Part shown: positions 1 through 41,769 of the stretch, piece after piece | Position numbering within the stretch: position 1 is the stretch's first letter | Layout: the number at the start of each line of letters is the position of its first letter | Source: Acidobacteriota bacterium | GTDB taxonomy: Bacteria; Acidobacteriota; Polarisedimenticolia; J045 | Direction: 5' to 3' | NCBI GenBank assembly: GCA_027021395.1 | Contig: JALUUK010000408.1 | Location: 1 to 41,769, forward strand | Length of the DNA stretch: 41,769 nt | The notes under the pieces: generated by a model | Databases searched by the model: none | Seen by the model: only the letters and a program-made list of their open reading frames with translations | What the model was told of the DNA's origin: nothing | Program-made: the position numbers and the translations under genes

Positions 1-1
1 T

Positions 2-352
2 CAGACGGATCGGACAGATCATCCCTCGGCACCGGCCGGGGCGTCGGTGGTGCTGCCTCGGCTGCCGGTGGAGGTGTGGGAGCCCGGCCGAGACGATCGG
101 TCGCTGTATCGGCTGCTGCGGGCGTACTGGACCGAGCACGGGCCGGGGATCGAGGCGGCCGGCATCGACGCGGACACGTTCACGGCCGCCGTCCTGGCCG
201 CTCGGGCCCAGCCACGCACGGACCCGCAGCGTTACGCCGAGCGCTGCCTGGAGCTCGGCCTGACGGAGAACTGGCTCGCCCAGGGCCGCGCCTGGCGCCG
301 CCGGCAACGTCTGACGGCTCAACGGCTCGCAACGCACGGAGTGCCACGATGA
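2..352 (+). CDS. Initiator-like protein, C-terminal part (5'-truncated copy)
   Basis: This frame is open from the first bases of the window and ends at 352, so the gene start lies outside. The protein matches the C-terminal third of the 294-residue product at 40358-41242 with only a few substitutions (for example PGIEAA against PALEAA) and shares the WEPGRDDR and ENWLAQGRAW motifs. The DNA is identical to 40891-41016 over the first 126 bases, then carries about ten differences to about position 305. The C-terminal tail differs after RRRQ. The stop overlaps the next start in an ATGA. The intact copy has a winged-helix-like N-terminus and iterons, so a replication-initiation role is inferred. 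This fragment alone shows no known domain. Confidence 0.75.
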   Translation, partial: QTDRTDHPSAPAGASVVLPRLPVEVWEPGRDDRSLYRLLRAYWTEHGPGIEAAGIDADTFTAAVLAARAQPRTDPQRYAERCLELGLTENWLAQGRAWRRRQRLTAQRLATHGVPR

Positions 353-516
353 GGCAGAACAGCCGCACCATATGGCCTGGGATTGCGCTTACTCTGGCGA
401 TAGTCATAGCCGTCGAGTTCGCGGCTCTGACCAAGGTGGATCGGACCGGAGCTGCGAGGGCTTCTGCCGACCGCGAACTTGATCGCGATGCTTCCGCGCC
501 TCGCCAATGCTCTTGA
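349..516 (+). CDS. Small single-span membrane protein
   Basis: This 55-residue protein starts with ATG inside the stop of the preceding gene (ATGA overlap), which suggests translational coupling. Residues 9-27 form one hydrophobic segment (WPGIALTLAIVIAVEFAAL) that should span the membrane, followed by a charged tail. The duplicated module at 41.2 kb lacks it, so it was inserted here or lost there. Its end overlaps the next short frame by 29 bases. I do not recognise a family. A holin, spanin or exclusion role is possible but nothing in the sequence selects among them. Confidence 0.55.
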   Translation: MRQNSRTIWPGIALTLAIVIAVEFAALTKVDRTGAARASADRELDRDASAPRQCS

Positions 517-640
517 CGGCGCCATTCGGCTTCTGGATCGAACTATCGGCCCGGGCTGGCGCAAGGACTGGGCGTTCCGCGAAGTGCTGGATGAAGCGAT
601 CAAGCTCTGGAGCGAGACAAAAAAAGAGGGGTTGGCATGA
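488..640 (+). CDS. Small hypothetical protein, 50 aa
   Basis: This frame runs from ATG at 488 to a TGA that overlaps the next start (ATGA at 637-640). The product is amphipathic and helical-looking (GAIRLLDRTIGPGW, FREVLDEAIKLW) with a lysine-rich end, a composition typical of a real small protein. Tight packing with both neighbours supports translation. No Shine-Dalgarno sequence is obvious, so it may depend on reinitiation after the upstream gene. The family is unknown. Confidence 0.5.
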   Translation: MLPRLANALDGAIRLLDRTIGPGWRKDWAFREVLDEAIKLWSETKKEGLA

Positions 641-954
641 CCATATCCCAGGCGAAAGACGAAGTGGCAGCGGACCCGCTGGAGCGGGCGATGTTCCTCT
701 GCGAGGTACTGTGCGTTTTGTTGAGCCGACATCCGCGCAGGCGGATGCTGTTCATCGCCTGCCAGACGGAAGAGCACACCTGGGTCGTCATCTGCCGGCG
801 GCGGGACTGGCCGCGAGCGATCTGGCAGCTCGCCCGTTGGGCCTTCGACCGCTCGCTCCCGCTCCGGCCCCGCCACGCCCTCGGCCTGGCCGTGCGATTG
901 ACGCTGCAGGTCTTTCGCGGTCGGCGAAGCTCACTGACCGGCATGGAGCAATGA
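637..954 (+). CDS. Hypothetical protein, diverged paralogue of the 41239-41577 product
   Basis: This 105-residue protein has no recognised domain. From residue 13 it aligns almost without gaps with the protein at 41239-41577 and shares the central block HTWVVICRRRDWPRAIWQLA exactly. The paralogue has a longer N-terminus containing a repeat-encoded EPPASAGG stretch that is absent here. ATGA junctions on both sides place it in an operon. The conserved Trp/Arg-rich core suggests a folded nucleic-acid-binding or adaptor protein, but that is only inference. Confidence 0.7.
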   Translation: MTISQAKDEVAADPLERAMFLCEVLCVLLSRHPRRRMLFIACQTEEHTWVVICRRRDWPRAIWQLARWAFDRSLPLRPRHALGLAVRLTLQVFRGRRSSLTGMEQ

Positions 955-1121
955 ACCTATCGACACGAAACGCGGTAGAGTCGGCGATTGACATGGCCAA
1001 ACACGACAGGCGGTCCACGTGGATGGACCTACTGCGTGCATTCAAGACGGTCGTGCGGCGGTACGGAGCGTCCAGCCAGCGACGCGGAAGAGGACATTGC
1101 ATTCGCAAGCGGCGGAGGTAG
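951..1121 (+). CDS. Small basic protein, 56 aa
   Basis: It starts with ATG in an ATGA overlap with the preceding stop. The product is strongly basic, with an arginine-rich C-terminus, and contains a short helical stretch (WMDLLRAFKTVVRRYG). No family is recognised. It ends three bases before the next start, consistent with an operon of small early genes. Confidence 0.5.
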   Translation: MNLSTRNAVESAIDMAKHDRRSTWMDLLRAFKTVVRRYGASSQRRGRGHCIRKRRR

Positions 1122-1124
1122 GAT

Positions 1125-1352
1125 ATGTGTATGACACCGAGCAAACCCATCATCTTGCGGGTCTCGACGCGGCTGCGCGAGAGGCTGGAGCGCGAGTGCG
1201 ACCGGAGGAAGTGCGAGCTGTCGGAGCTGGTGCGCTCGCTGCTGGCCGACGCCCTCGGCGATCCGTCGCTGGCCGAGATGCGACCGCCCCGGCGTCCGCG
1301 CAAGGACGAGTTGGAGTCGCCGCCCGGCGGCCGAGCCGATCACGACGACTGA
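1125..1352 (+). CDS. Ribbon-helix-helix (Arc/CopG-like) DNA-binding protein
   Basis: This 75-residue protein may instead start at a second ATG at 1131. The pattern IILRVSTRLRERLERECDRR followed by KCELSELVRSLLADAL fits an RHH fold: a short strand with alternating hydrophobic residues, then two helices where a small set of residues (SELVRSLL) packs the dimer. RHH proteins bind palindromic operators as dimers of dimers. A perfect 15-bp palindrome overlapping a promoter lies 59 bases after its stop, so it may control the 1529 gene or itself. The acidic tail (RADHDD) is probably disordered. Confidence 0.6.
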   Translation: MCMTPSKPIILRVSTRLRERLERECDRRKCELSELVRSLLADALGDPSLAEMRPPRRPRKDELESPPGGRADHDD

Positions 1353-1395
1353 CTGCCGATCGCCGGTTTTTTTTCGAAAAAATGTCATACAGATA

Positions 1396-1425
1396 TTGAC
1401 ACCGGCCGATAAGTGTAATACACTT
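1396..1425 (+). promoter_or_regulatory. Sigma70-type promoter with overlapping palindromic operator
   Basis: TTGACA at 1396-1401 is followed after 17 bases by TACACT at 1419-1424, which keeps four of six consensus positions of the -10 box. The palindrome AAGTGTAATACACTT at 1411-1425 (7-bp arms, one central base) covers the -10 box. A repressor bound there would block RNA polymerase. The nearest candidate regulator is the RHH protein just upstream. The promoter would drive the 1529 gene and possibly the operon to 4988. Confidence 0.65.
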
Positions 1426-1485
1426 AGGCCAGAGTGAGAGGCCGGCGCTGGGCCGGCCGAAAAGAAGTGGAGCCGGCGAGGCCGC

Positions 1486-1524
1486 CACCTCCCGGCTCCT
1501 GGGCCCCACCTGATAGGGAGGTGA
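1486..1524 (+). promoter_or_regulatory. Leader able to sequester the ribosome-binding site of the 1529 gene
   Basis: The ribosome-binding site GGGAGGTG (1516-1523) lies five bases before the ATG at 1529. CACCTCCC at 1486-1493 in the same leader is its exact complement and could fold back on it with a 22-base loop. The wider site 1512-1524 is also perfectly complementary to 2042-2054, just after the gene's stop. Two alternative pairing partners suggest translational control or interplay with mRNA decay. Confidence 0.45.
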
Positions 1525-1528
1525 GACC

Positions 1529-2041
1529 ATGAGTTACACTGGCACGACTCTGACGTGTGGTCAAGGGTACGGGGGACGAAAGCCCTGGATCGCTCGGATC
1601 AGCGGCACCGACAGCAAGTACGGATTCGATCGTGAGTTCCTGAGCGTCCGCATGTCCTACAGCCGCTCCGGTAAGACCGGTCGCGGCGAAGCGTACATCA
1701 CCGAGCCCGGCCTCTATCAGTGCCGGGATACCGGCCAGCGGGGCAACGAGGACCGCTTCTATGTCATCCTCCCCGACGCAGATGGCCAGCTTATCGAGCA
1801 TACGATCGACGAGGACGACGCACTGAAACTGGCGGCTCTGCTCGACGAGCATTCGATCGAACAGGCCGCTCGGATTGTCGACGGCGAGCTCCGTATCGGC
1901 CTGGCCGCTGACGATGCTCCGACGCTGGCCGGTTGCATTCAGCAGCTCGAAGCTGCCGTCGGCGAGGCTGGTGGCGCCGATAGTTCTGATCTGGCTCGTA
2001 CCGTCTCTGAGGTGCTCACGCAGCTCAGGCGCCTGGCGTGA
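1529..2041 (+). CDS. Hypothetical protein, 170 aa
   Basis: The ATG at 1529 is preceded by a very strong ribosome-binding site (GGGAGGTG). The N-terminal half is rich in aromatic and glycine residues (GQGYGGRKPWIARISG, FDREFL) and predicted to be mainly beta. The middle holds an acidic helix (IDEDDALKLAALLDE), and the C-terminus is a helical heptad-like stretch (LARTVSEVLTQLRRLA). No family is recognised. It is the first gene behind the 1396 promoter and is flanked by a 13-bp inverted repeat (1512-1524 and 2042-2054), so it looks individually regulated. Confidence 0.75.
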   Translation: MSYTGTTLTCGQGYGGRKPWIARISGTDSKYGFDREFLSVRMSYSRSGKTGRGEAYITEPGLYQCRDTGQRGNEDRFYVILPDADGQLIEHTIDEDDALKLAALLDEHSIEQAARIVDGELRIGLAADDAPTLAGCIQQLEAAVGEAGGADSSDLARTVSEVLTQLRRLA

Positions 2042-2090
2042 TCACCTCCCTATCTCCGCGCGGGCGGGTCGGCGTGTTGTGCCGGCCCGC
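2042..2090 (+). promoter_or_regulatory. 3' element complementary to the upstream ribosome-binding site, plus GC hairpin
   Basis: TCACCTCCCTATC at 2042-2054 is the exact reverse complement of 1512-1524. It is followed by a hairpin with arms 2064-2073 and 2081-2090 (one G-U pair, 7-base loop). There is no T-run, so this is not a classical terminator. It may be a stability or attenuation element that lets transcription continue into the next gene. Confidence 0.45.
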
Positions 2091-2129
2091 CGACGCGCGG
2101 CCCCCTTGGCTCTTGAGAGGAGCGATCCT

Positions 2130-3065
2130 ATGCGACGATTGATCTACTGTGCGAAGTGGAATTCCCTGCGCGGCGACCGGATTCCCGACGCGTCTGCCCC
2201 GTGGATACGAGTCGGCTTACCCGGTGGCGCATGGGCGATCTGCGTCTGTGACGATCCCGAGGCCCCCGTACCGGCCGGCTGGCAGGAAGCCAGCCGAGAC
2301 GATCGGCTGCCCGTCTCCGCTGCGGAGATCGAACAGCAGGTCGAGCAGCTCAAGCGGCTCGGGTACGACGACGCGGCCGACCTGGTCGACGAGGACTACG
2401 TCCGATCCGTCCGGCACGACCCGGCGACCGAGTGGTATGCCTGGGTCGCACCGCTCGATCTGCTGTCGGACATCGAGGAGGCCGGTCGTATCTACGCTCA
2501 CGCGATGCTGTCCGTCGGGTCGCACCTGACGGAGGTCTGTGTGCGACCCCATGAGGACAGACGGCATTGGCTGGCCTGGGTAGGTATCGGCAGCCGCATG
2601 GAGGCGGTGATCGATGCCCGGCGTGCTTCCGCGTCCTTCGAGACGGCAGAAGAGGCCGAAAGCGCCGCCTTGGCGATCCTGCGGCCGCGGCGCAAGGCCT
2701 TCGAACGCGACCTGCGGACGCGGCTGGCCGGCTGGGCGGACGAAGCAATCCAGCGGATTCTGACCGGCCGCGTGCCGGTCGTCGCCGGCGTGTGGCCGTA
2801 TGCCCCGGAGCCGCGCGTGCGCGTGGCCGATCGGCGCGACACCGATCTCTGGTCCGTCACGCCCCGTCCGCCGGCGGACGATCTGCCGGATGTGCCGGCG
2901 ACGGTCGAGCGCGTCGCCTGGCGTGGCCGGCTGTGGACGCGGCCGCAACTGCGCCGGTTCCGGCGCTACTGTCGGATGAAAGGACAGGGCGACACCGAGC
3001 GAGCGCGAGCATTTCGCGAGTCGGCTCAGCAGATTGATCGGTTGTTGGGCGAGGCCGAGTCATGA
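2130..3065 (+). CDS. Hypothetical protein, 311 aa
   Basis: The start at 2130 is chosen because GAGAGGAG lies seven bases upstream; the frame is open further up but without such a site. The first 60 residues include a possible beta-rich unit (LIYCAKWNSL, WAICVCDDPEAPVPAGW), followed by an acidic coiled segment (EIEQQVEQLKRLGYDDAADLVDEDY). The C-terminal 100 residues are arginine-rich with tryptophans (WRGRLWTRPQLRRFRRY), suggesting nucleic-acid contact. I recognise no family. The stop overlaps the next start (ATGA), so the two are probably co-translated. Confidence 0.75.
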   Translation: MRRLIYCAKWNSLRGDRIPDASAPWIRVGLPGGAWAICVCDDPEAPVPAGWQEASRDDRLPVSAAEIEQQVEQLKRLGYDDAADLVDEDYVRSVRHDPATEWYAWVAPLDLLSDIEEAGRIYAHAMLSVGSHLTEVCVRPHEDRRHWLAWVGIGSRMEAVIDARRASASFETAEEAESAALAILRPRRKAFERDLRTRLAGWADEAIQRILTGRVPVVAGVWPYAPEPRVRVADRRDTDLWSVTPRPPADDLPDVPATVERVAWRGRLWTRPQLRRFRRYCRMKGQGDTERARAFRESAQQIDRLLGEAES

Positions 3066-3379
3066 ACGAGATTCGCACTCATTCCGTCTGCCTGCGCATC
3101 GTCCGCCGCTACTTCGCCTGGCTCATGCCGGGCGCGGCGGACGATCTGTCGCAGACGGTGTGGGTCGCGGTGCTGGAGCATCCGGGCGAGCCGCTGCCGG
3201 TGGTGCGCCGGGCGGCGGTGCGTGGGTGCGAGCGGCTCGCCCGCGATCTCGGCTGGCGGCGGACACGGGACTCCCGCCGCCGGCGAGTCTGGATGAGAGA
3301 GTCCCAATGGCTTCGCCGCGGGCCGCGCCGCCAGGGTGCGCCCGTCGGCAATCAGAATAGGAGGAAGCGATGCAGTTGA
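3062..3379 (+). CDS. Small basic protein with sigma-factor-like segment
   Basis: This 105-residue protein starts within the stop of the previous gene. Residues 14-65 (IVRRYFAW, then GAADDLSQTVWVAVLEH, then RRAAVRGCERLARDLGWRR) weakly resemble region 2 of sigma70-family factors, where an A-x-D-L-x-Q-x-V-W-like helix contacts core polymerase. Region 4 is missing and the tail is simply basic. It could be a truncated sigma-like or anti-host-polymerase protein, but the similarity is by eye and weak. It overlaps the next gene by ten bases. Confidence 0.5.
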   Translation: MNEIRTHSVCLRIVRRYFAWLMPGAADDLSQTVWVAVLEHPGEPLPVVRRAAVRGCERLARDLGWRRTRDSRRRRVWMRESQWLRRGPRRQGAPVGNQNRRKRCS

Positions 3380-4176
3380 GTATTCAGGTCTGCCCGGCGC
3401 CGGACGAAGTGCCCGCAGGCGCTGTGATCATCCAACGTCACGACCCCGACGGTGAGCCGATGCCGTGCCAGTTCTGCGACGGGACTGGTCGGCTGGACAA
3501 GTATCGCGGAGAGCCGTGTCGCAAGTGCGCCGGCAGCGGCCATGGCAAGTTCATTTGGGCAGCACGGTATCTCATCCGAACGGCGGGACAGATCGACGTC
3601 GCCGTCGAGTGGCTGGACTCGCTTGACCAATCTCGGCACCGCGTCGATCGCACGATCGGGCTGGCCGAGACTGGTGGCGGATACACCAATACGGGGCACG
3701 CGACGATCGTCTGCGGCCTGCGCGGCGAGCCACTGCCGTCGGTCGGCGGTCGCGCTGTGTGCGGTGGCGAGCACGCCAGGTTTTGGGTGCACGCCGCGAT
3801 GCTCATCGAATACGGCCACCATCGCGGGCAGGGATGCGGCGACGTATCGCTCGTCGCCATCGACCGCCGCGCGCCGCAGATGGTCGGCATCCAGCATGTT
3901 CGGCTCTGGGAGTTCGACGATGATCTTTCGGAGGTCGTCGTCCGCTCGCCGGAGTACCTGCGGCACAACTACGAGCGCGAGACGATTGACCTGGAATTCC
4001 CGCGCGAGGCGGTACAGGCCGCCATGCGCAAATCACGGGACTACCATTGCCGATCGGCCTACTACGCGGCCGGCACTTACGCACATGGGCCGAGCGGCGC
4101 GCTGCGCGGTGCCGGCGCCGCATGCGGCGGGCTCCCCTCGCCGCACAAGGGACCGGGCATCGGATACACGTCGTAG
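3370..4176 (+). CDS. Protein with DnaJ-type CxxCxGxG zinc motif, 268 aa
   Basis: AGGAGG lies five bases before the ATG. Near residues 33-60 it carries CQFCDGTG and CRKCAGSG, two copies of the CxxCxGxG pattern of the DnaJ zinc centre, spaced to bind one zinc ion. There is no J-domain, so it is not a full DnaJ. The rest contains WVHAAMLIEYGHH and acidic and basic stretches with no family I know. Such isolated zinc centres often mediate protein binding. It precedes the serine recombinase by 11 bases and is probably co-transcribed with it. Confidence 0.7.
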   Translation: MQLSIQVCPAPDEVPAGAVIIQRHDPDGEPMPCQFCDGTGRLDKYRGEPCRKCAGSGHGKFIWAARYLIRTAGQIDVAVEWLDSLDQSRHRVDRTIGLAETGGGYTNTGHATIVCGLRGEPLPSVGGRAVCGGEHARFWVHAAMLIEYGHHRGQGCGDVSLVAIDRRAPQMVGIQHVRLWEFDDDLSEVVVRSPEYLRHNYERETIDLEFPREAVQAAMRKSRDYHCRSAYYAAGTYAHGPSGALRGAGAACGGLPSPHKGPGIGYTS

Positions 4177-4187
4177 GACCGAGCTTG

Positions 4188-4988
4188 ATGACCGTCTACG
4201 GATATTGCCGCGTATCCGTAGATCGGACGGAGTCGATCTCGATCAAGACACAGATGCAGCTCATCAGGGAGTACGTTGAGCGGCGGCTGCCGGACGCAGG
4301 CGAACTGCGCTATGTCGTGGATCGCGGCGTGTCGGGCAGCGTGCCGCTCTTTTCGCGTCCGGCCGGACGCCAGCTCCGATCGCTGCAGCGCGGCGACCAC
4401 CTGGTCGTCGCGAAACTGGACCGGGCGTTTCGGTCGGTCCTGGACGGCGCAGCGGTCCTGAGCGAGCTGACGGACGCCGGCGTCGGCGTCCATTGCCTCG
4501 ACGTGCAGGTCGACACGACCACACCCGTCGGCCGCGCGATGCTCCACATGCTGATGACGTTCGCCGAGCTCGAGCGCGAGCGGATCGGTGAGCGGCTGCG
4601 CGCGGCGAACAGACAGCGTCGCCGGCAGGGTCTGCCGTGTGTGCCGACGGAACGCGCGCCGCTCGGCTGGCGAGTGGTCGAGACACGCGACGGACGCCGA
4701 TTTCGCCCGCGACCGGGCGAGCGGAAGAAGTGTCTGACGTTGCTCCGGCTGCGCCGGCGGGGGATGACCTACCGGGAGCTGTGGGAGTATTGCCGGCGGC
4801 GCCGCTGGCGGAACCGGCAGGGGCGGCTCTGGACTCGGGCCCGCATCCGCCGGGCGATAGTCGCGGCCCGCGAGGGATTCCCCCTCGTGAGCGAGGATAG
4901 CCGTCGCTGGGGCGCCGAAAGCGACCGCCCGCGTCACCGGCGACGCCGGCGCGAAAAAATCATTGGCGCTCGACACAGGCAGAGGTAA
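4188..4988 (+). CDS. Serine recombinase (resolvase/invertase family)
   Basis: This 266-residue protein has the complete N-terminal catalytic signature. YGYCRVS holds the nucleophile at Ser10. DRGVSGS lies near residues 45-51, KLDRAFRS at 76-83 provides the conserved Arg/Asp set, and the long helix MTFAELERERIGERL follows. The C-terminal 120 residues are arginine-rich and contain a recombinase-like stretch (LLRLRRRGMTYRELWEY, then RIRRAIVAAREG). It is longer than a minimal resolvase and shorter than large integrases. It sits beside two inverted-repeat structures at 5005-5061. A tyrosine integrase also exists at 36.5 kb, so this enzyme may serve inversion, resolution or host modulation. Confidence 0.9.
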   Translation: MTVYGYCRVSVDRTESISIKTQMQLIREYVERRLPDAGELRYVVDRGVSGSVPLFSRPAGRQLRSLQRGDHLVVAKLDRAFRSVLDGAAVLSELTDAGVGVHCLDVQVDTTTPVGRAMLHMLMTFAELERERIGERLRAANRQRRRQGLPCVPTERAPLGWRVVETRDGRRFRPRPGERKKCLTLLRLRRRGMTYRELWEYCRRRRWRNRQGRLWTRARIRRAIVAAREGFPLVSEDSRRWGAESDRPRHRRRRREKIIGARHRQR

Positions 4989-5004
4989 TATGGAAACAAC
5001 CTTC

Positions 5005-5061
5005 CTCTCAGTACCTGAGCACACTGAGAGACAAGTTCCCACCTCACCGTTCGCGGTGAGG
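5005..5061 (+). repeat. Two stem-loops downstream of the serine recombinase
   Basis: CTCTCAGT (5005-5012) and ACTGAGAG (5023-5030) form a perfect 8-bp inverted repeat. CCTCACCG (5042-5049) and CGGTGAGG (5054-5061) form another 8-bp stem closed by a TTCG loop, an unusually stable RNA tetraloop. They may be RNA-processing or termination aids, or a recombinase-binding site. The position just after the recombinase gene fits either reading. Confidence 0.55.
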
Positions 5062-5070
5062 ACACTGCTG

Positions 5071-5111
5071 GCGGTGTGGGGTGGCCTGCAGCCCCACGCC
5101 GCTGTTTTTTT
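5071..5111 (+). terminator. Rho-independent terminator after the left operon
   Basis: The arms GCGGTGTGGGG (5071-5081) and CCCCACGCCGC (5092-5102) pair over 11 bp with one G-U pair. They are followed within two bases by seven Ts (5105-5111). This is a textbook intrinsic terminator on the + strand and closes the operon ending with the recombinase. Confidence 0.85.
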
Positions 5112-5214
5112 GCCCCCTCCGGATCAGCTTGATGTCCCGGTTCTGAATCCGAAGGCACCCGGCGGCTTGCGCAGCCGAAGGAAGAAAGATTGCGGTCGCT
5201 GAGTCGCCGGTCAT

Positions 5215-5243
5215 TTGCAACGCCGCGTGGGCTAGGGTATGCT
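5215..5243 (+). promoter_or_regulatory. Promoter for the exported nuclease-like gene
   Basis: TTGCAA at 5215-5220 and TATGCT at 5238-5243 are separated by exactly 17 bases. Transcription would start near 5250, only a few bases before the ATG at 5253, so the message would be leaderless or nearly so. This fits the absence of any Shine-Dalgarno sequence. Confidence 0.6.
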
Positions 5244-5252
5244 CGGGTCGTC

Positions 5253-5651
5253 ATGGCCAAGCTACCGATTCTCATCAGCCTGTTCGGACTCGGGATTTGT
5301 CTCGCCGTCGGCGGAGAGGCGCCACCCCCGCAGCCGCAACTGGTCCTACCGGGTCGCGTCGTCCGGGTCGTTGACGGCGACACGCTCGACGTAGAAGTGA
5401 CCCTTCGCGTGCGCGTGCGACTCCTGGATTGCTGGGCGCCGGAGGTGCGGACCGAGCAGGGCAAGAAGGCGGCTCAGCGAATGCGCGAGCTGGTGAAGGA
5501 TGGCAAGTGCCGGCTCGTGGTGCCGCTCCCGGCCGACGGCGAGCTCAGACGCTGCTTCACCTTCGGCCGAGTGCTTGGCCGAGTCTATTGCGGCGGTCAA
5601 GATGTCGGCCGGCAGTTGGTGCGGGAGGGACTCGCCAGCTCCCACAAGTGA
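5253..5651 (+). CDS. Exported thermonuclease-like (SNase fold) protein
   Basis: This 132-residue protein begins with a signal-peptide-like segment (hydrophobic core LPILISLFGLGICLAVGG). Then comes the SNase-like OB fold: VVDGDTLDVEV, VRVRLLDCWAPE, a helix QGKKAAQRMRELV, and LGRVYCGGQDVGRQLV. Aspartates of the metal site (VDGDT) and the RLLD arginine are present. It is close to the minimal size of the family. Secretion would allow it to cut nucleic acid outside the cytoplasm. It stands alone behind its own promoter, converging with the tail block, and may be a lysogenic conversion gene. A second SNase-like gene lies at 17924-18313. Confidence 0.8.
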   Translation: MAKLPILISLFGLGICLAVGGEAPPPQPQLVLPGRVVRVVDGDTLDVEVTLRVRVRLLDCWAPEVRTEQGKKAAQRMRELVKDGKCRLVVPLPADGELRRCFTFGRVLGRVYCGGQDVGRQLVREGLASSHK

Positions 5652-5758
5652 ATCCGAGTAGCGGCCGTCACTGGAATTAACCCTTGACCCGCCGCCTGGC
5701 CGCGCGGAGCAGAACGTCCCGGGCCCACGCCGCTGTTTGTGGGCGCAGGCGGTCGCGG
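5652..5758. other. Convergent intergenic region
   Basis: This 107-base gap separates the + strand nuclease gene from the end of the - strand morphogenesis block. GCCCAC and GTGGGC near 5725-5745 could pair around a 10-base loop and may act as a weak bidirectional stop signal. Nothing else is recognised. Confidence 0.35.
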
Positions 5759-7303
5759 CTACCAGTCGTAGACCGCTCGGAGGAAACCCGAGTGGAGCAG
5801 CCAATTGTTGAGGTGAGTCACGGCGATTTTCGACGTCGGCTCCGGTCCGTAGTCTTCCGCTGCCAGCCAGTAGCTCAGAATTTGGTTGCCGCCGAGCAGC
5901 CAGGCTTCGGTGCGGTAATCCTCCGGATAGCCGTTGGCGAGCAATGGATGGCCCGGCTGGAGGACTTCGCCGACTGGATAGGGGTACGGATCCGGAAAAG
6001 GTGTGCCCGGCTTCGCATACTCCCGCGACCAGAAATCCAGCGACAATCCCAATCCGCTCAGCAGTTCGGTCCACCAGCGATTCGTCATCGGCGGCGGGAC
6101 TTGCGGCAAATTGGCGTGGCCGCCGGCGGTCAATAACGAGAGTGACAAGTGATTGACCGGCGGCATCAGCAGGAGGCGCTTATTGCCGAGGCTTAGCCAG
6201 CGTTTCAACTCAGCCAACTGATCGGCAAAAGCCGCCGGTGACAATTCACCGATCAAGATCACCAGCTTAGCTTGATCCGGCAGTCTCGTGGCGGAGCGGG
6301 GCGATCCGTCGGACGCGTAGCCGACGCACGTCGCCGCGTCGAATCCGAAGGTGCCCCAGACATAGCCCCGTGGATCGGCCACTGTCGATGCACCGCGAAA
6401 CCCAAACCGGTAGAACCATTGTTCGGAAGCGCTGAAGCCAGCCCGGGTGTCCTCGAAGCAGCCAGCAGGATTCCACAGCACGACCCGGATCGCACCGCAA
6501 TCGGACGTATCGTACGCGGCGCCGTAGGGATCGTCGATCGTCGGATCATCCGCATTGAGGTCGGGGCGATACAGGGCGAATGGGGCGAACGATGCGCCGG
6601 CATTCGTTAAGCCGTCGTGGCCGGCGGGGCGGTGCCGAAGGTAGGGGTACCAGGATCCGTTTCCGGCACAATCGAGGCACCCGAATTGCAAGACGATTGA
6701 TCTCACCTCGACGAGGTAGTACCCGCCCCAGCTCGCGTTCAAGACCGGCAGGAGAAGCGAGAGCGGCTGGCCGAAATGCATGTTGGCCGGCTCTGGGAAG
6801 ACGCCGAAAGGATCGATGTAGGCCCATGTGTACCAAGGGCGAGGCTGTGCTCCGAAGACCGCACCGCCAGCCGTGCACCACCCCCCGACGATGCATCGCA
6901 AATTTGCTCGGTCGACTCGTCCGATTGCCACGGGGATCACTTGCCGGCCGGTCGGGGTCAGCGCGTCGACGAGAAGTCGCCAGACAGCGCCGTTCTGCCG
7001 GATCCAAGTGATTTCGTAAGGGCTGAGCCGGCCACTGAGGAATCCGGACTGACGCATGGGTGACAGATCGGCTGCCTTCCAGTACGGGTAATCGCTGAAA
7101 TAGTCCCAATAGATTGTCGCTCCATTACGGTCGAACCCGTCGCTCGACCAGTCAGTCAGCGTCGGCTGGGGCAGGATCGGGAACGCGATTTCCGTTGAGA
7201 GCGGGCAGGGAATCGGATCGTCCCCGGTCGTGATGAGCGTATCGCCCTCGGGATGAACGTAGCCGGTCTCTCGGCCAGTGCTGAGCCATCGCAACTCGGT
7301 CAT
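5759..7303 (-). CDS. Putative tail-tip or receptor-binding protein, 514 aa
   Basis: The family is not recognised. It is rich in Trp, Tyr, Pro and Gly, as expected for an extracellular beta-rich phage protein. The second half contains an alpha/beta-looking segment (AKLVILIGELSPAAF, then KRLLLMPPVNHL) that could be a Rossmann-like insertion. The C-terminus returns to aromatic-rich sequence. Several cysteines (CLDCAGN, CGAIRV) could form disulfides. The start overlaps the stop of the upstream gene (ATGA), so the two are coupled. As the last gene of the late block, its job is inferred to be adsorption or a tail accessory. Confidence 0.65.
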   Translation of the reverse strand: MTELRWLSTGRETGYVHPEGDTLITTGDDPIPCPLSTEIAFPILPQPTLTDWSSDGFDRNGATIYWDYFSDYPYWKAADLSPMRQSGFLSGRLSPYEITWIRQNGAVWRLLVDALTPTGRQVIPVAIGRVDRANLRCIVGGWCTAGGAVFGAQPRPWYTWAYIDPFGVFPEPANMHFGQPLSLLLPVLNASWGGYYLVEVRSIVLQFGCLDCAGNGSWYPYLRHRPAGHDGLTNAGASFAPFALYRPDLNADDPTIDDPYGAAYDTSDCGAIRVVLWNPAGCFEDTRAGFSASEQWFYRFGFRGASTVADPRGYVWGTFGFDAATCVGYASDGSPRSATRLPDQAKLVILIGELSPAAFADQLAELKRWLSLGNKRLLLMPPVNHLSLSLLTAGGHANLPQVPPPMTNRWWTELLSGLGLSLDFWSREYAKPGTPFPDPYPYPVGEVLQPGHPLLANGYPEDYRTEAWLLGGNQILSYWLAAEDYGPEPTSKIAVTHLNNWLLHSGFLRAVYDW

Positions 7304-9195
7304 GAGTCGATCACTTCCACAGGAGCCAACTCCAGTCGGGTGACCTGGTCGCGGGGGTCATATCGCAGTCCTGTGATCTGAAGGTATTTGGCGGGTTCGA
7401 TACCGGGGACGTTCCGATTCAAATCGATGTTTCGGCCGTCGATGCGGTCGATGAGGTCACCGATCGCGTAGGAAAGCGACATTCCCGCCACGGCCGCTTC
7501 CACCTGCTGCACGGCCGATTCGTGTCGCTGTTTGAGCGTCAGCAGGTACTGTTCGAGCGCCGCCGAGTCGTACCGTTCGTCCGCGTCGGCGCTTTGGGCC
7601 AGGGCGCTGGCAAAATCACCGCTGGTGACGCGAGCGCGATCGAAGAAGCGGTCCGACAGATCAAGGAACAGAGTCAGATCACGGCGGTTCGGTGAGGCAT
7701 CCGCGAGCACCAGCGCGCCGAGCCGGCTGTCACCTTGGACCGTGCCCGTGATCCGGACGCGTGCCTGATCGCCAGCCGCGATCAGTTCCGGAGGAGGGGT
7801 GTTGCCGTCGAAATAGATACCGATGCGGTCTTTCAGCAAACGGATCGTCCAGTTGTTGCCCGCCGGCTGCCAGTCGGGGTTGCCGTACTCGTCCTCAGCC
7901 ACGGCGTAATCCACGAAGGGCTTGCGCCGCCGGCCGTGATCGTCCAGAGTCAGGCAGTCCAGCAGCGGGCGACGGCGGGCGATCCAAACGTCGAAGACCG
8001 ACGAGAGGTCGGTCGGACCGTCGATGGGAGCGGTGTAAGTCCGCAGGCCGGTGTAGCTGCCGTCTTCGTTCGCCACCCAGAGGCGCCACGCGTCTTGATG
8101 CTGCTCGTAGAGCGAGTCCTTCGCCGATTGATCCAGATCGGCGGCGCTGAGAGCGTCGTCGGCCTCGGGCCATCCGCGGAAAAGTTCTATCGTGACCTCA
8201 CGTTCCTGCCACTGGCCCTGGCCGACAATCTTGTTGGCCAGGCTGAGGATGTCGACGCGCAGGTCGGTCTGCGGGGCGTTCGATTCGCCCAGCTCGAAGG
8301 ATTCGCCCGGTCTCTGTAGATGGAGCTGTTTGGTTCGAGTCGCCTTGCCCAGGCGGAACAAGACGATCTTCTTATCGTGATGGTCCAGATACCAATGGTA
8401 GCCGTGCGGCACCAGCAGCCGATCGAGCAGCTCGGGCAGATACAGTCCCCGGGGCAGGCGGACATTCTTCAGCGGCGGTGGCGGGTCATTCGGGTCGTCG
8501 AAGAGGCCAGCCGCGTCCACGTCCGGATTCTCGACGAAAGTCTCATCGGGGTTGCAGACCGCGCAGAGCGTCTGGATCGCTTCCTTCAGCGTCCATTCCT
8601 CGCTGGTGCAGCCTTGCAGGGTCTGCGCGGCCGCCGTCCGGACGGAGTTGGGGTCGATGAAGGCATAGTGATCCTCGCCGGGCACTTTCTGGTCGCACTT
8701 GTTGGAGTAGATCGTCCCTTCGATCTCTGGGTTGAAGATAAGGTCTGCCGGCCAATCTTCGATCATGCCCTGGTTCCAGACGGGAATCGTCTGGAGCGGC
8801 TCGCCGAAATGATAGGGCGCGGCCGTGGCGGTGACGACCATGTCGGCGTCGGCGTTGCGCGCCGCGAGTTCGACGTCTTCGTTGGTCAGTTCGCCCCAGA
8901 ACAGCCGTTGTCCCAAATCCCCACTTTCGTCGGCGATCCAGACTTCCACCTGGCGGTTCCAGCGATCGCCGATCTGCCAGTCGACGAACTGCTGGCCGAG
9001 TACCTCGTACGCCACGCGGAAACGGGCGCGGTCCAGACTCTCCCCCCCGGCCGTCTTTTCGAGGTCGATCGGGATCATCCAGTCGACCTCATCGGTGGCG
9101 CTGGGCGCATTTCCCTGGTCGTCCCCCAAGAGGACGACCAGCCGAGCCATCGGCTCGGCGCCGGAGGAATTGCGATTGTTCGGCGTGGCAGTCAT
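7300..9195 (-). CDS. Putative tail or baseplate hub-like protein, 631 aa
   Basis: A large soluble protein. The N-terminal region (residues 16-110: MARLVVLLGDD, LFWGELTNEDVEL) and middle (LPELLDRLLVPHGYHWYLD, KIVLFRLGKA) resemble the arrangement of phage hub proteins, where a beta domain precedes a module for loading a tail-tip enzyme. A helix at QYLLTLKQRHESAVQQVEAAV follows, and the end reads YLQITGLRYDP. This is recognition by layout, not by a firm motif. An alternative start is the ATG at 9150. Translation is coupled to the next gene. Confidence 0.55.
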   Translation of the reverse strand: MTATPNNRNSSGAEPMARLVVLLGDDQGNAPSATDEVDWMIPIDLEKTAGGESLDRARFRVAYEVLGQQFVDWQIGDRWNRQVEVWIADESGDLGQRLFWGELTNEDVELAARNADADMVVTATAAPYHFGEPLQTIPVWNQGMIEDWPADLIFNPEIEGTIYSNKCDQKVPGEDHYAFIDPNSVRTAAAQTLQGCTSEEWTLKEAIQTLCAVCNPDETFVENPDVDAAGLFDDPNDPPPPLKNVRLPRGLYLPELLDRLLVPHGYHWYLDHHDKKIVLFRLGKATRTKQLHLQRPGESFELGESNAPQTDLRVDILSLANKIVGQGQWQEREVTIELFRGWPEADDALSAADLDQSAKDSLYEQHQDAWRLWVANEDGSYTGLRTYTAPIDGPTDLSSVFDVWIARRRPLLDCLTLDDHGRRRKPFVDYAVAEDEYGNPDWQPAGNNWTIRLLKDRIGIYFDGNTPPPELIAAGDQARVRITGTVQGDSRLGALVLADASPNRRDLTLFLDLSDRFFDRARVTSGDFASALAQSADADERYDSAALEQYLLTLKQRHESAVQQVEAAVAGMSLSYAIGDLIDRIDGRNIDLNRNVPGIEPAKYLQITGLRYDPRDQVTRLELAPVEVIDS

Positions 9196-9287
9196 GGCGG
9201 TCTCGCTGGCGAGCCGGATGTGTCAACCTCCGGGTGGATCGGGTCCGCCGAGCCTTCGCACCCGCCGGCCGGTGCCGTCGGTTCGCC

Positions 9288-9337
9288 GGGTGGGCGATGC
9301 CCACCCTACGGCGGCTGGTGGGCGGTGCCCACCCTAC
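9288..9337. repeat. Two palindromic repeat units (GGTGGGCggtGCCCACC type)
   Basis: Units at 9288-9309 and 9317-9337 each form a 7-bp stem around a 3-base loop and end in CCCTAC. The second supplies the TAG stop codon of the 9334 gene. The same element recurs at 12218, 18801, 19292 and 21958. It resembles dispersed palindromes of planctomycete chromosomes. Confidence 0.8.
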
Positions 9338-9771
9338 TGCGGCGGCTGCAAGCGGAGTTCCATCCAGGTGTCATGCCAGTCGGGCTGAGTCGATTGAGGC
9401 GGCTGCTGGGACTCGGGCGCTGCGGTCTGGTCGCTGGGCCGCAGCGCGCTGAGCAGGAGCGGCACTCCGGCACCCAGACCCGCTCCGCCGGCGAGCAACG
9501 CCGCGCCGAGCGCAGCCGTCGCGAGCCGGCTGATCGGCCGCGGAGTGGAAGGGGGCGTCTGGAGGTGGAACTCGTTGCCCACCCAGACGCCCGCCACCGC
9601 CGATTCCTCCGGGTCGGTTTCCGGGCTCGGCCGGCCGAGTGTGCCATCTTGGAGCTTACGGACCAGGCGGCGGACCAGAGCTCGCTCCCGGTTGGTCGCC
9701 TCCAGTTGGCTCGCCTCGTGAGCCAGCCGAGTCAGCATCCATTGGTGCTTCAGCTTCTCGCGCCAGTCCAT
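9334..9771 (-). CDS. Single-span membrane protein, about 145 aa
   Basis: I place the start at the ATG at 9771 (MDWREKLKHQ); a longer frame begins at 9816. The N-terminal 55 residues are charged and helical (ALVRRLVRKLQDG), with one hydrophobic segment around residues 85-110 (ATAALGAALLAGGAGLGAGVPLLL) and a Gln/Pro-rich tail. It overlaps the preceding gene by about 115 bases in another frame. Its stop codon is formed by the palindromic repeat. Nested overlap plus one membrane span recalls lysis accessory proteins such as spanins, but no lipobox is seen. Confidence 0.55.
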   Translation of the reverse strand: MDWREKLKHQWMLTRLAHEASQLEATNRERALVRRLVRKLQDGTLGRPSPETDPEESAVAGVWVGNEFHLQTPPSTPRPISRLATAALGAALLAGGAGLGAGVPLLLSALRPSDQTAAPESQQPPQSTQPDWHDTWMELRLQPPQ

Positions 9772-9904
9772 CGAGCTCGCTCCTCGCCTGCTCGGCCCGC
9801 CGCTTGATCCACTCACGGATTCGCCGCTCGATCAGCGCCCGGTCCAGCGAGACGGCGTCTCGGAGGCCGTCATTCAGAGCTTCCACGACGTTCACACGCG
9901 GCAT
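9656..9904 (-). CDS. Small helical protein, 82 aa
   Basis: It starts at the ATG at 9904, overlapping the stop of the previous gene (TGATG). The first 50 residues are a clear amphipathic helix (RALIERRIREWIKRRAEQAR). The last 30 residues are Gly/Pro-rich and are read from DNA that also encodes the start of the 9771 gene, so the C-terminus may be a by-product of overlap. No family is recognised. Confidence 0.5.
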   Translation of the reverse strand: MPRVNVVEALNDGLRDAVSLDRALIERRIREWIKRRAEQARSELDGLAREAEAPMDADSAGSRGEPTGGDQPGASSGPPPGP

Positions 9905-10182
9905 CACTTAGTGCTTCCAGCGGGGGCCGGCCCGCCTGGCGTTTCTTTGGCTGCCACTTCGCGGGCGCCGAGGGATTCGGCCAGGCTGACCATGTCCTTG
10001 CCTTCGAGGTAGTTGTAGTCCAGGACTTTGGCCACCGTGACGAAGTTCTGCTGAGCGATGTTGCCGATCTGAAGCAGTTGATTCGCGGCGTGTTCCGCAA
10101 AACGTTCGCTGACATCGGCCATGTCAGGTTCTCCTTTCTGTTGTTGACTGTCGGGCATGGGTAACGGAATGGTTTCCGGCAT
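9904..10182 (-). CDS. Small hypothetical protein with two candidate starts
   Basis: Two in-frame ATGs each have a good ribosome-binding site: 10182 (GGAGGG eight bases upstream) and 10122 (AGGAGA upstream). The core after the second start (MADVSERFAEHAANQLLQIG, VLDYNYLEGKDMVSLAESLG) looks like a compact helical protein. The first 20 residues are Pro/Gln-rich. Two products of 92 and 72 residues are therefore plausible. The function is unknown. Confidence 0.6.
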   Translation of the reverse strand: MPETIPLPMPDSQQQKGEPDMADVSERFAEHAANQLLQIGNIAQQNFVTVAKVLDYNYLEGKDMVSLAESLGAREVAAKETPGGPAPAGSTK

Positions 10183-10199
10183 CGAAGTAGCCCTCCTGT

Positions 10200-11363
10200 C
10201 TATCGGCGCTGCGACCGGCTGATTGACGCCGGCCGCCTACCGTTCGCCGTAGGCTCCCGAGCACGTTCGGGCGGCCATTGACTGCGAGGAATCAAGTAGA
10301 AGTTCTGCGTCTCTCCCAGACGGACCTGGCTTTCCTGGAGGAGCTGTCCGTTCGGTCCATACAGCCGGAACCGAATCGGAGCAAGACGCGGTGCAATCTG
10401 CTTGGACAGTTCACCCGGGTCCGTCCGGCGTTTCAATTCGCTCATCAACCGCTGTTCGACGGAAGCCAGCGCTTGTTGCAGGGTCGCCGGATCGAAGTCC
10501 TTTCCGTCTTTCCCCGGCGGTCCCGGCGGCCCGGGAGGCCCGCGTTCACCGCGCGGACCAGGAACAGCAGCGATCTGTTTGAGCTTCTGGATCTGGTTTT
10601 GCAGCGTCTCAATTTCAGTCTGCAGGCGTTTGAGATCCTCGGCGACCTCTTTCGGCACCAAAGGCTCGCGTTCGGGGATTGGTGAAAGTTGTTGCTGTTG
10701 GTGCTGTCCACCACCCCCGTCACAGCCGCAATCACCGCGCCGGCGGCGGGCGAGCAGGCTCAGCAGACCGCTCGTTTTGGTGGCGGCGCCCCAGTTACCT
10801 TGTCCGGTGTAGAGCGCGACGCGGTTTTGCGTACGCGCGATGACGCCGACCAGCTTGCCATCGTAAAAGACACCGCCGCCGGATTCGCCGGCGATCGGTG
10901 CGGTGCGGCCCGTCAATTCCAGCCAGCGACCGTCCCGGGACTTCACTCGCGCACGATACCGCAGGATGCGATCGACGCCAGCGGCCGAGGGAACGCCGTA
11001 GACGAGGACTTCGGCACCGACCGGCGGCGGTTGCTCCGCCAGCGGGACAAAGGGCAAGACCGCCTTTGTGTCGAGACAGATCAGCGCTGCGTCGATCTCG
11101 TCATCTCGCGCACAGACCACCCGGCCGGCGAAACGCCGGCCGTCGTGCAAGATGACGACCACTCGTTGACCAGTCTCATAGCAATGCCCGGCCGTCAGCA
11201 CCTGGCGAGGCCCGACGAGTGTCCCGGAACAGCCCGATTCAATACGCACGCTGGCGCGGTCGTATTGCACCAGGCGCTCCGTCGCCAACTGGCCGGCGAC
11301 GGCCAACCCCGCCGCACACACAGCAAAGACGATGGTCGATCGCAGTAGGGTTTTCATGGTCAC
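10200..11363 (-). CDS. Secreted trypsin-like serine protease with coiled coil and collagen-like segment
   Basis: This 387-residue protein has a signal peptide (STIVFAVCAAGLAVAG) followed by a chymotrypsin-fold protease. The triad is visible: His60 in LTAGHC, Asp91 in DEIDAAL and Ser161 in GESGGG. A cysteine-rich GDCGCDGGGG linker and a Gln run follow. A coiled coil comes next (EDLKRLQTEIETLQNQIQKL), then a short Gly-X-Y collagen-like stretch (GPPGPPGPPGKDGKD), then a C-terminal domain. Coiled coil plus collagen suggests a trimer. It lies inside the tail block, overlapping the upstream stop. A virion-associated or secreted protease is inferred. Confidence 0.85.
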   Translation of the reverse strand: MTMKTLLRSTIVFAVCAAGLAVAGQLATERLVQYDRASVRIESGCSGTLVGPRQVLTAGHCYETGQRVVVILHDGRRFAGRVVCARDDEIDAALICLDTKAVLPFVPLAEQPPPVGAEVLVYGVPSAAGVDRILRYRARVKSRDGRWLELTGRTAPIAGESGGGVFYDGKLVGVIARTQNRVALYTGQGNWGAATKTSGLLSLLARRRRGDCGCDGGGGQHQQQQLSPIPEREPLVPKEVAEDLKRLQTEIETLQNQIQKLKQIAAVPGPRGERGPPGPPGPPGKDGKDFDPATLQQALASVEQRLMSELKRRTDPGELSKQIAPRLAPIRFRLYGPNGQLLQESQVRLGETQNFYLIPRSQWPPERAREPTANGRRPASISRSQRR

Positions 11364-12097
11364 ACCGTTTGAACTTGGACGCTCGACGGAGCCGGTGGGC
11401 CCGTGGCGTCTGCCTGGACGGCCAAGCCGGTCAAGACGTCGGCCGTCACGGATTCATCGGAGTTCGCTGCGACGATCTTGTAGGTGTAAGGGGCGGCATC
11501 CGAAAGAGCCGGTGTGTCAATTTGGATGATCCGAGGAACCTGCTGGGCGTCGTCCCAGCTCACGACAGCATCGGTCGGAGAGGTCGGGCCGGCGGTAGCG
11601 ACCGCACGGAATCGGGTCGCCGCGATGCCGTCGCTGGCTGGCTGCCAACGGAACCGGATTCGGACCACGCCGCCCGATCGAGGTTCGATCGACAGCAACG
11701 TGGCGCTGCCCCGGATTTCCGTCTGCTCGTTCAAATTGGCATCGTAAGTCACCAGCAAGGTCCGGTAGTTATCCGTTTCGCACTCGACGTGATCAGCGAA
11801 TCGTCGTACGTCAAAGGCTACGGTCTGACCCGACCAGGCGGAAGAGGAATTCAGCACGGCCTGGTTTCCCGGATCGGCGACGCTGGTCACGCGAGCGGTC
11901 TTGGTGATGCTGCCGGCGCCAATCGCATGCACGCCCGCCCGCCCCTTGATGCGGCCCCGGCGCGTGCCGCGCGCATAGAGGCCGAGCACGCGCAGCCGCC
12001 GGTATTGCACCGTCGTTCCGAGAGTCGCATACACCGAGGTGCCGCTGCCGGCGAACGGATGGTGGTTGTAAGCGTCTTGGGAAGTGAGGATGCGCAT
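11360..12097 (-). CDS. Beta-rich protein with fibronectin-III-like C-terminus
   Basis: The start at 12097 (MRILTSQDAYNHH) is preferred over 12130 because GGGAG lies upstream and the extra residues look random. The C-terminal 90 residues (SDAAPYTYKIVAANSDES, LAVQADATGPPAPSSV) resemble fibronectin type III repeats with the typical Y-x-Y-x-V-x-A strand. The N-terminus is beta-rich (YRRLRVLGLYARGTRRG). Such domains decorate phage tails and capsids and bind carbohydrate weakly. The stop overlaps the protease start, so the two are translated together. Confidence 0.65.
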   Translation of the reverse strand: MRILTSQDAYNHHPFAGSGTSVYATLGTTVQYRRLRVLGLYARGTRRGRIKGRAGVHAIGAGSITKTARVTSVADPGNQAVLNSSSAWSGQTVAFDVRRFADHVECETDNYRTLLVTYDANLNEQTEIRGSATLLSIEPRSGGVVRIRFRWQPASDGIAATRFRAVATAGPTSPTDAVVSWDDAQQVPRIIQIDTPALSDAAPYTYKIVAANSDESVTADVLTGLAVQADATGPPAPSSVQVQTV

Positions 12098-12117
12098 TGC
12101 GTCGGCTCTCCCATCTC

Positions 12118-12239
12118 CTGGCCCGATCACGATCGCGACCGGAGGTCTCCCGTGGGTTTTCTGGTCTGGAGACCTTCGGTCCGTCGGGTGGGACGGTCCG
12201 GAGACCGCCCCACAACAGGGTGGGCGGTGCCCACCCTAC
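12118..12239. repeat. Composite palindromic repeat cluster
   Basis: Three elements are joined here: a GATCGCGACCGGAGGTCTCC unit (about 12127-12150), a GGAGACCTTCGGTCCG...GGACGGTCCGGAGACC unit (about 12169-12217) and a GGTGGGCGGTGCCCACC palindrome (12218-12239). The last provides the TAG stop of the 12236 gene. The same composite recurs at 18649-18822, 19290-19504 and 21895-21979. Confidence 0.8.
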
Positions 12240-12907
12240 CCGATGGTCACGAAACGCCACTCGGAGGTGAACGTGACGCCGTTGAGAGTCACGGAGGCCT
12301 TGGCCTGGTACTGCCGGTCGTCGGTGAAGTTCGGCGTCGATTGCTCCGCCTCGAATACGTCGTCGTGAAGGTCCGCCGCCGTGAAGGTCTTCGTGAAAAG
12401 GTTCACCCCCGACTGATGCTCGCGGACGACGACCTGCGCCGTGCAGTTGCTGTCGACGGCGTCGACGTCGACCTTCCGGCCATCGTGTTCCAGCCAGACG
12501 GCAATTTGCGCGGCCGACCCCGACGTGCTCTTGACGTTCATTTCACATTTCACTTCGACGGGCAGAAGACCTCGGCGTCCCAGTCGCACGGTCAACGGCA
12601 CCGGTTCCTTCACAGCGTTGTCGTTGGGGCTGGGTGTCCCGTTGTCGAAGATTTTGACGATACAGTCCCGGGCCACGGCCGTATTGTTGATCGCCGACAG
12701 GTCCAGGTCCCACAGATATTGGCTGCGACCTTGGCCGGCCGCGCCGGTCTGCTCGGCATCCGCGAACTTGTGCGGCGTGGTGGCCTGCGAGAACGATTTG
12801 AACGTATTATCCGCGAAGTCGAAGACGTCGCCGTTGGCGGCGTCATACACGCGTAGATAGAGGTTCGCGCTGGACGCGTATTCGACGCTCAGACGCTGCG
12901 TTGCCAT
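12236..12907 (-). CDS. Beta-rich virion protein, 223 aa
   Basis: The ATG at 12907 follows GGAGCAGAAAAA. The product is uniformly beta-rich (LSVEYASSANLYLRVYDA, VEVKCEMNVKS, YQAKASVTLNGV, TSEWRFVTIG), like an immunoglobulin-like or tail appendage protein. No family is recognised. The C-terminus ends exactly at a palindromic repeat that supplies the stop codon TAG. Its position among fibre-associated genes suggests a structural role. Confidence 0.6.
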   Translation of the reverse strand: MATQRLSVEYASSANLYLRVYDAANGDVFDFADNTFKSFSQATTPHKFADAEQTGAAGQGRSQYLWDLDLSAINNTAVARDCIVKIFDNGTPSPNDNAVKEPVPLTVRLGRRGLLPVEVKCEMNVKSTSGSAAQIAVWLEHDGRKVDVDAVDSNCTAQVVVREHQSGVNLFTKTFTAADLHDDVFEAEQSTPNFTDDRQYQAKASVTLNGVTFTSEWRFVTIG

Positions 12908-12949
12908 TTTTTCTGCTCCGTTTGGTGGATTTGCCGGTGGGCGGTCACC

Positions 12950-14647
12950 CTACGCAGCTTTGGCTGACTCGACCAAATACCCTTCCGCGCCCGGGCGCCG
13001 GTCCGAGCGGAACAACGCGACGGCCGCACTCAACTGCTCGTAGCTGATGCGCAGCCGCCCCCAGGGCCAGGCGTGCCAGGCCGAAACGCACAGGTCCCAG
13101 AGCTCCTGCAGCGTCTTGCCGCGACTGACCACCTGCGGGCCTGGTCCCCCCTCGCCGCGTCGGCGATAGCTCTTTTCGACCTCAGCCAAATCGCGAGTGA
13201 TCCAAAGAAGGCAGGGCTGGTAAGGCTTCAAGACCGGAATCCAGCGGTCGATCGTGTGGACGAACCGAGGGTCTTTGATTGCCCAGGGCGCTTTCAAGTG
13301 ACTCAGGAGCTCCAAGACCTCCGCTTCGGGAAACGGATCACGCGGTGCGTGGATCAGCCGGTCATTGACCTGACGGATCGCCGGCAATTCGGCGTAGTGG
13401 TCGGCAGGACCAAGGTCCCAGCCGAGGCGGCCCAGCATGGCCGCCAGGACAGAGGTCCCGGAATGTCCGATGCCGAGGACGACGATGTTCGGCGGCGAAC
13501 CGACAGGGCAATCCTGGGTGTTCGCCTGGCGGTCGATGCCCATTCTACCCGCTGGCTTACGCCGGCGGTTCGCTTGGCGGGCGGTACGGGTCCCGGCCGG
13601 CCACCATTTCTCGTCGTGCAACTGGTGGTGGGGCGGACCGTCCAGGTTCCACTTCGAAAAGAAGTACGAGGCATATTCTTGCCGGCGGGCGCGGAAGGCG
13701 ATGTACTCCGGTCGCTTGACGGGACGGTGGTCGACCACCACGTCCGGGCAATACACCACGCGCAGCCCGTGCCGATTCAGTTGCAAAAAGTGGTCCAGGT
13801 GTTCCCAGCTCACTTTGAAGGTTTCGTCCCAGGCTGCTTTGAGCAGCGCGTCACGACGGGCGGCGAAGAAATTCAGCCCCAGATCGGTCGGTACGTATCG
13901 GGCACCCCCGGGAGTTTCGCGCGGCGGCTCCTCAATCGGCGCCACGCGCAGGCGCCAGCGGCCGTCGCGGCCCGGTGCCCAGCGGAAGCGACCGGCGAAG
14001 TTCAGCACACGGCCGGGTCCTTGACGCATCAAGCCCGTGACGATTGAGACCTCGGGAAGTGCCTCCAGCACCTCCAGGAAACGCTCCAGCCGCGTTTCGC
14101 TGGTGAACACGAAATCGTCATCACAGTTCACGAGGATAGGGGCGGTCGCGTGTCGGACCAGATAGTTTCGCCCGGCCGCCAGCCCGACATCGAACGGGAG
14201 CTGGAACCAGGTGACGTTCGGCTGCCGGCGAACCCACTGGCCTTCCTCCGGGAGCTCTTCGCCAGGGCGGAGGGAATCGTCGGCGACCAGCACGCGTGCG
14301 GCTGGGTAGTGACGCTGGATCGATTCGACGCATCGCTTCAAACAATCGAATCGTCGAAAGCTCTTGATCAGAATCTGGAACACGTCGTAATCGATCTCGC
14401 TTTCGCCCGCGAGCGGCATCGGATCATCAAGCGTCAGCCACTCGAAGGAGTCCGCCCGTCCGGAGCGTCGCGCTAGTTCTCGGGCCAGTCGACACATCTC
14501 GGATCGCCGCGTTGAGCCGCTGCGCGCCAGCGGCTTGGCCCGCGCTCGCCCGTAGATGCCCACTCCGGGCGCCGCAACAATAGCGTCGCAAACCGCCGCG
14601 AGTTCCTCGATGCGAGAATCCGTTCTGTCGGCAAGCAAGATGCGCAT
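12950..14647 (-). CDS. Glycosyltransferase family 2 fused to a sulfotransferase-like domain
   Basis: This protein is 565 residues from the ATG at 14647. Residues about 90-330 form a GT2/GT-A domain: DYDVFQILIKSFRRFDCLKR, VLVADDSLRP, the nucleotide-sugar metal motif NCDDDF near 175-179, and LNFFAARRDALLKAAWDE with an EHLD acceptor-site motif. Residues about 387-560 resemble sulfotransferases: VVLGIGHSGTSVLAAML is the 5'-phosphosulfate loop, and KDPRFVHTIDRW and LLWITRDL follow. The linker ANRRRKPAG is encoded by a 27-base palindromic repeat in frame. A glycosyl- plus sulfotransferase could modify virion or host surface glycans. Confidence 0.8.
   Translation of the reverse strand: MRILLADRTDSRIEELAAVCDAIVAAPGVGIYGRARAKPLARSGSTRRSEMCRLARELARRSGRADSFEWLTLDDPMPLAGESEIDYDVFQILIKSFRRFDCLKRCVESIQRHYPAARVLVADDSLRPGEELPEEGQWVRRQPNVTWFQLPFDVGLAAGRNYLVRHATAPILVNCDDDFVFTSETRLERFLEVLEALPEVSIVTGLMRQGPGRVLNFAGRFRWAPGRDGRWRLRVAPIEEPPRETPGGARYVPTDLGLNFFAARRDALLKAAWDETFKVSWEHLDHFLQLNRHGLRVVYCPDVVVDHRPVKRPEYIAFRARRQEYASYFFSKWNLDGPPHHQLHDEKWWPAGTRTARQANRRRKPAGRMGIDRQANTQDCPVGSPPNIVVLGIGHSGTSVLAAMLGRLGWDLGPADHYAELPAIRQVNDRLIHAPRDPFPEAEVLELLSHLKAPWAIKDPRFVHTIDRWIPVLKPYQPCLLWITRDLAEVEKSYRRRGEGGPGPQVVSRGKTLQELWDLCVSAWHAWPWGRLRISYEQLSAAVALFRSDRRPGAEGYLVESAKAA
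13547..13573 (-). repeat. 27-bp palindromic repeat inside a coding region
   Basis: On the - strand this reads GCGAACCGCCGGCGT then AAGCCAGCGGGT. The same 27-mer occurs at 19318-19344 (intergenic, - strand orientation) and 41255-41281 (coding, + strand). Its length is a multiple of three, so here it encodes ANRRRKPAG between two enzyme domains without breaking the frame. Confidence 0.75.
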
Positions 14648-14649
14648 CG

Positions 14650-14979
14650 CTACTCCGCCCAACTCTGTTCCAATTGTTTCATCCGCTCTTTCAAGTCCGA
14701 GAGGTGCAGATCGATCCGCTCAAGAATGGCCCGCTGATGCTCAGCGATCTCGACCAATTTGCGGATCGTGTCTTCCAGACTGCGCCGGGAATACCACAGT
14801 TTCACGCCGTTCTGGTCATTGACGTTGTGCCACTCCCACAGGTCCCGGGTCTGTTGCGCGATCGTTTCGAGCTTGGATCGGCGCGCGGCATCCCGGCGAT
14901 CACGCAGCTCGTCGAGCACGATCTTGATGACGATCACGGCGAAGGTACCGCCCACACCAATTTGAGAGATCAGGTCCAT
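14650..14979 (-). CDS. Membrane-anchored coiled-coil protein, holin-like candidate
   Basis: This 109-residue protein has one N-terminal membrane span (IGVGGTFAVIVIKIVLDEL) with a short periplasmic end, followed by about 75 residues of charged coiled coil (ETIAQQTRDLWEWH, AILERIDLHLSDLKERMKQL). This architecture is seen in XhlA-like hemolysin/holin accessory proteins and in some phage holins. It lies two bases before the glycosyltransferase gene in the late block. A lysis function is inferred from architecture and location only. Confidence 0.6.
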   Translation of the reverse strand: MDLISQIGVGGTFAVIVIKIVLDELRDRRDAARRSKLETIAQQTRDLWEWHNVNDQNGVKLWYSRRSLEDTIRKLVEIAEHQRAILERIDLHLSDLKERMKQLEQSWAE

Positions 14980-14980
14980 C

Positions 14981-15706
14981 TTAAATTCCCAGAAACATCA
15001 AAAACGGCGCCCCTTTCGCTGGGACTTCGCCGAACGGATAGGACAGCGCGTTTGCGCTGTTGTAGAGTTCACTTACCTCAGATTGGCTTAACGCTCGCCT
15101 CCAAAACCCCATCTCATCGATCCGGCCCGGGAAATAGTCGACGGAGTACCCGCCGGAGATTCGGCACCCGACGCAATATTTTCCCGAGGACGTGAAACCG
15201 CTAGTTGTTCCACTCCAGGAGTTCGCGGTCCGAGTCGCGTTCGAGTAGAACTCGATTTCGACGCCGTTCTTGATCACGAATACCAGATGCCGCCACGCGC
15301 CCGAGGTCCACGCATTGGCCGATCGCACGATGAGCGGCTGAGTCATGCTCGCCGAGTCCTTCAGCAGGCCCTCGTAGTAGTAGTAGCCCGACGGGTCTTT
15401 CACCATGCGGACGGCAAACTCGATGTTCGTGTCTCCCTTATAGACCAGATAGACATCATCAGCCGGCGTCGTCGTATAAGCCCACAGACTGATCGTCAGG
15501 TCCGACGTTCCAAGGCGAAAGTCGGGATGGTCATCGACATAGAGCCACGTACTTGTCCCCACGCGCACAGCGTATCCGAGTATCCCTGGGTCAGGCTGTG
15601 GGGATCCCACCGCATTGAGCGTGTGGGGGCCGTGGGAGTCGGCACGATTGCCGGTCGTGTTTTCGTCGAACTTCCAGTACGAGACCAGGCTGTCTAGCAA
15701 GCTCAT
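14981..15706 (-). CDS. LamG/concanavalin-like jellyroll protein
   Basis: This 241-residue protein starts at the ATG at 15706 within the stop of the fibre gene (ATGA). It carries the LamG-like signature: LVSYWKFDENTTGNRADSHG, then GYAVRVGTSTWLYV, LTISLWAYTT, WRHLVFVIKNGVEIEFY, then FPGRIDEMGFWRRALSQSEV. Jellyroll domains of this type bind glycans and are frequent in planctomycete and phage surface proteins. Coupled to the fibre gene, it probably acts as a tail-fibre adhesin. Confidence 0.8.
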   Translation of the reverse strand: MSLLDSLVSYWKFDENTTGNRADSHGPHTLNAVGSPQPDPGILGYAVRVGTSTWLYVDDHPDFRLGTSDLTISLWAYTTTPADDVYLVYKGDTNIEFAVRMVKDPSGYYYYEGLLKDSASMTQPLIVRSANAWTSGAWRHLVFVIKNGVEIEFYSNATRTANSWSGTTSGFTSSGKYCVGCRISGGYSVDYFPGRIDEMGFWRRALSQSEVSELYNSANALSYPFGEVPAKGAPFLMFLGI

Positions 15707-17277
15707 AGGTTTTGTCCCAGCACGAATCCGTCGTAACTGTCTGCCCCGGTGCAGAGGAACCCGAACACATCTGTCTTGTTGGCCCCGGTACTCAGGTTGG
15801 GCACACTTCCACCCGGCCAGCGAATGCCGCTCCACCAGGTCACGGTTCGACCGCCGGTCGAGTCTTGCGTCACCCGGATCAAGAAACGCTGGCCGACAGA
15901 GACGTTGGTGACCGCGAGCGTCCGGTCGCCGCCCAGGGTGACCTGGTGGACGTCGGCGACGTCCATATCGAACGTGATTGTTGCCGCGTCCGCATCGGTT
16001 TGAATCGCGCCGGCTGTCGCCTTCGTATGGATCTTGTCCGTCCCGTCGTCGATCGTGACGGCGCTGCTCTGCAGCACCTTGCCGGTCGTGCCGTCGAACT
16101 TGGCGATGCCGTTGTCGGTGGAACTTGCCGGCCCGGAAACGTCACCGCTTCCTCCGCCGCCGCTCCAGCCGGCTTCTGCCTGTGTCTGGTTGATCCACGC
16201 GCCCGACGCGGCGTCCCAATGGAGACCTTCGTTGTCAGTCACTGCCGTAATCGTGACGTCCGGCACGTCGTCGAGCTGCGTGATCGACAATAACCGCCAG
16301 ACCGCGGCGCCGGCGGTCGCGTCGACGCACATGTAGACTTTGTCCGCAGCGGTGTCGATCCAGAGAGACCCGACAGAATAGCCGGCGTTGCTGTCGTCGC
16401 TGGCCGTCGGGGCGGTTGTGCGCGCGAACTCGCTCCGGACCTGTTGGGCTGCGCCGGCTTCGATCCGGATCAGCCCCGACCAGGCGGAAGCGTCCGAGCC
16501 CAGGCCGCCCCGAGCCAGGGGAAGGACGCCGCTGGTGAGGTCACTGGTATCGTGTGTGTGCGCCGCGGCGGCGAGCTGGGCTTCGGCGGCGGTTTGATTC
16601 GTCCAGACTCCCGAGGCGGCGTCCCAAGCGAGCACCTCGTTTTCCGTGACGTTGCTGATCTGGACGTCGGTGAGATTACCCAGAGTGCCGCTGCCGCCCC
16701 CGCCGCTGAGCTGGAAGAAAGACAGCGCATCCGTCCCGACAACATCCGAGCCGGCGTTGTTCGTGCAGACGAAGAGCTGGTCGGCATACGTCGCCCCCTC
16801 CTTGACGAGCACCAGGTGCCCGGCCACGGCGTCACCGGCCGCCATGTCGTCCGTGCGGATCCACGTGTTGGCACTGTCCGTGCCGATCTCGTACAGCCCA
16901 TTCTCCACGCCGTTGGTCTGGGCGCGGACCAGCACGCGATCACCGGCCTGGAGTGATACGCCGTCGATCGTCTGGACGCCAGCCAGCGTGACGTTGGCCG
17001 TGGTGGCCGCGCGAGCACCGGAGAGCCGGATCGCTTCCCCTCGGACGTATTCGGCACCGTGGAGGCCGTCGAGCAGGTCCGCGTTGAGGTTGGCGACCCG
17101 TGTGTTGCTGTCGACGACCAACGGCGCGACGCCTGGCGGCGCGTCGGCGTAGAAAGTTTCGGCGCGAATCTGGAACGGGCCAGCGTCCCAATCCGCAGTG
17201 AGCTGCACGGTTCCGTCGCGCAGCAGAGCGTTATCGGCTCCCCCTAACGACGGAACGACCAGGATTTCCTCCGCCAT
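15703..17277 (-). CDS. Phage tail fibre protein
   Basis: This 524-residue protein is preceded by GGAGGG. The N-terminal unit (AGPFQIRAETFYADAPPG, NLNADLLDGLHGAEYV) and HTHDTSDLTSGVLPLARGGL are hallmark tail-fibre motifs. Two internal repeats end in ENEVLAWDAASGVWTNQT and DNEGLHWDAASGAWINQT, and Gly-Ser hinges separate the modules. The C-terminal domain (GQRFLIRVTQDSTGG, WSGIRWPGG) is a typical fibre tip. It is expected to form a trimer that contacts the host surface. Confidence 0.88.
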   Translation of the reverse strand: MAEEILVVPSLGGADNALLRDGTVQLTADWDAGPFQIRAETFYADAPPGVAPLVVDSNTRVANLNADLLDGLHGAEYVRGEAIRLSGARAATTANVTLAGVQTIDGVSLQAGDRVLVRAQTNGVENGLYEIGTDSANTWIRTDDMAAGDAVAGHLVLVKEGATYADQLFVCTNNAGSDVVGTDALSFFQLSGGGGSGTLGNLTDVQISNVTENEVLAWDAASGVWTNQTAAEAQLAAAAHTHDTSDLTSGVLPLARGGLGSDASAWSGLIRIEAGAAQQVRSEFARTTAPTASDDSNAGYSVGSLWIDTAADKVYMCVDATAGAAVWRLLSITQLDDVPDVTITAVTDNEGLHWDAASGAWINQTQAEAGWSGGGGSGDVSGPASSTDNGIAKFDGTTGKVLQSSAVTIDDGTDKIHTKATAGAIQTDADAATITFDMDVADVHQVTLGGDRTLAVTNVSVGQRFLIRVTQDSTGGRTVTWWSGIRWPGGSVPNLSTGANKTDVFGFLCTGADSYDGFVLGQNL

Positions 17278-17288
17278 CCGTTACCCTC

Positions 17289-17921
17289 CTATGCGGGATT
17301 GGTCCAAGTGAGCGTCGTCTGATTGCCCGCCACCGAGGCTGTCAGCCGCTTGCCTGCGCCGTCAATCCGCACGTCCTTCGGCTGGGTCAGCAGATCGACG
17401 GTCGCGGTGGCCGGCGAGCCCAGATTGCCGCTTGGCAGCTTGTCGTCCTGAGCGACCACGTCGACGTTGTATTGCCCGGAGGGGCCCATCGGCGGCGAAC
17501 GGAGGACGTAGGTGTCGTCGCCGAACACCAGCCGGCGATCCAGCACGTTGTTCGGGTCGACCGGCTGCCCGGGCGCGCCGCCGGCACGGAGCATCACGAG
17601 CTTGCCATCCGCCGGCCATCCGCTGACCGTGGCCCGGACTTCGATCCGGTTATACGGTCGCGGTGGCAATTGATTGCCGAAGTCGATCGCCCGGCTGGCC
17701 GGGTCGACGGCGAGGATCATGACGACTTGTGGCCAAGGACTCGGCTTCAGCGCCCCGACCAGTACGCGCCAACCCGGGGATTCGGCGACTGCGGTGAGCA
17801 CGCGCCCGATGTAGAGCTGGTGATACCAGCCGCTGTAGGTCGAAGTGAAATGGACGGCGATCTGTTGACCGCCGATCCAAGCCACGCGCGTGATCGTCAA
17901 TCCGCCGAGGTAGCCCGTCAC
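17289..17921 (-). CDS. Tail protein with fibronectin-III-like domain, 210 aa
   Basis: The start is the GTG at 17921, seven bases after GGAGG and just past the stop of the preceding gene. The N-terminus contains YSGWYHQLYIGRVLTAV and a segment resembling tail modules that mention the measured surface (WRVLVGALKPSPWPQ). The C-terminal end (KRLTASVAGNQTTLTWTNPA) looks like the start of a fibronectin type III or immunoglobulin domain. It sits immediately before the fibre gene, so a tail-tip or fibre-connector role is inferred. Confidence 0.65.
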   Translation of the reverse strand: MTGYLGGLTITRVAWIGGQQIAVHFTSTYSGWYHQLYIGRVLTAVAESPGWRVLVGALKPSPWPQVVMILAVDPASRAIDFGNQLPPRPYNRIEVRATVSGWPADGKLVMLRAGGAPGQPVDPNNVLDRRLVFGDDTYVLRSPPMGPSGQYNVDVVAQDDKLPSGNLGSPATATVDLLTQPKDVRIDGAGKRLTASVAGNQTTLTWTNPA

Positions 17922-17923
17922 CC

Positions 17924-18313
17924 TCAGTCCTCCTCGTCCCACCAGTCTGCGAAGCCGTCCGCATGCATCCGGACGTTCAAATCGATGAGGTCGCCTCGCT
18001 GATTGACGCCATAGAGGGTCGCCAACCAGCGGCCGTATTTGCCCTGCCGATCCTTTTCCGTGGTCACGTAGATCACCGGGCGGCCGCAAGCGTCGCGGGT
18101 CACAGCGTATTGCTCGATCAACTCTTCAAGATGCTCAGCAGCGGCCGTGCCGCGCGACTTTTGCTCGCCGCGTTTCTCCGGCGCGTCGATCCATTGCAGC
18201 CGCAGACGCAACCGCCGGAAGGAGTGAAACCCCTGATCCACGAGCACGTCCACCGTGTCGCCGTCAACGACTCGGAGCACCGAGGCGCGATAGTTGTAGA
18301 GCCGGACGGTCAC
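17924..18313 (-). CDS. SNase (thermonuclease)-fold protein in the tail module
   Basis: This 129-residue protein starts with GTG overlapping the upstream stop (GTGA). It contains LRVVDGDTVDVLVDQ, RLRLRLQWIDAPEKRG, a helix TAAAEHLEELIEQY, YVTTEKDRQGKYGRWLATLY and LNVRMHADGFADWW. These match the SNase-like family, including the metal-site aspartates and the E-x-x-D-x-x-G-R-W-L stretch that carries a catalytic arginine. It has no signal peptide, unlike the 5253 gene. Inside a tail operon it may process DNA during ejection or be virion-associated. Confidence 0.82.
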   Translation of the reverse strand: MTVRLYNYRASVLRVVDGDTVDVLVDQGFHSFRRLRLRLQWIDAPEKRGEQKSRGTAAAEHLEELIEQYAVTRDACGRPVIYVTTEKDRQGKYGRWLATLYGVNQRGDLIDLNVRMHADGFADWWDEED

Positions 18314-18612
18314 TGCTGATCCTCCGAAACAAAATGCACGTGGACGCTGACCCGAGCGTCTTCGCGTCCATCGTTTGTGACGGTCCAGCCTCGCTGCGGG
18401 ACCGAACTCAGCCTCTGTGCGTTCAGCTCCAATGGTCGCGTGGCCGTCACTTGCCAATGCTTTTCACCGGCCTCCAGCGTCACTTCGGCGGTCGTCAGCA
18501 CAAGCAAATACTGCAGAGCGGACACCTCCTCGCCGAAATCCAGCGTTGAGCTTTCGCCTTTCGGCAGCTTGATGTCCACAACTTTGCTGCGAATCGGGAT
18601 GTATTCGGTCAT
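18310..18612 (-). CDS. Small beta-rich tail-module protein, 100 aa
   Basis: The start is placed at the ATG at 18612 (MTEYIPIRSKVVDI) after GGAAGGA. The longer open frame upstream is repeat sequence. The product is beta-rich (STLDFGEEVSALQYLLVLTT, DARVSVHVHFV) and resembles small virion decoration proteins only in general style. No family is recognised. It is coupled to the SNase-like gene. Confidence 0.6.
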   Translation of the reverse strand: MTEYIPIRSKVVDIKLPKGESSTLDFGEEVSALQYLLVLTTAEVTLEAGEKHWQVTATRPLELNAQRLSSVPQRGWTVTNDGREDARVSVHVHFVSEDQQ

Positions 18613-18648
18613 GGTTCTGTTCCTTCCCAGGTTGTGGTCGGGTCTCCC

Positions 18649-18822
18649 GACCCGATCACCATTGCGACCGGAGGTCTCCCTCCCGTTGTGATCAGGTCTC
18701 CTGACCCGATCACTACTGCGACCGCAGGTCTCCAGTGGGTTTTCTGGATGGGAGACCTTCGGTCCGTCGGGTGGGACGGTCTGGAGACCGCCCCACAACA
18801 GGGTGGGCAGTGCCCACCCTAC
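18649..18822. repeat. Composite palindromic repeat cluster
   Basis: Two direct copies of CCCGATCACyAyTGCGACCG...AGGTCTCC (about 18649-18680 and 18701-18732) are followed by the GGAGACC...GGTCTGGAGACC unit (about 18751-18800) and a GGTGGGCAGTGCCCACC palindrome (18801-18822). Together with its edges it fills the 220-base gap between genes. No open frame in it looks real. Confidence 0.8.
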
Positions 18823-18832
18823 TGGAGGCGGA

Positions 18833-19231
18833 TCAGCCGGCTCGCTGCCGCCAGAGCAGGCGCAGCCGGCACCACCACCCGTGGACTCCACTGCCGTCGC
18901 GCTGTGGCTCCTGGAGTACCTCGAAGCCCAGAAACGTGGTCCGTGGATAATTGGCCGCGACACCCGCGACGGTCTGGGTCAACGTGCCGGTCAATTGGCC
19001 GGCTTGATTCGTCAGTGTGTTCAGGGCGGTACGCAGAGCATCCAAGTCGGCGTATCCGGAGAGCAGCAGCTCGGCCGTCAGGTCCCGCCCATGGATCGCG
19101 CCGACCAAATGATGTTCGCCTCGCACGGCGGGGTAAGTATGCACGACCAGGTCGACCTCCGCCGGCCGCGCCGGCCGGACCGGGCTGTCCAGTCCGTTTT
19201 CGTAGGTGTATCCGTCGTGCGATAGGGTCAT
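18833..19231 (-). CDS. Tail-module protein, 132 aa
   Basis: The ATG at 19231 follows AAGGAAG. The sequence (SHDGYTYENGLDSPVRPA, VVHTYPAVRGEHHLVGAI, LDALRTALNTLTNQAG, WWCRLRLLW) is regular and beta/alpha mixed. The position between tape measure and tail-tip genes suggests a distal-tail or minor tail protein. The family is not recognised. It is flanked on both sides by composite repeats, which isolates it from the otherwise overlapping operon. Confidence 0.6.
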   Translation of the reverse strand: MTLSHDGYTYENGLDSPVRPARPAEVDLVVHTYPAVRGEHHLVGAIHGRDLTAELLLSGYADLDALRTALNTLTNQAGQLTGTLTQTVAGVAANYPRTTFLGFEVLQEPQRDGSGVHGWWCRLRLLWRQRAG

Positions 19232-19521
19232 GGCCTGCTGTGCTTCCTTTGGGCACCCGCCGGCGTGAGCCGGCGGCTGCGGCTTCTCATTGGTGGGCGG
19301 TGCCCACCCTACCCGCTACCCGCCGGCTCACGCCGGCGGTTCGCCCCGGTTGTGGTCGGGTCTCCCGACCCGATCACCATTGCGACCGCAGGTCTCCAGT
19401 GGGTTGTCTGGTTGGGAGACCTTCGGTCCATCGGGTGGGACGGTCTGGAGACCGCCCCACAACTTCGGTCCCTGGGGTGGGCCGGTCCGGAGACCGGCCC
19501 ACAACCGTGGCTGATGCCACG
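19232..19521. repeat. Dense repeat region downstream of the tape measure gene
   Basis: This 290-base gap is almost wholly repetitive: a CCGCCGGCGTGAGCCGGCGG palindrome (about 19257-19277), a GGTGGGCGGTGCCCACC palindrome (19292-19312), the 27-mer at 19318-19344, a GATCACCATTGCGACCG unit (about 19367-19398) and two consecutive GGAGACC-type units (about 19419-19504), the second a diverged copy. No gene is seen. Confidence 0.8.
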
Positions 19522-21054
19522 TTACTTGGCGGCGCCGCTCAGCATCGCCGCCGCCGGCCTTTTGGCACGTGTCGGTCCGCGTGTGTTGTTTTCCGTCTTG
19601 CGTGTGTTCTCGGCGATCTCCTGGAGCGCCTTCTGCTGAGCTTGAGCCTGTCGGCGCATCTCGGCCAACTCCTCATCACTGGGTATGTAGGCCTGCGAAG
19701 TGCGGGCTCGCATGCGGACGGCCTGCGAATACGCATTGTCGCCGAATCCGAACCACAGGGCCTGTTCCGGCGTTGCGCCAAACCCGCGCGCGAGTTTGTA
19801 GCCAGCCATCTTGATGTAATACTGGGCCGGGGCCATTCCGATCTCTTTGGCGACGTTTTTCATTTCCTGCTCGTAAACGTCCGCCAAGTCGTCTTGGGCT
19901 GCGGAGGCGAGCCGGCCGCGCCCGGCGGCTCGACGGGCGGCGGCCGTCCGGCCGCTAAAGGCCTCGCGCACATCTTTGTCGAATTCGCCCGCTTTTTGTT
20001 TGGCGATCATCTCTTCGAATATATCGCTCCCCTTAATCATCTTGCGTGAGGCAGCAACGGTCCGATCGCCGAACAGCGTGGCCAAAATCGCCGCGCGGTC
20101 TTTTTCTGGGGCCTGCTCGTAACCTGCTCGGAGGCGTTTCAGGACTTCGCCGATCGATTCACCAACCAGGTCGACGTCTTCCGGTCGCAGACCGAGCTGT
20201 TGCAGAGCCTTGACTTTGGCCTTTTCCTTGCCGGCGGTCTGCAGCCTAAGAATGAAATTCCGCAAGCCGGTCGTGGATTCCTCGGCGGGGAAGGATTGCC
20301 GCGCGAGGGCCAGCATCGCGAGCTGCTCCTCGATGGACAGAGCCCCCTCAAACGTGGCGGCCTGCTTGGCGAATTGCTGCAGGTCGGCGACTTGGATGTT
20401 GGTCGACTTGAACAAGGCCTGTACGCCGCGGCCGACGCGACGCAGATTCTGCGCGTTGAGCTCCAACCCTTGCGACGACATGTAAGAGGCGATGGCCTGC
20501 GCCATTTCGCGGGGCTCGACGTCTTTGCCCGTCAGCGTCGAAGCCCCCATCAGTTTCAAGAACTCGCGCAAGGATTCACCAGTGGCCTCCTCGACGGAGA
20601 AACCGCTCGACACCAACTGCCTGGCAGCGGCCTCTGCGCTCACGACGGGCGTTTCGCTGATGGGGAGCTGCAGAGCGATCTGCTCGATGCGTTTCTGCGC
20701 CTTTTCGGCCTCCAGTCCCCGCAGTCCGGCCTGGACGCGGAATTTGCGGAAGGCCTCATCCATCGTCTTACCTGCTTCGACAGCTTCGTGCTGCCATTCC
20801 TGGCTGGCCTGCATGACCAGATGCAGCGCTCCGACCACACCGCCTGCTCCGATCAGCCCTTCGACGAGTGAGCGGGCCGAGCTGAGTGCGCCGGCGAACA
20901 GGCCACGCGTGGCTTGCTGAGTGCGCAAACCAGCTTGCGCCGTGCGCTGCAGGGCCAGATTCGTGCGCAATATCTGCTGCTGCGTGCGCTGGAAGTCCCG
21001 CAGCACGTCGCTCATGTCGGAGGTGATGGTAAAAACGGCCTCGCCGGCAGGCAT
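19522..21054 (-). CDS. Phage tail tape measure protein
   Basis: This 510-residue protein is long and helical with a central hydrophobic stretch (LVEGLIGAGGVVGALHLVMQ). It has the TP901-type core: MGASTLTGKDVEPREMAQAI, VADLQQFAKQAATFEGAL, EESTTGLRNFILRLQTAG, LGLRPEDVDLVGE and ILATLFGDRTVAA. This is a scaffold that fixes tail length and helps genome ejection. 510 residues would imply a short tail of several tens of nanometres, by the usual proportionality. It is preceded by the chaperone candidate with a slippery sequence, the classical order. Confidence 0.88.
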   Translation of the reverse strand: MPAGEAVFTITSDMSDVLRDFQRTQQQILRTNLALQRTAQAGLRTQQATRGLFAGALSSARSLVEGLIGAGGVVGALHLVMQASQEWQHEAVEAGKTMDEAFRKFRVQAGLRGLEAEKAQKRIEQIALQLPISETPVVSAEAAARQLVSSGFSVEEATGESLREFLKLMGASTLTGKDVEPREMAQAIASYMSSQGLELNAQNLRRVGRGVQALFKSTNIQVADLQQFAKQAATFEGALSIEEQLAMLALARQSFPAEESTTGLRNFILRLQTAGKEKAKVKALQQLGLRPEDVDLVGESIGEVLKRLRAGYEQAPEKDRAAILATLFGDRTVAASRKMIKGSDIFEEMIAKQKAGEFDKDVREAFSGRTAAARRAAGRGRLASAAQDDLADVYEQEMKNVAKEIGMAPAQYYIKMAGYKLARGFGATPEQALWFGFGDNAYSQAVRMRARTSQAYIPSDEELAEMRRQAQAQQKALQEIAENTRKTENNTRGPTRAKRPAAAMLSGAAK

Positions 21055-21161
21055 TCCTTTCGTCCTAAGAAATGAAGGTCAAACCAGGTCGGTGCGTGAT
21101 CGCCGAGAAGCCCCCGTGACCACGCCAGGAAAATCAAGTACCGGGGGTGCTGGCTTCCCCC
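21012..21161 (-). other. Candidate -1 frameshift extension of the tail-chaperone gene
   Basis: On the - strand the heptamer A AAA AAG (21167-21161), followed by GGGG, lies near the end of the 21134 gene and in its reading frame. A -1 slip there opens 49 codons without a stop, to the TGA at 21014-21012. The encoded stretch includes RYLIFLAWSRGLLG and FDLHFLGRK, and overlaps the tape-measure start. GGGGG and CCCCC just downstream could form a stimulatory stem. The gene order matches the lambda G/GT system. Confidence 0.5.
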
Positions 21162-21856
21162 TTTTTTTCGAGCTCGTCCTCCACTTGTTGAATCTCGGGC
21201 TGCTGAATCGTCGCCAGAGCCACGAGCGGCGCCGTCTCACTGTTGAGCAGCCTGAGATGGCTGACGACTTCAGGCGTAAGCCGGTAGTTGAATCGCAGTG
21301 CTTGGACCAAGTAATCCCACCAATCTGCCCACGGCAGGTCGATTCGGCCTTCGCCCAGCACCAAGCGATACAACTCCTGGCTCTTCCGCCAGAAGGACCG
21401 GTAATCCTCTTGCAATTCTTCGCGGACCTGACCGGTTTCCGGGTCGATCCGGAAGTCCCGGGGCAGCATGGCGGCCGCCGCGACGACCCAGCGGTTGCCA
21501 TCCCCGAGCCGGACCCAATAGCCGGAATGCGCGACCTGCAGGCCCGGGAGGGCGGCGGGACGCTGCAAGTCGCGCGGTCCGGGCGGCGACTGGCGCCAAA
21601 CCCCGACCCAATATCGGCCTCGCTCACCCGTCCCCGGCTGGGGCGCAGCGGGAATCCATTCTTGTTCGTCGGGAACGAACCCAAACCTCGGCTGCTCACC
21701 TTTGGGCTGCCAAAACACCATCGCGCCGGGTCCCCCGGTCGGTCCCTCGGAACACTCCACCCACTGCGCACCCTCCACGTGGTCGGCGAGGCCGGCTTCG
21801 ACCAGTAGCTGCGGGTTTTGCCCCCGTTTGTCGGGCAGGAAGATTTGATAGTGCAT
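21134..21856 (-). CDS. Tail assembly chaperone candidate, 240 aa
   Basis: The ATG at 21856 is used (MHYQIFLPDKRGQNP); the frame upstream is repeat DNA. The N-terminal part contains tryptophans (VEGAQWVECSEG, MVFWQPKGEQPRFGF). The C-terminal 100 residues are helical (EDYRSFWRKSQELYRLVLG, WWDYLVQALRFNYRLTPEV) and end in a charged EDELEKKGE. It lies directly between tail tube and tape measure, where tail chaperones reside, and has a slippery site at its 3' end. No direct motif identifies it, so the function is positional. Confidence 0.6.
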   Translation of the reverse strand: MHYQIFLPDKRGQNPQLLVEAGLADHVEGAQWVECSEGPTGGPGAMVFWQPKGEQPRFGFVPDEQEWIPAAPQPGTGERGRYWVGVWRQSPPGPRDLQRPAALPGLQVAHSGYWVRLGDGNRWVVAAAAMLPRDFRIDPETGQVREELQEDYRSFWRKSQELYRLVLGEGRIDLPWADWWDYLVQALRFNYRLTPEVVSHLRLLNSETAPLVALATIQQPEIQQVEDELEKKGEASTPGT

Positions 21857-21873
21857 CGAGTCTCCTTTTTGCT

Positions 21874-21979
21874 GCCGGCTTACGCCGGCGGGGTCTCTGG
21901 TTGGGAGACCTTCGGGCCGTCGGGTGGGACGGTCCGGAGACCGCCCCACAACAGGCAGGGTGGGCGGTGCCCACCCTAC
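21874..21979. repeat. Composite palindromic repeat after the tail tube gene
   Basis: A GCCGGCTTACGCCGGC palindrome (about 21875-21890), a GGAGACCTTCGGGCCG...GGTCCGGAGACC unit (about 21905-21957) and a GGTGGGCGGTGCCCACC palindrome (21958-21979) fill the gap. The last supplies the TAG stop of the 21976 gene. Confidence 0.8.
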
Positions 21980-22860
21980 GTGATGGCGACGCCGCTAGCG
22001 GCTGTTAACGTCTTGCCTTCGATCTGCAGCGACAAGGTCGCGGTGTCCCCTTCGTCGCCAGCCGCCGCGTCGATCAGTGTCAGTCCGGCGCCGAAGCTGA
22101 ACTTGCAGTGGCTCAAATTACCGTCCGCCTCGTACGTTCCCCCGTCCGCGCGCTTCCGGAAATACACCTCCAACGAAGTCAGGGCGGCTGCGATCTCGTG
22201 CAGGGAATCGAGCAACGTCAAATCGCGCGTCGTGATCGTGATCCGTGGTCGGAAAGGCGTTTCCAGGCTGGCAAAATCGGGATAAGGTCCGCCGCCACTG
22301 CGGGTCAAATTCAAACGCAGTCCGGTGTCAATATTCACGTCGGCCACTTCCCCGATCGTCGTGCCGTTGATTTTGACGGGACCGAGACCGAAGGCGCCGG
22401 CGAAGGACGACGCTGCCAGGGATTGATTCACATTCGCAGCCACCGGTGAGGTCAGCCCATCGCTGGAGAACAGGGCCAAATCGATGGACGCCTCCGCGTT
22501 GTCTGTCCCGCGAGCGCGGAAGCTACTGGCGATCGCCAGCCCATTGGTCGCTGTCAGGGTCAAGTGCGCTGTGCCGCTGGCCCAGGTCCCGCCGGGCTGG
22601 CGCTTGATCCAGGGGATCGTGATCGAACCGGCCGAGATGTAGAGTCCCGACGAGACGGGGATCCCGCTGATGACGCCAGCGATGTCCTCGGTATCGATCG
22701 TCACGCGTGGTTCGGCCCGCACCAGAGCTACCAGACTGTCGGCCGTGTCGCCGGGTGCGGCCGCCCGCAGTTCCTGGGCCGATGGGTTGTACCGAGTCCG
22801 CGTGATCTGGCGGATAGTGACCGATCCAATCGTCGGGTCGTAGATGCTAAATTGAGTCAT
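21976..22860 (-). CDS. Putative major tail tube protein
   Basis: This 294-residue protein follows AAGGAG seven bases upstream. It is beta-rich throughout with paired strands (GTAHLTLTATNGLAIASS, RPRITITTRDLTLLDS, ADGNLSHCKFSFGAGLTLI, DTATLSLQIEGKTL). The ending with a strand-rich domain, and the place between connector and chaperone genes, fit a tail tube protein. A strict family motif is not seen. The stop codon comes from a palindromic repeat. Confidence 0.65.
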   Translation of the reverse strand: MTQFSIYDPTIGSVTIRQITRTRYNPSAQELRAAAPGDTADSLVALVRAEPRVTIDTEDIAGVISGIPVSSGLYISAGSITIPWIKRQPGGTWASGTAHLTLTATNGLAIASSFRARGTDNAEASIDLALFSSDGLTSPVAANVNQSLAASSFAGAFGLGPVKINGTTIGEVADVNIDTGLRLNLTRSGGGPYPDFASLETPFRPRITITTRDLTLLDSLHEIAAALTSLEVYFRKRADGGTYEADGNLSHCKFSFGAGLTLIDAAAGDEGDTATLSLQIEGKTLTAASGVAIT

Positions 22861-22871
22861 GGCTGGCTCCT

Positions 22872-23342
22872 TTACAGTCGCGCCACGGTCTGGCTCCGCC
22901 GGCGTTTCTGATTCGCCGGGTTATTGATCTCTCGAACGACGTAATCCCGCCGGAATTCGGCCAAGGCGAGGACTTCATCGCGTGTGATTGCGGTCAATTC
23001 TCGTTTGCGATCCGCGTTCAAGGGGAAATAGGCTCGCAACCGCAGTCGGCCCCGCTTGGGCGTCGCTGTCACGGTCCGATGGGCCGCGTCGAGAATATGG
23101 GTGCGCAGCCGGCCGGTGCGATAGAGCGGACGCCATTGCGGATAGCGTTTTTTGACCTGGCGAACGTACTTGCTGCTGCGGCGGAGGTACCCGTAGCGAG
23201 TGGCCGCGCCGCGGGCAAAATGCCGCGGCAGGTGGCGCTGCGCGTGCTGGTCGAGAGTCGCTCGCATCGAGTCGCGGGCGATGCGGTTCAGCGTCCGCTG
23301 CGACACCAGGCTGGTTTCGACTTTGATCGCGATCTGTGGCAT
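22872..23342 (-). CDS. Head-tail joining protein candidate (HK97 gp10-like position)
   Basis: This 156-residue protein is very basic, with MPQIAIKVETSLVSQRTLNR, RHFARGAATRYGYLRRS, QWRPLYRTGRLRTHILDA and a basic C-terminus. The RTGRLR segment followed by strands resembles the minor structural proteins of the HK97 gp10 / virion morphogenesis group that complete the neck. The placement between connectors and tail tube supports this. The identification is moderate. Confidence 0.55.
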   Translation of the reverse strand: MPQIAIKVETSLVSQRTLNRIARDSMRATLDQHAQRHLPRHFARGAATRYGYLRRSSKYVRQVKKRYPQWRPLYRTGRLRTHILDAAHRTVTATPKRGRLRLRAYFPLNADRKRELTAITRDEVLALAEFRRDYVVREINNPANQKRRRSQTVARL

Positions 23343-23355
23343 GGCGTGCGGCTCG

Positions 23356-23844
23356 TTACGGCGTCAGTACGAGGCCCGTGGTGTAGATTTCCATTTCTCC
23401 GGCCACATATTCGATGTTCGTGTCGCTGATCAGAACGTCTTCATTGGCGGTGAACTCGATGTCGGTGATCTCCAGGACTCCCGGCGTCCGGGCCATGACC
23501 AGACTGAGGATGTCGGCGATAATTTGCCCGGCCTGGTTCTGGAATCCGAGGATTTTTTCGTGGTCGCTGGCTGCCTGGTTGTCGGGCAGGAATTCCAGCA
23601 AGGCGGCCAGGCCCCCATTGGATTGGAAACTGTTGCCGTCGCGCGTCCAGCGGTAACTGCGTCCGAAGCCGAGCAGGATGCGAGGGAAGTCGCTGCCGCT
23701 GCTGGCGAGCAGCACGCGGGCCTTGGCGCTGGCCTCGTTCGGATTCTGTGCGTCGACAATCTGTTGCCAGGTGCTCGATTTGGCGAACGTGTCGCGCAAG
23801 TGATCGAAGATCGTGCTCAAGGGGCCGGTGGGTGTCACAGGCAT
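23356..23844 (-). CDS. Tail terminator or completion protein candidate
   Basis: This 162-residue protein is mixed alpha/beta (LSTIFDHLRDTFAKSSTWQQ, EASAKARVLLASSGSDFPRI, KILGFQNQAGQIIADILSLV, GVLEITDIEFTANED, GEMEIYTTGL). The helix-strand pattern and the position before the tail tube suit a tail terminator. No motif is diagnostic. Confidence 0.55.
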   Translation of the reverse strand: MPVTPTGPLSTIFDHLRDTFAKSSTWQQIVDAQNPNEASAKARVLLASSGSDFPRILLGFGRSYRWTRDGNSFQSNGGLAALLEFLPDNQAASDHEKILGFQNQAGQIIADILSLVMARTPGVLEITDIEFTANEDVLISDTNIEYVAGEMEIYTTGLVLTP

Positions 23845-23853
23845 TGCGATCTC

Positions 23854-24201
23854 CTAGGGTCGGCGCGGCCGTCGCATGATCTCGCCTCGCATGATGAGCT
23901 TGACGCGTCTCCAGCGGCCATCCAGTTCGCCGATCGCCTCGACTTGCCAGACCTCGCCGGCGATCACCCACGTGTCCCGGAGTCCCACGGTTTGGGTCGC
24001 CGGAATCCACAAGTTGCCTCGGCGGACGTTGTCTCGGCCGTGGGTCGTATCCAGTCGGGGCTCGCCCTCGGCCCAGAGACAGCCAGCGACGGATTCGGCC
24101 TGCTGTGCGTTGCCATTCGGCCGGCGGGTGACCGTTCCGCCGAGGTACTCGGCGATCAGGTCCGAAGCGCCGGAGAAGAATTGGTCGTGCCGACTGCTCA
24201 T
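23854..24201 (-). CDS. Head-tail connector (stopper/adaptor) candidate
   Basis: This 115-residue protein starts at the ATG at 24201. Strands dominate (DNVRRGNLWIPATQTVGL, DTWVIAGEVWQVEAIG, RRVKLIMRGEIMRR), which is the layout of small stopper proteins that follow the capsid gene. A GC-rich stem-loop lies just upstream. The function is inferred from position and fold style. Confidence 0.5.
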   Translation of the reverse strand: MSSRHDQFFSGASDLIAEYLGGTVTRRPNGNAQQAESVAGCLWAEGEPRLDTTHGRDNVRRGNLWIPATQTVGLRDTWVIAGEVWQVEAIGELDGRWRRVKLIMRGEIMRRPRRP

Positions 24202-24214
24202 GGCCTGCTGATGC

Positions 24215-24247
24215 GGCCTGCCGGCAGCATCCCGCCGCCGGCAGGCC
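24215..24247 (-). promoter_or_regulatory. Stem-loop between capsid and connector genes
   Basis: GGCCTGCCGGC (24215-24225) and GCCGGCAGGCC (24237-24247) pair perfectly over 11 bp with an 11-base loop. There is no T-run on the - strand side, so it is more likely an attenuator or mRNA-stabilising hairpin that keeps capsid message in excess over downstream genes. Confidence 0.55.
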
Positions 24248-24280
24248 ATCCGAACGGGAAAAACGGAGGCAGATCGATGG

Positions 24281-25249
24281 TCACGTGATGTTCGACAGCA
24301 GATACCCGGCTTCGACGTAGAGCAGCTTCTCGTCTACGTCGTGGCGCACGCGGATCACGTCGCTCCGGATCGACTCCTCCCGGTACGACTCGATCACGCC
24401 ATTGGGCGAGCTACCGTCGCCAGCCCAATGGAAGGTGCGGCCCAAGCAGGGCTCCCGGAAGTCGTTCGTCCGGGCCACGCGGCAGACCAGGGCGTAACTA
24501 TCGGACCAGATCGAGGCCAGTGACGCACTCTGCCCTTCGTTGGCCGTGTTCTTGACGGCGTTCGCGACGATGATTTCGTCCAGGTCGAACGCCTGAGCCA
24601 GAGCCGCCTCCGTGATGGCACCAGCCCGTACGTCGACGAAACCTTGGTACTTCACGCGGTCGATGATCTGCGCGCAGTTGCGCAGGTGCCGAAACACCTT
24701 GCGGCTGATGACCAGGGCGTTGGGCCAGAGGCCCGAGTTGGACCAGACGGCGTTGACGGCGGTCTCGACGTCGTCCAGCGGCGTCGCGCTGGCGTGGGTG
24801 GACCACTTGGTGCCGACCGCGCTGGTCTTTCCGCTGAAGGTGCTGGTGCTGAACAGCAGGCTGGCGACCCGTTGCTCGGCGTTGCGCATCACCACGTCGA
24901 AGGCCCGGCGGGCCGCGATCAGCTCAGCGTCGAAATAGTTCGCATACATCGCGGCCTCGCGGTCGTCGACCGGTTCTTCGGCTCCGTACTCCTGACAGGC
25001 GAAGCTGTCGGTGGTGAACTTCCACTGACCGCGGCTATAGCCGGCCCCGGGGGCGCGCCGCACCTCGCGGTTCTGCAGCAACTGCTCAATCGGGATTTTG
25101 CCGAACACTCCGCTCTGGCTGGCGACTTCGACGACGGGGAAGACCCGGCTCGCGATGTAGCCGGCCCGCTGCATCTCCAGATCGAATTCTTCGAACGACT
25201 CGCTCAGATCAGGTCGGAGCGTTGCGAGAGACGAGGAAGGACTTGGCAT
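24281..25249 (-). CDS. Major capsid protein
   Basis: This 322-residue protein starts at 25249 after AGGAGA. The opening (FDLEMQRAGYIASRVFPVVE, GVFGKIPIEQLL) and middle (AMYANYFDAELIAARRAFDV, LWPNALVISRKVFRHL, DLDEIIVANAVKNT, REESIRSDVIRVRHDVDEKL) match the pattern of phage major capsid proteins of the lambda/HK97 fold: an N-terminal arm, an E-loop, a spine helix and an A-domain with VISRxVFxxL. The order after protease/scaffold and decoration genes confirms it. Confidence 0.85.
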   Translation of the reverse strand: MPSPSSSLATLRPDLSESFEEFDLEMQRAGYIASRVFPVVEVASQSGVFGKIPIEQLLQNREVRRAPGAGYSRGQWKFTTDSFACQEYGAEEPVDDREAAMYANYFDAELIAARRAFDVVMRNAEQRVASLLFSTSTFSGKTSAVGTKWSTHASATPLDDVETAVNAVWSNSGLWPNALVISRKVFRHLRNCAQIIDRVKYQGFVDVRAGAITEAALAQAFDLDEIIVANAVKNTANEGQSASLASIWSDSYALVCRVARTNDFREPCLGRTFHWAGDGSSPNGVIESYREESIRSDVIRVRHDVDEKLLYVEAGYLLSNIT

Positions 25250-25306
25250 CAGTGATTCTCCTTTTTGAAACCTCAGCGATTACGCGTCGGATCGACCAAC
25301 CAGGGA

Positions 25307-25666
25307 TCAGGCGTAGATCGGCTGAATCTCGATGATGTCGCCGTCGGCGCTGGCGGCCTCCAGCGCGACGCCTCGGAAGTGCGAGCCGGCGGCTTTGGTC
25401 GCGCTGACCTTGCCGTTAGCGGCCGTGTAGACGTAGGCGCCCTGGCTGATCGCACCAGCGGCGATAACTTTTTGCGTGGGCGAGTTGAGCAGCCGGACGG
25501 GGATCACGTCGCCGTCGGCGAAAGCCTGCCGCTCGGCGACGCCGATGTCTGCATCGTAGATTCCCGCGACGGCCAGCTTTCCGCTGGTGATCTTCACACG
25601 GGCGTACTGGCTGATGGCCCCGCCCGCTTCGAACGTGACACAGAAGCTATCGTGAGTTTGGGACAT
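25307..25666 (-). CDS. Capsid decoration protein (DUF2190 / lambda D-position)
   Basis: This 119-residue protein starts at 25666 after GGAG. The sequence (AGGAISQYARVKITSGKLAV, AGAISQGAYVYTAANGKVSA, HFRGVALEAASADGDIIEIQ) matches the small beta-barrel proteins annotated as DUF2190 that stabilise capsids. It lies between scaffold and major capsid genes, exactly as lambda D does. Confidence 0.8.
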   Translation of the reverse strand: MSQTHDSFCVTFEAGGAISQYARVKITSGKLAVAGIYDADIGVAERQAFADGDVIPVRLLNSPTQKVIAAGAISQGAYVYTAANGKVSATKAAGSHFRGVALEAASADGDIIEIQPIYA

Positions 25667-25759
25667 GTCGCACTCCTTCAATTGGTGCAGGCTTTGGCGA
25701 TCTCGATGGTTCTCGGCGGCGTCGACCTCGGCCGGCGTCAGCCGGCCGGCCGCCGAGGC

Positions 25760-26221
25760 TCAGTTGGCGTTGGCTTCGGCGATCAAGGCCTCCCGAAGCT
25801 CGGGGTTCTCTCGGGCCACGAGCTGGACGGCTTTGAATCGGGGCAGCCCTTCGGCGACCTTCGCGCGGACCAGCTCGCGCCATTGGTCTCGGACCGATCC
25901 GGAGCCGGCGGCGATAGAATTGGGCGTGCCATCGGCCAGAGCTTCTGTCCCGGGCGAGGCGGTGGCTTTCAAAGTCTCCAGCTCGGCTCGGAGTTTCTCG
26001 GCTGCGGCGCGCGCTTCGTCGCGCTCCGCGCGAGCGGTCTGCAGATCCGTCTGGAGTTCTTCCAGCCGCAGAGCTTGCCAAGCCAGGAACTCTTCGCGAG
26101 CCTTTTCGACGCTCAGCCCTCGCTCGATCCACTCCAGCAAAAGTTGGCTGTCGGCGCCCGGGCACGCCCCTTTCAGCTCGTTCAGCGTCGCGGCCCGGGG
26201 TTCGTTTCGTTCGTCACTCAC
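25760..26221 (-). CDS. Nested scaffold protein (lambda Nu3-like internal start)
   Basis: Inside the protease gene, a GTG at 26221 in the same frame is preceded by GGAGG with a 7-base spacer. The 153-residue product begins V-S-D-E-R-N-E-P and comprises the coiled-coil scaffold only. Lambda C/Nu3 uses the same arrangement, with many more copies of the short form. Internal initiation is inferred from the ribosome-binding site. Confidence 0.6.
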   Translation of the reverse strand: MSDERNEPRAATLNELKGACPGADSQLLLEWIERGLSVEKAREEFLAWQALRLEELQTDLQTARAERDEARAAAEKLRAELETLKATASPGTEALADGTPNSIAAGSGSVRDQWRELVRAKVAEGLPRFKAVQLVARENPELREALIAEANAN

Positions 26222-27058
26222 CGTCGAACCTCCTCGATCAGATTGCGAGTCCACAAACCGTTGGAACGACGTCAGCACGGACTCGTAGGTGCCGACCTCG
26301 TCGATCAGTCCCAGCCGGCGGGCTTCGGCCGCCAGCCAGACGCGGCCGTCCGCCAAACGGTTCAATTGCTGCTCGGACACATTGCGTCCCCGGCGCACGG
26401 CCGCCAAGAAAAACTCGTTGTGTTCTTCGACCAAGCGCTGCCACTCCGCGAGCTGCTCGTCCGTGATCTCGGTGCCCGGCACCCCCGCGCCCTTGAAGCG
26501 GCCCGTCGTCAACAGGTGCACCTTGATGCCGGCGTCTTCAAACAGACCCGTCCAGTCCCAGACGACGGCATAAGTGCCGATCGAGCCGATCAGAGCCGGT
26601 TCGTTGGCCGCAATCCGATCGGCCTGGCTGGCGATCCAGTAGGCGGCGGAGGCCCCGAGGTCCTCGATGTAGGCCCAGACAGGCTTCCACTGTGCGGCGG
26701 CGGCGACGTCATCCGCGAGTTCCTTGGTCCCGTCGAACGCGCCACCGGGCGAGCTGATCCGCAGCAGAATGCCAGCGACCTGGTCGTCGGCGAGCGCTCG
26801 CCGCAGCCGGTCTCGCACGTCCACGGTCGACGTCCCGCGCCAGGGTTTCGCTTTTGCCAGCGGTCCTCGCAGTTCGAGGATCGCGATGGAGCCGGCACGC
26901 TCGAATGCGCCCGCACCGTCATCCTGCTGGGCCCGGTCGGACCAGAGGCGATCCCCTCTCAGACACGCCTCGATGGCCAACCGGGCCTGCTGCGGTGCGA
27001 CGGCCCAGACGGTTTCCGCCGCCCCGGCCGGTGCTTCAGTCCATCTCGTCTGCGGCAT
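25760..27058 (-). CDS. S49/ClpP-like capsid maturation protease with C-terminal scaffold
   Basis: This 432-residue protein is equivalent to lambda C. Residues 55-260 form an SppA/S49 protease: ILLRISSPGGAFDG, nucleophile Ser137 in DLGASAAYW, general base Lys189 in GRFKGAG, and LIGSIGTYAVV. The rest is a charged coiled coil with QTARAERDEARAAAEKLRAE, typical of scaffolding, ending in a helix. The scaffold can also be made alone from an internal start at 26221. The start overlaps the portal gene by 23 bases. Confidence 0.88.
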   Translation of the reverse strand: MPQTRWTEAPAGAAETVWAVAPQQARLAIEACLRGDRLWSDRAQQDDGAGAFERAGSIAILELRGPLAKAKPWRGTSTVDVRDRLRRALADDQVAGILLRISSPGGAFDGTKELADDVAAAAQWKPVWAYIEDLGASAAYWIASQADRIAANEPALIGSIGTYAVVWDWTGLFEDAGIKVHLLTTGRFKGAGVPGTEITDEQLAEWQRLVEEHNEFFLAAVRRGRNVSEQQLNRLADGRVWLAAEARRLGLIDEVGTYESVLTSFQRFVDSQSDRGGSTVSDERNEPRAATLNELKGACPGADSQLLLEWIERGLSVEKAREEFLAWQALRLEELQTDLQTARAERDEARAAAEKLRAELETLKATASPGTEALADGTPNSIAAGSGSVRDQWRELVRAKVAEGLPRFKAVQLVARENPELREALIAEANAN

Positions 27059-28619
27059 CGTTTACTCCGTTTGGGTTGGCTTCGTCGCCGGAAAGCGCCA
27101 ATCGGATTCCCTGCGCCGTGGGCGTCGGGATAAGGTCACGCCAATGGACATCGACGCCAAGCTCGTCGGACAACTGGCGTGCGGCTTCAGCCGCCAGCCG
27201 AATGGCAAACGCTCGGTCTTCGACGATCTCGCGCGCCAGAACGACCCAATCGGTGCCCCGCTTCGCGGCGAAGCGCCGGGGACTGGTCATACCGTTGGCC
27301 AGCTCCAGCAAGTTCGCCGTGGCGTCGTGCACCGGCTGGATGTACGGCCAACCGACGGGATTCCATCGGTGACGCATCAGGTCGGCGACGCTTTTCGTAC
27401 GCGCGAATGCCTGCAGCTCGGGATCATTCAGCAGCCATTGGCGGACTTTCCAGCGATAGACCTCGGCGTGGAACTGGCTGGCAAACCAAGACTGGATCTT
27501 GCCATACGTGGCGCGGGCTTGATCGATGACGTTGCGATAGCTGCTGAAGTTGGCCTCGCGCGCATCCAAGAGCAGCACGATCAGCGGCAGGTCCAGATTG
27601 ACGGCCAGGTAAGTCAGTAACAGGCGAACGTGCTCGAAGTACGGTTCGCTCGGGATGCTCGGTGAGAACCCGCTGAGCTTCTCGCCCGGCTCGCCTTGCA
27701 GGATCATTCCTGGATGCAGGCTGGTCTGAGTGAAGCCTGTGCCGTCCGCCCAGGTCGAGCTGGTCTGCTCGCCCAGTTCCGAGCCGTCGCTGCTGGCCAT
27801 CGAGCCCAATTCCCGTTCGCGGAAGAACGCCACACAGGCCGACACCTGGGCCTTGACGAGCATGGCGAAATCCAAGTCGTCGCGCATGCCCAGGACGGTC
27901 GTAACCGGTGCCAGGGCCGTGATGCCGCGTGTCTGGCTGAATCGCTCGGGATTGTAGACGTGAAAGACCAGGCGATTGCCATCGGCGTCGACAGCCGGGA
28001 CGCGGCGGACGTCGGCGACGCGCACCTGCTCGTTCGGGTCGACCGGTTCCCGCGTGAAGGTGTACGCGACGGGCCGGGCTCGGTTATCAAGAATCACGCC
28101 GCAGACGCCGCGATCGCGACGGGCGCGGTCGGGCGTGCGGCAGCGGTGGGCTTCGAGCGTCTGCAAGGTTCCGTCCCGTAACGGCAAGGCGAAAAAGTCG
28201 CCGTCGATGACGACCCGGGCCAGGCCCAGATCGGCCATCTGCTCGAAGGTCAGTTTGCCGGCCGCGTGGCAAACGCTCGGCTGCGAAGACCACTCCTGCC
28301 ATCGCGAGCGCAGATGCTCGTCGACTTCCGGGTCCCCGGTGTCGGGATCGAGCTGCATCCCGCCCACGTTCACGTTGCACACGAGCCGGCGGACTGCCTG
28401 ACGGATCAGAGGTTCGTTCCGCTCGAAGTGCCGCGCCAGCTCGACCATGGTCAGGAACCAACGCTGGTTCCGAATGTGGTAATCCGCGCTCGCGCCGTTC
28501 ACAGGAAGAGAGACCTGCCGCAAGAAGCGGTTGGACCGGTAGCGAGCGGCGTCATATTCCGCCCGGACTTCGGCCATTTGGCGGCAGATGGACGGTGGTC
28601 GTGGTCGTCGGTCAGGCAT
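27036..28619 (-). CDS. Portal protein (lambda B type)
   Basis: This 527-residue protein starts at 28619, overlapping the preceding stop by one base (TGATG). Features fit lambda-type portals: LARHFERNEPLIRQAVRRLV, DVRRVPAVDADGNRLVFHVY, PERFSQTRGITALAPVTTVL, SIPSEPYFEHVRLLLTYLAV and ANFSSYRNVIDQARATYGKI. The SSYRN segment and following helix are diagnostic of the Phage_portal_2 family. It is a dodecameric channel for DNA. Confidence 0.88.
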   Translation of the reverse strand: MPDRRPRPPSICRQMAEVRAEYDAARYRSNRFLRQVSLPVNGASADYHIRNQRWFLTMVELARHFERNEPLIRQAVRRLVCNVNVGGMQLDPDTGDPEVDEHLRSRWQEWSSQPSVCHAAGKLTFEQMADLGLARVVIDGDFFALPLRDGTLQTLEAHRCRTPDRARRDRGVCGVILDNRARPVAYTFTREPVDPNEQVRVADVRRVPAVDADGNRLVFHVYNPERFSQTRGITALAPVTTVLGMRDDLDFAMLVKAQVSACVAFFRERELGSMASSDGSELGEQTSSTWADGTGFTQTSLHPGMILQGEPGEKLSGFSPSIPSEPYFEHVRLLLTYLAVNLDLPLIVLLLDAREANFSSYRNVIDQARATYGKIQSWFASQFHAEVYRWKVRQWLLNDPELQAFARTKSVADLMRHRWNPVGWPYIQPVHDATANLLELANGMTSPRRFAAKRGTDWVVLAREIVEDRAFAIRLAAEAARQLSDELGVDVHWRDLIPTPTAQGIRLALSGDEANPNGVNDAADEMD

Positions 28620-28918
28620 CAGTCGCGAAACGTCTGAAAGGAGGCATGGATGACACGGCGCGAGCGCGACGCGGCGGTCGTATCGTGATTGCGGAGCCAT
28701 TCTTTGGCGGCCAAAAGCTCCTTGCGGATCAGGTCGGGGCTGAGAGCGACCTGATTTCCCCCCTTGCCGGTCAAACGAGGCATCATGCGCAGCAATAGCC
28801 GGCAGGCGGTGATGAAGACCTTCGCCTTCGCCGGCGAGTTGTCCTCCTCGTAGGAGGCATTGTCGGCGTAGGCCGCTTCGATGTCCGCCAAACTGCTCTG
28901 AGAATTCAGCGTGGCCAT
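28619..28918 (-). CDS. Small head protein between terminase and portal (gpW position)
   Basis: This 99-residue protein is mostly helical: ADIEAAYADNASYEEDNSPA, KAKVFITACRLLLRMMPRLT, SPDLIRKELLAAKEWLRNHD. Its location matches lambda W, a head-joining protein, though it is longer than W. The AYADNASYEEDNS stretch recurs, as I recall, in unnamed small phage proteins next to portals. It is coupled to the portal gene by overlap. Confidence 0.6.
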   Translation of the reverse strand: MATLNSQSSLADIEAAYADNASYEEDNSPAKAKVFITACRLLLRMMPRLTGKGGNQVALSPDLIRKELLAAKEWLRNHDTTAASRSRRVIHASFQTFRD

Positions 28919-29020
28919 ACCGTTAAGTTCGGGTCAGCCCCGACTGCGCGCGAAGGGCAGTTCAGGCGAACCGAACGCGGTTTTGTCGGATCGCTCGGGC
29001 GCGACCGGACGGCTCGGGCG

Positions 29021-29305
29021 CTAGATCCGGCGGCTGACTTGCTCGAAAATCCACCGCACGACATCGTTCGCATGCACAACGGGCCGACCGTCCGCAAAGG
29101 CGGCGCCGGAAGCGAGCAGACCTGCGTAGACCCGCCGAAAGGCGTCCAAGGAGGGGCCGTTGTCGATCTTCAGGTCGATTCGACCGAGCGACTGCGCCAC
29201 GTACGTCCGCTGCTCCGGCTCCGCGACCGGCAAGGCCAGCTCCACCTCGCTGTTGCGGACGGCTCCGCCGGTCGACGTCTTCTTGGATTGCGTCTTTTTC
29301 GCCAT
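29021..29305 (-). CDS. Hypothetical protein, 94 aa
   Basis: The ATG at 29305 follows GGAG by six bases. The N-terminus is lysine-rich (AKKTQSKKTSTGG). The core (RTYVAQSLGRIDLKIDNGPS, AFRRVYAGLLASGAAFADGR, NDVVRWIFEQV) looks folded and alpha/beta. It lies directly after the large terminase gene and may be a head or packaging accessory. The family is unknown. The 102-base gap that follows shows no clear signal. Confidence 0.6.
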   Translation of the reverse strand: MAKKTQSKKTSTGGAVRNSEVELALPVAEPEQRTYVAQSLGRIDLKIDNGPSLDAFRRVYAGLLASGAAFADGRPVVHANDVVRWIFEQVSRRI

Positions 29306-29313
29306 CACTGCTC

Positions 29314-31287
29314 CTATCGATCCGTAGCCAAAAAAGGCCGACCATCTGGGGTCGTGAGCGTGCGAGGAACCACCCGCTGGCGGCGTCTGCGTGGGACCGG
29401 CTTACGCGACATCTCGCGGTTCCAATCCCGGCCGTTGTTCTTGTAGTGCCAGGCCATCACGACTGCATAGCGCAAGGCGTCGCGAAACTCGTTGTCCCCC
29501 CGCTTCCGCCAGTGACCGTTTTCGTCCAAATAGTCGTTGCAGAGCTGCTGCGCGAAGTCGATGCCCGTGACCGGCTGGCCGTGAAAGACTTCGGCCGGCA
29601 CGCTGAACCAATCCCGATCCGTGCGCTTCACCAGGCCGGTGATGCGGTCCTCGATCCATTGCTGCGTGCGCGTCGTGTTGGGCTCGATCAGGTCGTACTG
29701 GCCGATCTTGATCCGGGCTGCCACGAGCTTCGGCGGCACCCCGACCCGCTGCATCGCCGGCCGGTACATCTCAATAAAGTTCCCGGCAAAGAAAGGCCGG
29801 CTTGGGTCCGTCGAGGAGCCTTTCACGGGCCAACAATTGGGCAACTCACGGCAGAACGAATAAACCGCTTCGGTGAAGGCGCCCGAGTCGATTCCGATCC
29901 GGACCGGCCGCAGCGCAGGACCGCCATCCGCATGGGGGTACTCCCAGCGGGCGCAGGTGCGCCGCATCTCGTCCTTGCTCCACGCGATTCCGTAGTCGAC
30001 CAGTTGGGACCGAGCGTACTGTCCCCAGGCGATGACCACCCAGTAGAAGATCAGCTCCTCGCCGATCCGGCCCACGTCCGCCCCGACTGTCAGGAACCGC
30101 GACCACTCCGGACAGACTCCCAGCGGTTCATCCACGGCCAGGCGTTCCGCCAACTCGTGAGGCTCGACCGACCGCGGCGCTGGGTCCCACGGCTCGGCGA
30201 GCGTACCGGTGACGAACTCGCGCAACGAGTCGGCGTTGGCCTTGGCCGCGAGAAACTCCGCGACCAATGCGCCCCAGCCGGGGATGACCAAACTGTATAG
30301 CGACGAAATCCCGTCAAAGACGACGATGTCCGGACCGATTTTCGGCCGCCCCAGCACGCGCCCCGTCTTGGCCAACCGCTGGCCTTCCGCGATCCACTTG
30401 CCGGCACGGATCATGCCCGGACGATCCGCATCTGTGATCTTGCAGCCGCTCTGACAGCGATAATAGGCCGTGGCAACGGCTTCTGTAGCGCCGGCCTTGT
30501 CGTCCCACTTCACGCCCGGGCCTTTACCGCGATCGCCCCAAACCAGGCGCTGGTATTTCCCGCAGTGCGGACATCGCACGAAGAAATACCGCCGCTGCGC
30601 GGCTGCCGAGTCGGCGAAGCTGCTGATCGCGCAATCGCCGACTGCTTCCGGCTTGCCCTCCAGGATGTACTTGCTGTCATACGGAAACAGCCTTCCTCGC
30701 TGCAGGAATCGCCGGATCGCGTTCGGCGACCAAAGCCCGGCTTCGTTGACGACCCCGTAGCAGGCCGGATACCCCGCCAGACTGGCGCGGCTGCCAGCGT
30801 ACGCCTTGCGAATCAACCCTGTCTCCAGGCGGACGCCTAGTTTCAGGTTCTGGCGGTGCGGCGGCAAAAGGATCGGCTGGCCGGCTCGCAGCCGATGCGC
30901 CATCGGGATCACCAAGTTCTGCACCAGATCATCGACCGAGGCTTCGTCCGCCGACGCGACCGCACAAGGCCGCCCCGTCGTGACCGCCCAATACAGTAGA
31001 CAGGCGACGGCGGTCAGAGTCTTCGCCGACCGAGTCGCCCAGCGTAGCACGATTACGCGCACCATGGGATCGTCCACGGCCTCCAACACCCCGCGCACAT
31101 GAGGGAACATCGCAGCATCGAACGGCCCCGGCGTCTCGCACACGTCCGGGATAACGACATGCGCGGGAACCCACTCGGCGCACAGCACCCTTGGCGGCGG
31201 TCGCCATACCCGCCAACTGGCACGCAGCAGCTCGTTTGTCGCGACCCTCCTCTGCTGCTCACGAGACACTATCCTTCGTCTGGCCAC
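29314..31287 (-). CDS. Terminase large subunit (GpA family)
   Basis: This 657-residue protein starts at the GTG at 31287. GpA-type features: ATPase core with WATRSAKT (84-90 region) at the Walker A place, AGSRASLAGYPACYGVVNEAG at the Walker B place (163-184), zinc motif RCPHCGKYQRLVWGD with a second CQSGC, nuclease motifs VGADVGRIGEELIF, IGIDSGAF and EFRDALRYAVV. Walker A lacks the usual GK and reads AK; Walker B reads NE instead of DE. Both are unusual for an active motor. It cuts and packages DNA with the small subunit upstream. Confidence 0.88.
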   Translation of the reverse strand: MARRRIVSREQQRRVATNELLRASWRVWRPPPRVLCAEWVPAHVVIPDVCETPGPFDAAMFPHVRGVLEAVDDPMVRVIVLRWATRSAKTLTAVACLLYWAVTTGRPCAVASADEASVDDLVQNLVIPMAHRLRAGQPILLPPHRQNLKLGVRLETGLIRKAYAGSRASLAGYPACYGVVNEAGLWSPNAIRRFLQRGRLFPYDSKYILEGKPEAVGDCAISSFADSAAAQRRYFFVRCPHCGKYQRLVWGDRGKGPGVKWDDKAGATEAVATAYYRCQSGCKITDADRPGMIRAGKWIAEGQRLAKTGRVLGRPKIGPDIVVFDGISSLYSLVIPGWGALVAEFLAAKANADSLREFVTGTLAEPWDPAPRSVEPHELAERLAVDEPLGVCPEWSRFLTVGADVGRIGEELIFYWVVIAWGQYARSQLVDYGIAWSKDEMRRTCARWEYPHADGGPALRPVRIGIDSGAFTEAVYSFCRELPNCWPVKGSSTDPSRPFFAGNFIEMYRPAMQRVGVPPKLVAARIKIGQYDLIEPNTTRTQQWIEDRITGLVKRTDRDWFSVPAEVFHGQPVTGIDFAQQLCNDYLDENGHWRKRGDNEFRDALRYAVVMAWHYKNNGRDWNREMSRKPVPRRRRQRVVPRTLTTPDGRPFLATDR

Positions 31288-31780
31288 CGTCGGTCAGCGC
31301 ACTTTCCACCAGGCTGGCAAACTCGTCGAGAATCCTCGCCACTCGCTCCTCGGCCGCCGCAAGGAACTCTTGTCGCTGCTTGCGGGGCACCAGTGCGGCG
31401 AGTTCACGCGGCACCCGCCGCATCAGACCATCGCGAGCAACGGCAATTGCCCCTGTGATCGCGTCGAGCACGACGTCGCGATCCACCAACCGTCCACGCG
31501 CTACTTGTTCTTCTCGCTCCTTTCGACGCGCGTCCGCCAGCTTGATCCGCGCTTCACTGATCGCTTTCAGCCTTGCCGCTCGCTCTAGGTTCGGATCCCC
31601 CCTTCCACTTTTGAAGAGCCGCTTAAACTCCAGCAGATCCGGGATCGGATACCCGCGTGAGCAATCGGGAAAGGCCGGATGGCGGCTCCAATTGGTGATA
31701 GTTCTGACGCTGACACCGAGGCGTGCAGCCGCTTCAGCCTTGGTTCGGGCGACGTCGACCTTCTGCCCGCGCTTGGCCAT
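31259..31780 (-). CDS. Terminase small subunit (Nu1-like)
   Basis: From the ATG at 31780 the product is 173 residues. An N-terminal winged helix-turn-helix is visible (KAEAAARLGVSVRTITNWSR, HPAFPDCSRGYPIPDLLEF), the pattern of Nu1-type small terminases that recognise packaging sites. A long basic/acidic helix follows (LKAISEARIKLADARRKERE), with an acidic end for subunit contact. It overlaps the large subunit by 29 bases, the standard pairing. Confidence 0.75.
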   Translation of the reverse strand: MAKRGQKVDVARTKAEAAARLGVSVRTITNWSRHPAFPDCSRGYPIPDLLEFKRLFKSGRGDPNLERAARLKAISEARIKLADARRKEREEQVARGRLVDRDVVLDAITGAIAVARDGLMRRVPRELAALVPRKQRQEFLAAAEERVARILDEFASLVESALTDGGQTKDSVS

Positions 31781-31842
31781 GGGAAGGTAGGCACCTCCGT
31801 GAGCTCGTATCCGACACAAAAACCGCAACCAACCGACTGCGC

Positions 31843-32292
31843 CTAGCCCCCCCTCCCAGCCGAAGGACCCGCCCCCGTCGCAGTGAAGCGCACCGCTCCT
31901 CTGCGCTCTCGCGGCTCGGGCACCCGAACCTGCATCAGCCGCGCAGCCAGGGCAAGACAGTCCGCCGGAGGATTCGGGTCACGTTTCGTTTTCGAGACGT
32001 CGGCGATTAGTGCCTCAACCACATTCTCGCGTTTCGTCTTCGGAAGTGCCTCGATCAGTGCGCCGACCAGTCGATCGGTAGCAACGGAACGATTCACCGT
32101 GATCTGCTCGTCGACACCGACTTGAAGAACCCCTTCTGCGCGGTCGACGAACTGTTTTCCTTGGCATTCCGCGCGTAGCTCAAGCTTGAGCGGCACAGAA
32201 ATTCCGCGAGGCAGCCTGTCCGCGTCGAACAATTTCTTGTAGCGATTTTGGGCGGCTGCGATGGCGATTGCCGCGACCTGTTCTTGTCTCAT
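31843..32292 (-). CDS. Hypothetical protein upstream of terminase, 149 aa
   Basis: The start overlaps the stop of the hydrolase gene (ATGA) and has GAAAGGAAG upstream. Sequence: QEQVAAIAIAAAQNRYKKLF, SVPLKLELRAECQGKQFV and VGVDEQITVNRSVATDRLVG, then a basic helix ENVVEALIADVSKTKRD and a Gly/Pro-rich tail. No family is recognised. Confidence 0.6.
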   Translation of the reverse strand: MRQEQVAAIAIAAAQNRYKKLFDADRLPRGISVPLKLELRAECQGKQFVDRAEGVLQVGVDEQITVNRSVATDRLVGALIEALPKTKRENVVEALIADVSKTKRDPNPPADCLALAARLMQVRVPEPRERRGAVRFTATGAGPSAGRGG

Positions 32293-32924
32293 GTGCTTCC
32301 TTTCAATCGATTTGCTTCGGCGAATACCACGCGATGAAAGTCGGGCGCGCTGTCCATTTCCCAGTGCTCTAGGTCGAGCTCAAAGACGCCATTGATTCGT
32401 GTGTTGGCCCCCGACACGACCCTCTGCCCCCCGGGAAAGAAAAACGGGGGCGTCGGCCGGAACCGCGGATGCCGCTGGCGGAATACGGTCAGACGCAGGA
32501 CGGAATCAGGCACGACGAGCCGGCTCCACGGTAAAAGGGCGCGCAGCCATCCAAGCCGACCGTGCCGGGCAACAGGATCGCACAACGTGAGCTGGTCAAC
32601 ACAGATCCCCTGCCTGGCCAAACGCGAGCATACTTGTACCGCCGTTGCGCCGCCCCAGGAGAAGCCGACGATCATCACGCGGAGACGTCGCAGAAGAAGA
32701 TCTTCGCATTCGGCGTCCAGCTCTGAAATCATGCGAGCGATCTCATCAGCGCCGATGTACCAGGGGTAGTAGTCGATCAAGAAATCGGGTCCCGCAATCG
32801 ATCGATAGAGACGGTCGCGGAGCTGCAGTATGCCGTTCTGGGGGCTGCCGACCCGCTGCAGAAAGCCGGCAAAAAGAATCACGACATACCGATACGCGCT
32901 GACGGATACTGCGGTTGCCACCAT
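32289..32924 (-). CDS. Alpha/beta hydrolase (lipase/esterase-like)
   Basis: This 211-residue protein contains the nucleophile elbow GFSWGG with Ser89 after the strand LRVMIVGF, an acidic residue in LTLCDPVARHG and a C-terminal HWEMDSAPDFHRVV with candidate histidines. An N-terminal strand (YRYVVILFAGFLQRVG) fits the fold. It is the first gene of the - strand late block and has no signal peptide. It could be a lytic esterase, like those of LysB type acting on cell-envelope lipids, or a host-derived lipase. The role is inferred. Confidence 0.65.
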   Translation of the reverse strand: MVATAVSVSAYRYVVILFAGFLQRVGSPQNGILQLRDRLYRSIAGPDFLIDYYPWYIGADEIARMISELDAECEDLLLRRLRVMIVGFSWGGATAVQVCSRLARQGICVDQLTLCDPVARHGRLGWLRALLPWSRLVVPDSVLRLTVFRQRHPRFRPTPPFFFPGGQRVVSGANTRINGVFELDLEHWEMDSAPDFHRVVFAEANRLKGST

Positions 32925-33094
32925 GCGCCCGATCAGTAAGATACCTAGGAGACCCGCCCCCCTCTTGTTTTTGACGCGGCGGTGGCGACCGATGCGAAAA
33001 ACGAGCCTGCGTCAGACGCCACCGGACCCGCCTCGTGCGATTGGACACCGCGAGTGTCGGGTCTGAACCAAGGGCGAGTCAAGAAGGGAATTGG
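32925..33094. other. Divergent control region upstream of the late block
   Basis: This 170-base gap separates the divergent 32924 and 33095 genes, so the late promoter on the - strand should lie here. I find no convincing -35/-10 pair. Nested inverted repeats are present: GACCCG (33025-33030) with CGGGTC (33058-33063), and GACAC (33044-33048) with GTGTC (33054-33058). They could be an operator or activator site. Confidence 0.35.
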
Positions 33095-33319
33095 ATGCCA
33101 GTACCGACTAGGCTCAAAGCGACGGTGATCTTCCGCGATCTGCGGGAACGAGCGCTTTTCGAGCAGCACGCGAGCGCGACGGGGCAGAGCTTGAACGATG
33201 TGCTGCGAGAGGGATGGCAGTACGAGGGCAACTTTATCCGCTTCCTACGCCGCCGCTACGGTCGCCGTGTCGCGGGCCTCTTCGCCGACGATCGTCGCCG
33301 CCGCGACTGCGAGCGCTGA
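33095..33319 (+). CDS. Small basic protein, possible RHH fold, 74 aa
   Basis: The ATG at 33095 follows AAGAAGGGA. A strand-like LKATVIFRDLRERALFEQHA precedes the helix SLNDVLREGWQYEGNFIRFL and a basic tail (RRRYGRR). The beta-helix-helix order recalls a ribbon-helix-helix protein, and its position divergent to the late block suggests a regulator. Confidence in function is low. Confidence 0.5.
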   Translation: MPVPTRLKATVIFRDLRERALFEQHASATGQSLNDVLREGWQYEGNFIRFLRRRYGRRVAGLFADDRRRRDCER

Positions 33320-33330
33320 GCGTTATCTTT

Positions 33331-33356
33331 GAGGACAGCAGCGACTGCTGTACCTC
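33331..33356. terminator. Bidirectional hairpin between convergent genes
   Basis: GAGGACAGCAG and CTGCTGTACCTC pair around CGA with one bulged A. The structure lies exactly between the ends of the convergent 33095 and 33355 genes and overlaps the latter's stop. There is no long T-run, so termination strength is uncertain. Confidence 0.45.
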
Positions 33357-34011
33357 ACGGCTGGTTGGTCTGGTCAGCAGGCGCTGCTGAACTCGGTTCT
33401 CCCTTCGGCATTACCATTTGCGTCGGCCGAAAGCTTTCGTCCATGGGTGCATCCAGTTCGCCGTCAACCGTAGTTTTTGGCTCGGCAGCCGATTCGCTGG
33501 GCCACGGCGTGCTGGCAGGCGAAGAGAATTGCTGCGGGACAATTGCCGCGTCATTGTTGTGAACCGGCACCCATCTTTCTTCTAATCCTCCTGCCGTCAG
33601 GAATCCTACAAGCGCACCGAGCGCAAGAAGACCAGACTTTTGCACGAAGTCCCAAAGCTCCTTGGCTTCCTTGCCTCCCCGGCTGAGTGCTCGGTGCCAT
33701 TCCCATATGACCACGACAACTACAAGCAGCGCCACAGCGCCCAGCGACGCAAGAACAACACATCTGGCTTTGGACTCGAGAGTCAACTCTCTTCTGTAAG
33801 TCTCGGTCACGGTTTGCGACGACGTCAATTGCACCGGCTCCCAACTCTCTTGACCGGTCCGGGGGTCGATCCTTTTGATGAGGCGATAGCGCGCATCTGG
33901 AAGCCTCGTTGTCACTGTGATCTCTTCCGGCATCATCAACGCTACCGCGTAAACAACAATCCCGATTGCACTCACAATCCCTAACAGCCCGAACCCCACC
34001 ACTCGCCACAT
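33355..34011 (-). CDS. Membrane protein with three spans, 218 aa
   Basis: Hydrophobic spans are seen at residues about 4-27 (VVGFGLLGIVSAIGIVVYAV), 85-105 (VLASLGAVALLVVVVVIWEW) and 125-143 (SGLLALGALVGFLTAGG). A soluble loop rich in charged residues lies between the first two, and the C-terminal 75 residues are disordered and Pro/Ser-rich. The family is unknown. It may be a lysogenic conversion or superinfection-exclusion protein, judging by location near repressor and integrase. Confidence 0.65.
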   Translation of the reverse strand: MWRVVGFGLLGIVSAIGIVVYAVALMMPEEITVTTRLPDARYRLIKRIDPRTGQESWEPVQLTSSQTVTETYRRELTLESKARCVVLASLGAVALLVVVVVIWEWHRALSRGGKEAKELWDFVQKSGLLALGALVGFLTAGGLEERWVPVHNNDAAIVPQQFSSPASTPWPSESAAEPKTTVDGELDAPMDESFRPTQMVMPKGEPSSAAPADQTNQP

Positions 34012-34046
34012 AGCTTGTTCCCTTCGCTTGTCCGCACACTACGAAG

Positions 34047-34331
34047 TTAGCTCCCCCGTCGAGGACTACCTTTCATCAGCCGCGCCCCCGTCGAACGGCG
34101 CGAATCCGCCGGTTCTGGTTCAACTGTCGCGGGCTGTGTCTCAATCAACTGGTCCAGCCGATCGCGGATCGCCGCTAGGTATCCAATGACCTCGCCGGCG
34201 GCCAGAAATACGATCCCGCCGAGCGCTAGCGTCGGGATCTCAAGCGATAAGGCCAAAAAGAAAAAAAGCACGGCGAAGACGAACGCCGGCCATGCCTCCC
34301 CCAGATTGAACTTCCGCCGTCTCGCGGCCAT
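34047..34331 (-). CDS. Small two-span membrane protein, 94 aa
   Basis: From the ATG at 34331 after GGGGGA. Two adjacent spans (WPAFVFAVLFFFLALSLEIP, LALGGIVFLAAGEVIGYLAA) are joined by a short turn, and a charged C-terminal helix follows (IRDRLDQLIETQ). The size and topology match class II holins. It is separate from the late block, so expression timing is unclear. A holin role is a suggestion only. Confidence 0.55.
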   Translation of the reverse strand: MAARRRKFNLGEAWPAFVFAVLFFFLALSLEIPTLALGGIVFLAAGEVIGYLAAIRDRLDQLIETQPATVEPEPADSRRSTGARLMKGSPRRGS

Positions 34332-34456
34332 CGAAATCCCCCTTCTGCTCCGTCGTCCCGAGCCATAGATTTCCCGACCAAACTGCCTGCCCACAACCGT
34401 ACCGAGGTACCGCCCGCTTGTCTAGCGCACCTTAGAACGCAGCAAGGACACGTTCC

Positions 34457-34482
34457 GGGGGTTCAAATCCCCCAGGGGGTAC
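34457..34482 (+). other. tRNA 3'-end-like fragment, candidate attachment site
   Basis: GGGGG-TTCAAAT-CCCCC (34457-34473) is a perfect T-arm with loop, followed by AGGGGGTAC, which reads as acceptor strand plus discriminator. The upstream sequence does not provide a matching 5' acceptor, D-arm or anticodon arm, so it is a fragment. Tyrosine integrases commonly use tRNA 3' ends as attachment sites, and one is encoded 2 kb away. Positions 34332-34519 contain no other feature I can support. Confidence 0.5.
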
Positions 34483-34519
34483 TTTTCGGTTGAGGGTTAT
34501 CAGTTGAGGGTTGAGGCAC

Positions 34520-34699
34520 ATGGGACGGGTCGAACGGGATCGGGAGTTGGCTCGGCGGCGGCATCGCCGGATGAAGCTGAGGAAACTGCGGCAGCGGTAC
34601 GCGCAGGCGACCCGGCCGTCCGAGAAAGCGGCCATCGTCGAAAAAGTCCGCAAAATCAGCCCGCTGCTCGACGTCGAAAAAGAATGGGCGACTAGGTGA
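34520..34699 (+). CDS. Small basic helical protein (DUF6800-like), 59 aa
   Basis: It begins at the ATG at 34520; a TTG nine bases upstream is also in frame. The product is an arginine/lysine-rich helix (RVERDRELARRRHRRMKLRK) followed by a second helix (PSEKAAIVEKVRKISPLL). It resembles, from memory, a small planctomycete family labelled DUF6800. The stop overlaps a GTG of the next frame. A nucleic-acid or ribosome-binding role is possible. Confidence 0.6.
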   Translation: MGRVERDRELARRRHRRMKLRKLRQRYAQATRPSEKAAIVEKVRKISPLLDVEKEWATR

Positions 34700-34740
34700 C
34701 TCACGCCCAAGCCCCATCAGCGCTTTCGGGGGTCAGCAGC

Positions 34741-35574
34741 ATGGGGCGCTCGTTGCTGTCCAAACGCGAATTGGTCATCACTGCTAGCCTATTCGTGTCG
34801 ATCTGCATCGTCGCTGCGTTGCTCGGTCGGCCGGCGAGAGAGCACGCGAACTCGAAGGAAACACGCGTCGCGGCACCTCCCCCAAAGGCGACATCTCCGG
34901 CGTGGTCAATGCACTCGCCGATCCCCGTCAGTGCTGCACAGTACGGCGAGAAATGGCCCTTCACCGTGCAGTCCGGTTTCATAGCCTACGAAGCGCCCTG
35001 GCGCATTGTCTTTGTAGCCGAGGACGGAACGAAGTACGGATTGAACGGCGTCGCCAAGATGGCTGGGTACCGCGACGTCGAGACAATTTGGAGAGTGGAC
35101 CCCGAATACGGCCCGCCGGTGCATGTTCCGTATCAGTGGATGATCGAGCTCGCCATCGACCGCTGGAAATTGCGGGCTTCCGACGATCTACCCCCCGGGC
35201 AAGAGACCGCTGAGAGGGAGAGCCGCGAGCCCCGCTTGACCGACAGACACATCCCACTGCCGGTCAGTGCGAGCGAATGGGGTGAGCGGTGGCCCTTCAC
35301 TGTAGACGACGGCTACCTTCAGTACATTAGTCCTGGGCAGATCGTATTCATCAACGAGGCGCTCCCGGAGACGTTCGCGTTAAACGAGGCAGCTCGATCT
35401 GCCGGATACGACGATGTCAGAAAAATCCTGCGCATCAGGACCACCAATGGAGTCGCGACACGCATGTCCGTGCAGCCGCTAGTCCGCTATGCAATCGATA
35501 ACTGGGGTCTTGAGACCGGAAGGTGCAAAGTATGCCCCAAGGGCGCGCACCCAGAGGCGGATCAACGCAGCTAA
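34741..35574 (+). CDS. Membrane-anchored protein with two DUF2511-like domains
   Basis: From the ATG at 34741 (an in-frame GTG at 34696 overlaps the previous stop). One N-terminal span (LVITASLFVSICIVAALLG) anchors it. Two copies of a domain follow: the first with IPVSAAQYGEKWPFTVQSG and DGTKYGLNGVAKMAGYRDV, the second with LPVSASEWGERWPFTVDDG and FALNEAARSAGYDDVRKIL. The WPFTV and Y/F-A/G-LN motifs match DUF2511 (YebY family), normally single-copy periplasmic proteins. A tandem, anchored form in a lysogeny region may act in the envelope, for instance in exclusion. Confidence 0.7.
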   Translation: MGRSLLSKRELVITASLFVSICIVAALLGRPAREHANSKETRVAAPPPKATSPAWSMHSPIPVSAAQYGEKWPFTVQSGFIAYEAPWRIVFVAEDGTKYGLNGVAKMAGYRDVETIWRVDPEYGPPVHVPYQWMIELAIDRWKLRASDDLPPGQETAERESREPRLTDRHIPLPVSASEWGERWPFTVDDGYLQYISPGQIVFINEALPETFALNEAARSAGYDDVRKILRIRTTNGVATRMSVQPLVRYAIDNWGLETGRCKVCPKGAHPEADQRS

Positions 35575-35634
35575 CCGCACGACGGGACTTCTGATGAATG
35601 TGTGATCCGGCGGGCTCCACGCGGAAATGTACTA

Positions 35635-35663
35635 TTACGAGAACGCGGCCATCCTGCTATAAT
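35635..35663 (+). promoter_or_regulatory. Repressor promoter giving a leaderless transcript
   Basis: A perfect TATAAT lies at 35658-35663, with TTACGA at 35635-35640 after a 17-base spacer. The expected start site, about seven bases after the -10 box, coincides with the A of the repressor's ATG at 35670. There is no ribosome-binding site, so the message is probably leaderless, as lambda cI is from PRM. Confidence 0.65.
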
Positions 35664-35669
35664 GGAGAC

Positions 35670-35933
35670 ATGATCGTGCGACGGGATGAAACATTTCGCA
35701 AAAGCCTTGAACGACTGATCGCATCAGGCCGAATCACCAAGTCCGAACTTTGCCGGCGAGCGGGGATGTCGCGTTCTCATCTTGACTACATCCTCAAGGG
35801 TGAAGTCGATCCGAAGATCAGGGTTTGCGACCGCATTGCTGATGCGGTTGGGATTCCTTTGCCTTGGCTGCTGGACCCTGATTTCGCAGAGACACTTTCC
35901 GCCGACGCGGAAACAGTGTCCAAGAGCGCTTGA
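35670..35933 (+). CDS. XRE-type helix-turn-helix repressor, 87 aa
   Basis: The N-terminal HTH is clear: FRKSLERLIASGRITKSELC, then RRAGMSRSHLDYILKGEVDP, then IRVCDRIADAVGIPLPWLL. The SRSHLDYILKG recognition helix and following helices are standard for the XRE (Cro/C1) family. There is no peptidase domain, so induction by RecA self-cleavage is not expected. It follows a leaderless-type promoter and ends at a strong terminator, making a single-gene unit. It probably maintains lysogeny. Confidence 0.82.
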   Translation: MIVRRDETFRKSLERLIASGRITKSELCRRAGMSRSHLDYILKGEVDPKIRVCDRIADAVGIPLPWLLDPDFAETLSADAETVSKSA

Positions 35934-35960
35934 CAGCCTGTTCTAGGTTTAGTACAACTG

Positions 35961-35995
35961 GCCGGTGCTGGCTTTGGCTGGCACCGGCTTTTTTT
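35961..35995 (+). terminator. Rho-independent terminator after the repressor
   Basis: GCCGGTGC (35961-35968) and GCACCGGC (35981-35988) pair around a partly paired TGGCTTTGGCTG loop and are followed directly by seven Ts (35989-35995). Confidence 0.88.
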
Positions 35996-36037
35996 GTGGC
36001 CTGCTTTTCTCGCGAAACGACGATCGGGGACGGAGCC

Positions 36038-36376
36038 ATGCCGGACGTGCAGCGTGAGCTGTTCGATCGGAGCTGGCGGCAGGAGCTGCTGGAGCGGGAT
36101 CGGCCGGCGGCCCATAACCGGACCGAGACGTCGATCGCGGCGGCGGAGCGGATTCGCCCGACGGCCGGGACGAAACGAGCGATCGTCCTGGAGACGATCG
36201 AGCGAGCTGGGACGGAAGGGGCAACGATCGACGAGATTGTGCAGGTTACGGGCCTTTTGACGGCCACTGTCTGCGGGCGGATCAACGAGCTGAAGCGGGA
36301 CGGCTGGATTCAGGACAGCGGCCGGCGCCGGCCGACGCGGTCCGGCAGCCCGGCGATCGTGTGGATCCGGCGGTAA
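36038..36376 (+). CDS. Winged-helix DNA-binding protein, 112 aa
   Basis: The start at 36038 follows GGAG. After a charged N-terminus (FDRSWRQELLERDRP), residues 47-110 form a winged helix (TKRAIVLETIERAGTEGATI, DEIVQVTGLLTATVCGRINE, LKRDGWIQDSG, then a PAIVWIRR wing strand). This is the layout of small MarR/Rio-like regulators and of phage proteins that read a helix-turn-helix at an early operator. It is probably a regulator of the integrase-early operon. Confidence 0.65.
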   Translation: MPDVQRELFDRSWRQELLERDRPAAHNRTETSIAAAERIRPTAGTKRAIVLETIERAGTEGATIDEIVQVTGLLTATVCGRINELKRDGWIQDSGRRRPTRSGSPAIVWIRR

Positions 36377-36535
36377 GAGGAAAAACTGGGCGCCGCGACG
36401 AGGCGGCGCCAGCGATTAAGGGATGCGGCAGGATGGCCAATCGGGACGGAGCGGGACAGATCGGGGTGGTCGGCCCCAGGGAGGTGAGGAGCGATGCGGG
36501 CCGGCGGCCCGGGCCTCTGAGCCGGAGGGTCGACG
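36377..36535 (+). other. Integrase leader with possible short leader peptide
   Basis: This 159-base gap holds a GCGCCGCGACGAGGCGGCGC stem (about 36389-36408). It also holds an 8-codon frame at 36494-36520 (MRAGGPGL) with a strong ribosome-binding site (GGTGAGGAG), whose stop lies 15 bases before the integrase start. It may couple or attenuate integrase translation. Confidence 0.4.
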
Positions 36536-37714
36536 ATGTATGCTGCATCCTTTCCGCCATTACACATCTCAGTCATTCTCCAATGGGGACAGCCGGAACA
36601 GTCGAGCACGGAGGGGCCGGTGATGGCAGACCAGGGCGGGCCCGCCCCACGGTTGCGAGTGTTTCCCCCTACGGGGGCTTCTTCCCCCTACGGGATGGGC
36701 AATCCCGTAGGGGAAAACGATTCCGCCGGCTACTGGCCGCTGCGCCGCTGCTGGGAGGAATCGCTCTCAAAGAAAATCGAGCTCTCGCCGGCGACGCTGA
36801 AGCACTACCGCCGGCTCATCAACCAGTGGGAAGCTTACTGGCGCAAGCGCGGCTGCGAGCGTCCGCTCGGCCCGGACGTGCGCGAGATCCAGCCGAAGGA
36901 CTTCAACGATTTCGCTCGGGCCCAGGGGTGGACAGCGAAGTCCACCTGGTCCACGCGGCGCGATTATTTCGGGAAGATTCTGAAGTCGGTTGCCCGGGCG
37001 AGCAAATCGTGTCCGATCGGGCTGACGGAAGGCTGGCTCTTCGAGCAGCCGCCATTCCTCGCCCCGCTGCCGCCGGGGCTGGCGCCAAAGCCCGAGACGC
37101 CCGAAGCCCTCACCGTGGACCAATTCGCCCGGCTGCTGGAATGCTGCGACGGCGCTCGCTGGCCCTGGAGACGAGCGATCGTGCCGGCTCCGGTGCTGTG
37201 GCGTGCTTATCTGAGCTTCCTCTGGGTCTACGGGTCGCGCAAGGACGCGGCATTGCGGCTCACTTGGCGGGAGGTCGATCTGGAGCGCGAGCGGCTGGAT
37301 TACGTGCCGGACAAGAAGGCGGATCGGGTGTCGGTCGCCCTTCACACACTCTTGCTGCCGCTGCTGCATTTTCTCCGCGATCGATCGCCGGACCGCGTCT
37401 TCCCGTTTCCCAACACGGCGCGGACGGCCGCCCAGGAGAATTTCAATCCACAGCTCAAGGCGATTTTTCGGGCGGCCGGCCTGGTAGAGCATACCAGCCA
37501 CTTCTTTCGCGTCTGCTGCGTCACCAACTGGCAGACGCTGGTCGGGCGGCGGACTCGCTTCGTGACCGGACATCGGCCGCAGGGCGTGCAGGAAAAGCAC
37601 TACGACAGTCGAAGCGCTCGCCAGGTGATCGCCGAGCGAATGGCCGAGTATCCGATGCCGCCCGCCGAGACGCTCTGGGCTGGCTTACCGTTGGAATACC
37701 TTCCTGGAGCCTGA
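36536..37714 (+). CDS. Tyrosine recombinase (phage integrase)
   Basis: This 392-residue protein starts at 36536, six bases after GGAGGG. The core-binding domain is at about 70-160 (SPATLKHYRRLINQWEAYWR). Catalytic residues are present: Arg235 in YGSRKDAALRLTW, Lys260/261 in PDKKADR, His322 and Arg325 in HFFRVCC, His346 in TGHRP and Tyr356 in EKHYD. The first 65 residues are disordered and partly encoded by a palindrome (36685-36713). It should catalyse integration; the tRNA-like fragment at 34457 is a candidate site. Confidence 0.9.
   Translation: MYAASFPPLHISVILQWGQPEQSSTEGPVMADQGGPAPRLRVFPPTGASSPYGMGNPVGENDSAGYWPLRRCWEESLSKKIELSPATLKHYRRLINQWEAYWRKRGCERPLGPDVREIQPKDFNDFARAQGWTAKSTWSTRRDYFGKILKSVARASKSCPIGLTEGWLFEQPPFLAPLPPGLAPKPETPEALTVDQFARLLECCDGARWPWRRAIVPAPVLWRAYLSFLWVYGSRKDAALRLTWREVDLERERLDYVPDKKADRVSVALHTLLLPLLHFLRDRSPDRVFPFPNTARTAAQENFNPQLKAIFRAAGLVEHTSHFFRVCCVTNWQTLVGRRTRFVTGHRPQGVQEKHYDSRSARQVIAERMAEYPMPPAETLWAGLPLEYLPGA
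36685..36713 (+). repeat. Palindrome within the integrase N-terminal coding region
   Basis: CCCCTACGGGA (36685-36695) and TCCCGTAGGGG (36703-36713) pair over 11 bp around a 7-base loop. A related half-unit (CCCCCTACGGGGG) lies just upstream near 36665. It encodes part of the flexible SSPYGMGNPVG segment. Like the other palindromes, it may be an inserted host repeat. Confidence 0.65.
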
Positions 37715-38235
37715 TGCGTCCACTCCCTCTGAGCCCGTCGGGGGTATCCAACGACTTCGTCTCTGTCCGGTCGACGAGTCCCCCTCCCCGGCGGGCGTTT
37801 CTTCTGGTCCCCGCTGTGTCGCATCACGCGAGACCTCCTGTAGAGCCGCCGGCGGACGATCCGATCTTCCGTGCCTATCTGATCGTCGCGCTCATTGTGG
37901 CAGCGATCACGTTCGTCGTGCTCACTCTGCAGGGCGACGGCGTGCCGGGCAAGTGGAGACCGCTGCCCGGCCGGATCGAGGCCTCGGTGATGTTCGGCCT
38001 CGCTTGGCCGCTGACAGTCCTAAGAGTGGGTGTGGTACGGGATCACGACGTTTTGGCGGCGTCACGCGACTCGGAAGAGGTGACGGAACGATGTGTGAGG
38101 AATCGCGGCGTGCTGCAGAATCGGCCAGGCCGGCTGGTTCTGGCATCACCACCTATCGGTCCTGGATTGAGGGACCCCGGTTTGCCGGCCGGTGGGATTG
38201 GGCCCTGCGCGACATGGCCCGCACGCTCGGGCTGA
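37714..38235 (+). CDS. Putative single-span membrane protein, 173 aa
   Basis: The ATG overlaps the integrase stop. One clear span (FRAYLIVALIVAAITFVVLT) and a second hydrophobic patch (IEASVMFGLAWPLTVLRV) suggest a membrane protein. The last 48 codons overlap the better-supported 38091 gene in another frame and look non-coding, so a small frameshift or a later true stop is possible. No family is recognised. Confidence 0.4.
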   Translation: MRPLPLSPSGVSNDFVSVRSTSPPPRRAFLLVPAVSHHARPPVEPPADDPIFRAYLIVALIVAAITFVVLTLQGDGVPGKWRPLPGRIEASVMFGLAWPLTVLRVGVVRDHDVLAASRDSEEVTERCVRNRGVLQNRPGRLVLASPPIGPGLRDPGLPAGGIGPCATWPARSG

Positions 38236-38366
38236 GCATCACAGTGCAGCGCGAGACGAGCCTGTTGAGGCAGCGAGTCGACTTCACGATCTCTGGACGC
38301 CGGGAGAACGTGCTCACATTTCTCCAGTGCCTGCAGCGTTTCGTCGACGAGTGGAACGAGGAATGA
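38091..38366 (+). CDS. Hypothetical early protein, 91 aa
   Basis: The ATG at 38091 lies eight bases after GAGG. The second half is regular (RWDWALRDMARTLGLSITVQ, RVDFTISGRRENVLTFLQCL, QRFVDEWNEE), a likely small alpha/beta fold with strand ITV and helix LTFLQCLQRF. It is the first of a tight run of early genes leading to the Csx3-like gene. Family unknown. Confidence 0.6.
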   Translation: MCEESRRAAESARPAGSGITTYRSWIEGPRFAGRWDWALRDMARTLGLSITVQRETSLLRQRVDFTISGRRENVLTFLQCLQRFVDEWNEE

Positions 38367-38367
38367 G

Positions 38368-38910
38368 ATGCGGGATTTCACCGACTACGAGCTTTGGGTG
38401 GTCCGCCAAGCTGAGGGAATCGTCCGTATGCTGCAGGAGGCGGCTCAAATCGCACAGGCCACCATACCGCCCCTTGGCAAGACCTGCAGCCGTCGCGAAC
38501 TGGAGCTGTACCGGGAGATCATCGACGCCCGCCGCGCCGCCATAGAAGCAAGAGACCGCCTTGGCCAAGCGATCGACCTATATCGTACGCCGGCGATGGC
38601 CGGACCTTTTCCGAGAAAGGAGGAGCACGCAATGGGAGAGACCGTTCGTTATTCGATAGGTGTGGATAGCCCAATCACTCCACAGGAACCTCTGCCGGCG
38701 CTGCCGGAGATTCCTCGCGGCGCCTTGGTGGTGGTCGAGGGGTGGGCGCCGATCTGGCGGTACGCGATGGCGCTTCACCGGCTCCACGGGTCGCCGGCCG
38801 GTGCCATCGCGGTCTATGACCCGCGTCTCGGAGCCGTCGTTGTCCAGAGCCACACGCCCGCATACGCGGAAGGGGACGTGCTGGACTTCCCGGAGGATAG
38901 GGCGCAATGA
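38368..38910 (+). CDS. Helical domain fused in frame to a Csx3 (Crn3-like) ring nuclease domain
   Basis: This 180-residue frame has a helical N-terminal part of 88 residues (YELWVVRQAEGIVRMLQEAA, RRELELYREIIDARRAAIEA) with no known family. A Csx3 domain of 92 residues follows. No stop separates them, yet the Csx3 part has its own perfect ribosome-binding site at 38616-38623. Either a fusion protein, a separate Csx3, or both are made. The N-terminal part could be an oligomerisation module, or this may be two genes whose intervening stop was lost. Confidence 0.7.
   Translation: MRDFTDYELWVVRQAEGIVRMLQEAAQIAQATIPPLGKTCSRRELELYREIIDARRAAIEARDRLGQAIDLYRTPAMAGPFPRKEEHAMGETVRYSIGVDSPITPQEPLPALPEIPRGALVVVEGWAPIWRYAMALHRLHGSPAGAIAVYDPRLGAVVVQSHTPAYAEGDVLDFPEDRAQ
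38632..38910 (+). CDS. csx3: Csx3 / Crn3-family cyclic oligoadenylate ring nuclease, standalone form
   Basis: This 92-residue product starts at 38632, eight bases after AAAGGAGG. The block GWAPIWRYAMALHR, then IAVYDPRLGAVVVQSH, then GDVLDF matches archaeal and bacterial Csx3 almost word for word. Residues aligning with the characterised catalytic set are present: His52, Asp63 and Arg65. Csx3 family enzymes degrade cyclic tetra-adenylate, the alarm signal of type III CRISPR, across a dimer interface with metal. In a phage this predicts a type III anti-CRISPR. The next gene overlaps the stop (ATGA). Confidence 0.88.
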   Translation: MGETVRYSIGVDSPITPQEPLPALPEIPRGALVVVEGWAPIWRYAMALHRLHGSPAGAIAVYDPRLGAVVVQSHTPAYAEGDVLDFPEDRAQ

Positions 38911-39128
38911 CCAATGCAAGGAGCCGGTACGTCGCGGTATGTCCCAAGTGCCGATGGAAGGGATACAGGGTTGAACCGGAATGTGAGTGCTACGACCGCG
39001 TGTGCCACGTGTGGGCACCGGGCCTTGGATGTCCGCGGCAAGCGAAACGACCATGCCCGCACTGCGGTGCGGAAGTGATTGCGTACCCGGTGCGGTTCAG
39101 ACGGAGGATAGGGGGCAATGACAGGTGA
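38907..39128 (+). CDS. Cysteine-rich zinc-ribbon protein, 73 aa
   Basis: It starts in an ATGA overlap with the Csx3 gene. It holds CPKC, CEC, single cysteines, and CPHC, enough for one or two zinc ribbons, with basic ends. This is typical of small phage nucleic-acid-binding or host-takeover proteins. Translation is coupled to Csx3, so it may act in the same process. It overlaps the next gene by 11 bases. Confidence 0.7.
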   Translation: MTNARSRYVAVCPKCRWKGYRVEPECECYDRVCHVWAPGLGCPRQAKRPCPHCGAEVIAYPVRFRRRIGGNDR

Positions 39129-39423
39129 TACAGACGCTACACTGCCGTCCCAGCATCTCTGGGACGGCATCGACGCCTTTCCCGGGGATGTAGACGAGAG
39201 CGACATCCTCGCGCAGCCGCTTCTGCGCGATCTCGACGATTTAGACACTGTCCCTCGCTGGGTCGCGCGCTTCGTCCTGCGCGACCTGCGGGAGCTGCGA
39301 GCGATCTGTGAGGCGGCGGGGATCGAGCTGGACGTATCACCGTGCCGCGAGTGCAATCGCGAAACGGTCTGTCTGCCCGAGGGACTGCTGCCGATCTGCG
39401 TGGACTGCCGGAGGGCGGAATGA
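39118..39423 (+). CDS. Small protein with C-terminal zinc knuckle, 101 aa
   Basis: The product begins with acidic sequence (GDVDESDILAQPLLRDLDDL) and contains a helix (RFVLRDLRELRAICEAAGIE). It ends with a CRECNRETVCLPEG...CVDC pair that could bind zinc. Overlap with both neighbours supports an operon. Family unknown. Confidence 0.6.
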   Translation: MTGDTDATLPSQHLWDGIDAFPGDVDESDILAQPLLRDLDDLDTVPRWVARFVLRDLRELRAICEAAGIELDVSPCRECNRETVCLPEGLLPICVDCRRAE

Positions 39424-39776
39424 CCGTCGTGCCATTGAATTTGCAGCGATGGATCGAAGGCCGGCTGGAGAACAGCGGCTGGGACCACATATTGACGGTC
39501 GTGCCCGAAAGCGGAGGCGGGGTTCGTCGGCGCATCCGTGTTTGGCTGTCGCACGATGGCCTCCGGCTGGCCATTGTCTGGCCGCACGCGACGCGGGTCA
39601 TCGACCTAACGGTCGCCCCGGAGCATAACCCGGAGCAGGGCGAGTACCACAATGGGGCGATGGGTCTATCAGTGCTGATCACCCGACATGGGAGACAGGA
39701 GGCAGACGATGGCGAACAAGCAGAAAACGCCGGGAAAGAAAGAGACGGCGAGCAAAATCTTGACGGAGCTGGGTGA
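39420..39776 (+). CDS. Hypothetical protein, 118 aa
   Basis: It starts in an ATGA overlap. The first 85 residues are mixed (LNLQRWIEGRLENSGWDHIL, RRRIRVWLSHDGLRLAIVWP, THVIDLTV-type strands) and look folded. The last 30 residues are Glu/Gly/Asp-rich and overlap the 39709 gene. No family is recognised. Confidence 0.55.
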   Translation: MTVVPLNLQRWIEGRLENSGWDHILTVVPESGGGVRRRIRVWLSHDGLRLAIVWPHATRVIDLTVAPEHNPEQGEYHNGAMGLSVLITRHGRQEADDGEQAENAGKERDGEQNLDGAG

Positions 39777-39927
39777 AGCTGAGTTGGACGTCACTCGGCT
39801 GGAGGACCGCATGGATGAGCTCCGCGAAGAGCTGAAGGACGCAAAGAAGGAGTACCAGGCCGCAGTCGCTCGTCTGCGGCTGCTCGTCCGGGACGTGGCG
39901 ACAGGCCAGATGCGACTGTTCGACTGA
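39709..39927 (+). CDS. Small coiled-coil protein, 72 aa
   Basis: The ATG at 39709 follows AGGAGG. After a lysine-rich start, the product is a single coiled coil (TRLEDRMDELREELKDAKKE, YQAAVARLRLLVRDVATG). It may be a dimerising adaptor or small regulator. Confidence 0.65.
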   Translation: MANKQKTPGKKETASKILTELGEAELDVTRLEDRMDELREELKDAKKEYQAAVARLRLLVRDVATGQMRLFD

Positions 39928-40045
39928 CAACAGGACGGACACGGACGGGTGAGGCTGGCTGAGGGATCGGCTGGCGGAACGGATTCGCCGGGCCGGGGTA
40001 CGGACGCCCCGGCCCGCATGGAGGCTCGGATCAGGAGGACGGGAA

Positions 40046-40264
40046 ATGCTAGTGCTCGGACGCCAGCAAGGCGATTCGATCGTGATTGATACGCCGCTGG
40101 GCGAGATCACTATCACCGTTGTGCGGCTGGGCCAGCGCTACGCTCGGATCGGCATCGAGGCCCCGGCCGGCTGGCCGATCGTCCGATCCGAGATTCGCGG
40201 CCGCGAGGAACCGGCAGACGACGAACTGCCGATGCGCGTGGCGTTGAGGAATCTGCGGACGTGA
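40046..40264 (+). CDS. csrA: CsrA-family RNA-binding regulator
   Basis: This 72-residue protein has CsrA hallmarks: MLVLGRQQGDSIVID with Leu4 and Arg6 conserved, a strand pair ITITVVRLG, RIGIEAPAGWPIVRSEI with the RNA-binding arginine, and a short tail. CsrA dimers bind GGA motifs at ribosome-binding sites and change translation or stability. This copy has a two-residue insertion in strand 2 and a longer C-terminus than E. coli CsrA. Its ribosome-binding site (AGGAGG) itself contains GGA. A phage CsrA could reprogramme host translation or autoregulate. Confidence 0.85.
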   Translation: MLVLGRQQGDSIVIDTPLGEITITVVRLGQRYARIGIEAPAGWPIVRSEIRGREEPADDELPMRVALRNLRT

Positions 40265-40268
40265 CCCG

Positions 40269-40340
40269 GGTCGGCCCGGGTCGTATCAGGTCGGTCCCGG
40301 TCGAGTCAGGTCGGGCCGGGTCGGATCGGGTCGGAATCGA
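40269..40340 (+). repeat. 20-bp iteron array upstream of the initiator-like gene
   Basis: Three contiguous 20-bp direct repeats (40269-40288, 40289-40308, 40309-40328) follow the pattern GGTCGGnCCnGGTCGnnTCA, with a partial fourth. Two more units occur in inverse orientation at 40771-40810 inside the gene. The regular unit length and the position suggest replication iterons or operator sites. Confidence 0.7.
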
Positions 40341-40357
40341 CAAGGAGGGTGTGCGCG

Positions 40358-41242
40358 GTGCAACTGGAATTTGACTTCGATCCCAAACTCGAATCAGCAG
40401 CGAAAAACGATGAGCGACTGGAGGCCGTCGGAGTCTCAGCAATGCGGCGAGCCGTGATCTGGCTGTTCCAACTCCACCCGGAAGCCAAGCGCGATGGCAC
40501 GTTGATCCGGCTCGATCTGAGCTTCATAAAGGCATCCCAGTGGCTGCGCAACCAGGCTCGGTGGCGAAACTTGCGCTGTGCCGACACGAACGTGCGACGC
40601 GCCTGCGTGTTCTGGCAGCAATTGCACTGCGTCGCGATCCTGAAGCGACCACGAGTCCTGCTGCTGGATGTGGCGCGACTGAGCGAGTGGCTCTATCGCG
40701 AACAAGAAGCGGTGGAACGAGCCGTCTCGTCGGCTCTCAATTTCGCCGGCGACGGAGCCCCCCCGAAAACAAATCCGACCCGGTCCGACCCGATCCGACC
40801 CGCGTCGACCCTCAGTGAGAGAGTGAGTGAAGAAAAAACTCATTCACTCACTCACTCTGTGGGCGGGGTGGATCGGTCCGATCGGACGGATCAGACGGAT
40901 CGGACAGATCATCCCTCGGCACCGGCCGGGGCGTCGGTGGTGCTGCCTCGGCTGCCGGTGGAGGTGTGGGAGCCCGGCCGAGACGATCGGTCGCTGTATC
41001 GGCTGCTGCGGGCGTATTGGACCGAGCACGGGCCGGCCCTCGAGGCGGCCGGCATCGACGCCGACACGTTCACCGGCGCCGTCCTGGCCGCTCGGGCCCA
41101 GCCACGCACCGACCCGCAGCGTTACGCCGAGCGGTGCCTGGAGCTCGGCCTGACGGAGAACTGGCTCGCCCAGGGGCGCGCCTGGCGCCGCCGGCAGAAG
41201 ATTCTGTTCTCTCGGCCTATCACACATGGAGCGGTGCAATGA
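40358..41242 (+). CDS. Putative replication initiator-like protein, 294 aa
   Basis: The start is the GTG at 40358, nine bases after AAGGAGG. The N-terminal 120 residues look like a winged helix (MRRAVIWLFQLHPEAKRDGT, FIKASQWLRNQARWRNLRCA, NVRRACVFWQQLHCVAIL). The centre is a disordered, DNA-repeat-derived linker (RSDPIRP, SERVSEEKTHSLTHS, DRSDRTDQTDRTD). The C-terminal 110 residues are the conserved block also found truncated at 2-352. An N-terminal winged helix with iterons inside the gene recalls lambda O. The function is inferred from layout. Confidence 0.65.
   Translation: MQLEFDFDPKLESAAKNDERLEAVGVSAMRRAVIWLFQLHPEAKRDGTLIRLDLSFIKASQWLRNQARWRNLRCADTNVRRACVFWQQLHCVAILKRPRVLLLDVARLSEWLYREQEAVERAVSSALNFAGDGAPPKTNPTRSDPIRPASTLSERVSEEKTHSLTHSVGGVDRSDRTDQTDRTDHPSAPAGASVVLPRLPVEVWEPGRDDRSLYRLLRAYWTEHGPALEAAGIDADTFTGAVLAARAQPRTDPQRYAERCLELGLTENWLAQGRAWRRRQKILFSRPITHGAVQ
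40771..40915 (+). repeat. Inverted iterons, hairpin and 9-bp repeats inside the initiator-like gene
   Basis: Two 20-bp iteron units in inverse orientation (40771-40790, 40791-40810) are followed by an 11-bp hairpin (40821-40831 with 40843-40853, A-rich loop). Then come five 9-bp units beginning GATCGG or GATCAG (40871-40915). The last encode the DRT-like tripeptide repeat. The A-rich loop is the only AT-rich bit nearby and could serve as an unwinding element. Confidence 0.65.
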
Positions 41243-41577
41243 CACTGAAGCAAGGCGAACCGCCGGCGTCAGCCGGCGGGTGTAAAGCGGCTGAACAGTC
41301 AGACGTGCCAAACCCGCTGGAGCGGGCCCTATTCCTCTGCGGGATACTGTGCGCCCTGCTGCGGAGACATCCGCAAGGGCGGGTCCTATTCATCGCCCGC
41401 CAAGCGGAACAGCACACCTGGGTCGTCATTTGCCGGCGGCGGGACTGGCCGCGAGCGATCTGGCAGCTCGCTCGTTGGGCCTTCGACCGCTCGCTCCCGC
41501 TCCGCCCCCGCCACGCCCTCGGTCTGGCCGTGCGGCTCACCGTGCAGCTTTTTAGTGCGAGGCATAGCCATGATTGA
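41239..41577 (+). CDS. Hypothetical protein, paralogue of the 637-954 product with repeat-encoded insertion
   Basis: From the ATG overlapping the preceding stop. From residue 25 (NPLERALFLC) it matches the 637 product closely, with the block HTWVVICRRRDWPRAIWQLA identical. Its N-terminus is 12 residues longer and contains EPPASAGG, encoded by a 27-base palindromic repeat (41255-41281). The C-terminal ends differ. Function unknown. Confidence 0.7.
   Translation: MTLKQGEPPASAGGCKAAEQSDVPNPLERALFLCGILCALLRRHPQGRVLFIARQAEQHTWVVICRRRDWPRAIWQLARWAFDRSLPLRPRHALGLAVRLTVQLFSARHSHD
41255..41281 (+). repeat. 27-bp palindromic repeat in frame within a coding region
   Basis: GCGAACCGCCGGCGTCAGCC followed by GGCGGGT is the third copy of the 27-mer also found at 13547-13573 and 19318-19344. 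The corresponding place in the paralogue at 637 lacks it, which shows that the repeat has been gained or lost without breaking the frame. Confidence 0.78.
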
Positions 41578-41769
41578 AGTCCCAACAGCAACACAGCTTT
41601 TTGCACTCGCTCGCGGCGTTAACGTCCGATTCGGCGACCACCGCTGCTATTACTGCGGCGGAGCGTGTGCCGAGGAATGTGTGCCGGCCAGCGAGCATGT
41701 GAAGGCGAGCTTCACAAGTCGGGACACGGTTTGCGGCGGGGATCGGGTCTGCGACGGGTGTATTTCGGC
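41570..41769 (+). CDS. Csf1-like zinc-finger protein (3'-truncated by window end)
   Basis: Only the first 66 residues lie in the window, and no stop is seen. The start overlaps the previous stop region. The pattern TATQLFALARGVNV, then CYYCGGACAEEC, then ASEHVKASFTSRD, then VCDGCIS resembles the N-terminal zinc-finger of Csf1, the type IV CRISPR effector subunit: a short helix, CxxCGG, an FTxxD-like motif and a closing CxxC. The full protein is needed to decide. Other CxxC proteins could look similar over such a short region. Confidence 0.4.
   Translation, partial: MIEVPTATQLFALARGVNVRFGDHRCYYCGGACAEECVPASEHVKASFTSRDTVCGGDRVCDGCIS

Follow-up and report, generated by a model that had tools for sequence, protein, structure and literature searches.

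A 13-nt complementarity between the Shine-Dalgarno sequence and the 3′ boundary of the first gene in a predicted phage early operon: a candidate cis-acting translational lock

The window, i.e., the whole 41,769-nt stretch of DNA analyzed here, is part of a 4.38-Mb assembly of 818 contigs and encodes a tailed phage. The terminase, portal, head protease, major capsid, and tape-measure-like proteins are located on the minus strand, and the phage early genes reside on the plus strand at the left end of the window. One reading frame is open across the junction of the contig ends (1 and 41769), where there is no terminal repeat; this suggests that the phage genome is circular or circularly permuted. 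Two terminator-like hairpins converge at 5004–5104, at the junction of the early and late operons (5069–5104 on the plus strand and 5031–5004 on the minus strand). The features of the early operon are listed in Table 1.

Table 1. Features at and around the first gene of the predicted early operon (window coordinates)
Feature	Position	Strand	Basis or remark
75-aa ORF, ribbon-helix-helix-like by eye (KPIILRVSTRLRERLERE...), candidate repressor	1125–1352	+	
Sigma-70-type promoter, TTGACA-17-TACACT	1396–1424	+	10/12 consensus matches
Palindrome TAAGTGTA-A-TACACTTA overlapping the −10 region	1410–1426		Repeat listing and sequence inspection
Leader hairpin, 1486–1493 paired with 1475–1481	1469–1499	+	Folding, −24.4 kcal/mol for 1465–1502
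Local SD hairpin	1507–1523	+	Folding, P 0.75–0.96 in most truncated transcripts
5′ arm of the long-range helix	1512–1524	+	Includes SD GGAGGTGA
170-aa ORF, first operon gene, uncharacterized, soluble	1529–2041	+	phrog_26647, E 8.9e-4
Competing hairpin over the stop codon, outer stem GAGGUG/CACCUC	2009–2048	+	Folding, −21.3 kcal/mol, z −2.7
3′ arm, anti-SD TCACCTCC plus CTATC	2042–2054	+	Directly after TGA
Very strong intergenic hairpin after the 3′ arm	2056–2101	+	−39.6 kcal/mol for 2055–2103
Second operon gene, 311 aa	2130–3065	+	Own SD at ~2114–2120
Serine recombinase, last gene of the predicted operon	4185–4988	+	Pfam Resolvase, E 4.3e-30
Intrinsic terminator, 14-pair stem then T7	5069–5104	+	

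The ORF at 1529–2041 is the first gene of the plus-strand operon. The promoter upstream of it is the only promoter-like site in the region 1000–5200 (0.3 expected). Because this promoter and the intrinsic terminator bracket them, the five genes between 1529 and 4988 are probably transcribed as one message of ~3.7 kb, with predicted ends at ~1430 and 5105. The hairpin between genes 1 and 2 is not an intrinsic terminator, as it lacks a U-tract; it is possibly a processing or stability element. Further downstream, a 268-aa ORF (3370–4176) gave a weak match to the DnaJ-type CxxCxGxG zinc motif, under the curated cut-off. At the operon promoter, a palindrome, TAAGTGTAATACACTTA (1410–1426), lies on the −10 region, beside the 75-aa ribbon-helix-helix-like ORF (1125–1352). 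The palindrome and this ORF likely constitute a repressor-operator pair. The ORF has no Pfam or PHROG match, and a scan of the viral contigs for the operator palindrome returned 16 matches, which is about chance level by rough estimate.

The product of the first gene has a maximum 19-aa hydropathy of 0.61 and a GRAVY of −0.39. A type I toxin message was considered and rejected, given that the product is a soluble protein of 170 aa and no short hydrophobic peptide. The structure model of this protein has a mean pLDDT of 53, too low for a fold search. Searches of viral_contigs, genome_contigs, phages, plasmids, 396 phylum genomes, and smaller sets yielded no close homologue; viral_contigs was queried with the protein itself, its distant alignment, the candidate repressor, and two neighbours from the operon. 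Apart from a Chlorobiaceae phage protein, whose copies occur in a viral contig and in a Chlorobiaceae MAG (~29% identity over 85 residues), no relatives were seen. Relatives of the capsid protein (45–62%) were found, and the 170-aa gene was absent from all 30 records that were searched, many of which are fragments.

Two complementary segments flank the coding region. The 5′ arm, GATAGGGAGGTGA (1512–1524, plus strand), covers the Shine-Dalgarno (SD) sequence of the gene, and the first base of the 3′ arm, TCACCTCCCTATC (2042–2054), adjoins the TGA stop codon (2039–2041). The first-pass annotation had claimed that the two arms are exactly complementary, and this was borne out, with 13 of 13 bases paired across a spacing of 517 nt. 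It was also right that a third segment, 1486–1493 (CACCTCCC), is complementary to the SD core (1516–1523). No 16S gene was found in the 4.38-Mb assembly, and the usual anti-SD was therefore assumed for the host. The pairing runs 5 nt past the generic anti-SD into leader-specific sequence, and the anti-SD octamer has a single plus-strand occurrence in the window, which is the 3′ arm.

Perfect terminal inverted repeats flanking a single gene, with a serine recombinase encoded 2.1 kb downstream, could also be the ends of a movable or invertible cassette at the DNA level, perhaps served by that recombinase. However, no further copy of the 13-mer exists in the whole window within 2 mismatches, and no further exact copy exists in the assembly; the outer flanks have no visible target-site duplication; the repeat coincides exactly with the SD; and inspection of the inverted strand revealed no start codon after the SD copy. 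We consider a DNA-level element very improbable, and a transposon or invertible cassette was rejected on the uniqueness of the 13-mer to its two sites and the unduplicated flanks. A minus-strand gene using the second SD copy was rejected as well, because no start codon stands at a suitable spacing.

The 3′ arm might instead act in trans as a general anti-SD, e.g., as a 3′-UTR-derived RNA targeting other messages, in which case its fit to its own SD would be incidental. The arm includes the generic anti-SD TCACCTCC and forms 8 or 9 pairs with 12 of 512 other SD regions, and trans action of the icaR UCCCC motif was left possible by the authors of that study (PMC3868564). Its best partner by far, however, is its own leader (13 pairs vs. 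at most 9), there is no promoter-like site near 2042, and no Rfam match was found in the window. This explanation is accordingly improbable, albeit less so than the cassette.

As a bare inverted repeat, the pair of arms is unremarkable: the window contains 8 exact inverted repeats of at least 13 nt within 600 nt, compared to a shuffle mean of 1.15 (maximum 4). Elsewhere in the window, a 19-nt perfect inverted repeat, CGGGTCGGATCGGGTCGGA, occurs at 40317–40335 and 40784–40802 (448 nt apart), where the right-end gene region begins, and a 20-nt perfect inverted repeat with a short spacer, CCGCCGGCGTGAGCCGGCGG (19257–19339), forms a strong hairpin between late genes. What is rare is the position of the arms relative to the gene. 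The longest match between the SD region and the gene's own 3′ end is 13 nt here, vs. no more than 7 in the other 35 called genes of the window, no more than 7 in 67 host genes, and no more than 8 in 410 other phage genes. Mismatched gene pairs reached a maximum of 10 (n = 10,506), and so did a larger survey of 1451 genes drawn from phages, the host, and two related genomes. An exact 13-nt match over the whole SD, against this maximum of 10 in the control genes, argues for a functional pairing. In the larger survey, the matched distribution follows the mismatched-pair distribution, indicating that SD/3′-end pairing is no general habit of genes, which counts against it. So does the distant Chlorobiaceae homologue, whose longest pairing between SD region and 3′ end is 5 nt, although its distance makes this absence little informative. 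Extrapolation of the tail put the chance at ~3e-6 to 1e-5 for each gene and 1e-4 to 4e-4 for each window. Because the arrangement was picked post hoc, the rarity of the match is suggestive and does not prove function.

The predicted message was folded from its start at ~1430, and several 3′ truncations were compared. In these predictions, the SD is half-hidden in a local 5-bp hairpin, CACCU-GAUAGGG-AGGUG, in which 1507–1511 pair with 1519–1523 and the GAUAGGG loop stays open. The probability of this hairpin drops to only 0.10 in the transcript ending at 2000, in which other pairings dominate. The third segment, 1486–1493, had been proposed as an arm that lets the message switch between two pairings. 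This proposal was rejected on the folding predictions: the segment pairs with 1475–1481 at a probability of ~1, its pairing with the SD has a probability of 0.00 at every transcript length folded, and the actual local competitor is 1507–1511.

Both the minimum-energy prediction and the ensemble have the two arms paired in a helix, which would bury the SD. The probability of this helix is 0.71 in the transcript ending at 2050, 0.99 at 2054, and 1.00 at 2130, and the predicted openness of the SD falls from ~0.38 to 0.02 when the 3′ arm appears. The ensemble probability is 0.99 for the gene-1 transcript and likewise 0.99 when gene 2 is added. Synonymous codon shuffling of the coding region left the helix in place in 25 of 25 cases, indicating that the arms, rather than the intervening gene, determine it. 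Folding thus upheld one part of the earlier idea, a helix over the start region, and did not support the switch. Nor was a circularized message supported: in the predicted five-gene transcript, in which the 3′ arm is intergenic, the arms flank gene 1 alone and would not join the message ends. Circularization is therefore the wrong picture and, given the downstream terminator (5069–5104), was rejected as unlikely.

The same 3′ arm contributes the distal strand of the stop-codon hairpin, in which 2009–2014 pair with 2043–2048. When the long-range pairs were forbidden, the ensemble lost 8.2 kcal/mol for the gene-1 transcript and 3.9 kcal/mol with gene 2 included. The net gain of the long-range helix is only −3.9 to −8.2 kcal/mol because the stop-codon hairpin (−21.3 kcal/mol) competes for the 3′ arm, and this competition is a further point against a lock. 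The computed energies modestly favour it, with kinetics and ribosomes outside the calculation; on a translated message, ribosomes would mostly separate the two arms, which also argues against it.

The proximal strand of the stop-codon hairpin (2009–2014, in the coding region) reads GAGGTG, as does the SD core; the hairpin by itself would thus give the 3′ arm partial complementarity to the SD. The match could therefore be a coincidence between a strong SD (GGAGGTGA) and a stop-codon hairpin whose CACCTC strand faces GAGGTG, the other 7 matched bases being due to chance. The predicted stability of the hairpin (z −2.7) is consistent with this explanation, as are the 13 GAGGTG and 12 CACCTC words on the plus strand of the window, its many inverted repeats of at least 13 nt, and the genes in general, which show no SD/3′-end pairing above chance. 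However, the extra 7 bases have a chance of ~1e-4 (0.27^7), and a match of 13 was neither reached nor approached in the 1451 control genes. We consider coincidence a serious contender, nearly even with a functional lock.

The leading explanation, at a probability of about 0.45, is that the first gene of the phage early operon carries a cis-acting long-range SD/anti-SD lock. The analysis shows the matching arms, how rare such a match is, the structures predicted for the RNA, and the signals of the operon, whereas transcript ends, toehold kinetics, ribosome effects, and any regulation are inferred. In such a model, while the gene is being transcribed, the SD would be half-hidden in the weak 5-bp hairpin and its GAUAGGG loop would be open, so that translation could start. 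Once 2042–2054 is made and free of ribosomes, its CCUAUC would pair with the open loop as a toehold, and the helix would then zip to 13 bp, displacing the two hairpins, at the SD and at the stop codon, and closing the SD. Both toeholds, 1512–1518 in the GAUAGGG loop and 2049–2054 (CCUAUC), are predicted to be single-stranded before the helix forms and would offer a plausible route for the hairpin exchange. A ribosome terminating at the TGA codon should cover the 3′ arm, and closure would therefore be expected only on poorly translated or late messages. The lock would damp gene 1 and spare the downstream genes, because these have their own SDs. A more specific version, which we regard as unlikely, is that the lock senses translation: the anti-SD directly after the stop codon would be held open by terminating ribosomes, and low ribosome traffic would let the GAUAGG/CCUAUC toehold exchange the two metastable hairpins into the 13-bp lock, silencing gene 1 only.

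The first-pass annotation described 5′–3′ closure as rarely reported in phage genes; this is fair for phage genes, but the principle has been published for bacterial mRNAs (PMC3868564, PMC6733600), and these experimentally established analogues, the icaR 3′-UTR/SD lock and the sequential hairpins of aapA3, speak for a lock here. In the icaR mRNA of Staphylococcus aureus, a 3′-UTR UCCCCUG motif pairs over ~7 nt with the SD region UAGGGGG; the pairing blocks translation and creates an RNase III substrate, its mutation raises expression, and a compensatory mutation restores complex formation (PMC3868564). Both icaR and the gene described here combine a downstream anti-SD with the SD of the same non-toxin message. 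The icaR arms (~57–63 and 894–900) span a longer distance and the second lies in the message's own long 3′ UTR (PMC3868564), whereas the arms described here, known from sequence, would form 13 perfect pairs, with the 3′ arm directly after the stop codon of a probably polycistronic message. In the aapA3 mRNA of Helicobacter pylori, successive metastable SD hairpins are followed by a 5′–3′ lock, as established experimentally; aapA3 and aapA1 belong to type I toxin-antitoxin systems with toxic peptides, an antisense RNA, and activation by 3′ trimming (PMC6733600). In contrast, the gene studied here encodes a soluble protein of 170 aa, and a sigma-70 consensus scan of 1000–5200 revealed no promoter-like site on the minus strand. 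The full-length hok mRNA of the hok/Sok system of plasmid R1 is translationally inert, its 3′ segment folding back on the 5′ region. A similar fold-back is predicted here, but no toxin, antisense RNA, or overlapping leader ORF was identified. The hok system has been described as similar to aapA3 (PMC6733600). If functional, the lock would by analogy work like the icaR, hok, and aapA mRNAs. If real, it would extend this type of 5′–3′ closure to a non-toxin gene in the operon of a double-stranded DNA phage, and would show how expression of one gene in a polycistronic message can be lowered by the 3′ boundary of that gene.
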